NCBI GenBank assembly: GCA_022614855.1
Contig: JAKEHU010000015.1
Span: 1-44,286 of the forward strand
Length of the DNA: 44,286 nt
Source of the DNA: Chlamydiota bacterium
GTDB lineage: Bacteria > Chlamydiota > Chlamydiia > Chlamydiales > Rhabdochlamydiaceae
Reading direction: 5' to 3'
Shown here: in pieces, positions 1 through 44,286 of the stretch
Numbering within the stretch: the first letter of the stretch is position 1
Layout of the letters: every line of letters starts with the position of its first letter
Program-made: the position numbers and the translations under genes
Notes under the pieces: model-generated
The model's input: the letters and a program-made list of their open reading frames with translations, nothing else
Told to the model about the DNA's origin: nothing
Databases searched by the model: none

Positions 1-1295
1 AAGAGGATATCCTCTTCAGAATATTTAGGAAGAAGATATTGCCAATGTTTTCCTATCCGTTTTAATGAAACGATTTGATTTTCATTTAATGGAACAATGG
101 CTCCTTTTAAAAAGTCTTCCAAGTAGATCCATCCCGAATTGAGAACTCGAAGGATGCTTTTTTCAGCTTCACGAATGGTTTTTTCAGAGCAAAGTTCTGT
201 AGGGAGCTCTTCTTTGGTTAAAACAGGATGGCGGTATAGAGAAAGAGCTCGATTTTCAAGCGACAGCTTGAGCCATTCCAGCCCGGTTTCACTAGGAACA
301 AGTTGTCCATTTTTTAAATCAGCAAATTTTAACAGGAGAAGTTTATGAAGAACTTTATCTGCATCTCTTTCAGCAAAACCAGGATAAATTCCACTTAGTG
401 ATGAAATGGTAGACTTATCGATAGTTAAATATTTATGTCCACTTTTTTTCACAAGAAAATGAGACTTTTTAGAGAGTTGCAACACACTAGCTAAACATTC
501 AATGAAGCCAAAATCTGTAGGCTTCTCTAAGATGATCGATTTAGGATTTGCAACTGGTTTAGCTTCTGAATTTTTTAGAAATAGCAGATATTCTTTCCAT
601 TCATGAAAAGGGGTGACAATATGGAGATATGATTGCCCCTTTTTTTTGTAACTTGAAAAGCAAGCAAAATTAAATTCGAGCTGCAAAAGAATTTCTTCAA
701 ATTGGGGGCGAGTCAGATCATATTTCTCTATAATGACATTTGCAGCTACTTCCAAATTTGGTGAAGAATAGACATCGTGTATAATTTGGTTTAAAATCTC
801 TTCTTGAAAATGGAGCTCTTCAAGGTACCTCTGGAAGATTTGCGGTGTATAAAAATATTTTTCAATCAAAGAGTCAAAAATATTATTTGAGGTTCTTGGA
901 ATGTTATACCAGGAGAGAAAAGAGGAAAGGGGAACCTTCTTGAGTAGCCCTTGAATAAATTCCATTCCCGGTTTGAAATCCTCTTCAAATTTCACCATGT
1001 AAAATTCATAATATTTCCTCATCTCTTTATCGACAGTGATCAACTCATCAGATAAGGTAAAGAGTTTCGTGTGGCTAAGTATCTGTAAAATCGGGAAAAG
1101 CTTTTTCAGTTCAATATTGAGATTATTGGCGAGGTCCCGAGGAGAAAAGGTCAGAGGACTATAAAGAATTTCTTCCAAGACTTCCAATTCTAATGTAGAG
1201 AACTGGCTCATGACAACGCGATTTTCGATATCTTTTAGATATTCATAATCGGAAAGAGTAATCTTATTTTTTCTATACGAAACGACTTCGAGCAT
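1..1295 (-). CDS. Conserved-looking hypothetical protein, C-terminus cut by window edge
   Basis: An open frame runs on the minus strand from an ATG at 1295-1293 to the left edge with no stop, giving 431 visible codons. The protein starts MLEVVSYRKNKITLSDYEYL and is soluble, rich in Leu, Glu, Lys and Phe, with no signal peptide or membrane segment. Residues from about 30 to 85 look like a short helical unit of the winged-helix kind (FSPRDLANNLNIELKKLF), but this is only an impression. It diverges from leuS across a 173-base spacer containing repeats, one of which ends exactly at this start codon. I do not recognise the family; a lineage-specific chlamydial protein is likely. The uninterrupted length and ordinary codon use make it a real gene. 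Confidence 0.8.
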   Translation of the reverse strand, partial: MLEVVSYRKNKITLSDYEYLKDIENRVVMSQFSTLELEVLEEILYSPLTFSPRDLANNLNIELKKLFPILQILSHTKLFTLSDELITVDKEMRKYYEFYMVKFEEDFKPGMEFIQGLLKKVPLSSFLSWYNIPRTSNNIFDSLIEKYFYTPQIFQRYLEELHFQEEILNQIIHDVYSSPNLEVAANVIIEKYDLTRPQFEEILLQLEFNFACFSSYKKKGQSYLHIVTPFHEWKEYLLFLKNSEAKPVANPKSIILEKPTDFGFIECLASVLQLSKKSHFLVKKSGHKYLTIDKSTISSLSGIYPGFAERDADKVLHKLLLLKFADLKNGQLVPSETGLEWLKLSLENRALSLYRHPVLTKEELPTELCSEKTIREAEKSILRVLNSGWIYLEDFLKGAIVPLNENQIVSLKRIGKHWQYLLPKYSEEDIL

Positions 1296-1368
1296 GAACC
1301 TATCCCGAAATAACCTATCCCGAAATCCGGAAAGAAAGCAGATTTTTTGAATTTCAGGATAGGTTCAT
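1294..1368. repeat. Tandem plus inverted copies of the GGATAGGTT motif in a divergent spacer
   Basis: A 15-base unit AACCTATCCCGAAAT occurs twice in tandem (1297-1311 and 1312-1326). An inverted copy, ATTTCAGGATAGGTTCAT, lies at 1351-1368 and matches the complement of 1294-1311 at 17 of 18 positions. A further copy, GGATAGGTTCATG, at 1459-1471 ends in the leuS start codon, and the copy at 1293-1305 contains the start codon of the divergent gene. Four copies in about 180 bases suggest a protein or RNA binding site, or a decayed small mobile repeat. The function is unknown. Confidence 0.75.
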
Positions 1369-1401
1369 AATTCTAATTAAAACTATAACTAGGAAATTCT
1401 T

Positions 1402-1431
1402 TTGTGACAAGAAAGCAATAAATACTATAAT
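1402..1431 (+). promoter_or_regulatory. Predicted sigma-70-type promoter of leuS-waaA
   Basis: TTGTGA at 1402-1407 and a perfect TATAAT at 1426-1431 are 18 bases apart. Transcription would start near 1438, leaving a leader of about 30 bases before the ATG at 1469. This supports that ATG over the in-frame TTG at 1445, which would be almost at the transcript end. Confidence 0.55.
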
Positions 1432-1468
1432 TATTCCTTTTGAATTGGGAAATAAAGCGGATAGGTTC

Positions 1469-4045
1469 ATGGCTAGTTACGATCACAAACGCATCGAACA
1501 AAAATGGCAAAAAATTTGGGAAGACAGGCAGATGTTCAAATGCGAAATCGATCCCAAAAAACCAAAGTACTACATTTTAGATATGTTTCCTTATCCCTCA
1601 GGAGCAGGCTTGCACGTGGGTCATGTCACCGGCTATACAGCAACAGATATTTTGGCCCGCTATAAAAGGCAAAAAGGGTTTAATGTCCTTCATCCCATGG
1701 GCTGGGATAGTTTTGGCCTCCCGGCTGAACAGTATGCCATTCGAACTGGGCAACATCCCGCTGTTACTACTGAAAAAAATATCAACACCTATCGCAGACA
1801 GTTAAAATCCTTGGGCTTTAGCTATGATTGGTCAAGAGAAGTGGCCACAAGTGATCCCAAATATTACAAATGGACCCAATGGATTTTCACCAAACTTTAT
1901 GAAAAGGGGCTTGCCTACGAGGCAGAAGTACTCGTTAACTACTGTCCAGCTTTGGGTACCGTTCTTGCCAATGAAGAGGTGGAAAATGGAAAGGCAAAAG
2001 AAGGGGGATATCCTGTAATTCGTAAACCTCTCCGGCAATGGATGCTCAAAATCACAGCTTATGCAGAAAGGCTTTTAAAGGATTTGGATCTTCTTGACTG
2101 GCCAGACTATTTGAAGAGGCTGCAGACAAATTGGATTGGAAAAAGTGTGGGGGCAAAAATCTTCTTCACTGAGGTTAATACAGATGAGACCATTTCCATT
2201 TTTACTACACGTCCCGATACACTATTTGGAGCAACCTATCTTGTTTTGGCCCCCGAGCATTCCCTTGTTGACTTGATTGTCTCCCCTGAAAAGAGAAGAG
2301 AGGTAGAGGTCTATAAAAAAGTTGTAGCGGAAAAAAGCGATTTGGAAAGGACGGAACTAGCCAAAGAAAAAACAGGTGTGTGGACAGGAACTTTTGCCAT
2401 TAACCCTGGAAATGAGGAGAAAATTCCCATTTGGATTGCAGACTATGTATTGGCAAGTTATGGAACAGGGGCAATTATGGCCGTTCCAAACCATGATGAA
2501 CGAGACCTCGAATTTGCCAGACAATTTGACCTGCCAATTCGAGCTGTAGTGGATCCTTCTTATGAAGCGATCAGTGCATTAGAATTGGGTCAAAGTCCTG
2601 AAGATGTGCGCTTGGAAGTTCTCTCTGGAAAGAGATGTTGGATAGGGGAAGGAAAAATCATTCAATCTGAAAATAAAAAGAAGAATTTTACCCTCAATGG
2701 AACACTTTCGAATGAAGCAAAAGAAAAAATCACTGCTTGGCTGGAAAAAATTGGCAAAGGAGAAAGATCGGTAAACTACAAGTTGCGCGACTGGCTCTTT
2801 TCAAGACAAAGATATTGGGGAGAGCCCTTTCCCATTTTGCACTTTCAAGATGGCACAAAGAGGGTTCTCGATGCAGATGAGCTTCCTCTTTGTCCTCCGG
2901 ATTTAATCGATTTCACTCCCAATGAAAAGGGAGAAGCCCCACTTGCTAAAGTAAAAAATTGGGTTGAAATCACAGATCCCAAAACAGGGAAAAAAGCAAG
3001 GCGTGAGACCAATACGATGCCCCAGTGGGCGGGCTCATGTTGGTATTATTTGCGATTTTGCGATCCAATGAATGAAAATGAGGCTTGGGACAAGAAAAAA
3101 GAGAGATACTGGATGGCTGTTGATATGTATGTGGGAGGAGTCGAACATGCAGTGCTACACCTTCTCTACGCTCGATTTTGGCATAAAGTTCTCTACGATT
3201 TGGAATATGTGACGACTGAGGAGCCTTTCCAGACCTTGCGCAACCAGGGCCTTCTTACTGCGAGGTCTTATAAGTTGCCAAAGGGGGGCTATGTTGCAGA
3301 AGAAGAAGTTTACGAGGAAAATGGAGAATATTTTCAAAAGGGAACCAGACAAAAACTCCTTTCACAAATAGAAAAAATGTCTAAATCAAAATTAAACGGA
3401 GTCTCTCCAGATGACATGATCGAAGATTTTGGAGCGGATGCCCTTCGTTTGTATGAGATGTTCATGGGACCTTTTGAAAAGGAAAAAATTTGGAGTACCG
3501 ATGCTGTAAATGGATGTCGCAGATTTCTCAACCGCTTTTACGAGATGGTTTTTTCAAGTAAGGTTACAGAAGAGGTAAATGAAACAGCGCTCAAGTTAGG
3601 CCATCGATTGATTTCTCAAGTGGAAAAAGACTTGGAATCGATGCAATTCAATACGGCCATCGCAAAAATGATGGAATTTCTCAATGACTTTCTCCCCCTT
3701 CCAACTTATCCTAAAAAAGTTGTGCAGATGGCCGTGCAAGCGCTTTATCCTTTTGCCCCCCATTTTGCTGAAGAAGCTTGGCACCATTTGGGAGGAAAAG
3801 AGAGTTTGACCTATCTTCCTTTTCCCAGAGCCAACCCAAAATATTTAATCGAGCAGGAAACTACCTATGTCGTCCAAGTAAATGGAAGACTTAGAGGCAA
3901 ATGGGATTTTCCAAAGGGGATTTCCCAAGAAGAACTCTATTCTTTTATCAAGGATCAACCCCAAATTTCCAAGTATTTGATTGGGGAAATTGATAAAATT
4001 ATCTTCGTTCCTGAAAAACTCATCAATATTGTGATAAAAACATAA
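1469..4045 (+). CDS. leuS: Leucyl-tRNA synthetase
   Basis: Class I aminoacyl-tRNA synthetase that charges tRNA-Leu in the cytoplasm. The 858 residues match the usual bacterial length of about 860. The HIGH signature appears as HVGH (residues 49-52) after PYPSGAGL, the editing (CP1) domain has TTRPDTLFGATY near residue 245, the WAGSCWYYLRF block is present, and KMSKS is at 636-640. The ATG at 1469 (MASYDHKRIEQKW) was chosen because it gives the family's normal N-terminus and lies about 30 bases after a predicted promoter; a TTG at 1445 would add eight residues. There is no clear Shine-Dalgarno sequence; the start codon sits in a GGATAGGTTCATG repeat. waaA begins on the base after the stop, so the two are co-transcribed. 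Confidence 0.98.
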   Translation: MASYDHKRIEQKWQKIWEDRQMFKCEIDPKKPKYYILDMFPYPSGAGLHVGHVTGYTATDILARYKRQKGFNVLHPMGWDSFGLPAEQYAIRTGQHPAVTTEKNINTYRRQLKSLGFSYDWSREVATSDPKYYKWTQWIFTKLYEKGLAYEAEVLVNYCPALGTVLANEEVENGKAKEGGYPVIRKPLRQWMLKITAYAERLLKDLDLLDWPDYLKRLQTNWIGKSVGAKIFFTEVNTDETISIFTTRPDTLFGATYLVLAPEHSLVDLIVSPEKRREVEVYKKVVAEKSDLERTELAKEKTGVWTGTFAINPGNEEKIPIWIADYVLASYGTGAIMAVPNHDERDLEFARQFDLPIRAVVDPSYEAISALELGQSPEDVRLEVLSGKRCWIGEGKIIQSENKKKNFTLNGTLSNEAKEKITAWLEKIGKGERSVNYKLRDWLFSRQRYWGEPFPILHFQDGTKRVLDADELPLCPPDLIDFTPNEKGEAPLAKVKNWVEITDPKTGKKARRETNTMPQWAGSCWYYLRFCDPMNENEAWDKKKERYWMAVDMYVGGVEHAVLHLLYARFWHKVLYDLEYVTTEEPFQTLRNQGLLTARSYKLPKGGYVAEEEVYEENGEYFQKGTRQKLLSQIEKMSKSKLNGVSPDDMIEDFGADALRLYEMFMGPFEKEKIWSTDAVNGCRRFLNRFYEMVFSSKVTEEVNETALKLGHRLISQVEKDLESMQFNTAIAKMMEFLNDFLPLPTYPKKVVQMAVQALYPFAPHFAEEAWHHLGGKESLTYLPFPRANPKYLIEQETTYVVQVNGRLRGKWDFPKGISQEELYSFIKDQPQISKYLIGEIDKIIFVPEKLINIVIKT

Positions 4046-5326
4046 ATGTTTTCTTTTTTTTACAACCTTTTCATTTTTCTGATGATGATCGGTTTTTTGC
4101 CAAAAGCCCTCTGGCATATGGCTAAACATGGCAAATATAAATCCACTTTAAAAAACCGCTTTGGACTTGACCTTCCCAAAAGAAAAGAAAATAAAGGAAA
4201 AACCATCTGGATCCACGCCGTCTCGGTAGGGGAGACAAATGCGATAGAGCCCCTCTTTAAAAAAATTAAGCAGACCTATCCTGATGTACAAATTTTCATC
4301 TCTTCGACAACAGAAACGGGAAATAGCGAAGCAAAGAGAATTTTACCCAATGCAGATGGATACTTTTTTCTTCCCTTGGATTTTTCCTGGCTTATGAAAA
4401 GAGCTGTTAAACAGCTCCGGCCCGACCTTTTGCTTTTATCCGAAAGCGATTACTGGTATCAAATGGCCAGGTCGGTGAGAAAAAAATCAGGAAAAGTAGC
4501 CATTATAAATGGAAAAATTTCTCTAGATTCTATGGAGAGATTTTGTAAATTTTCTCTTTTTACCAAAAACCTCTTTGAACAAATTGACCAGCTCTTTTTG
4601 CAAAGCGACCGCCAGCTTGTACGATTTTTAAAAATGGGAATCGATCCTGGAAAATTGCGAGTAATTGGAAACCTAAAGCTAGATAAAGAACCTCTATCCT
4701 TAGCAGCAGAAGAAATCGCTTTACTAAAGAAAGAGGTTGGCATCCAAGCAAAAGATCGAGTAATCGTAATTGGGTCTACCCATGAACCAGAAGAAGAACT
4801 ACTCCTATCCTCATTAAAACCTCTCTGGAAAGAAATTCCTGAATGTAAAATTTTACTCGTTCCGAGACACCCCGAGCGATTTAGCCATGTTGCAAAAGTA
4901 GTAGAAAAAAATGGCCTGAAATCCATCTCCTATTCCAATGCAAAAAACAAAACGGGAAAAGAAGAAGTCATCCTAATCGACCAAATGGGACTTTTAAAAC
5001 ACTGCTTTCTCCTTTCAGAAATCGCCATCATTGGAGGAAGCTTCATTCCAGATGTAGGTGGCCACAATGTCTTCGAGCCCATTCTCCATGGCATTCCCGT
5101 CATTTTCGGTCCACACATGCAATCCCAACTAGATATCGCCGAGCAGATCCTTTCGCACAAAGCCGGCCTGCAACTTCCCATAACCGACCTCTCAAAAAAA
5201 GTCTTATATCTCTTACAAAATTCCTACGAAATAGAAAAACTCAAACAACAAGGCAAATCCCTCATTTCCGCCTCCAAAGGGTCCTTAGAGCGAGTGTTTG
5301 AGTCATTAAAATTAGAATTGGGATAA
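4046..5326 (+). CDS. waaA: 3-deoxy-D-manno-octulosonic acid (Kdo) transferase
   Basis: GT30-family enzyme (also kdtA or gseA) that transfers Kdo from CMP-Kdo to lipid A precursor at the inner membrane. It has 426 residues with an N-terminal hydrophobic anchor (about residues 1-20). HAVSVGET contains the expected catalytic Glu at position 63. The C-terminal half is a GT-B nucleotide-sugar domain with VPRHPERF and a GGSFIPDVGGHNVFEP block. The ATG follows the leuS TAA with no gap, so translation is probably coupled. Chlamydial versions are known to add several Kdo residues; the number added here cannot be read from the sequence. The same leuS-waaA pairing is, as I recall, also found in Chlamydia. 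Confidence 0.96.
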   Translation: MFSFFYNLFIFLMMIGFLPKALWHMAKHGKYKSTLKNRFGLDLPKRKENKGKTIWIHAVSVGETNAIEPLFKKIKQTYPDVQIFISSTTETGNSEAKRILPNADGYFFLPLDFSWLMKRAVKQLRPDLLLLSESDYWYQMARSVRKKSGKVAIINGKISLDSMERFCKFSLFTKNLFEQIDQLFLQSDRQLVRFLKMGIDPGKLRVIGNLKLDKEPLSLAAEEIALLKKEVGIQAKDRVIVIGSTHEPEEELLLSSLKPLWKEIPECKILLVPRHPERFSHVAKVVEKNGLKSISYSNAKNKTGKEEVILIDQMGLLKHCFLLSEIAIIGGSFIPDVGGHNVFEPILHGIPVIFGPHMQSQLDIAEQILSHKAGLQLPITDLSKKVLYLLQNSYEIEKLKQQGKSLISASKGSLERVFESLKLELG

Positions 5327-5373
5327 AACAAAGACTCTGATAAGCTTATATAACAAAAACTTTCAAAATTTTT

Positions 5374-5446
5374 CGCGGGGTGGAGCAGTGGTTAGCTCGT
5401 TGGGCTCATAACCCAAAGGCCGGAGGTTCGAATCCTTCCCCCGCTA
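5374..5446 (+). tRNA. Initiator tRNA-fMet (CAT)
   Basis: This folds as a full cloverleaf. The acceptor CGCGGGG pairs with CCCCGCT except at position 1:72 (C opposite U), the unpaired end typical of bacterial initiators. The anticodon stem has the three initiator G:C pairs (GGG/CCC) around loop CTCATAA, and the T stem GGAGG pairs with CCTTC around TTCGAAT. The discriminator base is A5446 and CCA is not encoded. It resembles E. coli initiator tRNA in its first 15 bases. Confidence 0.95.
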
Positions 5447-5476
5447 TTTTTACTAACGTGAGCTTAAGTTTCTTGT

Positions 5477-5550
5477 GGCGGTATAGCTCAGCTGGTTAGA
5501 GCAGCGGAATCATAATCCGTGGGTCGCTGGTTCGAATCCGGCTACCGCTA
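5477..5550 (+). tRNA. tRNA with CAT anticodon (elongator Met, possibly Ile2)
   Basis: A complete 74-base cloverleaf. The acceptor GGCGGTA pairs with TACCGCT (first pair G:U), the D arm is ATAGCTCAGCTGGTTAGAGC, the anticodon stem GCGGA/TCCGT surrounds loop ATCATAA with CAT at positions 34-36, and the T loop is TTCGAAT. It lacks the initiator G:C triplet. Elongator methionine is the first choice because of its overall look and its place beside the initiator gene. A lysidine-modified isoleucine tRNA also reads as CAT and cannot be excluded. Confidence 0.9.
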
Positions 5551-5648
5551 TTCTTAATAGTTTGGTAGGAAAAATATTTTATCTCAAAAAATTTGATTGT
5601 ACTAAAGCAAGCCAACAGTGTGACTTGCGTTCGGATGGCTTCAACTGT

Positions 5649-5679
5649 GTCGCTTCGCTCGAAAACGAAGTGAAGTGAC
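5649..5679 (+). other. Stem-loop of unknown role between tRNA and hicA
   Basis: GTCGCTTCGCTCG (5649-5661) and CGAAGTGAAGTGAC (5666-5679) pair around an AAAA loop with two G:U pairs and one bulged base. Outer segments ACTTGC (5623-5628) and GCAAGT (5682-5687) can extend the stem. There is no T tract, so it is not a typical intrinsic terminator. It lies between the tRNA and a decayed copy of that tRNA's 3' end and could be a remnant of a mobile sequence. Confidence 0.45.
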
Positions 5680-5692
5680 ATGCAAGTAATGA

Positions 5693-5727
5693 ACTGGTAC
5701 AAAATTCGACTATTGCTATTCATTAAA
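5693..5727 (+). repeat. Decayed duplicate of the upstream tRNA 3' end and its flank
   Basis: The segment ACTGGTACAAAATTCGACTA, followed by TTGCTATTCATTAA, aligns with the T arm, acceptor end and downstream flank of the tRNA at 5526-5558. About three quarters of positions match, including CTGGT, CTA and GCTATTC; most differences are transitions. The tRNA body upstream of the T arm is not copied. Duplication of only a tRNA 3' end is what tRNA-targeting integrases leave at their attachment sites. A decayed partial gene duplication is the alternative. Confidence 0.5.
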
Positions 5728-5876
5728 TTTTCTAGACAAAAATGGATCAAAAAATTATTTTTCATGACTAATTTTTAATTAATTAAATTTTAGAGATTGT
5801 ACAAATAGTACTAAATAATGGTACCATGACGAATAAGAAGCACTTATGAATTCTTGAATCGATTTTTAAAACCCCT

Positions 5877-6098
5877 GTGCAATCAAATGTTGAGTGGCGC
5901 GACTGTGAAAACTTATTGGTACATTTAGGAGCGAAAATTAGTGAGGGAAATGGTTCTCGAGTAAGAATAGTTCTTAATGGAGTTAGAGCCGTGTTCCATC
6001 GACCCCACCCACAAAAAGAGATCGACAAAGGTGCTTTAGTATCTTTAAGAAAATTTTTAGAAAATGCGGGTATTAAGTTCGAGGAGAAAAAATCATGA
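5877..6098 (+). CDS. hicA: HicA-family mRNA interferase toxin, N-terminus interrupted by a stop
   Basis: The readable frame gives 73 residues with the HicA signature: GNGSRVRIVLNGV, FHRPHPQKE containing the catalytic-type histidine, and LRKFLENAGI. Known members cleave mRNA and are neutralised by HicB. Longer HicA relatives begin roughly M-N-S-x-H-R-x-T-L-x-A-I-F-x-T-P. The same frame upstream reads MTNKKHL, then TGA (5847-5849), then ILESIFKTP, joining this frame at GTG 5877. The ancestral gene therefore probably began at ATG 5826 and now has a nonsense codon at position 8. Restart at GTG 5877 could still make a core protein, or the toxin may be dead. The stop overlaps the hicB start. Confidence 0.8.
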   Translation: MQSNVEWRDCENLLVHLGAKISEGNGSRVRIVLNGVRAVFHRPHPQKEIDKGALVSLRKFLENAGIKFEEKKS

Positions 6099-6415
6099 TG
6101 AAATATAAGGGATATATTGGACATGTTGAGTATGATGATGAAGCCAAAATATTTCATGGCGAAGTTGTTGGGTTAAAAGATATAATTACATTCCAAGGAA
6201 AAAGCGTAGAAGAGTTGGAGCAAGCTTTTCAGGATTCTATAGATGATTATCTTGCATGGTGTAGAAAGAGAAAAGAAAAACCCGAAAAGACCTTTTCTGG
6301 AACCTTTAATTTACGTATCCCGCCCGAGCTTCACGCTAAACTTGCGGTTCAAGCTAAATCTATTGGAATAAGTTTAAATTCCTATGTTGCTCAAACATTG
6401 ATGCGAGCACTTTAA
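6095..6415 (+). CDS. hicB: HicB-family antitoxin
   Basis: A protein of 106 residues. The N-terminal half (MMKYKGYIGHVEYDDEAKIF through SVEELEQAFQDSIDDYLAWC) is the partially degraded RNase-H-like HicB fold. The C-terminal part (FNLRIPPELHAKLAVQAKSI) is an Arc/CopG-type ribbon-helix-helix DNA-binding domain. It should bind and block HicA and repress the operon. GGAG at 6084-6087 is eight bases before ATG 6095, and that ATG overlaps the hicA TGA. Three GTAC motifs in the region upstream of hicA (5799, 5808, 5821) could be the operator, but this is only a suggestion. The antitoxin reads intact even though the toxin start is damaged. Confidence 0.92.
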   Translation: MMKYKGYIGHVEYDDEAKIFHGEVVGLKDIITFQGKSVEELEQAFQDSIDDYLAWCRKRKEKPEKTFSGTFNLRIPPELHAKLAVQAKSIGISLNSYVAQTLMRAL

Positions 6416-6468
6416 CGAACTAGGAAGCATCAAATATTTCCCATTTTTCTTTCTTAATGATATAGTGG

Positions 6469-6550
6469 TTTTCTTTAACCAGGGGTGCCGATTTTTCGGC
6501 TGAGATTATACCCTTAACACTTGATCCGGGTAATACCGGCGAAAGGAGAG
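6469..6550 (+). promoter_or_regulatory. TPP (THI-box) riboswitch
   Basis: The conserved thiamine pyrophosphate aptamer elements occur in order: AGGGGTGCC (6481-6489), CGGCTGAGATTATACCC (6497-6513), then TTGATCCGGGTAATACCGGC with GAAAGGA (6521-6547). The closing stem P1 can form between TTTTCTTT (6469-6476) and AAAGGAGA (6542-6549). That second strand contains the AAGGAG ribosome binding site of the gene starting at 6556. Ligand binding should therefore hide the ribosome binding site, a translational off-switch. Confidence 0.95.
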
Positions 6551-6555
6551 TTCTA

Positions 6556-7788
6556 ATGCGTATATCTTATTTTCCGGTCATTATGACCGGGAATCTTTTA
6601 TATCATTTTGATAGAGCACTTTTTGGCCTTCTTATCCCTTTTCTAGTACCTATTTTTTTCCCAGAAGTGGATCCAATTTATGGACTCATTTACATGTATG
6701 CAATTTCACCGCTAAGTCTTATTGCAAAACCAGTTGGAGCCATGATTTTCGGTTATTTAGGCGACCGGTTTGGAACACAAAAAATTTTATCTGTCACTCT
6801 TTTTGGAATGGCAATAAAAACTGGACTCATGGGTTTTCTCCCAACCTATGAACAAATAGGAGTATTTTCTCCTCTTCTTTTAGCATTTACCCGCTTAGCA
6901 GTGAGTTTTTTCTCAGCTGGAGAAACTACAGGAGGTGCGATTTCTCTATTTGAAAATAGCAATCCTCAAAAGAGAAATTTGATGAGCGCTCTTTTTGATG
7001 CTTCAGGGATTTTAGGCGTCCTACTTGCTTCTTGCTCGGTATGGGTTTTGCATTCTTACAAAGAGTTCTGGCGAATTCTTTTTTGGTGCGGAAGCATTAT
7101 CGGGGCAATTAGTTGGTTCATACGGAAATCTGTTATGCACGAGCTTCCTAAAAAAAGAGATCCATTACTACCGATGCGAATTCTATGGGAATATCGGAAA
7201 ATCGTTTTTGGAATTGCCCTCGTAGCCGGATTTTCCTACGCTAACTATTATCTAATCACCAATTTTATGAATGGGTTTTTGCCAATCATTAGTCCTATTA
7301 CAAAGGCAGAAGCAATTTCTTTGAATAGCCTTCTTTTGCTTTTAGATTTTTTCTTCTTACCTTTATTTGGTCTAGTTAGTTTAAAAATTAGAAAAGAAAC
7401 ACTGATTCTTATCTCAATTCTAGGAGGTGTATTGTTTAGTGCTCCTCTTTTTCTTTTTCTTAAAGAACCTACCCTTTTCAAAGCCGGCTTTATCAGAATT
7501 ATTCTTATGATCTTTGGGGTAGTATTAGCAGCCCCTTACCATGCTTGGGTATTCGAGAAAACCCCTGCTGACCATCGCTATCTAATCGGCGCTTTTAGTA
7601 CTACAATAGGAGGAAGACTATTCGGATCTCCAATTCTTCCAATTGGTCTATGGCTATATCATAAAACTGGCCTAATCATAGCTCCAACTTTCCCAGTTAT
7701 CCTGATAGGAATATGTTCATTTATCTTTTTTTTGAGAGAAGAATTTGTAAAATCCAAGCGTCCTGCTTTTACAACTTTGAAGAGCTAA
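6556..7788 (+). CDS. MFS transporter under TPP riboswitch control, probable thiamine or precursor importer
   Basis: A 410-residue polytopic protein with about 12 membrane helices. It resembles the metabolite:H+ symporter branch of the major facilitator superfamily (ProP-like): an N-terminal FDRALFGLLIPFLVPIFFP segment and the loop 2-3 motif GYLGDRFGTQKIL. The superfamily assignment comes from the sequence; the substrate is inferred from the TPP riboswitch directly upstream, whose P1 stem overlaps this gene's ribosome binding site AAGGAG seven bases before the ATG. No thiamine biosynthesis genes are visible nearby, which fits an importer. The downstream gene is convergent, so this is a single-gene unit. 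Import of HMP or another thiamine precursor is equally possible. Confidence 0.88.
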   Translation: MRISYFPVIMTGNLLYHFDRALFGLLIPFLVPIFFPEVDPIYGLIYMYAISPLSLIAKPVGAMIFGYLGDRFGTQKILSVTLFGMAIKTGLMGFLPTYEQIGVFSPLLLAFTRLAVSFFSAGETTGGAISLFENSNPQKRNLMSALFDASGILGVLLASCSVWVLHSYKEFWRILFWCGSIIGAISWFIRKSVMHELPKKRDPLLPMRILWEYRKIVFGIALVAGFSYANYYLITNFMNGFLPIISPITKAEAISLNSLLLLLDFFFLPLFGLVSLKIRKETLILISILGGVLFSAPLFLFLKEPTLFKAGFIRIILMIFGVVLAAPYHAWVFEKTPADHRYLIGAFSTTIGGRLFGSPILPIGLWLYHKTGLIIAPTFPVILIGICSFIFFLREEFVKSKRPAFTTLKS

Positions 7789-7793
7789 TGATG

Positions 7794-8552
7794 CTATGTT
7801 GATAAATTATAATAGTAATCTCTATCAATTGAAGGTTTGCAGTTAAAATCTCGTTGTACCCGTTTTTCAGAATCTAGATATTCTCCTACATGCGTATAGA
7901 GTTTGATGGCTTTTAAACCAATTTGACCAGAAACATAACCAGATTGGTCATGCAATTTTACTGAGCTTTTTGGATCGGATGTAAGAGTGTCATAGATTGC
8001 ACAGTGTAAAAGAAGGTAGCCAAAGCCACGTCCGCAATATTTCTCCATAACTTCAATATAATTTATTTCATATAAGTTGGTTTTACGTTTGAGTTTTTCA
8101 TTGAATGCAGTAAATAGCTGTTCCAGGCTCAAATTTGGCTTTCGAACTAGTAATGGATTTTTTACAACTCGCACAAAACCGATGAGAGGCGAACTGCAAT
8201 CATCCGGATTTTCTCGCAGTTCATAAATTCTAAGCTCTTCCACAAGTCCACCAAATGATGGAGTTGTTTTAAGAAATCCGTAAAATGAATTTTCCTGATT
8301 GGTTAGCAAACGATAAGCACCCATTGAAACTTCTCCTGCTTCAACGTGAGATTTTTTAAAGACAAACTTTCCTAGCTCATGTCTATTTTGTACGAGAAAA
8401 TCTAAAGTCTCATTTTTACCGATAGGTAATGAGGCGGTGAGCATAGAGAAAAATTTACGATAATTGCGGTCTTCCATAGTAAGTTCAAAGTCTTGCATTA
8501 AGTTGAACTGGGTAGGAGTATCAATAAAATAGGGTTGGATAGATGGTGTCAT
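7794..8552 (-). CDS. GNAT-like N-acetyltransferase-fold protein
   Basis: A protein of 252 residues with no signal peptide. Near residue 170 the strand-loop-helix YIEVMEKYCGRGFGYLLLHC matches GNAT motif A, where R/Q-x-x-G-x-G/A binds acetyl-CoA pyrophosphate (here CGRGFG). An upstream strand IGFVRVVKN fits the preceding GNAT beta strand. The N-terminal 100 residues are not recognised. It is convergent with the MFS gene (five bases apart) and lies downstream of the autotransporters on the same strand, separated by a 123-base AT-rich spacer. Substrate unknown; the GNAT assignment rests on one motif. Confidence 0.72.
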   Translation of the reverse strand: MTPSIQPYFIDTPTQFNLMQDFELTMEDRNYRKFFSMLTASLPIGKNETLDFLVQNRHELGKFVFKKSHVEAGEVSMGAYRLLTNQENSFYGFLKTTPSFGGLVEELRIYELRENPDDCSSPLIGFVRVVKNPLLVRKPNLSLEQLFTAFNEKLKRKTNLYEINYIEVMEKYCGRGFGYLLLHCAIYDTLTSDPKSSVKLHDQSGYVSGQIGLKAIKLYTHVGEYLDSEKRVQRDFNCKPSIDRDYYYNLST

Positions 8553-8675
8553 ATTGTTACATTATTATATTAAAATTAGTTTTTTTATTGTATTAAAATA
8601 AATTTCTATTTTAAATGATAATTATGCTATTTCTTATTAAGAATAAGATATTTATGAATAAATTAAGGATTTAAT

Positions 8676-11600
8676 TTAAAATTCATAAGCAAATTGTAAG
8701 TAAAGCGAATGGTCTTGGAAATGTTTTTGGAATTTTCCTTGATAGAGAAGGGAAAGTTTTGAACAAGAATCGTTCATTATCGCATGAAAACCTCCATTTG
8801 CACCTAAAAGAGAGCGAGAAGGGTAAAGACCTTTTACATCGAGAGGGCATCCTTGAAAAGTAGCTTTCTCTTTTTTACCAGCAAGCCGATCTTCCCAGAT
8901 ATAGCTGGCTCCCATAAAAGGGGTAAATTCTCCTTTGGGACCACTAATGCAATACGACAAATCAACACCTCCTTCGCCAATGAGAAGAATTGAATCTTTT
9001 TTCTTTATACGCAAATTCAGGCTTTTGGCTCCTTTTTCTTTAAAACTATTTTCATAAAGATATAAGAAATCCAAACTGGCAAATGGAGAAAAAGTAAAGG
9101 ATCTGATACGACCCATCAATCCTGCTTTGAGATGGGCAGAGGCTTCGGCTCCACTGTGATGGCTATGGGCGGTGCGATGGATAGGTTGAGTGGGGGTTCC
9201 AAAATGGATTTTTCGATCGACTTCGTACCAATTATAAGCTCCAAGAAAAATAGATTGAAGATAAAGGCGTCTATTTCTCAGCTGAGAATAAAGTGCGCCG
9301 TAAGCTGAATGGATATTGGCTACTCCTCTAGAGCGTTTCCAACGAAGATGGCTGTAGGTATATCCTGCTCCAGCTCCTAGTGAAAAATTGGAAGTAAAAG
9401 AATGGTCTACTCCGAACAGTGCTCCTGGAGAATTAGAATGAAATCCCGGTTCTTGTTTCAGACTCTTTTGCTTTGAAAAACCTCCGAAAGGAGTAATCCA
9501 TAGAGAAGTCTGAGAAGGGCATTTAGAGAGACAAGTATAGAGGATTTTATCAAGTTTTTGGAAAATGGCATTTCTCACGTATAAAGTATCATTTTCCTGA
9601 GAGGCTGCTAATGATGTGAAAGCCGAAGGTTGCAGTTGCAACAAGGCTTCTTCTACCTCTTTCAAATTGGGAAGCATGCGTAGAGCACCGACTACCATTC
9701 CTAAATCGCTATCGCTGGTTGGGTCTAAAAAATCAAGGCAAAATGCAACTTCTCCACCATTGCCATCTTTAAAAAAATCTGTGAAATTTAAAATTAAAAG
9801 CTGCAGTAGTACTTCTGTTGGAGTGTAAACAACATTTGGCAAAAAAAGCGGAAGGGGATTTGTCACTGTAGAAAAGGTTCCTGTTACTCCTCCTGTGGTT
9901 GTAACAATGGTATAGGAAAAAAATGGGACGAGATAATTGCCAGAAATAGGAATCAACTCAAAAGTAGCTCCAGGATTAATGGTATACGTTCCGGTAATAT
10001 CAACTAGGTCGTTGGATGTGGGGCTAATTTCAATCCTCAAGGTAGAGCCAGTGGCTTGTATTACATCGCCGATAATTACCAACGTATCGATGCTATTGCC
10101 AGGCGATAAAATTCCATTTACTGTAATGTTTTTGGAAATAGGCCCCATACCTCCTAAAGTCGCTCCTGCATTAACGATGAGAGCGCCTGCACCCCCTAAA
10201 CTGTTATTGACGAGAAGAGAGCCAGCAGCAACAGTAGCAACTCCTCCTATGCTATTTGTATTTGTAAGAGAGAGGGACCCAGATCCTTGTTTGACAAATG
10301 TCCCAGTACCACTCATCATTCCCGCATAAGTTCCTGTAAAATTTTGATCGAAGACAAGATTGGAGTTGTTGACAATATTTCCCACAAGGCTATTGCTATG
10401 GCCTTGAAGAGTTCCTGCAGTGATCGTGATGCCACCTGCATAGGTGTTTGTTCCAGTGAGTTCTAATGTGCCAGCCCCGATTTTAGTGATCCCACCATTG
10501 CTGGTAACACCTGTAATCAACATATCGCTAGAAGCAGTTCCGTTAGCAATATTAAATGTAGTGACAAGGCCACCCAAATTGAGATTGCTATCTATTGTTG
10601 CTGTACCATTATTCGCATTATCAAAGACCACAGTTCCCCCACCAGTAAGCATGACAGTTCCAGGAGTTGGAATTGTCGTATTTCGCATGGTCAGAGGTGT
10701 GACCGCGCTTGTTAAGGTAAGAACAGCTCCTCCAAGCGTGCAACTCCCTCCATTAAATGTGTAGCTCGTAATGGTTTCACTATTGCCATTCATCGTAAAA
10801 GCACCGCTGGATTCAGTTACAGTTGCAGTGTTTGCAATCTGGTTGGCTTGCGACCAGAAAAGTGTGCCACCAGAAATTTGAACGTTTCCCACTACTGCTG
10901 TACCACCGCCTGATTTATTGAGATTCAATGTCCCGCCATTAAGAGTCGTCAATCCTGTATAGGTATTAGAAAGCGCTCCAGAGTATTCCAACGTTCCACC
11001 GCCGATGAGGGTGATGGCGTTTGCTCCGGAGATAATATTGGTTGAATTCACAATGGTAGCTCCATTGACTTGAATGGTTACATCACTGGCAACTTCCGCT
11101 CCTCCAACCCATCCTATCTGAATAGGGCCAGACAGAGTGTTGCTTCCACCAACATTATGAAGAGCTCCTGCACCGGCTACTCCTGCACCATTTAAACGAA
11201 GGGTCTTGATCAAATTAATGCTATTTTGCACTTCAAGGGTTGCGCCTCCAAGCACAAATGTTCCGCTATTTGTACCTGCTACTCCTAGACCACTTCCATT
11301 TTGTACATTGATCATTCCACCTGATATAAATGTGCGGGAAACGTGCGTACTTGCACCACTCATGGTAAGAGTAGAAGAGCCGCTTTTTAGAAATCGATTC
11401 CCTGCATTTGGAGCGAAAGAAGCACTAGCATTTCCTCCAGAAATTGCTCCCGAAAAAGTGGTACTCAAAGTGCCAAGTACATCAATGAAATTTTGGGCTC
11501 CTGCTCCTACGCTCATGCTTACTGCACCACTTCCTTGTACTGAAGTGAGTCGTACATTTTGGTTGTTGGCCTGGAAAAGTGTTCCATCGGAATTGATCGC

Positions 11601-12251
11601 CATGCCAAGCGCATTTGGAGCTGTGATGGAGTCATTAATTCTGAGTAGTGCAGCTGGAGCAATTCCATCGCCAATTGTGACAGCGCTAACTGCAGGAATA
11701 GCTCCATTGGTTTGGTAGTTGACATTGCCAGCATTGATCAGGGTTGCTCCCAGATAGGAATTAGCACCAGAAGATAAGACAAGGGCACCTGCGCCGGCAC
11801 CTATTTTTGTTAGGCCACCTGCTCCTGAGATACCTCCGGAGATAGTGAAATTTGCAGTAGTCGTATGTGACATGACAAGGGTATCATTTAAAGCAACACC
11901 ACAGGAAATGGTGTGGGCCCCATTCCCGTTCACATTTGTCACGCTAAGACTTGCAGTACCTGCGCTCACATCATAGAACAGAGTATTTGCTCCAGATGCA
12001 ATGCTATAGTTGTTGTTATCATCAAAGTTGTGAATCCCAATTGTAATATTTTGTCCCAGTGTAACCGTTCTATTGGCAGTAATGATGTTCAACATATTTG
12101 CCTGGGCATCAATGGCATTTGGGAAAATGACGGGAGCTGTCCAGTTGCCATTGACATTCCAATTGCCATTGGCATTTAAATTCCATGTAGCAGCAAAAAG
12201 GCTGGATCCAAAGGGAATGCTAATACAAATAAAAATTCTTAAAATTGCCAT
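8676..12251 (-). CDS. Autotransporter (type V) with beta-strand-repeat passenger
   Basis: A protein of 1191 residues. Residues 1-20 are a Sec signal peptide ending near SLFA-ATW. Residues about 20-830 are a Gly/Asn/Thr/Ser-rich passenger with autotransporter-associated beta-strand repeats such as GGLTKIGAGAGALVLSSGAN, GGGTLEYSGALSNTYTG and GGITKIGAGTLELTGTNTYA, closing with a junction-like stretch LGGAGALIVNAGATLGGMG. The last 280 or so residues (from SLWITPFGGFSKQ) form the translocating outer-membrane barrel, ending LYLQFAYEF with the terminal Phe needed for barrel assembly. It probably acts as an adhesin. The start overlaps the end of the upstream autotransporter by 13 bases. The barrels of the two are clearly related, so they are tandem paralogs. 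Confidence 0.93.
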   Translation of the reverse strand: MAILRIFICISIPFGSSLFAATWNLNANGNWNVNGNWTAPVIFPNAIDAQANMLNIITANRTVTLGQNITIGIHNFDDNNNYSIASGANTLFYDVSAGTASLSVTNVNGNGAHTISCGVALNDTLVMSHTTTANFTISGGISGAGGLTKIGAGAGALVLSSGANSYLGATLINAGNVNYQTNGAIPAVSAVTIGDGIAPAALLRINDSITAPNALGMAINSDGTLFQANNQNVRLTSVQGSGAVSMSVGAGAQNFIDVLGTLSTTFSGAISGGNASASFAPNAGNRFLKSGSSTLTMSGASTHVSRTFISGGMINVQNGSGLGVAGTNSGTFVLGGATLEVQNSINLIKTLRLNGAGVAGAGALHNVGGSNTLSGPIQIGWVGGAEVASDVTIQVNGATIVNSTNIISGANAITLIGGGTLEYSGALSNTYTGLTTLNGGTLNLNKSGGGTAVVGNVQISGGTLFWSQANQIANTATVTESSGAFTMNGNSETITSYTFNGGSCTLGGAVLTLTSAVTPLTMRNTTIPTPGTVMLTGGGTVVFDNANNGTATIDSNLNLGGLVTTFNIANGTASSDMLITGVTSNGGITKIGAGTLELTGTNTYAGGITITAGTLQGHSNSLVGNIVNNSNLVFDQNFTGTYAGMMSGTGTFVKQGSGSLSLTNTNSIGGVATVAAGSLLVNNSLGGAGALIVNAGATLGGMGPISKNITVNGILSPGNSIDTLVIIGDVIQATGSTLRIEISPTSNDLVDITGTYTINPGATFELIPISGNYLVPFFSYTIVTTTGGVTGTFSTVTNPLPLFLPNVVYTPTEVLLQLLILNFTDFFKDGNGGEVAFCLDFLDPTSDSDLGMVVGALRMLPNLKEVEEALLQLQPSAFTSLAASQENDTLYVRNAIFQKLDKILYTCLSKCPSQTSLWITPFGGFSKQKSLKQEPGFHSNSPGALFGVDHSFTSNFSLGAGAGYTYSHLRWKRSRGVANIHSAYGALYSQLRNRRLYLQSIFLGAYNWYEVDRKIHFGTPTQPIHRTAHSHHSGAEASAHLKAGLMGRIRSFTFSPFASLDFLYLYENSFKEKGAKSLNLRIKKKDSILLIGEGGVDLSYCISGPKGEFTPFMGASYIWEDRLAGKKEKATFQGCPLDVKGLYPSRSLLGANGGFHAIMNDSCSKLSLLYQGKFQKHFQDHSLYLQFAYEF

Positions 12252-14481
12252 CTTAAATTCAAATTCAGTTCTTGCTCAATTCGCTTGTTTGCAAATTCTC
12301 CTTTATATCCAAAAGAGAAAAAAAACATATCACCGCCTACAAAACCAAGATCAAAAGAAAAAGCCCCTGCAACAAAAGCATGATCGCCGGTTTTTACGGT
12401 GAAATTTTCTGGAAGTCCAGCAAACCGGCTTTTTATCTTGGTACCAGAGGGGTTGGAAAAATAGATAACACTGATGGTTCCTTCTGGAATAAGAACCCCG
12501 TGGGCAGTGCAAAACTCTCTGCGAATTCTTAATCCTGACTCTGTACGAAAGAGATGGTCACTGTGGGATCTCACATCTAAATCAAGAGCGTTTGCTCCAT
12601 GTTCTTTAAAATCACTATAGAAAAGAGAAAAATATTTACCTGATGCATAGGGATAAATTTTTACCGATCGATAACAAAATAGATAAGAAACGCCAAGATG
12701 TTCCATGACTCCCCACCAATGTTGTTTACTTTTTGCTGTGCGATCTACAATAGGAAAATCAATGTTTCGTTTGCAATGGGAATGAAAAAAGTTGCCCAAA
12801 ATCGCAAAATCAAAAGAAAAATGGTTGATATTCCAATCTCCATAGCCTCCGAGATAATAGGTACTCATATTTGTTTTACCAGCATGATTTTTCCAATTTA
12901 AATCAGTATAGGTATATCCCGCTGCTGTTCCCAAAAAAAGATTCTTATATACTCGTCCATCCATGCCAAGCAGGGCTCCTCCCGTTAATGTTTTAAAACC
13001 GCGGAGGCGACTTGCCTTATCTTGGAGAATATTATTTCCCAATTCTGAAAACCAGATGGCGAAAGGTTTGTCATCTGGGCAACAAGTAGGGGAGCAGGAA
13101 AAAGCTTTACTATTCCTTCCACAAAAAGAAAAGTGTTGGTTGACCATTGTAGAAACAATTTGACTCCCTAAAGTTGCATGGTTCCAGCTCCAAGCTCCAA
13201 AAAGTCCAGGGTGAAGCTGATCAAGGGCTTCTTGCAGTTTATCCTCAGTAAAACCAGTTAAATCGAGATTATTTAACGCAGTAATGATCGGACCAAAACT
13301 ACTTGTTGGAGAAATATCCGCTCTTTCAAGAATCGAGCGAATTACGCTTCCATTGCCGCTGATAAATGCATTGGGAACTCCAATTGTGTTTTGTTGAAGA
13401 ATGATCTTCGCTAATTGTGGAAAATATTCTACAGAAAATGCGAGACCGTTTGATGCAATAATTTGAGAAAAAGTTCCATTTATAAGGCCTCCTGTTGTGA
13501 GAAAGAAAAATTGCGCTCCTTTAAAATACATTCCAGGAGTAGGAATAAGGAGAAGAGTACCATCGATAGAAGCATATTTCCTACTTCCAAAAGATCTGTG
13601 CTACCAGGAGGCTGGATTTCGATTTCTAGCCTACCTGTGGGTGTTTGCACATAGTCGCCCGCAACAACCATTGTTCCAATGGGAAGCCCAGGCCTTACCG
13701 CTCCAGAATTCACTAAATCAGAGAGAGTAGGTGTTCCTTTTAAAGCTCCCAGTGGGTTGACAATCACTGGTTCACCCAAAGACCCATCAAGGATCAATTC
13801 TCCTTCATCAACTACTATGTCCAACGCAATGGTAGGAATCGTGGCTAAGCTAAGAGAAATTGTTCCAGGTCCTCGTTTAAAAATATTAGAAGCGCCGTCG
13901 ATTTCCATATGCGATATACCAGGAAGATCGGATGAAAGAATGGTTCCACTCCCATCTTCAAAAAAGATGTCCAGCCCAACATTAGGTGGTACACGCGAAA
14001 AAGAGGTGTTGTGAGCAGTTACCATTCCATCTTGTTCAACCGACACTGCTCCGACATTGACCTCAGTATTACAATGGCAAAAACTAAAATGGGAAAGAGA
14101 GACATCTGTTCCTGTGCTCACAAGTAATGCAGATCCAGCTACACTCGAATTAGAATCTTGAACATTGAGATCATGAATTGTGACTGTGCCTCCCGTCACA
14201 GTAAACACATGGTAAATTGAATCTCCATCAATTGTGACTGCCCTGGATGGAGGACCAAAAATGGAAAGATTGGCTGTAATAGAAGGAAGAGAAGATTGCA
14301 AAAGAATCGTCCCTGAAAGAGAGGAGTCAAAAGTAATGACATCATTTGCTGCAGCATTGTTCAATGCTTCGCGCAGAGTGTTGGATCCACTATCATTTAA
14401 AGAAGTGACGATAAATTCCTGCGCGTGAACTATGATTGAAGAAAAAAAAATTTGGATTAGAAGATAGATTAGAATAATCAA
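12239..14481 (-). pseudogene. Autotransporter split by a one-base frameshift
   Basis: Two overlapping frames together encode one autotransporter of about 747 residues. The first (from TTG 14481) has a signal peptide ending near VHA-QEF, a VTSLNDSGSNTLREALNNA start typical of beta-helix surface proteins, and reads to STDLLEVGN. There it shifts at about 13576. The second frame reads YASIDGTLLLIPTPGMYFKG and continues to a complete barrel ending LNLNLRWQF. Adding one base in GGAAATATG near 13576-13579 restores a single frame. No classic slippery heptamer is present, so mutation, phase variation or sequencing error is more likely than programmed frameshifting. The TTG start is the only candidate I see, and no Shine-Dalgarno sequence precedes it. 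Confidence 0.85.
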
Positions 14482-14510
14482 GGGATTAAATAAAAAGTTG
14501 TGTAAGTAAG

Positions 14511-14537
14511 ATTATAATTTATAAAAAAAATGCGCAA
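14511..14537 (-). promoter_or_regulatory. Predicted promoter of the autotransporter pair
   Basis: On the minus strand a perfect TATAAT (14516-14511) has TTGCGC (14537-14532) 15 bases upstream. The -10 is strong, the -35 weak and its spacing short. Transcription would start near 14504, about 23 bases before the TTG start of the upstream autotransporter. Confidence 0.4.
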
Positions 14538-14549
14538 GAATTTTAAAGA

Positions 14550-14858
14550 TTATGCTGAGTGCTTTAAATTATCAATATCGCGCTGGACTTTGTTGCGGTT
14601 TTGATCAGTGGGATTATCGAGATAATTTTGGTAGTCTTGGGCGAGCTTATCTTTTAATTTCATTAGCTCTTTGTTCATCAATGCACTGACAGCATCTTGG
14701 ATTGCTTCTAAGGACTCATTTGCAGATTTTTCATACTGCTCTTTTTGCTCTAGGAATTTAGAGGTTTGAATACCTTTAAAATCCTTTTCAAAGATTTGAA
14801 CCCCTCTTTTGACTTCTGCGCGATAGGCAGCGCTGTCACCAGGTTTTTCTACTTCCAT
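14550..14858 (-). CDS. Small coiled-coil hypothetical protein
   Basis: A protein of 102 residues starting MEVEKPGDSAAYRAEVKRGV. It is highly charged, almost wholly helical, with heptad-like stretches in the middle (KEQYEKSANESLEAIQDAVS), and has no signal peptide. It is divergent from the outer-membrane protein at 14910 (51 bases apart) and upstream of the autotransporters on the same strand. Size and composition would suit a chaperone or a secreted helical protein, but no family is recognised. The real-gene call rests on a clean frame, intergenic position and plausible codon use. Confidence 0.65.
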   Translation of the reverse strand: MEVEKPGDSAAYRAEVKRGVQIFEKDFKGIQTSKFLEQKEQYEKSANESLEAIQDAVSALMNKELMKLKDKLAQDYQNYLDNPTDQNRNKVQRDIDNLKHSA

Positions 14859-14909
14859 AATTCACCAATATGTTTTATTTATAACTAACAAAAAGAGAAA
14901 AATCTGGCA

Positions 14910-15947
14910 ATGGCCTTGAAGTTAAATTTATTTGCCCTATCTTTTTTTTGTATTTCTGTTAGTTTTTTGTATGGACAAGAAGAGGTAGAAATTAAGTCTC
15001 CTGAGGAGATTCAGCAAGAGCTCGACCAGGCTCAGCGCGATTTTGAAATTGCACAAAAGATGTTCATTCCCTGGTATACGGGCCCTCTCATCACTGGTTC
15101 TGCAAACAATGTGCCAGCTGGGAGATACAACATTCAGCCCTATCTTTTTTTCAACGAGACTTATGCGAGGTACAATGGCAATCGCAAATCGGTCGATATT
15201 CCCAATATCTTTACCTTTAACCCTCTGGTAGTTTTACAAAGGGGGTTGACCAGTTGGCTCGATATTACTCTAGTTCCGCAGGCTTTCTTTCGCTGGAGTC
15301 AACACAAATCAACGCAGCAATTTGGGGATACTGCAGTTACTTTTGGATTGCAAGCCCTAACACAAACACCCTACGCTCCCTCTATTCGATTCACAATAGG
15401 AGAAAATTTTCCCTCAGGAAAATACAAGCGTCTCAATCCCAATAAAAATGGCATCGATGGAGTTGGCGCAGGGGTCTATTCAACAGTCTTTGGAATTAAT
15501 TTGAATAAGATCATTTGGCAATTTCCACTCCATCCGATCAGTTTGCGATTTTCTGGAACTTACCAAGTACCAAATAATCGAGCACCAGTCAGGGGATTTA
15601 ATGCCTACGGCGGAGGATTTGGCACAAAGGGAAGAGTCAAAGCGGGTCAAGTATTGAATTTAGACGTAGGAGTAGAGGTTAGCCTCACACAAAGATGGGT
15701 TTTGGCAACAGACTTTGTCTATACCTATTCATGGAAAAGTACCTTCTCAGGAAATCCCGGCATTTCTCCTCTTGGACTTCTCGCTGCAAATGGGGCTCCT
15801 TCTTCTGACCAGTTTTCCATTGCTCCCGCTATTGAATACAACGTGAGCGAAAAAGGAGGCTTTATCGGAGGAGTCTGGTTCACTCTCACCGGTAGAAATA
15901 GCTCCAACTTCATCGCACTCGTCCTCTCCTATACATATTTATTTTAA
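14910..15947 (+). CDS. Predicted outer-membrane beta-barrel protein
   Basis: A protein of 345 residues. A signal peptide (MALKLNLFALSFFCISVSFL, cleavage near YGQ) is followed by a short charged helix (residues 25-50), then alternating amphipathic strands rich in aromatic residues, such as YNIQPYLFFNETYARYN, SIRFTIGENFPSG and GGVWFTLTGRNSSNFIALVL. It ends SYTYLF with a terminal Phe, as in barrels assembled by BamA. The pattern resembles putative outer-membrane proteins related to the phenol-degradation MetA family. It may be a porin or surface structural protein. Function and ligand unknown. Confidence 0.8.
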   Translation: MALKLNLFALSFFCISVSFLYGQEEVEIKSPEEIQQELDQAQRDFEIAQKMFIPWYTGPLITGSANNVPAGRYNIQPYLFFNETYARYNGNRKSVDIPNIFTFNPLVVLQRGLTSWLDITLVPQAFFRWSQHKSTQQFGDTAVTFGLQALTQTPYAPSIRFTIGENFPSGKYKRLNPNKNGIDGVGAGVYSTVFGINLNKIIWQFPLHPISLRFSGTYQVPNNRAPVRGFNAYGGGFGTKGRVKAGQVLNLDVGVEVSLTQRWVLATDFVYTYSWKSTFSGNPGISPLGLLAANGAPSSDQFSIAPAIEYNVSEKGGFIGGVWFTLTGRNSSNFIALVLSYTYLF

Positions 15948-15972
15948 CAAAAGATTTTCGTGACTTAAACAT

Positions 15973-16000
15973 TGTATTTATGTAATAGTACATAGATACA
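15973..16000 (+). promoter_or_regulatory. Dyad-symmetric operator candidate upstream of trpR
   Basis: Two concentric inverted repeats share one centre: outer arms TGTAT (15973-15977) and ATACA (15996-16000), and inner arms TATGTA (15979-15984) and TACATA (15989-15994) around ATAG. The inner half carries TAGTAC, which recalls trp operator half sites. The dyad lies 18 bases before the trpR start, where a repressor would block transcription. TrpR autoregulation is the natural reading but is an inference. Confidence 0.5.
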
Positions 16001-16017
16001 TTTTTTTAGAGGGAATT

Positions 16018-16305
16018 ATGCAAAAAAGTGAAACCAAATCCGAAGAAGGCTGGTGGCGATTTATCAGCCATCTTTCTTCTCTTAAGAAGAGGGGAAATGT
16101 TGAGCTTTTCTTGGATCTGTTTTTAACACATGAAGAGAGACATGACTTGGGATTGCGCTATCTCATCATTGAAGAGCTGATCAAAAAGAAAAAGACACAA
16201 AGAGAGATCGCCAAAGAGCTCGACATCAGCATCGGGAAAATTACTAGAGGATCAAATGCACTGAAAAGTGCACCATCAAACCTAAGGAGGATTCTAACAA
16301 AATAA
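16018..16305 (+). CDS. trpR: Trp operon repressor
   Basis: A 95-residue helical DNA-binding protein that represses target promoters when tryptophan is bound. The signature QREIAKELDISIGKITRGSN followed by ALKSAPSNLRR matches the TrpR helix-turn-helix and tryptophan-pocket region. HEERHDLGLRYLIIEELI matches the dimer core. Length is normal. AGAGGGA lies just before the ATG, and a 28-base dyad covers the upstream region. No trp structural gene is in the window; the next gene on the strand (16355) is unknown and is reached through a terminator-like hairpin. Chlamydiae that carry TrpR use it with tryptophan salvage genes, so targets elsewhere are expected. Confidence 0.95.
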   Translation: MQKSETKSEEGWWRFISHLSSLKKRGNVELFLDLFLTHEERHDLGLRYLIIEELIKKKKTQREIAKELDISIGKITRGSNALKSAPSNLRRILTK

Positions 16306-16376
16306 TGGGTAGCCTCCTTGGGTTTTTAACAAAAAAAACCAAAAGGAGGTTTTTATGGCTACTACGACACCCATAG
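16305..16376 (+). CDS. Possible 23-codon leader ORF overlapping trpR stop and the next start
   Basis: The trpR stop TAA shares a base with an ATG (TAATG, 16303-16307). That ATG opens a 23-codon frame starting MGSLLGFLTKKTKRRF and ending at TAG 16374-16376, inside the next gene. A single Trp codon (16356-16358) lies at the next gene's start. AGGAGG at 16285-16290 is 14 bases upstream of the ATG, rather far. Ribosomes translating it would unfold the hairpin at 16313-16349. It may be chance; the arrangement is what makes it worth listing. Confidence 0.3.
   Translation: MGSLLGFLTKKTKRRFLWLLRHP
16313..16354 (+). terminator. Terminator-like hairpin that also buries the next gene's ribosome binding site
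   Basis: CCTCCTT (16313-16319) pairs with AAGGAGG (16343-16349) and GGTTTTT (16321-16327) with AAAAACC (16334-16340), separated by a small internal loop, with loop AACAAA. The stem is followed at once by TTTTT (16350-16354) and then ATG 16355. The shape is that of an intrinsic terminator for trpR. AAAGGAGG in its 3' arm is also an ideal ribosome binding site for the gene at 16355, so the same hairpin could control both transcription and translation. Confidence 0.7.
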
Positions 16377-16753
16377 AAGATTTGTTCCGTATTATCCGAG
16401 ACGAGGTTAAAACCTATACTCGGAATACTGGCATTGAAGAAACAAGGATTATGCTAATGATTGGAGCAATTTATGAAGAATCGAAAAACCCTGATGTAAA
16501 AGAAGGATCGATTCTTTTAAAAGATATTGGGGTCTATGAACAACATGATCCTTTTATCGTTTCAATTGCAAAAAGAAAGCTAGGAATTGTAATTGAACCT
16601 AATATTGTTATCTCATCACCTATATCAAATATGATAATTAGAGAACCTGGTTTTATTTTAAAAGCAAAATACAGATCTTATAAAGAAAAGGTCGGCTCTC
16701 ATTGGAGCCGATCAATTTTTTGGAAGGTTGTAGATTGGTTGATGAGCTCCTGA
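16355..16753 (+). CDS. Hypothetical protein downstream of trpR
   Basis: A protein of 132 residues starting MATTTPIEDLFRIIRDEVKT, with an ideal ribosome binding site (AAAGGAGG, five bases before ATG) that lies inside a hairpin. No signal peptide, membrane segment or known motif is seen. The predicted fold is a helical N-terminal half followed by a beta-rich part (KLGIVIEPNIVISSPISNMI). The last 20 or so codons (KVGSHWSRSIFWKVVDWLMS) are encoded by a bidirectional terminator and the end of the convergent gene, so the C-terminus may be an accidental extension after loss of an earlier stop. Possible trpR partner or target; function unknown. Confidence 0.6.
   Translation: MATTTPIEDLFRIIRDEVKTYTRNTGIEETRIMLMIGAIYEESKNPDVKEGSILLKDIGVYEQHDPFIVSIAKRKLGIVIEPNIVISSPISNMIIREPGFILKAKYRSYKEKVGSHWSRSIFWKVVDWLMSS
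16690..16721. terminator. Bidirectional intrinsic terminator
   Basis: GGTCGGCTC (16690-16698) and GAGCCGATC (16705-16713) pair around a six-base loop. AATTTTTT follows on the plus strand, and TTTTCTTT follows on the minus strand. It lies between convergent genes: the minus-strand gene stops at its edge (TGA 16714-16712), while the plus-strand frame runs through it. Confidence 0.8.
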
Positions 16754-17590
16754 AGTCATTGGCAAGCTATCAGGTTGAATTGCAGGATATCTCAAAATAA
16801 TTTCATCTATTACTCTTCCAGTGAATGGTAGATTATTATATTGAAAACGGTCTTGAAGTCTAATTTGTGAAATTTTCATAAGTCCTTTTGTAAGAAGGTT
16901 GTTAACTTCATCAAGGGTGATAGGTTCTATTTTACCAAAATGCAAGTCATAAGCCGTTGAAGAAATAATTGTTTTTGCCTGATTTTGCATGATATGGACC
17001 ACTACTCGTCTTTCATTGTTAAGTGTACATGTTTCACAAGGGATAAAAAATTCGAAGTTTTCATTTCGGACGATTGTTTCAGGGAGGGTGCCTTTTTCTG
17101 CCTCGCTAAATGAATATTCCCCTGCATCCTCTATTTTGACGGTCTTATCTGTTCCTCCGAAAAGCTCGCGCACCTTTTTAGGACAATCCAATTGAACCCT
17201 CATATATTCTATCACTTTCATATCGATAAATGGGATTTCAGGTTGATTATGAAGTGCTGTGAAGTATTGTTTTCGATAATCTTTGCTCAAAATGAGAAGG
17301 GCGATTTTTGTAATTGAGCCAATGAGCAGAGAGGGAAAGGAAAATAGAGCTGAAAGAATAAAATAGTGAATTTTAAAAACCTTAGCTTCTTTAGAAAATT
17401 CAATGACTTTGATCTTTGCCTCTGGATCTACAAGATATCTCGATACATCCATGAAATTTCCTAAAAAATATTGGAAAGGGTAAAAGGAGGTATTGGAAAT
17501 CTTATGAAATATTGTTTTCCAACCTCTGTCCACTTCAAACTTGTAATTGTCTTCTATGGTTGTGGTAAAAAAAAGAGATACATTTTTCAT
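16712..17590 (-). CDS. Hypothetical membrane protein, last gene of a three-gene operon
   Basis: A protein of 292 residues with no N-terminal signal peptide. One long hydrophobic stretch at about residues 75-103 (FILSALFSFPSLLIGSITKI and onward) could form one membrane span or a tight hairpin, with large soluble parts on both sides. A bilobed hydrophobic segment in an otherwise soluble protein is a feature of chlamydial inclusion-membrane proteins, but such features are weak evidence. A Cys-x-x-Cys occurs in PCETCTLNNERR. The start overlaps the stop of the FAD monooxygenase by four bases (ATGA), so they are translated together. A strong terminator ends the unit. Family not recognised. Confidence 0.7.
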   Translation of the reverse strand: MKNVSLFFTTTIEDNYKFEVDRGWKTIFHKISNTSFYPFQYFLGNFMDVSRYLVDPEAKIKVIEFSKEAKVFKIHYFILSALFSFPSLLIGSITKIALLILSKDYRKQYFTALHNQPEIPFIDMKVIEYMRVQLDCPKKVRELFGGTDKTVKIEDAGEYSFSEAEKGTLPETIVRNENFEFFIPCETCTLNNERRVVVHIMQNQAKTIISSTAYDLHFGKIEPITLDEVNNLLTKGLMKISQIRLQDRFQYNNLPFTGRVIDEIILRYPAIQPDSLPMTSGAHQPIYNLPKN

Positions 17591-19095
17591 AGCAAAATTT
17601 CTCCTATAAATTTTTCGAGATGCGTTTGATTTAAGGGGGTTTGCCTGTAGCCGACATAGAGATCCGGTCTGATGAGGTAGGCAGCCGTGAGGTGTGCTCC
17701 ATAAATGGCATGGGCAGCACGTGAAGAATCGAGGAAAAGGTGAGAAGAGGGGATTTCTGCGGGTGGTTCAGAAGCATCAATGATGAGCAGGGGAGTGATG
17801 AGATCTGAATATCGAGAAGTGATATGAGTGGCAATTTGGGAAAGAAGCTGTAAGTTTTTTGGATGGAGGCCGCTAAAGAGAAGAAGGTGGAATGGGGTCC
17901 TTTTTCTCCAAATGGTATAAAAATCGATCGGATCCTCTTTCTTAAATACGAGTGCATTTGGCGCTCTTGTTCCAGCTTTGGGACCTGCATGGAAAATACC
18001 TGCTTCTGCAATGAAATCGCTTTTAGAATAGCGGAGGGCAATTTGGGAAATTGCTCTGGTGAGTTTTTTTTGGATAAAAGCATAATTAAAAAGTTTGGAG
18101 ATAAGGTAGTTTCGAAGAGAAATTGCAAAAGAATTGCGGATAGTTGCTGCACGAGAAGCGCGCTCGGTTGCTTTAAGCAGATTTTTTCCTACTTCGTGTC
18201 TTTCTTGATGATAAGAGTCGAGCAGTTTGGGATTTGCTTTTTTTTGATGAATGAGAGCTAATTTCCAGCCAAGGTTAAATGCATCTTGAATGCCGGTATT
18301 CATTCCTTGTCCTCCAACAGAGCTATGAAAATGAGCAGCATCGCCAGCAATAAATATCCTTCCTTTTTGATAGCTAGTAGCTAAGCGGCTATTAACAACC
18401 CAATTTGTCTCCCATCTTTCGAGCTGAAAAACTAGGCGATAGGGGGTTTTTCCAGATATGGGGATTGTGGCCATTACCTCCTCTGCATCAAAAAAAATCG
18501 AGAATTCATCACCCGGTCGATTCCCATCGATTTCCATATCAGCGAGAGAAAAGTTATCGGAAAAAGCCTTTTCTTCAAAGGGTAAACTCAAGTTTTTGCG
18601 GACGAAGCTGTGAGCTCCATCACAGCCAATGATCCAATCGGCTCGTAAGGTTTCCTCTTTACCTGGATGCTTTAAAGTTGCATAGATGGCATCTTCATCT
18701 TGTGTCAATGCAATCAGCTCTACTTCGCGCTCTATTGAAAGATGAAGGGAAGAGAGGTATTTTGTGAGAATCTGCTCTGTTTTGCTCTGCTCTACACTTA
18801 AGACAAAGGGATAAGGTGAGCTCAGTTTTTTAAAGGAGAGGTGGGCAAGGGGTTTTGCTTTGCTTATTAAAGTTGCATCATAGAGTTTAACTCCTTCTGC
18901 AATAAAATCTCGCACAATTCCAAGATGGTCGAAAATTTCTAAGGTTCTTGGTTGAATGACTAAGGCTTTAGATTTATCAGAAGGTGTTTTTGCCCTATCG
19001 ATGATTCTGCAAGAGAGGCCATGTCGGGCAATTTCTGCTGCCATCATGAGGCCAGTTGGTCCTGTTCCTATGACGAGAACGTCGGTTTTTTTCAT
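17587..19095 (-). CDS. FAD-dependent aromatic-ring monooxygenase (PheA/TfdB-like)
   Basis: A 502-residue group A flavoprotein monooxygenase. The N-terminal Rossmann motif GTGPTGLMMAAEIARHG (GxGxxG, residues 10-15) binds FAD; the DG motif is WIIGCDGAHSFVRK; the GD motif is RIFIAGDAAHFHSSVGGQGM. The C-terminal 100 residues resemble the thioredoxin-like domain of this subfamily, ending AYLIRPDLYVGYR. Relatives hydroxylate phenols, polyketide rings or quinone precursors with NAD(P)H and O2. It overlaps both neighbours by four bases (ATGA), placing it between two unknown membrane proteins. Substrate unknown; hydroxylation of the product of the type III PKS at 31.6-32.7 kb is a speculation worth testing. 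Confidence 0.9.
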   Translation of the reverse strand: MKKTDVLVIGTGPTGLMMAAEIARHGLSCRIIDRAKTPSDKSKALVIQPRTLEIFDHLGIVRDFIAEGVKLYDATLISKAKPLAHLSFKKLSSPYPFVLSVEQSKTEQILTKYLSSLHLSIEREVELIALTQDEDAIYATLKHPGKEETLRADWIIGCDGAHSFVRKNLSLPFEEKAFSDNFSLADMEIDGNRPGDEFSIFFDAEEVMATIPISGKTPYRLVFQLERWETNWVVNSRLATSYQKGRIFIAGDAAHFHSSVGGQGMNTGIQDAFNLGWKLALIHQKKANPKLLDSYHQERHEVGKNLLKATERASRAATIRNSFAISLRNYLISKLFNYAFIQKKLTRAISQIALRYSKSDFIAEAGIFHAGPKAGTRAPNALVFKKEDPIDFYTIWRKRTPFHLLLFSGLHPKNLQLLSQIATHITSRYSDLITPLLIIDASEPPAEIPSSHLFLDSSRAAHAIYGAHLTAAYLIRPDLYVGYRQTPLNQTHLEKFIGEILL

Positions 19096-21398
19096 GTTTG
19101 GGATGGACTTCTTCTAATCCATTGAGCAAATTTAATGAGAAGAAGTTTTCGATAAGTATCGATAGCAATGTTGTGAAGAACACCTGCTCGAAAAGCTCCT
19201 TCAACACCATTGCTGTCACCAACCCATTCAATTTTGTCTGAAAGTTCACGTATCATATTAAGCCAAGAAAAATCATGATCATATATCTGCCATACACTAG
19301 GAAGATGAATAGGGGATCCATTTTGTTCAAAGATCTCCGATGGACCGTTTTGCCACAAACTCACGAAATCATAAATCGTACTCAAAGTATCATTTTTCAG
19401 TACTTTGATTTTATACCTGGTAAACAATATTAAGTTTGTAAGGAAAGCTCCTCGGATAAAGAATCGGTTAATACGTTCACTTTGGCCTATTTTAGAAAAT
19501 ATGATCCCACCAATGGTAGCCTTAGGAAAGCGATAGATCTGGACTCCTATAAAAAAAGCTGGAACTAGATAGTGAAATGCAAATTTGGCAATTTTTTGGA
19601 CCTCTCTTACTTTGGAAGGAGTTACCTTATTTAATCCACCAGCTAAAAGTTTTTCTAATCTATTTTTCAGACCCTGCTCTGAAAGTGTTTCACCCTTTTT
19701 TGGCAAAATCTTTTGATCCAATAAATCTTTTATGGTTTCTATTACATTTTGTTTGAGTAATGTTTCAACTGTTTTAAAGGCATTATCTCCAATCGGGAGA
19801 TCCAATTCAGTTAAAAGCTTTGTGCAAAATTCAAGAGTAAAACCATATGGCCCAAGTGAAACAAAAATATCATCATCTAGATCATCTTCTATCTTTTTTT
19901 CTTTAATGGATTGCAAAAGCTTTTTTATGCGCATTAGAATATTTTCCTGTTTAGTAGCAGTTGAAACGGAAATGGCATTGAAACAGGTTTCAATGTCTTT
20001 TTTATGATTCATAATTTCATCGATAAGTTTTCTATTAGTGCGATGATCTGTAGCTGAACGGCGGCATAGATATATGCAATTTTCATTCAACTCCTCATAA
20101 ATTTCTTGCAGCCTTTTACTCCATTGAGAATTCTCATTAAGACCAGCTGCTTGTTCAGCTTTTTTAAGCTCCTCTTCGAATCCACTTATGCAGAGAGTGA
20201 TTCTATCTACCTCTTTCATCTTCTTTTCGTCGATCTCTTTTCCAGATTGCTGCAAGAGACTAGAATGGTCTTTAATAAATTGACACAACTCTTTAGCCTG
20301 GTCTTTAAGAATTTTGATATGTTTAATCAGCTCTTGATTATTTGGGTATTCTTTAGAGACAAGGAACAAAATACTTTTTAATTGAGCAATGTATTTAGAA
20401 GCTTCAACGATTTCTTTATGAACTTCTTGCAAATCTCCGAGCAGTGGAAGATTATTTTTTAGATCTGGCTCCTTTTCAGCTTTTGCAACTAATTGTTGCC
20501 AATTTGTTAAGTTGTCGCTAATCAGCAGGATTTTTTCTTTATTAAATGACTGTAGTTTGGGAGTTAAAACCTCTTTAATTTTTTCGTCTGGCAGATTATC
20601 GGACAAAAAGTAAAATGTTAATATTCTTGGGAAGCGTTCAATGAGTCTTTCTAGATCCTCATTTTTATAGACAAATGGTAACCTTACTTTAAAAAAATTT
20701 TCGATTTGTTCATCTGAGGCTTTAATAGCATCAAGTGTGTCCATCTCTTCAATAATGCTCTCAACAATATCTCCATTTTCCTTGTGAAGTTTTTTGACTG
20801 CTTCTACAAGAAAATTAAAAATTATGCTAGGCTTTTGGACCGTGCGAATAAAATCCGCGACCACTTTGACTGCTTCATCTGTTTTTTTCTCAAGGGAGAA
20901 AAAAATTTGAAAGAGAGCCAATCCAAAAGGAATTTCATATCCAATTGCATTTAAAATTGCGCCAATCTTTAACAGACCTTTTACAAATAGATCTACAGTC
21001 AGTTTTTGATTGTTGGTAAATAGATGGTACAACAATTGGGTCTTGAACAGGGCGTATGCGGTTTCATTTGCCAATCTTATTGCACCAAACCCAAGAATTA
21101 TTGTTTTTAAAGAGTTTAAAGCTGCTGTTACCTTTTCTTTTCTTTTACCTTGATCTTGTTCCAAACTGGTCTTAGATAAGGAGTAGAGTTGTCGATAGAC
21201 CAGATAGGCCCCTAACCAATCTACGATGAGGGCTCTGGCTAAACTGATTAACTCACAATTTCTCTTGTTGAGACTTACGTAAAGGGTTGTTGCTCCCGCT
21301 CCAGCGGCTAAAACATAGGGAAAGTATTGACGGATATTTTGAACATTGAGCTGGGGTAGGCAATTTGTATAATTTTCAATTCGAGGAAAATAAATCAT
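19092..21398 (-). CDS. Large hypothetical membrane and coiled-coil protein
   Basis: A protein of 768 residues, first gene of an ATGA-coupled operon. Hydrophobic segments lie near residues 28-45 (YVLAAGAGATTLYV), 58-70, 95-130 and 145-170, and again near 630-690 (HYLVPAFFIGVQIYRF and RGAFLTNLILF). The middle (about 190-600) is a long, charged, helical region rich in Lys, Glu and Leu with coiled-coil character. No known enzyme motif is seen. The layout, membrane ends and a helical centre, would suit a protein inserted in a host or inclusion membrane or an envelope scaffold, but that is inference. The 146 bases upstream are AT-rich and shared with the divergent gene at 21545. Confidence 0.72.
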   Translation of the reverse strand: MIYFPRIENYTNCLPQLNVQNIRQYFPYVLAAGAGATTLYVSLNKRNCELISLARALIVDWLGAYLVYRQLYSLSKTSLEQDQGKRKEKVTAALNSLKTIILGFGAIRLANETAYALFKTQLLYHLFTNNQKLTVDLFVKGLLKIGAILNAIGYEIPFGLALFQIFFSLEKKTDEAVKVVADFIRTVQKPSIIFNFLVEAVKKLHKENGDIVESIIEEMDTLDAIKASDEQIENFFKVRLPFVYKNEDLERLIERFPRILTFYFLSDNLPDEKIKEVLTPKLQSFNKEKILLISDNLTNWQQLVAKAEKEPDLKNNLPLLGDLQEVHKEIVEASKYIAQLKSILFLVSKEYPNNQELIKHIKILKDQAKELCQFIKDHSSLLQQSGKEIDEKKMKEVDRITLCISGFEEELKKAEQAAGLNENSQWSKRLQEIYEELNENCIYLCRRSATDHRTNRKLIDEIMNHKKDIETCFNAISVSTATKQENILMRIKKLLQSIKEKKIEDDLDDDIFVSLGPYGFTLEFCTKLLTELDLPIGDNAFKTVETLLKQNVIETIKDLLDQKILPKKGETLSEQGLKNRLEKLLAGGLNKVTPSKVREVQKIAKFAFHYLVPAFFIGVQIYRFPKATIGGIIFSKIGQSERINRFFIRGAFLTNLILFTRYKIKVLKNDTLSTIYDFVSLWQNGPSEIFEQNGSPIHLPSVWQIYDHDFSWLNMIRELSDKIEWVGDSNGVEGAFRAGVLHNIAIDTYRKLLLIKFAQWIRRSPSQT

Positions 21399-21544
21399 AA
21401 GTAAATATTATCTTGAAAAAATTAGTAAACATCAACACCTACTTTTCCATTAAAACTTTTTTTTAAAGTAATTATCTTGCTACTAATTAAATTGATATTA
21501 TACAATTCTGTAACTATATAAATTAAAAATGGAGAATAATAATT

Positions 21545-21952
21545 ATGACTTTTACTCCTTCTCGTATAATCGATTTTCTCACAATTTCGGATGACTCTGT
21601 CCCCAATTTAAATAATCCTGATCTTTTTGTAGGAAAAAACAAAGAGGTAACTATTACTCTTAATAATGGATCGACTAGTCAAACTAGAGATATTGTCGTT
21701 TTAGGAAAATTGAAGATTCAATCTTCAGATGAAGATCAACTTCTTAAACCTAAGCTTATCTTTCAAAACTGTATTGTCGCTGGAAAGTTACACTGTTACA
21801 ACATAGAGTTTAATGGTGAAGACATAGTGGTTTTTGAAAGTAATGAAGAATTCCGCAAAAAATTATTTCAACTTTTTATCGAATGGACAGAACTTCAAAG
21901 AGAATCTGTAGAAAAAATTGGCCTAACATCAATACTTTTTAAACCTTTGTAA
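21545..21952 (+). CDS. Small hypothetical protein, beta-rich
   Basis: A protein of 135 residues starting MTFTPSRIIDFLTISDDSVP, with GGAG before the ATG. The middle (EVTITLNNGSTSQTRDIVVL, then LIFQNCIVAGKLHCYNIEFN) predicts short beta strands in a regular rhythm, which can indicate a small beta-helix or sandwich. The C-terminus is a helix (FRKKLFQLFIEWTELQRESV). No signal peptide. It is divergent from the 768-residue membrane protein and convergent with cydB. Family not recognised; a lineage-specific cytoplasmic or effector protein is possible. Confidence 0.6.
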   Translation: MTFTPSRIIDFLTISDDSVPNLNNPDLFVGKNKEVTITLNNGSTSQTRDIVVLGKLKIQSSDEDQLLKPKLIFQNCIVAGKLHCYNIEFNGEDIVVFESNEEFRKKLFQLFIEWTELQRESVEKIGLTSILFKPL

Positions 21953-21991
21953 TTCTCGTTTTTAGCCTTTAGCTTTTATACTTTAGCCTTT

Positions 21992-23026
21992 TTAGTAGCT
22001 CGTCTTGTCAATTTTCACTTTCCCCCTAAAAACTTTATAGACGTAAGATCCATAGAAAAAGCTTAAGGGAATGCCGGTTAAGCCGATGATCGCAATAACG
22101 ATGAGAGCAAGATGAGAGGCAGAGCTGTTGTACAGGGTCATCGAGTTCGTCTCTGGCAGGACAGAAGAGTAGACGATATTGGGAAAGGTGCCGATGATGA
22201 AGAGGAGGAGTAAAAAGACGATGCAAAAACAGGAGCTAAAAAAGGCCCAGCCATCTCGTTTTTTCATCAGATTTCGCACGATGAAAAAGATGGAGCCAAG
22301 GCTTAAAGTAGGAAAAATAAAAAGGATCGGGTAACGGAAAAAGGGGACTACCATGTAGGGCTTAAAGATGAAGGTAGAAATGGTCGCAAATGCCCAAAAA
22401 AATAGGAAAAGTGCGAGGATTCTATGTGTCCATTTTCGAATTTTTTCTTGGAAAGGACCTTCGGTTTTCATCAAGACGTAAATGGAGCCATGCATGGTAA
22501 ACATGGAGATTCCAAAAAGGGCAATTAGGATGGGATAGGGGGTAAGAAGCTCGATCATACCTCCTTCATATTCTCCAAGATCATTTAAGGGCATGCCTTG
22601 AATCATATTTCCCAGGATAAGGCCAATTGTGATTGCAAGGAGAATGCTTGCAAGGGAAAAGGCAAAATCCCAAAAATAGCGCCATGTTTTACTAGCCCCT
22701 TTGCTTCGAAATTCTATGGATGCAGCTCTGAGCATGAATCCAAATAAGAGAACCATTGTCGGTGTGTAGAGACTAGAGGTTAAGTTGGCAAATACTTTGG
22801 GAAACCCGGCAAAAAGCACACCACTTCCAATTACAATCCAGGTGGTATTTCCATCCCAGACAGGTCCGATAGAGTTGATCATGATGCGCCGTTCATTATC
22901 TCCTTTTGTAAAAAGATGCAAGGTACCAACACCCAAATCAAATCCATCTAAAGTGGAATAGGCGATGATAGAAAAGACAAAAATGAAGTAGGTGATGAGC
23001 TGCAGAAATTCAAAAGAGATGGTCAT
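21992..23026 (-). CDS. cydB: Cytochrome bd-type quinol oxidase subunit II
   Basis: A 344-residue protein with about eight to nine membrane helices. The opening AYSTLDGFDLGVGTL and IGPVWDGNTTWIVIGSGVLF are hallmarks of CydB. It partners CydA in the oxygen-reducing quinol oxidase of the inner membrane, which works at low oxygen. The start overlaps the cydA stop by four bases (ATGA). Chlamydiae are known to carry cydAB as a terminal oxidase. Confidence 0.96.
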   Translation of the reverse strand: MTISFEFLQLITYFIFVFSIIAYSTLDGFDLGVGTLHLFTKGDNERRIMINSIGPVWDGNTTWIVIGSGVLFAGFPKVFANLTSSLYTPTMVLLFGFMLRAASIEFRSKGASKTWRYFWDFAFSLASILLAITIGLILGNMIQGMPLNDLGEYEGGMIELLTPYPILIALFGISMFTMHGSIYVLMKTEGPFQEKIRKWTHRILALFLFFWAFATISTFIFKPYMVVPFFRYPILFIFPTLSLGSIFFIVRNLMKKRDGWAFFSSCFCIVFLLLLFIIGTFPNIVYSSVLPETNSMTLYNSSASHLALIVIAIIGLTGIPLSFFYGSYVYKVFRGKVKIDKTSY

Positions 23027-24396
23027 TTTTTCTTCTTCTCCTCTTTATCTTTATATACGTCTCGATAGGGAAGTTCTTCTTCGATTACCTCTGGCCCATT
23101 TTGAATTTTTCGATTCAAAAGAACGAGAAAAAGAGCAAAAAAGAGAAGATACATAATGACAAACATTGTTAAAGAACCAACAATTTGCCCAACGGTGAGG
23201 TTTGCAGAAAAGGCATCTTTTGTTTTGAGAAGTTTGTATACAATCCAGGGCTGTCTTCCCATACAGGAGCTATACCAACCAGCGATATTAGCAATTTGCG
23301 GAAATGCAACAGAAACGATCATAAACCATAAAAAAATGGGTCTCATTTTCCATCTATTTCTCACCCAATAATAAATGCCAGCTGCCGAACCAATTACCAT
23401 AAGTACCCACATCATGACCATTAAATGATACGTTTGAAAGACAGCTGCTACCCAGGGCCATTGATCCTGAGGAAATTGATCCAGACCGGGGACTGGCTTT
23501 GTAAAGCTTCGGTAGACGAGAAAGCTTAGCACTCCCGGCAATCTAAGGCCATAGACTTTTTGCTCTTCGGAGTTAACCCATCCAAGGATATAAATGGGTG
23601 TAGAAGGGGTAGTTTTATACACACCCTCAAATGCTGCCAACTTTTCTGGGTTATGGTTTGCAGTTTTACGGGCCAGATTGTCTGCAGAGACAAGTTGAAG
23701 GAGAACACAGCTTCCCGAAATGAGCAGCCCAATTTTCATCGATTTTTTTGCAAATTCTAGATGGCGATCTCGCAAAAGGTAGTAGGCTGCAACACTGATA
23801 ATCAAAAAAGCTCCTGTCAACCAACAGGCTAAAAGCACATGGGTTAAATGGCTCAAATTTGTCGGGCTTAAAAACATGTCGAGCCAATTTGTCACCTTTG
23901 CAATGGTTTCATTTCCCTGTTTGACAAGTTGATAGCCAGAGGGTGCTTGCATCCAAGAGTTGGTGCTTACAATCCAGATCGCGCTAAAATGAGCGCCAAA
24001 AGCAACAAAAAAAGTTGATAGGAAGTGAATTTTTGGACTGACACGGTTCCAACCAAACAAAAGCACTCCTAAAAATCCTGCTTCAATGAGAAAGGCAAAA
24101 AATCCCTCTGCACCAAGGAGGCTTCCAAAGACATCCCCAACAAACCGCGAGTAGCGTGCCCAATTTGTACCAAGAGAAAACTGAAGGGGAATTCCCGTTG
24201 CTACACCTAGTGCAAAAGTGAGGGCAAATACTTTTACCCAAAAGCGGGTGATCTTTTCCCATATTGGATTTTTAGTTTTAAGATACATTCCCTCCATGAA
24301 AATGAGCGCCAGAGAAAGGCCAATACTAAGAGGAGGATAAATGAAGTGAAAGGTGATGGTAAAAGCAAATTGAATTCGAGATAGTAGTTCAACCAT
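23023..24396 (-). CDS. cydA: Cytochrome bd-type quinol oxidase subunit I
   Basis: A 457-residue heme-binding subunit with about nine membrane helices. The N-terminal FHFIYPPLSIGLSL contains the conserved heme-ligand His (residue 17), FSLGTNWARYSRFVGDVFG is the conserved quinol-oxidase block, and LTHVLLACW holds a second expected heme-ligand His. GRQPWIVYKLLKT near the end is also a family hallmark. The Q loop (residues about 245-300) is of the short type. It is probably co-transcribed with the upstream glycosyltransferase (six-base gap) and with cydB (four-base overlap). Confidence 0.97.
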   Translation of the reverse strand: MVELLSRIQFAFTITFHFIYPPLSIGLSLALIFMEGMYLKTKNPIWEKITRFWVKVFALTFALGVATGIPLQFSLGTNWARYSRFVGDVFGSLLGAEGFFAFLIEAGFLGVLLFGWNRVSPKIHFLSTFFVAFGAHFSAIWIVSTNSWMQAPSGYQLVKQGNETIAKVTNWLDMFLSPTNLSHLTHVLLACWLTGAFLIISVAAYYLLRDRHLEFAKKSMKIGLLISGSCVLLQLVSADNLARKTANHNPEKLAAFEGVYKTTPSTPIYILGWVNSEEQKVYGLRLPGVLSFLVYRSFTKPVPGLDQFPQDQWPWVAAVFQTYHLMVMMWVLMVIGSAAGIYYWVRNRWKMRPIFLWFMIVSVAFPQIANIAGWYSSCMGRQPWIVYKLLKTKDAFSANLTVGQIVGSLTMFVIMYLLFFALFLVLLNRKIQNGPEVIEEELPYRDVYKDKEEKKKK

Positions 24397-24402
24397 AGGA
24401 TC

Positions 24403-25152
24403 TCAAAATAGGGTTTTATCTTTCCTTTCTGCAAGTTTTAAATATTTGTAAAAAGCTGTTTGTGCATTGTAGGTAGAAATCAAATATCCCTCTTTTCCTC
24501 CTAAAATTCCTCCCTTTATGAAGAAATTATGAATGAAAGAAGAAAAGCCATGAAAAAGAGCTTTGGCAAAAGAGGATTTTTTTTTCTCCCGGTTTTGCTC
24601 TGCATATAAAGAAGTATAAAAATCCATTTTCACTAAAAAATCGCTGATATCAAGATAGGGTGTATGGATAAGAGGAGAAGTCAATTTCACTTCTTGCAAA
24701 TTGGCTTGGATGACTTTTTCATGGACAAGATCGGAAGAAAAGTGGGTTTTTTTTCTATGGAAAAGACGCACCGGCTGATCTTTTCCCCAGCCATTGCAAT
24801 AGCGCATTTTTTTTCCATTAAAATAGTTGTGGCGTGGCATGCTGTATACGCAGGAAGGATCTAGAGAAAGTCGATGAATTTCTTCCACTAATTCTTTTGT
24901 GAGAATTTCATCGCTGTCAAGAGATAAGATCCAGTCATGAGCGGCAAGCTCAGAGGCGAGATTGTGCATCGACCCAAATCCGATAAACTCATTAGCATGA
25001 ATCTGAACATTGGAAAAGGAGTGGGCTATTTCTAGAGTTTTATCTGTTGAACCTGAATCTACAACGACCACTTCTTTAAAAGTCAAAGTAGATTGGAGAG
25101 TTTTCTCAAGAGTTCTTTGAGAATTTTTTGTTAAGATGGTAACAGAAATCAT
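24403..25152 (-). CDS. GT2-family glycosyltransferase, probably lipopolysaccharide or surface glycan
   Basis: A protein of 249 residues from ATG 25152 (MISVTILTKNSQRTLEKTLQ). EVVVVDSGSTDKT binds the nucleotide sugar and ILSLDSDEILT carries the metal-binding DxD-type motif of GT-A enzymes. RLFHRKKTHFSSDLVHE resembles the RxFxRxxxxFxxxxVHE block of the KdtX/WaaE-type core glycosyltransferases. The frame is open upstream to 25278, but the extra 42 residues run into the divergent phytase gene and destroy the normal GT2 start. It leads an operon with cydA and cydB, six bases downstream. Acceptor unknown. Confidence 0.88.
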   Translation of the reverse strand: MISVTILTKNSQRTLEKTLQSTLTFKEVVVVDSGSTDKTLEIAHSFSNVQIHANEFIGFGSMHNLASELAAHDWILSLDSDEILTKELVEEIHRLSLDPSCVYSMPRHNYFNGKKMRYCNGWGKDQPVRLFHRKKTHFSSDLVHEKVIQANLQEVKLTSPLIHTPYLDISDFLVKMDFYTSLYAEQNREKKKSSFAKALFHGFSSFIHNFFIKGGILGGKEGYLISTYNAQTAFYKYLKLAERKDKTLF

Positions 25153-25174
25153 TAAGTACAATAATAATATTTTT

Positions 25175-26227
25175 ATGAAAAAGGTTCGATTAAATTTTTT
25201 ATTTCTTTGTTTTTGTCTGCTTCTCTTTGGTTGCGCCAAAAAAGAAGTGGAGAATAAACCAGAGCCAAAAGTAGCCACATCATCTGTAACAGGAGATGCT
25301 GACGATTGCGCAATTTGGATTCATCCCAAAAATCGCAATTTAAGTGTGATCATTGGAAACGACAAGACAAAAAATGGAGCTTTGTTTGGATGGGATTTAA
25401 AGGGCAAAGAGCTCTTTAAAATCCCTTTGAAAGAGCCAATGAATATCGATATTCGGCATAGCGCAGGTTTTTACAATGAAAAATGGGATATTGTGGCCTG
25501 TCCTTTACAAGGGCAAAATAGGATCAAGGTTTTCAAAATGGATCCCAGAACAAGAAAACCAATCGATATCACTACAGAGATGGGAATTCTCACAGGTTTC
25601 GACCGCGATCCCTATGGGTTTGCACTTTATCATCAAAAATCCACAGGAAAGCTTTATGCTTTTGTAAGTCAGATGAAAAGCAAATCTGCCATCAATCAAA
25701 TTCTTCTAGAAGAGGATGGCATGGGAAAAATAAAAGGAACTTTTATCCGTTCTTTTGGACAGGAATCAATCCAAAATATTGTAGAAGGAATGTGCGCAGA
25801 TGATGATCTAGGATACATCTACTTAGCCGATGAAAAATATGCAATTTTGAAATTTTTTGCTGATCCAAAAAAAGAGGCAACCCTCATTCATTCTTTTGCG
25901 CATGAAGATGGAATTATAGGGGATAGAGAAGGAGTTGCTCTTTACACTTGTGAAGGAGAAAAAGGATACCTCCTCCTTTCTAGCCAAGGAAATAGCACCT
26001 TGAAAGTCTACGAAAGAGGAGGAATGAATAATTTTGTAAAAACTATTGAAAAAAGAGGGTCCTCAGATACAGATGGATTAGCCGCAACCTCTTGTGCAAT
26101 TCCTCCAGAATTTCCCTTTGGTTTTGTCGTTTGCCACAACGATAAAAAGAAGAATTTTGTCATCTATAGCTGGGAAGAGATAGCAGGAAAAGAGCTCCAA
26201 AAATGTTTTTGTCATGAGAGAAAGTAA
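25175..26227 (+). CDS. Beta-propeller phytase-like lipoprotein
   Basis: A protein of 350 residues from ATG 25175. A lipoprotein signal MKKVRLNFLFLCFCLLLFGC ends in a lipobox Cys at residue 20. The rest matches the six-bladed beta-propeller (Bacillus-type 3-) phytase family: DADDCAIWIHPKN at the start, VIIGNDKTKNGALFGWDLKG, a YGFALYHQKSTGKLYAFVSQ blade, GMCADDDLGYIYLADE with acidic calcium-binding residues, YLLLSSQGNSTLKVYER, and a closing SSDTDGLAATS. Relatives remove phosphate from inositol hexakisphosphate using calcium. The protein would sit in the envelope, facing the periplasm or exterior. Its start is only 22 bases from the divergent glycosyltransferase start, and no Shine-Dalgarno sequence is visible. 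Phytase activity is inferred from the family. Confidence 0.85.
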   Translation: MKKVRLNFLFLCFCLLLFGCAKKEVENKPEPKVATSSVTGDADDCAIWIHPKNRNLSVIIGNDKTKNGALFGWDLKGKELFKIPLKEPMNIDIRHSAGFYNEKWDIVACPLQGQNRIKVFKMDPRTRKPIDITTEMGILTGFDRDPYGFALYHQKSTGKLYAFVSQMKSKSAINQILLEEDGMGKIKGTFIRSFGQESIQNIVEGMCADDDLGYIYLADEKYAILKFFADPKKEATLIHSFAHEDGIIGDREGVALYTCEGEKGYLLLSSQGNSTLKVYERGGMNNFVKTIEKRGSSDTDGLAATSCAIPPEFPFGFVVCHNDKKKNFVIYSWEEIAGKELQKCFCHERK

Positions 26228-26280
26228 AATTTATGGTTGATGCTCAAACAAATTGAAAACTGGTATGATCATACCTAGTT

Positions 26281-27564
26281 ATGCTGTCATTATTAAAAAA
26301 TAAATTTAAAGAAATTGCACATGGTATCGCAACCTTTTCTGTGCAAGAAAAGCTCTTTATCATCTGTGCGATGTTGTGTGGATTTCTCATCTGTAGTGAA
26401 TATGCCATCATTCGGCCGGTTAGCAACTCTCTTTTTATCCATGCCTACTCATCGAACTTTTTTCCTTACGTCTGGCTTGCGACCATTCCAGTAAATCTGC
26501 TCTTAGTCTCTCTCTATAATTATCTTTTGCAAAAGTGGGGGTGTATCAAGCTCTTTTTTATTGTTGTCTCTATTGTTATAGCTGTGAATTTCACTGCGGC
26601 ACTCTTTTTTCAAAAAGCTTCTTTCATTCCCTTTGCTTTTTATATTTGGAAAGAAATCTATGTCCTTCTCATGTTCCAGCAGCTCTGGTCTGTCATCCAC
26701 TCCACCATAAAAATCGATCAGGCAAAATATCTCTATGGACTCTTCTTTGGGATGGGATCCCTAGGAGCGGTCTCGGGGAGCTTTTTAGCCAGCAATTTTG
26801 CTACCAGCTTGGGATCCGAAAAGCTCTTATTTTTTACTCTTCCCATCTATTTTCTCATGGCTCTCATCTATCGAAAAATGGTGAAAAATAGTTCGGCAAA
26901 TTCGATACAAGCTGAGCTCTCAGAGCAAAATACCCCCTCGTTTCTTCATGGAGTTAGGCTGATTAAAAACTCCAATTTTCTCTTGTTAATTTTATCTGTT
27001 GTTATCTTCATGCAGGTCATCTCTTGCATTGTCGATTTCCAGTTCAACCACTATTTAGAGATAAATTATCCCAATAAAGATTTTAGAACGGAATATGCAG
27101 CAAAAATTTTGTCCGTTGTCCATGTCGTTACTTTATTTCTCCAATTCATCGGGAGTTTTGTGCTGATTCAACTCCTAGGTTTAAAAAGAGTACACATGTT
27201 TGTTCCTCTATTTTTAAGTTTAGGAATCATCGGAGGGTTACTTTTTCCCTTCATCTCCTTCCTAGCCTTTTCTTTTGTTGCTGTTAAGTCGTTCGATTTT
27301 TCTCTCTTTGGAGTGATCAAAGAAATGCTCTATGTCCCTTTAAGTCCAGAAGAAAAATTTCGCGCTAAATCACTCATCGATGTGTTTGCTTATCGCACTG
27401 CAAAAGGCCTTGCTTCTATTATGATTCTTCTATTGCAATTCATCGCCTTTTCTCAAGTTTTTTACCTGCTTCATTGGATTGCTATCGTTATTTTTGCTAT
27501 TTGGATAGCCATCATGGCAATTATGTTTAAAAAGATTGAAATTCCTGCTAAAGAATTGTTTTGA
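26281..27564 (+). CDS. TLC (ATP/ADP translocase)-like membrane transporter
   Basis: A polytopic protein of 427 residues with about 12 membrane helices. YAIIRPVSNSLFI after the first helix and EEKFRAKSLIDVFAYRTAKG near residue 360 resemble the conserved blocks of the TLC/Npt nucleotide transporter family, which obligate intracellular bacteria use to exchange or import host nucleotides and NAD. The similarity is clear but divergent, so the substrate may not be a nucleotide. The stop shares one base with the start of the malic enzyme (TGATG), which suggests coupled translation and perhaps a substrate linked to central carbon or cofactor supply. Confidence 0.72.
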   Translation: MLSLLKNKFKEIAHGIATFSVQEKLFIICAMLCGFLICSEYAIIRPVSNSLFIHAYSSNFFPYVWLATIPVNLLLVSLYNYLLQKWGCIKLFFIVVSIVIAVNFTAALFFQKASFIPFAFYIWKEIYVLLMFQQLWSVIHSTIKIDQAKYLYGLFFGMGSLGAVSGSFLASNFATSLGSEKLLFFTLPIYFLMALIYRKMVKNSSANSIQAELSEQNTPSFLHGVRLIKNSNFLLLILSVVIFMQVISCIVDFQFNHYLEINYPNKDFRTEYAAKILSVVHVVTLFLQFIGSFVLIQLLGLKRVHMFVPLFLSLGIIGGLLFPFISFLAFSFVAVKSFDFSLFGVIKEMLYVPLSPEEKFRAKSLIDVFAYRTAKGLASIMILLLQFIAFSQVFYLLHWIAIVIFAIWIAIMAIMFKKIEIPAKELF

Positions 27565-29228
27565 TGAAAAAAGTAATTCTAAAGCTTCTACCTCACCAGA
27601 TCTTGAGCGAACCCCTTTGCAATAAAGGAACCGCTTTTACACAAGAGGAAAGAGATGCATTGAGATTGCATGGCTTTTTGCCAAACCACATTTCCACAAT
27701 CGAAGAGCAGGTAAAGCGAAGATATGCCAATTTTCGCGATCAACCCAATAACCTTGCAAAGTATATTTTTTTAACAGCTTTGCAAAACCGCAATGAAATC
27801 CTCTTTTATCGACTTCTTTTAGAACATGCCAAGGAAATGGTACCGCTCGTATATACGCCAACCGTTGGGGATGTTTCGATCAATTACAGCCTGATGTACC
27901 GAGAGCCAAGAGGTCTTTATCTCGCGTATCCACTAAAAGATAAAATGGAGGAAATTTTCAACAACTTTCCCTTCCAGGAAATCGATGTTGCAGTCGTGAC
28001 CGACGGAGAGAGAATTTTGGGGCTAGGGGATCTAGGAATAGGAGGAATGGCCATCTCACTTGGAAAATTAATCCTCTATAGCCTTTTTGGAGGGATTCCC
28101 CCCGCTTGTGCCCTTCCCATTGTTCTTGATGTAGGAACAAATAATAAAACTCTTTTAGAAGATCCTCTTTATATTGGATGGCGCCACGAGCGCATTCGCG
28201 GAAAAGAATATGACGAATTCATAGACCGATTTATCAAAGCACTCAAAAGACGCTATCCAAATATTCTTCTTCAATGGGAAGATTTTGCCAAACCCAATGC
28301 TGGAACTCTTCTCAATCGATATCGCAAGCAGATCTGCTCTTTTAATGATGATATTCAGGGAACTGCTGCTGTTGTTTTGGCAGGAATTATCACTGCGATC
28401 AAAGTATCCAAGAGTCGTCTCAGTGACCAAAAAATTGCTCTTCTAGGAGGAGGGTCTGCTGGAATTGGAATTTGCGATCAAATCTTAAGAGCAATTGTCC
28501 ATGAAGGGATAGTCAAAGAAGAGGAGGCAAAAAAGCTATTTTATGTGGTGGATATTCACGGTCTAATTCACACGAATATGACAGTGGAACCTCATCAAAA
28601 ACCCTTCGCACAAGATCATGCCAAAATTGCTGAGTGGAAGGTGAAAAATCCCAAAAGGATTACTCTGCTTGACGTGATTGAAAATGTTCATCCAACAATT
28701 TTGATCGGCGTTTCAACCCAGGCAAATAGTTTCACGCAAGAGATGGTAGAAAAAATGGCAAAATATGTGAAAAGACCGATTATCTTTCCTCTTTCTAACC
28801 CCTCTTCACATAGCGAAGCACATCCCAAAGATCTACTCCATTGGACAAAAGGGGAGGCAATTGTTGCAACAGGTAGCCCTTTTGCAAGTGTGCAATACCG
28901 AGATAGACTTTATGAAATCGACCAGTGCAATAATTTTTACATTTTCCCTGGGGTGGGCCTTGGGCTCATCGCAGCAAAAGCCACTTACGTAAGCGATGAG
29001 ATCTTTTTAAAAGCAGCCCATGTTCTAGCTGACCATTCTCCCATGCACAATAATCCATATGGCAACCTCTTTCCTTCCCTGGACAAACTGAGAGATTGCA
29101 ATAGAGACATTGCCATTGAAGTGGCAAAACAGGTAGCAAAAGAAAAAAATGCAAAGGTAGAATCTTTTGAAAAATTGATCAAAGAGAGAATGTGGTTTCC
29201 CGATTACCCTATATTTACTAGCGCTTAA
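27564..29228 (+). CDS. maeA: NAD(P)-dependent malic enzyme
   Basis: A 554-residue enzyme for oxidative decarboxylation of malate to pyruvate. It has the family hallmarks VPLVYTPTVGDVSINYS (catalytic Tyr), VAVVTDGERILGLGDLGIGG, WEDFAKPNAGTLLNRYR, FNDDIQGTAAVVLAGI (metal-binding acidic pair) and the dinucleotide fold LLGGGSAGIGICDQILRA. Length fits the NAD-type SfcA/MaeA group. ATG 27564 (MKKVILKLLPHQ) was preferred to the TTG three bases earlier. It overlaps the stop of the upstream TLC-like transporter by one base and the end of convergent tpx by 11 bases. Host-derived malate is a plausible feed. Confidence 0.95.
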   Translation: MKKVILKLLPHQILSEPLCNKGTAFTQEERDALRLHGFLPNHISTIEEQVKRRYANFRDQPNNLAKYIFLTALQNRNEILFYRLLLEHAKEMVPLVYTPTVGDVSINYSLMYREPRGLYLAYPLKDKMEEIFNNFPFQEIDVAVVTDGERILGLGDLGIGGMAISLGKLILYSLFGGIPPACALPIVLDVGTNNKTLLEDPLYIGWRHERIRGKEYDEFIDRFIKALKRRYPNILLQWEDFAKPNAGTLLNRYRKQICSFNDDIQGTAAVVLAGIITAIKVSKSRLSDQKIALLGGGSAGIGICDQILRAIVHEGIVKEEEAKKLFYVVDIHGLIHTNMTVEPHQKPFAQDHAKIAEWKVKNPKRITLLDVIENVHPTILIGVSTQANSFTQEMVEKMAKYVKRPIIFPLSNPSSHSEAHPKDLLHWTKGEAIVATGSPFASVQYRDRLYEIDQCNNFYIFPGVGLGLIAAKATYVSDEIFLKAAHVLADHSPMHNNPYGNLFPSLDKLRDCNRDIAIEVAKQVAKEKNAKVESFEKLIKERMWFPDYPIFTSA

Positions 29229-29721
29229 AAAGTGCTTTTAAGGCTGCGTCGTAATTTGGCTCTTGCGTAATTTCCGGAACAACTTCCAAATAAGCTACTT
29301 TATCATTTTCATCTAAGACGAAAACAGTGCGCGCACAAAGACCAGCGAGCGGTCCATCGGCAATTAATACTCCATAATCCTTTGCAAAATCTTTAGATCT
29401 TACCATAGATAGAGTAGTGAGGTTGTGAATATTTTCCGATCCACAAACCCTTTTTTGCGCAAAAGGTAGGTCAGCAGAAATGACCAGTACCACTACTTCG
29501 GGATGTCCTGCTATCTTCTCATTAAATTTTTTCGCAGAAGTAGAGCATACAGAAGTGTCCAGACTTGGAACGATAGATAGAAGTTTTCTTTTTCCTTTAA
29601 ATTCCCTGAGCGATCTGCTTTTCAATTCTTGATCGATCAAATGGAAGTCAGGCGCTTTTTCTCCTACCTTTGGCATTGAACCGGAAAGAGCAATCGGTGA
29701 GCCTTTAAATTTTACCTGCAT
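29218..29721 (-). CDS. tpx: Thiol peroxidase (atypical 2-Cys peroxiredoxin)
   Basis: A 167-residue cytoplasmic antioxidant enzyme that reduces hydroperoxides with thioredoxin. PSLDTSVCSTSAKKFN holds the peroxidatic Cys (residue 59) and KRVCGSENIHN the resolving Cys (residue 93), the Tpx arrangement. The N-terminus (VKFKGSPIALSG, then GEKAPDF) is typical for Tpx. The gene is monocistronic and its 3' end overlaps the malic enzyme gene by 11 bases in convergent orientation. Confidence 0.96.
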   Translation of the reverse strand: MQVKFKGSPIALSGSMPKVGEKAPDFHLIDQELKSRSLREFKGKRKLLSIVPSLDTSVCSTSAKKFNEKIAGHPEVVVLVISADLPFAQKRVCGSENIHNLTTLSMVRSKDFAKDYGVLIADGPLAGLCARTVFVLDENDKVAYLEVVPEITQEPNYDAALKALFKR

Positions 29722-29827
29722 AAGTTTTAAATTCTAATTCCATAGAGATATATAAGTCAAAAAGCTTCTTGAATAAATTCAGAGATTCTAGTTAAATCTT
29801 TCTAAAATTTTTTATAGCAAGTATTTT

Positions 29828-30367
29828 GTGAAAAAAAAAGTGGTGGATGCTCCTAAAGAATCTGCAAAAAAAGTTAGCAATCTTCACAACAAATTAGAAA
29901 ATGATTCCCTTCCTCTTTCAAACATCTGTTGCAACCACGAATTTACCCAATTCAAGTCTTTAAATTTTTTAGCTCATCTGAGAAAAGAAAATAGAAAAAA
30001 ACCTGGGAAAAAATGGACTGCAGTCAAGTTCAAAAATAGTCCTTCTTTAAAAGAGCAATTCTCAGAAAATTTAGCCTACTCTGGACTTTTTCTTCTTTAT
30101 ATGAACTATCTTATCTCCCTTTTTGAAAATAAAAAGCTTGAGGGAAAAAGGATTAAAAGCCTTAAATTAAAAGAACATTATGCTGCTTTTTGCAACTTTA
30201 AAAAGACAATCAAATTTACTAACTGGATAAATGATCAATTTAAGAAAAAAATCAAAAAAATAGACCTTAAAAATGAGTTATCTTTAGAAGGAAAAGTTCA
30301 TGATCCTGCCTATTCCAACCCAGTTTTGTATCCAAAACAGCAGATCACAGACATTACAGCACTTTAA
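29828..30367 (+). CDS. Lysine-rich hypothetical protein
   Basis: A protein of 179 residues from a GTG (MKKKVVDAPKESAKKVSNLH). It is strongly basic, with many Lys and Asn, no signal peptide, and a single short hydrophobic helix at about 83-100 (YSGLFLLYMNYLISLF). Its 3' end overlaps the convergent methyltransferase gene by 14 bases. No in-frame ATG gives a better start, and no clear Shine-Dalgarno sequence is present. The family is not recognised. Base composition is A-rich compared with its neighbours, which is compatible with a young or fast-evolving gene. Confidence 0.55.
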   Translation: MKKKVVDAPKESAKKVSNLHNKLENDSLPLSNICCNHEFTQFKSLNFLAHLRKENRKKPGKKWTAVKFKNSPSLKEQFSENLAYSGLFLLYMNYLISLFENKKLEGKRIKSLKLKEHYAAFCNFKKTIKFTNWINDQFKKKIKKIDLKNELSLEGKVHDPAYSNPVLYPKQQITDITAL

Positions 30368-31112
30368 TTGCGTACCCAGAATACCCGGTTGCTAAAGAAG
30401 GGGTAAAGGTAAATTGAAAATCAGGTTCAACTTTTCGTGTGAGCAGCATTTTCCAAAATGCCGAGTGTTTAAAATCTGGGCGCACTCCTAAAAACTGCTC
30501 TACCCTCAATCCAACGTTCTCACACATTTCGGATAGCTCTTGCGGCTTGAGAAATAGGGGATAGACATGCATGCGATCTGGAGGGTTGAAAAAACACCAT
30601 TCCACTCCTTTGATCACCATGAAATAGCTCATGATATTTCGATTAAAAGTGTGAAAGAAAAATAGACCATTTTTCTTAAGCAACCTTGCCGCCTCTTTAA
30701 TGACGATTGCTGGCTTTTCTACATGTTCTAATAGATCCATAGCACAAATCACATCAAAAGAGCCATCTTTGTAAGGGAGATCATAAGCGCTTGCTCTCAA
30801 ATAGCAGACGCTTTGTGTTGTGTCTTTTTTTCTGGCAATTTCTAAACTTTTTTCCGATAGGTCAACCCCATGAACCTCGTGTGCCTTCAATGCTAAGTAG
30901 TTTGTTAAAAACCCACCACCACACCCAACATCCAAAATTTTACAAAGTGTAGCTATTTTTTCATTGATGATTCGATTGATCCAAGGATTTCTAAGCTCAT
31001 TTTCCGCGCGCAAAAGAGCAACAGGGTGATCTTTTGAAGTATGCCACTTTTCATTTAGATCATCATAAAAAGCATTGTTTATCGGTATAGTTTTAACTTT
31101 TCTTCTTTCCAT
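30354..31112 (-). CDS. UbiG-like SAM-dependent O-methyltransferase
   Basis: A protein of 252 residues from ATG 31112 (MERRKVKTIPINNAFYDDLN). ILDVGCGGGFLTNYLA (residues 59-74) is SAM-binding motif I, with GVDLS as the acidic loop and FDVICAMDLLEHV downstream. The INNAFYDDLNEKWH opening resembles UbiG, which methylates phenolic hydroxyls in ubiquinone synthesis. The frame is open further upstream, but those 71 residues are a shadow of the membrane-protein gene. It is last in a tight set with a type III polyketide synthase and a membrane protein (34-base overlap), so its substrate is more likely the polyketide phenol or quinone than a ubiquinone precursor, though the latter remains possible. Confidence 0.88.
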   Translation of the reverse strand: MERRKVKTIPINNAFYDDLNEKWHTSKDHPVALLRAENELRNPWINRIINEKIATLCKILDVGCGGGFLTNYLALKAHEVHGVDLSEKSLEIARKKDTTQSVCYLRASAYDLPYKDGSFDVICAMDLLEHVEKPAIVIKEAARLLKKNGLFFFHTFNRNIMSYFMVIKGVEWCFFNPPDRMHVYPLFLKPQELSEMCENVGLRVEQFLGVRPDFKHSAFWKMLLTRKVEPDFQFTFTPSLATGYSGYAIKVL

Positions 31113-31597
31113 ATGAAATTCCAATATATGATTTGATAACACAAAAAAAGAGCCATAGCAATAACCTGTCCATAGAGAAGATATTGCAAATGCGATGGAT
31201 TTTCCATCCATTTTACATACCAGTGACTTGCAATTTCCTGAGAAGAAAGGGAAAGCGCCCACCAGATTAAACCTATACCACCAAGCAAAATGGGGTGGTT
31301 GATAAAGAGGAGTGCATGGACCCAATTTTCGCTTGCAGGACAGACATGTTTATGGATAAATTCATCCTTTGTCACCATTAAGCAAGAGATAACGCCTAAG
31401 CCAAGATACCACTTTAATGCTCCGTCTGAATAGGAGATGAAACAGGTAAAAAGCAGACAGATAAGTAATGATAGTGTATCAATTGGATGGCCAATTCTTT
31501 CCCACTTAGGCAAACCTCTTTTGATATGAAAGTAATACTCATCAAAAAGGATGAGAAATGCCTGTACAAAAAAGGGAATTGCAATGAGCCATTTCAT
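31079..31597 (-). CDS. Histidine-rich multi-pass membrane protein in a type III PKS operon
   Basis: A protein of 172 residues from ATG 31597 (MKWLIAIPFFVQAFLILFDE), overlapping the PKS stop by four bases (ATGA). About four to five membrane helices. Conserved-looking polar clusters at helix ends, FDEYYFHIKRGLPKWERIGH and KDEFIHKHVCPASENWVHAL then INHPILL, hold six His plus Asp, Glu and Cys. Such a layout is reminiscent of membrane di-metal enzymes (hydroxylases, desaturases) but matches no family I can name. The 3' end overlaps the methyltransferase start by 34 bases. Role inferred from context: tailoring or transport of a lipid-like polyketide. Confidence 0.78.
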   Translation of the reverse strand: MKWLIAIPFFVQAFLILFDEYYFHIKRGLPKWERIGHPIDTLSLLICLLFTCFISYSDGALKWYLGLGVISCLMVTKDEFIHKHVCPASENWVHALLFINHPILLGGIGLIWWALSLSSQEIASHWYVKWMENPSHLQYLLYGQVIAMALFLCYQIIYWNFIWKEEKLKLYR

Positions 31598-32688
31598 ACT
31601 TTTTGAAAAATTCCTCCCCATACGGTTAAACCAGGACCAAAAGCCAAGCTCACAATCATAGTTCCTTGAAGAACATTGGGATCATTCAACATGCTTTCCC
31701 AAATATGGGGGAGCGTCGCAGAAGACATATTTCCATACTTTTCTAAAATTGCTTTGCTGTGCACTGTTTGCCCTGCAGAAAGCCCAAGCTTTTTTTCTAT
31801 CTCTTCAATTATCTTTGGACCACCAGGGTGGATAGCAAAAAGAAAATTTGTCCTATCAACTGTATTCATTTTGCCTTTTTTAAAGAGCTTTTCCAAAAAT
31901 CTTTCCAAACAATTCATAAAGAGGGAAGGAACAGCTTTATCGATGGTTAGATAAAATCCATTTTCATTTGGCTGCCAGGTCATTTTGTCAAGAGATTCTG
32001 GGATGATTTCTTCCCAGAGCGCAACCACTTTTAATCCTGCTTTATCCGGTTTTTCTTGGACAACATATTTGATGAATCCATCAGCAAATAGACTTTGGAC
32101 AACGAGCTGTTCAGAATTGTGTAAATAGGGGTTCATATGAAGACTGCACATCTCAGTATGGACAATATCTGTTGGTTCTTTCGACTGGTGAAGTTCATTC
32201 ACAGCCATGCGAATCGCTGGAAGAGATGCATAGCATCCCATATGATAAGCATGGATAATCGAAACCTTGTCTCCTAAATTTCGATTTGCGATCAACCTTT
32301 GCGCACCACTGGGAGCGACGTAACCTGTACAAGTGACATGGATAAGATGGGGAGAAATTTCGCTCTTTTCAGGATAGAATTTTTCAAAAATGGATGCTGT
32401 TTCCTTGCTAAAAAAATCCATTTTTTCATTTAGATTTGACATGCAATTTGCTTCTACCGTCGCATGAACCTGTGCTCCTCTGGAAGCAATTTTGCTTTTT
32501 GCCAGTCCAATGTAAAAAAGGCGATCCCTTACTTTTTCATAAAAAGCATCCTTTTCTGGACTATTTTCTTCCCAATTTTTTGACTTTCCTTCTGCTTTTA
32601 CATGGCAATTTGCAAGAAATTCTAGTGTCTCCTGTTGAGAGGCATGAAAATTTGGACGAATGTGATGAAATTTAGATAAATAAGCCAC
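31594..32688 (-). CDS. Type III polyketide synthase (chalcone/stilbene synthase superfamily)
   Basis: A 364-residue homodimeric-type condensing enzyme that extends an acyl starter with malonyl-CoA and cyclises the product. The catalytic triad is visible: Cys152 in YHMGCYASLPAIRMA, His287 in FAIHPGGPKIIEEI, and Asn320 in YGNMSSATLPHIWE, with plant-enzyme-like spacing. VTCTGYVAPSGAQ is the conserved block before the nucleophile, and GPGLTVWGGIF is the C-terminal GxGLTxE/V-type block. Known bacterial members make alkylresorcinols, alkylpyrones or tetrahydroxynaphthalene. The gene lies 12 bases after the TauE-like gene and is followed by a membrane protein and a UbiG-like methyltransferase. Unusual for a host-associated chlamydia. 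Product unknown. Confidence 0.92.
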   Translation of the reverse strand: MAYLSKFHHIRPNFHASQQETLEFLANCHVKAEGKSKNWEENSPEKDAFYEKVRDRLFYIGLAKSKIASRGAQVHATVEANCMSNLNEKMDFFSKETASIFEKFYPEKSEISPHLIHVTCTGYVAPSGAQRLIANRNLGDKVSIIHAYHMGCYASLPAIRMAVNELHQSKEPTDIVHTEMCSLHMNPYLHNSEQLVVQSLFADGFIKYVVQEKPDKAGLKVVALWEEIIPESLDKMTWQPNENGFYLTIDKAVPSLFMNCLERFLEKLFKKGKMNTVDRTNFLFAIHPGGPKIIEEIEKKLGLSAGQTVHSKAILEKYGNMSSATLPHIWESMLNDPNVLQGTMIVSLAFGPGLTVWGGIFQKV

Positions 32689-32700
32689 TAAACTCCATTG

Positions 32701-33495
32701 TTAAATAAGCATGACAATGGCAACGAGTAACAGAAAACCTCCAAAAAATTTTCTCAATTTATTCCCATCAAGCGTATGCGCTAATTTTACTCCAAGAGGG
32801 GCGGTAAAGATCATTGATATCCCGATCAGAATAAAAGCTGGCAAATAAATGTATCCAATGCTTTCAGCTAATGCAACATGTTTCATTCCATAATAGAGAT
32901 AGCCGATTGCACTTAAGAAAGAAACGACAAGACCAATAGCAGCTGCTGACCCAATTGCCTTTTTTTCTTGATAACCCAACCCAATGAGCATGGGAACTGT
33001 GAACACACCTCCACCAAGTCCCAAAATACTAGCCGTAGAAGAGATCAAAAGCCCCAACCAGGTTAAGGTAGACTTTTTCGGTTTTACGGGTGTGTGTCTT
33101 TTAAAGGTAAAAGGTCTGAAAAAATGGACTGCTAAAATAATGAGGAAAAAAGCAAAAATCATTTCCAAAACAACACTTGAAAGGAACTGGGTAGCAAAAG
33201 CGCCGAGAAGAGACCCTAAGATGAGTCCTGGCAACATTGCAATAAACACATCCCAAAGAACAGCTTCTTTTCTATGGTGAAGATACATGGCAATACTGGC
33301 TGCTATCACTACAGATGCCAAAGAAGTGCCAAGGGCCGTATGAGCCAGATAAGCCTGTGGAAAATCTATGAACTTTAGAGTATAGATAAGAGAGGGGACG
33401 ATCACCACCCCGCCACTAATCCCAAATAAGCCGGCAAAAAATCCAGCAAAAGCTCCGATGCAAGCAAAGAGGACTAGCGCAAGAATGGCATCCAT
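32701..33495 (-). CDS. TauE/SafE-family membrane transporter
   Basis: A 264-residue protein of about eight membrane helices built as two homologous halves, each starting with the glycine-rich motif (AGFFAGLFGISGGVVIVPSL and SILGLGGGVFTVPMLIGLGY). The family moves anions such as sulfite, sulfoacetate or sulfonates; the substrate here is not determinable. The stop is 12 bases from the PKS start on the same strand, so it may be co-transcribed with the PKS operon; upstream is cutA with a 49-base gap. Transport of a sulfur compound or of the polyketide product are both open. Confidence 0.88.
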   Translation of the reverse strand: MDAILALVLFACIGAFAGFFAGLFGISGGVVIVPSLIYTLKFIDFPQAYLAHTALGTSLASVVIAASIAMYLHHRKEAVLWDVFIAMLPGLILGSLLGAFATQFLSSVVLEMIFAFFLIILAVHFFRPFTFKRHTPVKPKKSTLTWLGLLISSTASILGLGGGVFTVPMLIGLGYQEKKAIGSAAAIGLVVSFLSAIGYLYYGMKHVALAESIGYIYLPAFILIGISMIFTAPLGVKLAHTLDGNKLRKFFGGFLLLVAIVMLI

Positions 33496-33544
33496 ACCTC
33501 GCCATACTAAAAGTGTAGGAAAAAATTAGCTACAAAATTGTGTT

Positions 33545-33871
33545 TTACTTGTGGGTGGAAGCCAACCTGGTTTCCTCTGCAATCCAAGATAAATAGCGAG
33601 GGTTGCCACGAGTGATATCTACCTGCAAGATTTCCGGAACTTCATAGCTACAATTTGCGATAATATAGCTCTGAATTGCCTCAAAATGATCGATTAAAGT
33701 CTTGAGGATGACTTTGGCTTCAATGCTCTCTTCAATTTTTCCTTCCCAACGAAAAATTGATTCAACTTCTGGAAAAATGGAGGCACAAGCAATCAGCCTT
33801 TTTTCGAGCAATCCATGAATAATCTTTTTTGCTTCAGATTTATTTTGGCAGGTCCAAAAAATATAAATCAT
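33545..33871 (-). CDS. cutA: CutA1 divalent-cation tolerance protein
   Basis: A 108-residue trimeric PII-like protein from ATG 33871 (MIYIFWTCQNKSEAKKIIHG). Hallmarks: LLEKRLIACASIFPEVESIF, FRWEGKIEE, KTLIDHFEAIQSYI, and YEVPEILQVDITRGNPRYLSWI. It has been linked to copper tolerance, but its exact role remains unclear in most bacteria. The frame extends nine residues further to ATG 33898; the shorter start gives the usual CutA N-terminus and follows an AAGAGA stretch. It sits between the secreted protease and the TauE-like carrier on the same strand. Confidence 0.94.
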   Translation of the reverse strand: MIYIFWTCQNKSEAKKIIHGLLEKRLIACASIFPEVESIFRWEGKIEESIEAKVILKTLIDHFEAIQSYIIANCSYEVPEILQVDITRGNPRYLSWIAEETRLASTHK

Positions 33872-33916
33872 GTTTGTCTCTTTTCTTTTTTGATTCATGC
33901 AAAAACTCCATTGTAA

Positions 33917-34720
33917 TTACTCTTCTAAATCATACCCATCAGCTCGCAAAACCTCTTTAATCCAATCCTTCACTTTATGAATTGGAACTGCACCAGAAAG
34001 TGTCCCAGGGCCTGTTTCTGCTAAGCCTAGCATTGCTGATATTCCAACTACATCTCCTTCAAAATTAGCAATAGGGGATCCTGATGCGCCAGGAAACACA
34101 CAAGGGCTTAAAAGAAAAAACTCATCTTTTGTCGAATTAGACCAGCCATCATACCCAAGAATTTTTCCAACAAAAGGTAAAAGCAGCAAGTGATTTGATG
34201 AAATACAAGGTCCACTTGAATAGATGGAAAATATCCAATTTCCAACTTGTGGAGTAGAAGATGATAATTTAAGATAAGGAAAATCTGATTCTTGGCGCCC
34301 TTCAACTTTTAAAAGTGCAATATCTTCGATCGGATGCTCTGCAATAATAGAAACTTTTAAAGGATGATCAGAACAATTTGAGTAAATAATAGGATCCCAG
34401 CAAAGTTTTGAGACATGTTTACAAGTAAGAAAATGGCCTTTTGGTGTGATAAAAAAACCATTTCCATAACCAAAGATCTCTTGATACCACCAGGCTTCTA
34501 AAGCCTCAAAATATGTTAACATATCTCTTTCCTTAGATGTTAAGCTAAGAGTGCAAATTGGATAGGTCATTTTTTCAACAAGAGCATCTAGTGATTTAGT
34601 TGACAAATTTATAGTTTCTTCACTTGACTTGAGAACAGCATTTTCAAGCATCTGATAATCAAGCGCTTCAATTTTTTGAAAACTAAAAAGAATTGCAAGT
34701 AAAAAGAAAAAACATTTCAT
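33917..34720 (-). CDS. Secreted trypsin-like serine protease without PDZ domain
   Basis: A protein of 267 residues. A signal peptide (MKCFFFLLAILFSFQKIEAL) is followed by a chymotrypsin-fold domain: GNGFFITPKGHFLTCKHV with catalytic His102, EDIALLKVEG with Asp133, and FPGASGSPIANFEGDVVGIS with Ser213 (GASGSP instead of the usual GNSGGP). In layout it resembles DegP/HtrA but ends soon after the protease domain, so there is no PDZ substrate-recognition domain. It should act in the periplasm or outside the cell. Seven cysteines would allow disulfides. Substrate unknown. Confidence 0.85.
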   Translation of the reverse strand: MKCFFFLLAILFSFQKIEALDYQMLENAVLKSSEETINLSTKSLDALVEKMTYPICTLSLTSKERDMLTYFEALEAWWYQEIFGYGNGFFITPKGHFLTCKHVSKLCWDPIIYSNCSDHPLKVSIIAEHPIEDIALLKVEGRQESDFPYLKLSSSTPQVGNWIFSIYSSGPCISSNHLLLLPFVGKILGYDGWSNSTKDEFFLLSPCVFPGASGSPIANFEGDVVGISAMLGLAETGPGTLSGAVPIHKVKDWIKEVLRADGYDLEE

Positions 34721-34895
34721 GACTACCTCTACTAAATGTGGTCATTGATTTTAATTCAAGATTTTAGAAAAAGACAAGAGAAAGGTAGATATCTACAACG
34801 TCTGATAATATATCTTATGTATAAATAAATAAGGCTTTGCAAAGTATTTATCAAAATTTGTATATTTTTCTTTTCACTTTAGCTTTGAGGAAATT

Positions 34896-35756
34896 ATGAA
34901 AGGCAAAATCTTATTACTCTCGATTTTTAGTTTGGTAGCCCTATCGGGTTGCATGGAAAGCGGATCTTCTATCCTAACTAAAGTGATGCCTAGTAAAAAG
35001 TCAAATGAACAGCTTTCGCCGCAACTCTTTGAGGGAATTGCAATTGGCAATGTCACCCGCGTTAGTGAATTATTGGAGAAAAATGTCAGTGTCAACTCGA
35101 GAAATAGCTTTGGTGATACCCCTTTGATTCAAGCTGTTCGGTCCAATCAGATCAATATGATTAAGCTTCTTGTTGCAAATGGAGCTGATGCCAATTTACA
35201 AGATTTGGATGGTGCGACGCCTCTTATGATCGCTCTTAACAATGGAAATAAACCCATGCCAAAGCCCTTGAATGATGGGTCGACAATATTCATTGAACCA
35301 CAGGGAAATTTGCACCAATTTTTGGTGGAATTTTTGATTTCTGCTGGGGCAAATATCAACGCAAAAGATTACCAAGGTAGAACCTCTTTAATACGCTCTT
35401 CAGCCGCAGGCAATGTGCATGCCGTTAAACTCTTAATTGAAAAGCATGCGGATATAAATTTAACAGATGATCGAGGAAATACAGCCCTGGTCGCCTCTGC
35501 AATGAATGGGCATACCGAAACAGTAAAAGCTCTTCTTGAAGCCTCTGCTGATGTAGATGTTGTAGATCAAGAAGGTCAAACAGCGCTCATTTATGCTGCA
35601 CAAAATGGACATACCGAAATTTGTAAACTTCTCGTGCAAAAAGGTGCCTCTACTCAAATTAAAGACCATTTTGGAGCTAGCGCACTCAAGCTTGCAAAGC
35701 TCAGGGGTAACAAAGAGATCATCAATCTTTTGGAAAAAGCTGGAGCTACTGATTAG
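34896..35756 (+). CDS. Ankyrin-repeat lipoprotein
   Basis: A protein of 286 residues. A lipoprotein signal (MKGKILLLSIFSLVALSGC) has its lipobox Cys at 19. From about residue 46 it is built of seven or so ankyrin repeats, such as FGDTPLIQAVRSNQINMIKL, RGNTALVASAMNGHTETVKA and EGQTALIYAAQNGHTEICKL. The third repeat is interrupted by about 25 residues (KPMPKPLNDGSTIFIEPQGN). GAGGAAATT precedes the ATG. Ankyrin proteins bind other proteins; here it would be tethered to the inner or outer membrane, facing the periplasm or surface. Ankyrin proteins are common in host-adapted bacteria. Confidence 0.93.
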   Translation: MKGKILLLSIFSLVALSGCMESGSSILTKVMPSKKSNEQLSPQLFEGIAIGNVTRVSELLEKNVSVNSRNSFGDTPLIQAVRSNQINMIKLLVANGADANLQDLDGATPLMIALNNGNKPMPKPLNDGSTIFIEPQGNLHQFLVEFLISAGANINAKDYQGRTSLIRSSAAGNVHAVKLLIEKHADINLTDDRGNTALVASAMNGHTETVKALLEASADVDVVDQEGQTALIYAAQNGHTEICKLLVQKGASTQIKDHFGASALKLAKLRGNKEIINLLEKAGATD

Positions 35757-35779
35757 GAGCTTGTTTTCGAATTGGCGAC

Positions 35780-36367
35780 TTACGAGAGATCAACGACAAA
35801 ATCTCTAAACATTTCTGTTTCTTCATCTATAAGAGAAACCATAAACTTGGTTTGTAGATCGCAGTTTTTTACAAAGATGATTCGCTGAGTTGTAGAATAA
35901 GGTGGAATGATTTCTGCCCGCTTTTTTACCGATTTTGCAGCAAAATCTTTTTTGAGTTTATAGTGGCTGCGAAAGGTTCCGACAGTATCAATTGTCCCTG
36001 GAATGAGAAAGGGCCAAAAGAAGAAACCGGCAACTTTAAAACCTATAGATCTGTAGGCTGCACCTTTCATTAACCTCTTTACCACTTGATTGCTTGGGAC
36101 AGTAGGTAAATCGATCCACTGATCAGAAAGCGAAAGTGGATGACCACTATTATTTTGCACTGAAAGAAAAATCGGTTGAAAGCCTTTTGCTGGAAGGTCT
36201 CTTCTCAAATAGCTATTGCTCTCCCCAGAGGAAAGGACTTTAGCTGTGACAAAAACCCCCTCTTTTGCAAAGAAAACCTCTTTTTCCCCTTCAATGGAAT
36301 GTTTCTTTACAGCAGAAAGGAAAATTAAACTAAAAATTATAATAGAACAAATAAGTTTATTTTTCAT
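35780..36367 (-). CDS. Secreted hypothetical protein
   Basis: A protein of 195 residues from ATG 36367 (MKNKLICSIIIFSLIFLSAV), a signal-peptide-like start. The frame is open 12 residues further, but the shorter form gives the export signal. A beta-rich first part (GVFVTAKVLSS, FQPIFLSVQNNSGHPLSL) precedes a hydrophobic stretch near residue 120 (IGFKVAGFFFWPFLIPGTID), then a charged helix and further strands. It resembles small exported chlamydial proteins in layout, but I recognise no family. Convergent with the ankyrin lipoprotein (23-base gap); upstream lies the MITE-like element. Confidence 0.65.
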   Translation of the reverse strand: MKNKLICSIIIFSLIFLSAVKKHSIEGEKEVFFAKEGVFVTAKVLSSGESNSYLRRDLPAKGFQPIFLSVQNNSGHPLSLSDQWIDLPTVPSNQVVKRLMKGAAYRSIGFKVAGFFFWPFLIPGTIDTVGTFRSHYKLKKDFAAKSVKKRAEIIPPYSTTQRIIFVKNCDLQTKFMVSLIDEETEMFRDFVVDLS

Positions 36368-36410
36368 AATAAACAGTATATTATCTTTATAGTTATAATT
36401 CAAAATAAAT

Positions 36411-36579
36411 AGAGGCTGTCTACAAATTAATCCTATAGAGAATTTTTGAGAGATTTTCGAGAAGAATTGATGCTGCTATCTGAGGACAATATGCGAAGCT
36501 GCATATGACCGAAGAGAACAGCATCGATTATCTTGGAAAGCTCCAAAAATCTCCTAGGAGGAATTTATAGGCAGCCTCT
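36411..36579. mobile_element. MITE-like palindromic element, 169 bases
   Basis: The ends are inverted copies: AGAGGCTGTCTACAAATT at the left and the complement of AGAGGCTGCCTATAAATT at the right (16 of 18 match). The similarity continues inward (TTTTTG, then GATGCTG 36469-36475 against CAGCATC 36519-36525), and the centre is ATATGC-GAAGCT-GCATAT. No coding capacity. Such short elements with GGCTG-type ends are usually moved by a transposase encoded elsewhere, or are fragments of an IS. No clear target duplication is seen. Its right end supplies the last base of the neighbouring gene's stop codon. Confidence 0.75.
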
Positions 36580-36857
36580 TAAGATTTTTCTCTGTTTTTT
36601 AAACTAATTAGAACATAGTTTTCAAGAAATTCCTTTGCCTCTTGCTGTGTATTAAAGATTTCTCTACCAACTAGCATTTGACAGGTATCATCTTCATAAA
36701 TGGCTGCTTCCCAATAAGAAATGGGGCTGCCCTCTTTGATTTCAAAAATTTTAGACACAATCAGATGTTCATAATCTTGCAGGCGAAAAAAATCATCATA
36801 TCTCAAATCCTGTACCCAAATAAAGTCCCTTCCGTTTTTTTCTCGGTGTTCATCCAT
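36579..36857 (-). CDS. Small acidic hypothetical protein beside aconitase
   Basis: A protein of 92 residues starting MDEHREKNGRDFIWVQDLRY. A single compact domain with predicted strands (HLIVSKIFEIKEG, SYWEAAIYEDDTCQMLVG) and a C-terminal helix (TQQEAKEFLENYVLISL). The start overlaps the aconitase stop by eight bases, so it is probably co-translated. The stop TAA is completed by the end of the MITE-like element, so the original C-terminus may have been cut. No family recognised. Confidence 0.65.
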   Translation of the reverse strand: MDEHREKNGRDFIWVQDLRYDDFFRLQDYEHLIVSKIFEIKEGSPISYWEAAIYEDDTCQMLVGREIFNTQQEAKEFLENYVLISLKNREKS

Positions 36858-38802
36858 GTTTTGCTTGCTTTTGTTTAGCTAAAATCACATTGACCAGTCC
36901 CCCAGCTAGAACCTCTTCCTTTTCTCTCTCGCTGAGAGAATGGCGGACTTGAAATCGTCTGTTTTTCGTTTTATTAAAAACTTCAAAGGAACCATTTTCG
37001 ACGATGTTTTTATGAATGTTTTCGATGATGAGCTGGTCGCCTTTATCGATCCTCTCCAGATCTTTTTCATCGGAAAAAAGTAAGGGAAGGATACCAAAGT
37101 TAATCAGATTTTTTCGATGGATACGAGCATAGCTTTTTGCAATGACAGCTCTCATCCCTAAAAATCTCGGAGCAATTGCAGCATGTTCTCTACTTGATCC
37201 CTGCCCATAATTAGAACCTGCTACAACAATGAATCCAGTTTTTTGAAATGGAATAGTTCGTTCATAAAATTGCTCATCAATCTGGGAAAAGGTAAATTTG
37301 CTGATCTCTGGAATATTGCTTCGAAAAGGCAAAACTTTAGTCCCAGCCGGAAGAATTTCATCTGTTGAAATATTATCCTCCATTTTGAGCAAAACAGGTC
37401 CATCAATTCTATCTTCTAGAGAGGTGAATTTTGGGAAGGGCTTGATATTTGGACCCATCTCTAGTTGCACATCTTTTCCATCTTTAGGTGGAGGGATTAA
37501 GGCATCGTGACAAAGGAAATATTTTTTGGGTTCGACAAACTTAGGATAGGGAATTTTTAATTTTCTCGGATCTGTAATTTCCCCCTTCAAAGAGGCAGCA
37601 GCCGCAACTTCAGGACTGCAAAGATAGACGAGATCATCTTTCGTTCCCGATCTTCCAGGAAAATTTCTGGGGACTGTGCGAAGGCTTATTTTTTTACTGG
37701 CAGGAGCTTGCCCCATGCCGATGCAACCATTGCATCCAGCTTGGTGGATTCTTGCACCTGCAGCCAGAAGTTTTTCCAAATATCCATGTTCCGTGAGATT
37801 TTGCAAAATTTGTCTTGATGTTGGAATGATATCTAAGGAAATTCTCTCATGAATTTTTTTTCCTTTCAGAATTAAAGCGGTGATTGCAAAATCACGAAGT
37901 CCAGGATTTGCAGAAGAACCAACCATGGTCTGGTAGACGGGTTTTCCTTCGACTTGGGAAACGGGAACAACATTTCCTGGACTATGTGGGCAGGCAATCA
38001 AAGGTTCTAACTTAGATAAATTTATCTCCTCATCTTCATCATAAAATGCCTTTGGATCGGGAGTGAGTTGAATCCAATCTTTTTCTCTTTTCTGTGTTTT
38101 TAGAAATCTTTTCGTGATTGCATCGGAGGGAAACACCGTCGCCGTTGCTCCGAGCTCTGCTCCCATGTTGGCAATCACATGGCGATCCATTGCACTTAAA
38201 TATTGCAGTCCAGGTCCATGATATTCAAAGATGCGTCCAACTCCCCCATCGACATCATGTCTTCTCAACATTTCCAAAATAATGTCTTTTGCGCTTACCC
38301 ACTTGGGGAGCTTTCCTTCAACTCTTACTCCCATGATTTTCGGCATTTTCACATAAAAGGGTTCTCCCATCATGGCAAGAGCGACTTCTAACCCCCCTGT
38401 TCCAATTGCAAGCATGCTAAGCGATCCTCCAGCACAGGTGTGGCTATCAGAACCAACCAGTGTTTTTCCAGGTATGCCAAACGTTTCCATATGGACAGGA
38501 TGGCTTACTCCATTTCCAGGCCTACTAAACCATACACCAAATTTTTTGCAGGCGCTTTGCAAAAAGATATGATCATCCGCATTTTTAAAATCGGTCTGCA
38601 AAATATTGTGATCCACATATTGAGCAGAAACCTCTGTTTTGACCTTTTTTGCTCCCATTGCTTCCAGTTCGAGCATTACCATTGTGCCAGTTGCGTCTTG
38701 TGTTAAGGTTTGATCGATCTTAAGTCCAATTTCTTCACCTGGAGCCATTTTTCCCGAAACGAGATGGCTTTCAATCAGTTTTTGAGCGACATTTTTTCTC
38801 AT
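36850..38802 (-). CDS. acn: Aconitate hydratase (compact, Aquifex-type)
   Basis: A 650-residue [4Fe-4S] enzyme that isomerises citrate and isocitrate in the TCA cycle. Cluster ligands are visible: Cys123 in VGSDSHTCAGGS and Cys357/Cys360 in AGCNGCIGMG. DATGTMVMLELEAMG at the start and the swivel-domain active-site block VVAGSNYGQGSSREHAA near residue 530 are family hallmarks. The length is shorter than AcnA (about 900) and fits the compact group related to the homoaconitase/isopropylmalate isomerases. The pathogenic Chlamydia lack aconitase, so this supports an environmental chlamydia with a fuller TCA cycle. The 3' end overlaps the small gene at 36579-36857. Confidence 0.93.
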   Translation of the reverse strand: MRKNVAQKLIESHLVSGKMAPGEEIGLKIDQTLTQDATGTMVMLELEAMGAKKVKTEVSAQYVDHNILQTDFKNADDHIFLQSACKKFGVWFSRPGNGVSHPVHMETFGIPGKTLVGSDSHTCAGGSLSMLAIGTGGLEVALAMMGEPFYVKMPKIMGVRVEGKLPKWVSAKDIILEMLRRHDVDGGVGRIFEYHGPGLQYLSAMDRHVIANMGAELGATATVFPSDAITKRFLKTQKREKDWIQLTPDPKAFYDEDEEINLSKLEPLIACPHSPGNVVPVSQVEGKPVYQTMVGSSANPGLRDFAITALILKGKKIHERISLDIIPTSRQILQNLTEHGYLEKLLAAGARIHQAGCNGCIGMGQAPASKKISLRTVPRNFPGRSGTKDDLVYLCSPEVAAAASLKGEITDPRKLKIPYPKFVEPKKYFLCHDALIPPPKDGKDVQLEMGPNIKPFPKFTSLEDRIDGPVLLKMEDNISTDEILPAGTKVLPFRSNIPEISKFTFSQIDEQFYERTIPFQKTGFIVVAGSNYGQGSSREHAAIAPRFLGMRAVIAKSYARIHRKNLINFGILPLLFSDEKDLERIDKGDQLIIENIHKNIVENGSFEVFNKTKNRRFQVRHSLSEREKEEVLAGGLVNVILAKQKQAKHG

Positions 38803-38882
38803 ACAAAATTATCCAAATTTTTTTTTCAACATACAAGTATTAGAAAAAAATGTCTAATCTCAATCGCATCGAAAAAACATGG

Positions 38883-38911
38883 TTGAAAAAAACGTTGATA
38901 TGGTTCATAAA
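38883..38911 (+). promoter_or_regulatory. Predicted promoter of the dicarboxylate/amino-acid symporter gene
   Basis: TTGAAA (38883-38888) and CATAAA (38906-38911) are 17 bases apart, with five and four consensus matches. Transcription would start near 38918, so the leader to ATG 38932 would be only about 14 bases. Confidence 0.35.
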
Positions 38912-38931
38912 AGGGCGAAATCTCATTTTTT

Positions 38932-40191
38932 ATGGCACGAGCAAAAAAAAGAAAATCTCCATGGACTGTTCTCATTGCCATTGTTCTTGCAATAATTATC
39001 GGCACATTAACAGGTAAACAGACAACCTTTTTTGGAGTAAATCTCTATTCTCTTTACGATACTTTTGGAAAACTTTTTATCAACGCTTTAACATTGATCG
39101 TCGTGCCTTTGGTTTCTTCCTCTATCATCACTGGAATTGCAAGAATGGGAAGCGAAGGCTCTTTTGGAAGAGTAGGACTAAAAACATTTGGCTATTTTCT
39201 ATCTACAAGCTTTATCGCAATTCTCATTGGCATTGCTCTTGTCAATCTCATTCAACCTGGAAAAACTTTAACTGTTCAAATTCCTGCAACAGATTCAACC
39301 AATATTTCAGCGCTTCAAATGCAACTAGAAGAAGGAGGAGTAGGTAGAATTAAAGAGCTCATTTTAGACATCATTCCTTCTAATGTGCTTGCAGCGTTTG
39401 CTTATGGGAATATGCTGGGTCTGATCTTTTTTAGCCTTTTATTTGGCTATGCTCTTTCCAAAATTGAATCCCACTCTGCAGCTCTACTTGGGTTTTGGCA
39501 AGGGGTATTCCAAGCAATGATCTACATTACGCATATCATCATGCGCTTTCTTCCCATTGGAGTCTTTTTTCTGGTCGCAAAAGTCTTTGCAGAAACTGGT
39601 CTTGAATCTCTTACCTCTGTCACCTTATTTCTCATGACAGTTTTAGTTGGACTGGGTATTTTTTCTTTTATTGCTCTTCCCGCTCTTTTAAGATTTCTTG
39701 CGAAAGTCAACCCTCTTCGCCATTTTCGTGCCATGAGCCCAGCATTAATCACCGCTTTTTCCACAAGCTCTTCATCTGCTTCGCTTCCCATTACGTTGGA
39801 CTGTGTCGAAAAAAGAGTTGGAGTTTCCAATCGCATCTCCAGTTTAGTAGTCCCACTTGGAACTTCCATAAACCTATCGGGATCTGCTCTCTATGAAGCG
39901 GTTGCCGCTCTATTTGTCGCTCAGGCATATGGACTTTCTCTTGGAATTGGCACACAAATCCTCTTTGCATTCATTACACTCATCACTTCGATCGGTGTTG
40001 CCGGAGTTCCTTCCGGAAGCCTTGTTGCCATCATCGTCATCTTAAAAGCAATGGGACTTCCCATTGAAGGAATTGGCCTTTTCATCGCAGTTGATCGAAT
40101 TTTGGATATGTGTAGAACAACGGTCAATGTTCTAAGCGATAGTTGCTGTGCAGTTCTTGTTGCCAAGTCTGAAGGAGAAAAAATATCCTGA
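38932..40191 (+). CDS. Dicarboxylate/amino acid:cation symporter (GltP/DctA-like)
   Basis: A 419-residue membrane carrier of the DAACS family. The serine-rich re-entrant loop TAFSTSSSSASLPITLDC, the GTSINLSGSALYEAVAALF block (equivalent to the NMDGT region of homologs but altered) and AVDRILDMCRTTVNVLSDS, where the usual Asp and Arg bind the substrate amino and carboxyl groups, are present. Relatives import glutamate, aspartate or C4-dicarboxylates with Na+ or H+. Such uptake would feed the TCA cycle, which the nearby aconitase and malic enzyme also serve. The family Met-Asp-Gly is Leu-Ser-Gly here, which may affect cation coupling. Confidence 0.92.
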   Translation: MARAKKRKSPWTVLIAIVLAIIIGTLTGKQTTFFGVNLYSLYDTFGKLFINALTLIVVPLVSSSIITGIARMGSEGSFGRVGLKTFGYFLSTSFIAILIGIALVNLIQPGKTLTVQIPATDSTNISALQMQLEEGGVGRIKELILDIIPSNVLAAFAYGNMLGLIFFSLLFGYALSKIESHSAALLGFWQGVFQAMIYITHIIMRFLPIGVFFLVAKVFAETGLESLTSVTLFLMTVLVGLGIFSFIALPALLRFLAKVNPLRHFRAMSPALITAFSTSSSSASLPITLDCVEKRVGVSNRISSLVVPLGTSINLSGSALYEAVAALFVAQAYGLSLGIGTQILFAFITLITSIGVAGVPSGSLVAIIVILKAMGLPIEGIGLFIAVDRILDMCRTTVNVLSDSCCAVLVAKSEGEKIS

Positions 40192-40216
40192 CCAAAACTA
40201 TTTTTGAAGAGAAATA

Positions 40217-42163
40217 ATGATTCCACGAGAAAAGTTATTCCAAAAGCCTTCTTGCATGGCAATAAAAATCAGTCCTGATGGTCATCGCTTAGCTTATGTA
40301 GGAGCTGATCGAAATGGAACAATGAATGTGTATCTCACTTCTGGACTTTCTTTAGCAGAATTTCAACAAATTACAGATTTTAAAGAACCTGAAATTAAAG
40401 GTTTTTACTGGCTTCATAAAAACAATATCATTCTCCTTAAAGATGCTAATGGAACAGGACAATTTCGATTATATTCAGTTGCTTTGAACTCTGGCAAGAT
40501 TAAGGATCTTACCGCTGAGTATAAAGAAATTAATGCTAAAGTATTTCAGGTCAATTCAACAGAAGCAAAGGCTATCATTGGAATTAACAATCGCAATCCA
40601 ATGTTTCATGATCTCTACTTGCTCGATTGTAAAAATAACTCGCTTTCAAAAATTTATCAAAATGATCAATTTATCAATTTCGTTTTCGATAGCTCTTTGA
40701 ATTTAGTTATAAAGATAAAAATGAATGAAGATAGCTCGATAACTTTATTAGATAAAGAGAATGATGTCCTTTTTAATATTTCTGCTGAAGATGCATTTCA
40801 CACAGAATGTCTCCGATTTAACGAACACGAAAATGCTCTTTATCTTCTAGATAATAGGAATTGCAATACGACACAATTAAAGAAAATCATTTTCAATGAA
40901 ACTCACACAGAGATTTTATTAGGTGAGGATCAATTGAGTGATATATTAGATGTTCATTTTGAAAATAACAAGCCGGTTGCCTACTCTACTTATTTCATGC
41001 ATCAAAAATGGCATCCTCTTAACGATAAGATCAAATCCGATCTCGATTATCTTTCTATACAAATAGGAAAAAATTTTGAAATTTTCGACCAATCAAGTGA
41101 CGATCAATCATGGATTTTAAAAAATAGTATTCCGGATCAAGGCATTGAATTTTGGCTCTACAATCGTCCAACAAAGCGTCTTGCTTTACTTTACTCATAT
41201 CCGGAGATTAAAAACCTAGCCAAAATGTATGCTTTGCTAATACCTTCTAGTGATGGATTGAATTTAGTAAGTTACTTGACCCTACCCAAGGACATGGATC
41301 AAGGAGGTAAACCTAAAAAACCTCTTCCATTAGTCGTAGTTCCACACGGTGGCCCTTTTAAAGTTCGCGATATTTATGAGTATTCTCTCGACCATCAATG
41401 GCTTTCTAATCGAGGTTATGCTGTATTGAGCGTAAATTTCCGATTATCTTCTGGATTTGGAAAAAAATTTGTCAATGCTGGTAACGGACAATGGGGAAAA
41501 AGAGCCCATCAGGATATTCTCGATGCTGTAAAATGGTGTATCAACGCAAAGATTGCTAAAAAAGACAAAATTGCTGTCTTTGGGGGCAGCTATGGTGGTT
41601 ATGAAGCCTTAGCCAGCCTTACCTTTTCTCCCGAAGTATTTGCCTGTGCTGTTGCTATCTGCGGACCTTCAAATTTAAAAACAGTTCTAGACAAAGTTCC
41701 CTTTTATTGGGAATTTCCAATTTCTACTCTTTCCGATAAAATGATGTATTTTACAAAAAATGCTTTTATCAAAAGCATGGGAGGTAATCCCAACGATGAG
41801 AATGAGATTCCCTACCTTCACAGCTGTTCTCCCCTAAATCATGTAGATAAGATTCAGAAACCTTTGTTATTAGTCCATGGGGTTAATGATCCTATTGTTG
41901 CTGCTTCTGAATCGGACCAGATTTTTGAAAAAATGCAACAAAAAGAATTACCGGTTACTTATATTTCTTTTCCGGATGAGGGACATGGCATTACTAAGTT
42001 CGATAATATGATGTGTTACCTGGCTTACAGCGAATGGCTCTTAGCGCAGTTCTTAGGAGGAACTTATGAACCTCTTTCTGAAAAAGAGGTTCAGTCTTCG
42101 AGTGCTGTTATACGTTCTCATGGCATGATCCCTAAAGAAGTAATATCCGCTGATAAAAAATAG
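40217..42163 (+). CDS. S9-family prolyl oligopeptidase-type peptidase
   Basis: A 648-residue cytoplasmic serine peptidase with no signal peptide. An N-terminal beta-propeller (about residues 10-340, with ISPDGHRLAYVG and similar blades) gates a C-terminal alpha/beta hydrolase. The triad is visible: Ser458 in FGGSYGGYEA, Asp558 in GVNDPIVAAS, and His590 in PDEGHGITKF. VVVPHGGPF supplies the oxyanion region. Relatives are acylaminoacyl peptidases and dipeptidyl peptidases. It is likely to degrade oligopeptides imported from the host. It starts 25 bases after the symporter stop on the same strand and may be in the same transcript; convergent with aroDE. Confidence 0.94.
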   Translation: MIPREKLFQKPSCMAIKISPDGHRLAYVGADRNGTMNVYLTSGLSLAEFQQITDFKEPEIKGFYWLHKNNIILLKDANGTGQFRLYSVALNSGKIKDLTAEYKEINAKVFQVNSTEAKAIIGINNRNPMFHDLYLLDCKNNSLSKIYQNDQFINFVFDSSLNLVIKIKMNEDSSITLLDKENDVLFNISAEDAFHTECLRFNEHENALYLLDNRNCNTTQLKKIIFNETHTEILLGEDQLSDILDVHFENNKPVAYSTYFMHQKWHPLNDKIKSDLDYLSIQIGKNFEIFDQSSDDQSWILKNSIPDQGIEFWLYNRPTKRLALLYSYPEIKNLAKMYALLIPSSDGLNLVSYLTLPKDMDQGGKPKKPLPLVVVPHGGPFKVRDIYEYSLDHQWLSNRGYAVLSVNFRLSSGFGKKFVNAGNGQWGKRAHQDILDAVKWCINAKIAKKDKIAVFGGSYGGYEALASLTFSPEVFACAVAICGPSNLKTVLDKVPFYWEFPISTLSDKMMYFTKNAFIKSMGGNPNDENEIPYLHSCSPLNHVDKIQKPLLLVHGVNDPIVAASESDQIFEKMQQKELPVTYISFPDEGHGITKFDNMMCYLAYSEWLLAQFLGGTYEPLSEKEVQSSSAVIRSHGMIPKEVISADKK

Positions 42164-42174
42164 AAGATAAATAA

Positions 42175-43575
42175 TTAACTTTGAATAGGAATAAGCTTCC
42201 AAAGGTAATGTTGCAATCTTGCTTGTAAGAGAAACATTGCAAATCCACTGATGACTTTGCATCCTCTTTCTTTTGCAGATAGGATAAAAGAACTTTTTCG
42301 ATGAGCCTGTGTAATATCCATGATAAACCTATTTGGAAGGATAAAGTCTGTAGAAATGGGATGGGGATTTGGGGTGCAATTAATGAGAAGATCGTAATCT
42401 AGCTTCTCCATATCTGCAAAATCTCCCCAGTTTGTTGAAAAATCTTCTCCTGCCCGTTTAGCTCTTTCTTTATTTCTATTTAAAAATGTAACCTCTGCTC
42501 CTCTTTTTTTTAACTCAAAGCCAATTGCTCTTGCTGCTCCCCCTGCCCCCAAAAGAATGGCTCTTTTTCCAGCTACTTGCAAACTTTGTTCAATTGCCAG
42601 AGCAGCTCCAAGTCCATCAGTATTGTGTCCAATGATTTTCCCTCTAGGAGAAAAAACTAGGGTATTTACAGCTCCAATCAATTTTGCATCTGGTTCGATC
42701 TCATCGAGAAAATCGAGAATAGCTTCCTTCAGTGGCATTGTCACGCTGAGTCCTTTAAATCCGACTGTTTTTGTATATGCTAAAAGATTTGGTATCTCTT
42801 TTGGACTACATTTCATTTTCACATAGACTGCATTCAGCCCTTTTTTCTTAAAAAAAAGATTATGGGTAAAAAAACTGCGGCTCCGATTTACTGGATCGCC
42901 GATTAAGCCGTAAAGGTTGGTCTTTTCATTCAACTGTTTGTAAGAATAAAAATAGTGCATGGCAAAAATAGAAAGCTGGGAAGCTATATCAACATTTCCT
43001 CCATATTGAAGAAAACTTCCAAAAACTGGTCCTAAAACTCTTGAAAAAGTCCCATTTTCTCCCATTGCAATCGCAATGATTTTTTCTCTCTTGCTTTTTT
43101 CTTTTGCAAAAGTAACCAGTCGAAATGCATCTTCCGTAGATAATGGCTCTGTTGCAAATTTGTAGGCAAAAGGTTGTCTCTCTTTCATCTTCTTAAAAAT
43201 TGGTTCCAAATCCTCTGGCGTTTTCTCAAAGTTGTGATAAGAGCAGATAATTTTAGTTTTATCTCTGAGCATGAGAAAAAAAGAAGGGTCTGTATCGTAT
43301 TCAAGATCTAAATACTCTGGCTTTAACTCCATCAGTTTTAAAATCAAAGCTTGCCGACTTTTTTCACTCCCAGTAAACTTCCCTCCATGAGCTAGCTTTC
43401 TAAGAGTGAAAATGGTTGGTTTTGGGTAACTCTTGAGCAGTGAACCAAGTTTGGGGATATCAATGGTTTCCAAGTGGTCGATGCGCAGCTCAAACCCATC
43501 GACAAGAGGATCTACCTCCCTCATGAGATCAAAGGCTTTATCAAGTGAAGATGTTGCAATTGTGGCAAATAACAT
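42175..43575 (-). CDS. aroDE: Bifunctional 3-dehydroquinate dehydratase / shikimate dehydrogenase
   Basis: A 466-residue fusion. Residues 1-205 or so are a type I dehydroquinate dehydratase: ELRIDHLE, the catalytic His in CSYHNFEKTPE, and the Schiff-base Lys in YKFATEPLS. Residues from about 215 (YGLIGDPVNRSRSFFTHNLF) are shikimate dehydrogenase, with SVTMPLKEAIL (catalytic Lys), GAVNTLV, HNTDGLGA (catalytic Asp) and the NADP fold LLGAGGAARAI. This fusion is typical of Chlamydiae. ATG 43575 (MLFATIATSSLDKAF) was chosen; a GTG at 43602 behind AGGAGG would add nine residues but the spacing is too short. Its start codon overlaps that of the divergent aroB. Confidence 0.95.
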   Translation of the reverse strand: MLFATIATSSLDKAFDLMREVDPLVDGFELRIDHLETIDIPKLGSLLKSYPKPTIFTLRKLAHGGKFTGSEKSRQALILKLMELKPEYLDLEYDTDPSFFLMLRDKTKIICSYHNFEKTPEDLEPIFKKMKERQPFAYKFATEPLSTEDAFRLVTFAKEKSKREKIIAIAMGENGTFSRVLGPVFGSFLQYGGNVDIASQLSIFAMHYFYSYKQLNEKTNLYGLIGDPVNRSRSFFTHNLFFKKKGLNAVYVKMKCSPKEIPNLLAYTKTVGFKGLSVTMPLKEAILDFLDEIEPDAKLIGAVNTLVFSPRGKIIGHNTDGLGAALAIEQSLQVAGKRAILLGAGGAARAIGFELKKRGAEVTFLNRNKERAKRAGEDFSTNWGDFADMEKLDYDLLINCTPNPHPISTDFILPNRFIMDITQAHRKSSFILSAKERGCKVISGFAMFLLQARLQHYLWKLIPIQS

Positions 43576-44286
43576 GAAAGTTCTGAATGCTACCTTTATC
43601 ACTCCTCCTAAAAGTACAAAAGTCTATCTGGGAAACCAGATCGATCTTCCAAGCCAAATTTCTGCTTTGGAAAAAAGGAGCAAATTAGCATTTATTGCTG
43701 ATAAGAAAGTCTACCATCTCCATAGAGAAAAAATCACTTTAAAAAATCGATCGATTCCCCTTTTTCAGTTTCCAGCAAAAGAAAAAAATAAAACGAGGAA
43801 ATTGAAAGAAGAGATAGAAAATTGGCTTTTTGCACAAAAAATGGATAGGCAAAGCTGTCTCGTAGCAATAGGGGGAGGAACTACGCTAGATGTTGCTGGT
43901 TTTGTTGCTGCTACATACTGCCGGGGAATCTCCCTCATCTTTATTCCTACTACTCTCCTTGCAATGGTAGATTCCTGTTTAGGTGGAAAAACAGCAGTAA
44001 ACATGCCTTTTGCAAAAAATTATCTTGGAACTTTTTATCCTGCAGAAGAAATTTGGATTGATCTGCAGTTTTTATCTACCCTTCCTAAAAATGAACAGTT
44101 GAATGGCATGGCTGAAATGATCAAATATGGATTGATTCGGTCTGAAAAATTGTTTAATAGACTTCTTTCGAAACCCGCTTTACTTGAAAAAAATAATGAT
44201 TTTTCAGCAAATCTAAAAGCGGCTTTTGAGCAACAATGTGTAGAGCACATGGGCGAAAAAGCTGATTTTAGAGATGCTAAAAAGCA
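43574..44286 (+). CDS. aroB: 3-dehydroquinate synthase, C-terminus cut by window edge
   Basis: The frame opens at ATG 43574 (MKVLNATFITPPKSTKVYLG) and runs to the right edge, 237 complete codons. The NAD-binding and active-site blocks are present: LVAIGGGTTLDVAGFVAATY, FIPTTLLAMVDSCLGGKTAV, FYPAEEIWIDLQFLSTLP, and NGMAEMIKYGLI with the metal- and substrate-binding Glu/Lys region. The enzyme makes dehydroquinate, the substrate of the neighbouring AroDE. Its ATG and the AroDE ATG share the palindrome CATG, so the genes are divergent with no spacer. No Shine-Dalgarno sequence is visible. Confidence 0.95.
   Translation, partial: MKVLNATFITPPKSTKVYLGNQIDLPSQISALEKRSKLAFIADKKVYHLHREKITLKNRSIPLFQFPAKEKNKTRKLKEEIENWLFAQKMDRQSCLVAIGGGTTLDVAGFVAATYCRGISLIFIPTTLLAMVDSCLGGKTAVNMPFAKNYLGTFYPAEEIWIDLQFLSTLPKNEQLNGMAEMIKYGLIRSEKLFNRLLSKPALLEKNNDFSANLKAAFEQQCVEHMGEKADFRDAKK

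Follow-up and report, generated by a model that had tools for sequence, protein, structure and literature searches.

A conserved cassette of type III polyketide synthase, membrane protein and UbiG-like methyltransferase in Chlamydiota and other phyla, probably for a methylated phenolic or quinone-type membrane lipid

Introduction

Chlamydial type III polyketide synthases (PKS) are known from antiSMASH genome mining published in 2022 (PMC9666466), and type III PKS clusters in chlamydiae were also found by genome mining in 2026 (PMC13229535). In one Chlamydiota genome such a PKS is followed by a small membrane protein (MEM) and a UbiG-like methyltransferase (MT), which raises the questions of which genes at this locus belong together, what they make, and what the membrane protein contributes. 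An earlier note on this DNA had presented the pathway as a novelty in an intracellular bacterium; in that respect the novelty was overstated, as chlamydial type III PKS clusters had already been reported, while the novelty of MEM was understated. To our knowledge, no product, transcript or enzyme activity has been described for any PKS-MEM-MT cassette.

Results

Layout of the locus

The locus lies in a window of 44,286 nucleotides, the whole stretch of DNA that was analysed, from a genome of 1.51 Mb that is 99% complete. Genome relatives and the PKS tree place the host within Chlamydiota, in the family that includes Rhabdochlamydia and 'Sacchlamyda' loci. On the minus strand, the open reading frames of the locus follow in the order TauE, PKS, MEM, MT, with 12 bases between TauE and PKS, a 4-base overlap (ATGA) between PKS and MEM, and a 34-base overlap between MEM and MT, whose start is at 31112. 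The MEM start was taken as the ATG at 31597 rather than the alternative ATG at 31621, because homologues start at the former point. A simple promoter scan returned 4 sites against 10 expected. The order and spacing in the earlier note are thus borne out by the coordinates, and its identities for TauE, the type III PKS and the UbiG-like MT by Pfam and NCBIfam matches. The window also contains cydAB, at 21992-24396. The features of the locus are as follows.

32701..33495, minus strand: TauE/SafE-family carrier (PF01925, 152 bits)
31594..32688, minus strand: type III PKS, 364 aa, GTG start, predicted alkylresorcinol synthase (PF02797, 74 bits; ArsC relative)
32233..32235, minus strand: codon of PKS catalytic Cys152 (invariant in 101/101 aligned)
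31975..31977, minus strand: codon of PKS Trp238, at the position of ArsB Trp281 and ArsC Gly284 that bears on aldol versus lactone cyclisation (Trp in 101/101)
31828..31830, minus strand: codon of PKS catalytic His287 (invariant in 101/101 aligned)
31729..31731, minus strand: codon of PKS catalytic Asn320 (invariant in 101/101 aligned)
31079..31597, minus strand: MEM, 172-aa membrane protein with 5 predicted TM helices, candidate metal-dependent hydroxylase (model, co-occurrence, MT fusion)
31478..31543, minus strand: MEM residues 19-40 at the TM1/TM2 end, with invariant D19, H24, R27, E33, G36, H37 and D40, and E20 (family alignment)
31295..31369, minus strand: MEM residues 77-101 at the TM3/TM4 end, with invariant K77, D78, E79, H82, E90, H94, L97, F98 and H101 (family alignment)
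30354..31112, minus strand: MT, UbiG-like SAM-dependent O-methyltransferase, 252 aa (TIGR01983, 135 bits)
29828-30367, plus strand: convergent open reading frame without known identity, which closes the PKS-MEM-MT unit

PKS, MEM and MT form a conserved unit

We assessed gene order in 80 named genome loci carrying the nearest relatives of the PKS. MEM was found directly behind the PKS in 75 of these, more than expected by chance, with a PKS-MEM gap near zero in 74 of the 75, so that the conserved synteny that the earlier note had set as a check is strongly present. In 61 of the 75 MEM-bearing loci the MT came next as a gene of its own, and in 7 it was fused to MEM, namely six Holophagaceae/Acidobacteria loci, Geothrix and relatives included, and one Oligoflexia locus; of the remainder, four ended at a contig edge and three (L073, L080, L099) had no adjacent MT. 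Loci with the cassette span Chlamydiota, Bdellovibrionota, Myxococcota, Acidobacteriota, Fibrobacterota and a few Pseudomonadota. Outer neighbours were heterogeneous, with no Pfam family occurring more than 4 times among 138 neighbours, and TauE stood directly upstream in 14/35 chlamydial loci and 0/38 others. TauE is probably co-transcribed with PKS-MEM-MT, yet it lies outside the conserved cassette: its rejection as a core gene removes one part of the earlier note's interpretation, which had made it an integral operon member. The conserved unit is PKS-MEM-MT, not four genes.

The association between PKS and MEM was also apparent in genome-wide searches. A PKS of the window's type, clade A, occurred in 66 of 234 Chlamydiota species, all 66 of them with MEM, and three further Chlamydiota genomes showed only a contig-edge or remnant copy, while MEM was present in 0/30 genomes with the second chlamydial PKS clade. 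Among 291 Bdellovibrionota genomes searched, 70 of the 74 bearing the PKS had MEM; such genome counts are not phylogenetically independent, although the two phyla agree. A branch with SH-aLRT 98 in the PKS tree separated all chlamydial clade-A enzymes, and with them a few bins labelled Verrucomicrobia or Acidobacteria, from the other sequences; a whole-genome search placed several of these bins in Chlamydiota. This grouping indicates that the cassette is old in Chlamydiota.

The PKS is a predicted alkylresorcinol synthase

Catalytic triad, profile and fold all place the window PKS among type III PKS of the chalcone synthase superfamily. It scored 74 bits against the Pfam C-terminal domain Chal_sti_synt_C (PF02797, cut-off 27) and 22 bits, below the cut-off of 27, against the N-terminal domain PF00195. 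The Cys152-His287-Asn320 triad, which the earlier note had called intact, is invariant in all 101 aligned sequences, the window's included. The closest PDB relative by sequence was Azotobacter ArsC (E 6e-56), and the AlphaFold2 model (pLDDT 91.3) matched ArsC 3vs9 in Foldseek with E 9e-40 and TM 0.93.

The residue that bears on cyclisation points to the product. The ArsC G284W mutant 3vs9 scored above wild type 3vs8 against the window PKS because the latter has Trp238 at the mutated position, which corresponds to the ArsB-type Trp at position 281; the equivalent residue is Trp in all 101 aligned PKS sequences and Gly in ArsC. In Azotobacter, ArsB with Trp281 makes alkylresorcinols and ArsC with Gly makes alkylpyrones, and exchanging this residue between them switches or shifts what is made, the G284W mutant of ArsC gaining alkylresorcinol activity (review, PMC6274091). 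Owing to Trp238 and the ArsC-like model, alkylresorcinol is the best prediction, and the window PKS is predicted to be an alkylresorcinol rather than an alkylpyrone synthase, by a rule that derives from two Azotobacter enzymes and may fail for distant homologues.

MEM has conserved polar residues and no recognisable family or fold

MEM is the unusual part of the cassette, standing in place of the flavin hydroxylase of known clusters. No Pfam, NCBIfam or PDB sequence match was found when 75 family members were scanned against Pfam and NCBIfam and the PDB was searched by sequence; weak matches to EXPERA, DUF4271 and EccD were judged to be noise. The AlphaFold2 model (pLDDT 92.6) consists of five long helices and had no significant fold match in the PDB (Foldseek, best E 1.2), so that assignment to a solved fold was rejected, and MEM shares no recognisable sequence family or fold with AOX, fatty-acid hydroxylases/desaturases or COQ7, the known membrane di-iron hydroxylases. 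It was not found on viral contigs, and a partial search of the literature returned no report of MEM or of the PKS-MEM-MT unit. Treated as a mere accessory in the earlier note, MEM is instead a near-constant partner in several phyla.

The alignment of 75 MEM sequences contained 18 invariant residues (D19 H24 R27 E33 G36 H37 D40 S71 K77 D78 E79 H82 E90 H94 L97 F98 H101 Q155), and the polar ones through H101 all lie at the TM1-TM2 and TM3-TM4 ends, on the same side of the membrane. We infer that this side is the cytosol, because the C-terminus is fused to a cytosolic MT in some species and the protein crosses the membrane five times. Four Glu-(x2-3)-His pairs (E20/H24, E33/H37, E79/H82, E90/H94), together with H101, D40 and D78, make a metal site plausible, possibly di-iron, and as a sign of a metal centre with O2-dependent hydroxylation these pairs are suggestive only. 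Bdellovibrionota also encode divergent MEM paralogues away from any PKS, most of which have other residues in place of H24, H37, D78 and H82, whereas D19, E20, E33, D40, E79, E90, H94 and H101 are mostly retained; this pattern indicates that the former four residues are kept specifically in PKS-linked MEM.

Flavin and U32 proteins occur beside related PKS genes in place of MEM

The second chlamydial PKS clade, found mostly in one family, probably Parachlamydiaceae, had the arrangement PKS-MT-FAD oxidoreductase in 18/20 loci and MEM in none. Among the five MEM-less relatives in the main set, whose whole genomes were searched without finding MEM, two carried an FAD enzyme (L081, L089), one a U32 protein (L102), and two (L091, L107) no obvious replacement. 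In Riflebacteria the PKS was followed by a U32 gene in both L149 and L150, with the MT behind it in L150. A further MEM-less relative, L151, had an FAD monooxygenase and an MT across from the PKS. No such FAD or U32 genes were detected with phmmer in the 75 MEM-bearing loci. UbiU and UbiV are U32 proteins that carry 4Fe-4S clusters and act as hydroxylases independently of O2 (PMC6747719). From position and co-occurrence, the simplest reading is that the slot in the cassette is for a ring hydroxylase and that MEM fills it in a new manner, in which case a UbiG-like partner that needs neighbouring hydroxyls makes sense.

The window itself holds an FAD aromatic monooxygenase at 17587-19095, 12 kb from the cassette, which could act on the product in trans. 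As a candidate conserved partner it was rejected, having no relatives beside other cassettes.

A UbiG-like methyltransferase in a genome with a menaquinone operon

The MT scored 135.3 bits against the curated UbiG profile TIGR01983 (NCBIfam, cut-off 102.95), with UbiG structure 4kdc as its closest PDB relative (E 2e-22). A role in the ubiquinone pathway was rejected: the only UbiA-family gene in the genome is MenA, inside the men operon, which leaves this UbiG-like MT without a ubiquinone pathway in which to act. The hydroxyl that UbiG enzymes methylate adjoins another oxygen, and a resorcinol ring offers no such pair until it is hydroxylated.

The genome has a classical menaquinone operon with every gene in place (menF, D, H, B, A, C, G), and futalosine genes were not found in it. 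The full operon contradicts the earlier note's suggestion of a substitute for a missing quinone; any methoxy-alkylquinone would come on top of menaquinone rather than replace it. A further quinone, or one confined to a particular stage, is possible beside menaquinone. Streptomyces spores switch between quinones (PMC9927152), an analogy that hints at a possible stage-specific role for the product.

Discussion

Proposed pathway

Our results point to a methylated phenolic or quinone-type membrane lipid as the probable product of the cassette. Three parts of the earlier interpretation stand: a chlamydial operon that joins a type III PKS to a UbiG-like MT, its conserved synteny, and this class of product as the likely one. 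The full mechanism, in which PKS, MEM and MT together form a self-contained route to a long-chain phenolic lipid of the polyketide-quinone type with a modified ring, is offered as a tentative proposal with a little under an even chance of being right; confidence is highest for alkylresorcinol formation and lowest for the chemistry of MEM. In the first step, which is well supported by sequence, the PKS would load a long acyl chain, extend it with three malonyl-CoA and cyclise the resulting tetraketide through an aldol condensation, yielding a 5-alkylresorcinol. MEM would then bind a metal, perhaps di-iron, and use O2 to hydroxylate the alkylresorcinol ring in the membrane, replacing the FAD oxidoreductase of srsABC, pkqABC, hidABC and the other chlamydial PKS type; in Riflebacteria a U32 (UbiU-type) protein may do the same job. 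In the third step, for which the enzyme class is supported and the substrate conjectural, the MT would O-methylate the new hydroxyl beside the existing one to give a methoxy-alkyl-hydroquinone or quinone. The product would join menaquinone as a further membrane lipid or electron carrier and, more speculatively, might be confined to one developmental stage.

Comparison with known systems

Several characterised systems resemble parts of this scheme. The srsABC/pkqABC operons of Streptomyces and Mycobacterium (PMC9927152) likewise combine a type III PKS, a methyltransferase and one more enzyme in a compact operon, and share with the window organism a predicted alkylresorcinol intermediate and menaquinone made alongside. 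Their third enzyme is a flavin hydroxylase/oxidoreductase, whereas in the window it is MEM and the PkQ product is a prediction. With a PKS and methyltransferase in one operon but no FAD hydroxylase/oxidoreductase there, the window cassette is not filed with polyketide-quinone operons, though it may work alike. hidABC, for hierridin in cyanobacteria (PMC8086630), and the planctomycete MT-oxidoreductase-PKS cluster (PMC10896814) also pair a PKS and methyltransferase with a third gene, and their alkylresorcinol products have been shown; both have an FAD-dependent oxidoreductase where the window has MEM, so that the PKS-MT-FAD loci of the second chlamydial clade resemble them and the window cassette does not.

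The closest solved relatives of the window PKS are ArsB and ArsC of Azotobacter vinelandii, with the Trp common to ArsB and the window enzyme. Their identity to it is nevertheless ~30%, they are encoded alongside a type I fatty acid synthase, and no MEM or UbiG-like MT is described in Azotobacter. The ubiquinone pathway (UbiG, UbiU/UbiV) has the order proposed here, hydroxylation then methylation; the window MT scores above the UbiG cut-off, and U32 proteins stand in the position of MEM in Riflebacteria. It differs in drawing its ring from chorismate, while the ring in the window cassette would come from the PKS, in a genome without the ubiquinone pathway.

Alternative explanations

MEM may be a new kind of hydroxylase, but it could also be another membrane enzyme, such as a hydrolase/decarboxylase, isomerase or cyclase, with a methylated alkylresorcinol or resorcylic acid as the product and no ring oxidation. 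We regard this as unlikely, though it deserves serious weight: dense invariant Asp/Glu/His/Lys sites are common in membrane enzymes other than oxygenases, the chemistry of MEM is not pinned down by any relative in sequence or fold, and some known alkylresorcinols are methylated without hydroxylation, the planctomycete MT appearing to add a C-methyl (PMC10896814). The exchange of MEM for flavin or U32 proteins beside the same PKS type argues for hydroxylation instead, as does what is known of the UbiG family, whose enzymes need a hydroxyl beside another oxygen, a pair missing in an unhydroxylated resorcinol.

A non-catalytic role for MEM, as a membrane anchor or scaffold for the PKS and the MT or as an exporter of the lipid product, is improbable. 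A small 5-helix protein would suit such a role, and the fusions in Holophagaceae and one Oligoflexia genome would tether the MT. However, invariance at 18 positions, most of them charged or His and concentrated at one end of four helices, is unexpected in an anchor, flavoenzymes would not replace one, and 172 aa is small for a transporter. We likewise give little credence to an alkylpyrone or other non-resorcinol product, like those of PKS18 or ArsC, since although the closest solved structure is that of an alkylpyrone synthase, Trp238 is universal in the alignment where ArsC has Gly, and G284W ArsC both outscores the wild type and gains alkylresorcinol activity (PMC6274091).

Significance

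A hydroxylase role for MEM could be taken further. MEM would then be the founder of a new family of aromatic hydroxylases, small metal-dependent proteins embedded in the membrane that evolution has exchanged with flavin and U32 hydroxylases. With it, environmental chlamydiae, predatory bacteria and Acidobacteria would complete a polyketide-quinone pathway, and chlamydiae would have a second, stage-specific respiratory quinone beside menaquinone; this broader view is speculative, and we think it rather doubtful. If the proposal is true, a conserved membrane protein without a family name gains a testable function, and a new enzyme type joins the few known solutions for hydroxylating quinone precursors. 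Azotobacter alkylresorcinols become part of the resting-cyst membrane (PMC4824345). Lipids of this class are hallmarks of resting stages, the cysts of Azotobacter and the spores of Streptomyces, so that a connection with the infectious form of chlamydiae would become directly testable. The proposal would also mean that obligate intracellular bacteria have kept a phenolic-lipid or quinone pathway through genome reduction.

Other type III PKS arrangements

A separate, second clade of chlamydial type III polyketide synthases (PKS; loci L111-L130), drawn mostly from one family that is probably the Parachlamydiaceae, had the gene order PKS, methyltransferase, FAD oxidoreductase, which resembles the alkylresorcinol clusters of cyanobacteria and planctomycetes. 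In Riflebacteria (L102, L149 and L150), the PKS was followed by a Cys-rich U32-family protein that may hydroxylate independently of O2; in L150 a methyltransferase gene came next after the U32 gene. L151 instead had an FAD monooxygenase and a methyltransferase.

Orphan MEM paralogues were found without a PKS in Bdellovibrionota (L152-L168), in variable gene contexts and with some putative metal ligands of this membrane protein altered (H to N or Y). The cassette was also present in a bin titled 'Chlamydia trachomatis' (L059), but the PKS of this bin clustered with environmental chlamydiae, and the title is probably wrong.

Other genes of the window

16712-21398, minus strand: three-gene run, end to end with 4-base overlaps
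21992-24396, minus strand: cydAB, cytochrome bd quinol oxidase
26281-27564, plus strand: membrane protein, C-terminus weakly matching NTP/NDP exchange transporters
34896-35756, plus strand: ankyrin-repeat protein, lipoprotein-like signal sequence

The ankyrin-repeat protein may be a host-interaction protein. The membrane protein gene at 26281-27564 shared 4 bases with a gene for malic enzyme, and malic-enzyme proteins also occurred near the cassette in three relatives (for example, L031).

The three-gene run encodes, in order, a 768-aa protein, an FAD aromatic monooxygenase (PRK06184 type) and a 292-aa protein, the first and last having no NCBIfam match; it could represent a separate pathway or supply a hydroxylase acting in trans. 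That the window holds cydAB as well as the cassette is consistent with quinol oxidation linked to O2.
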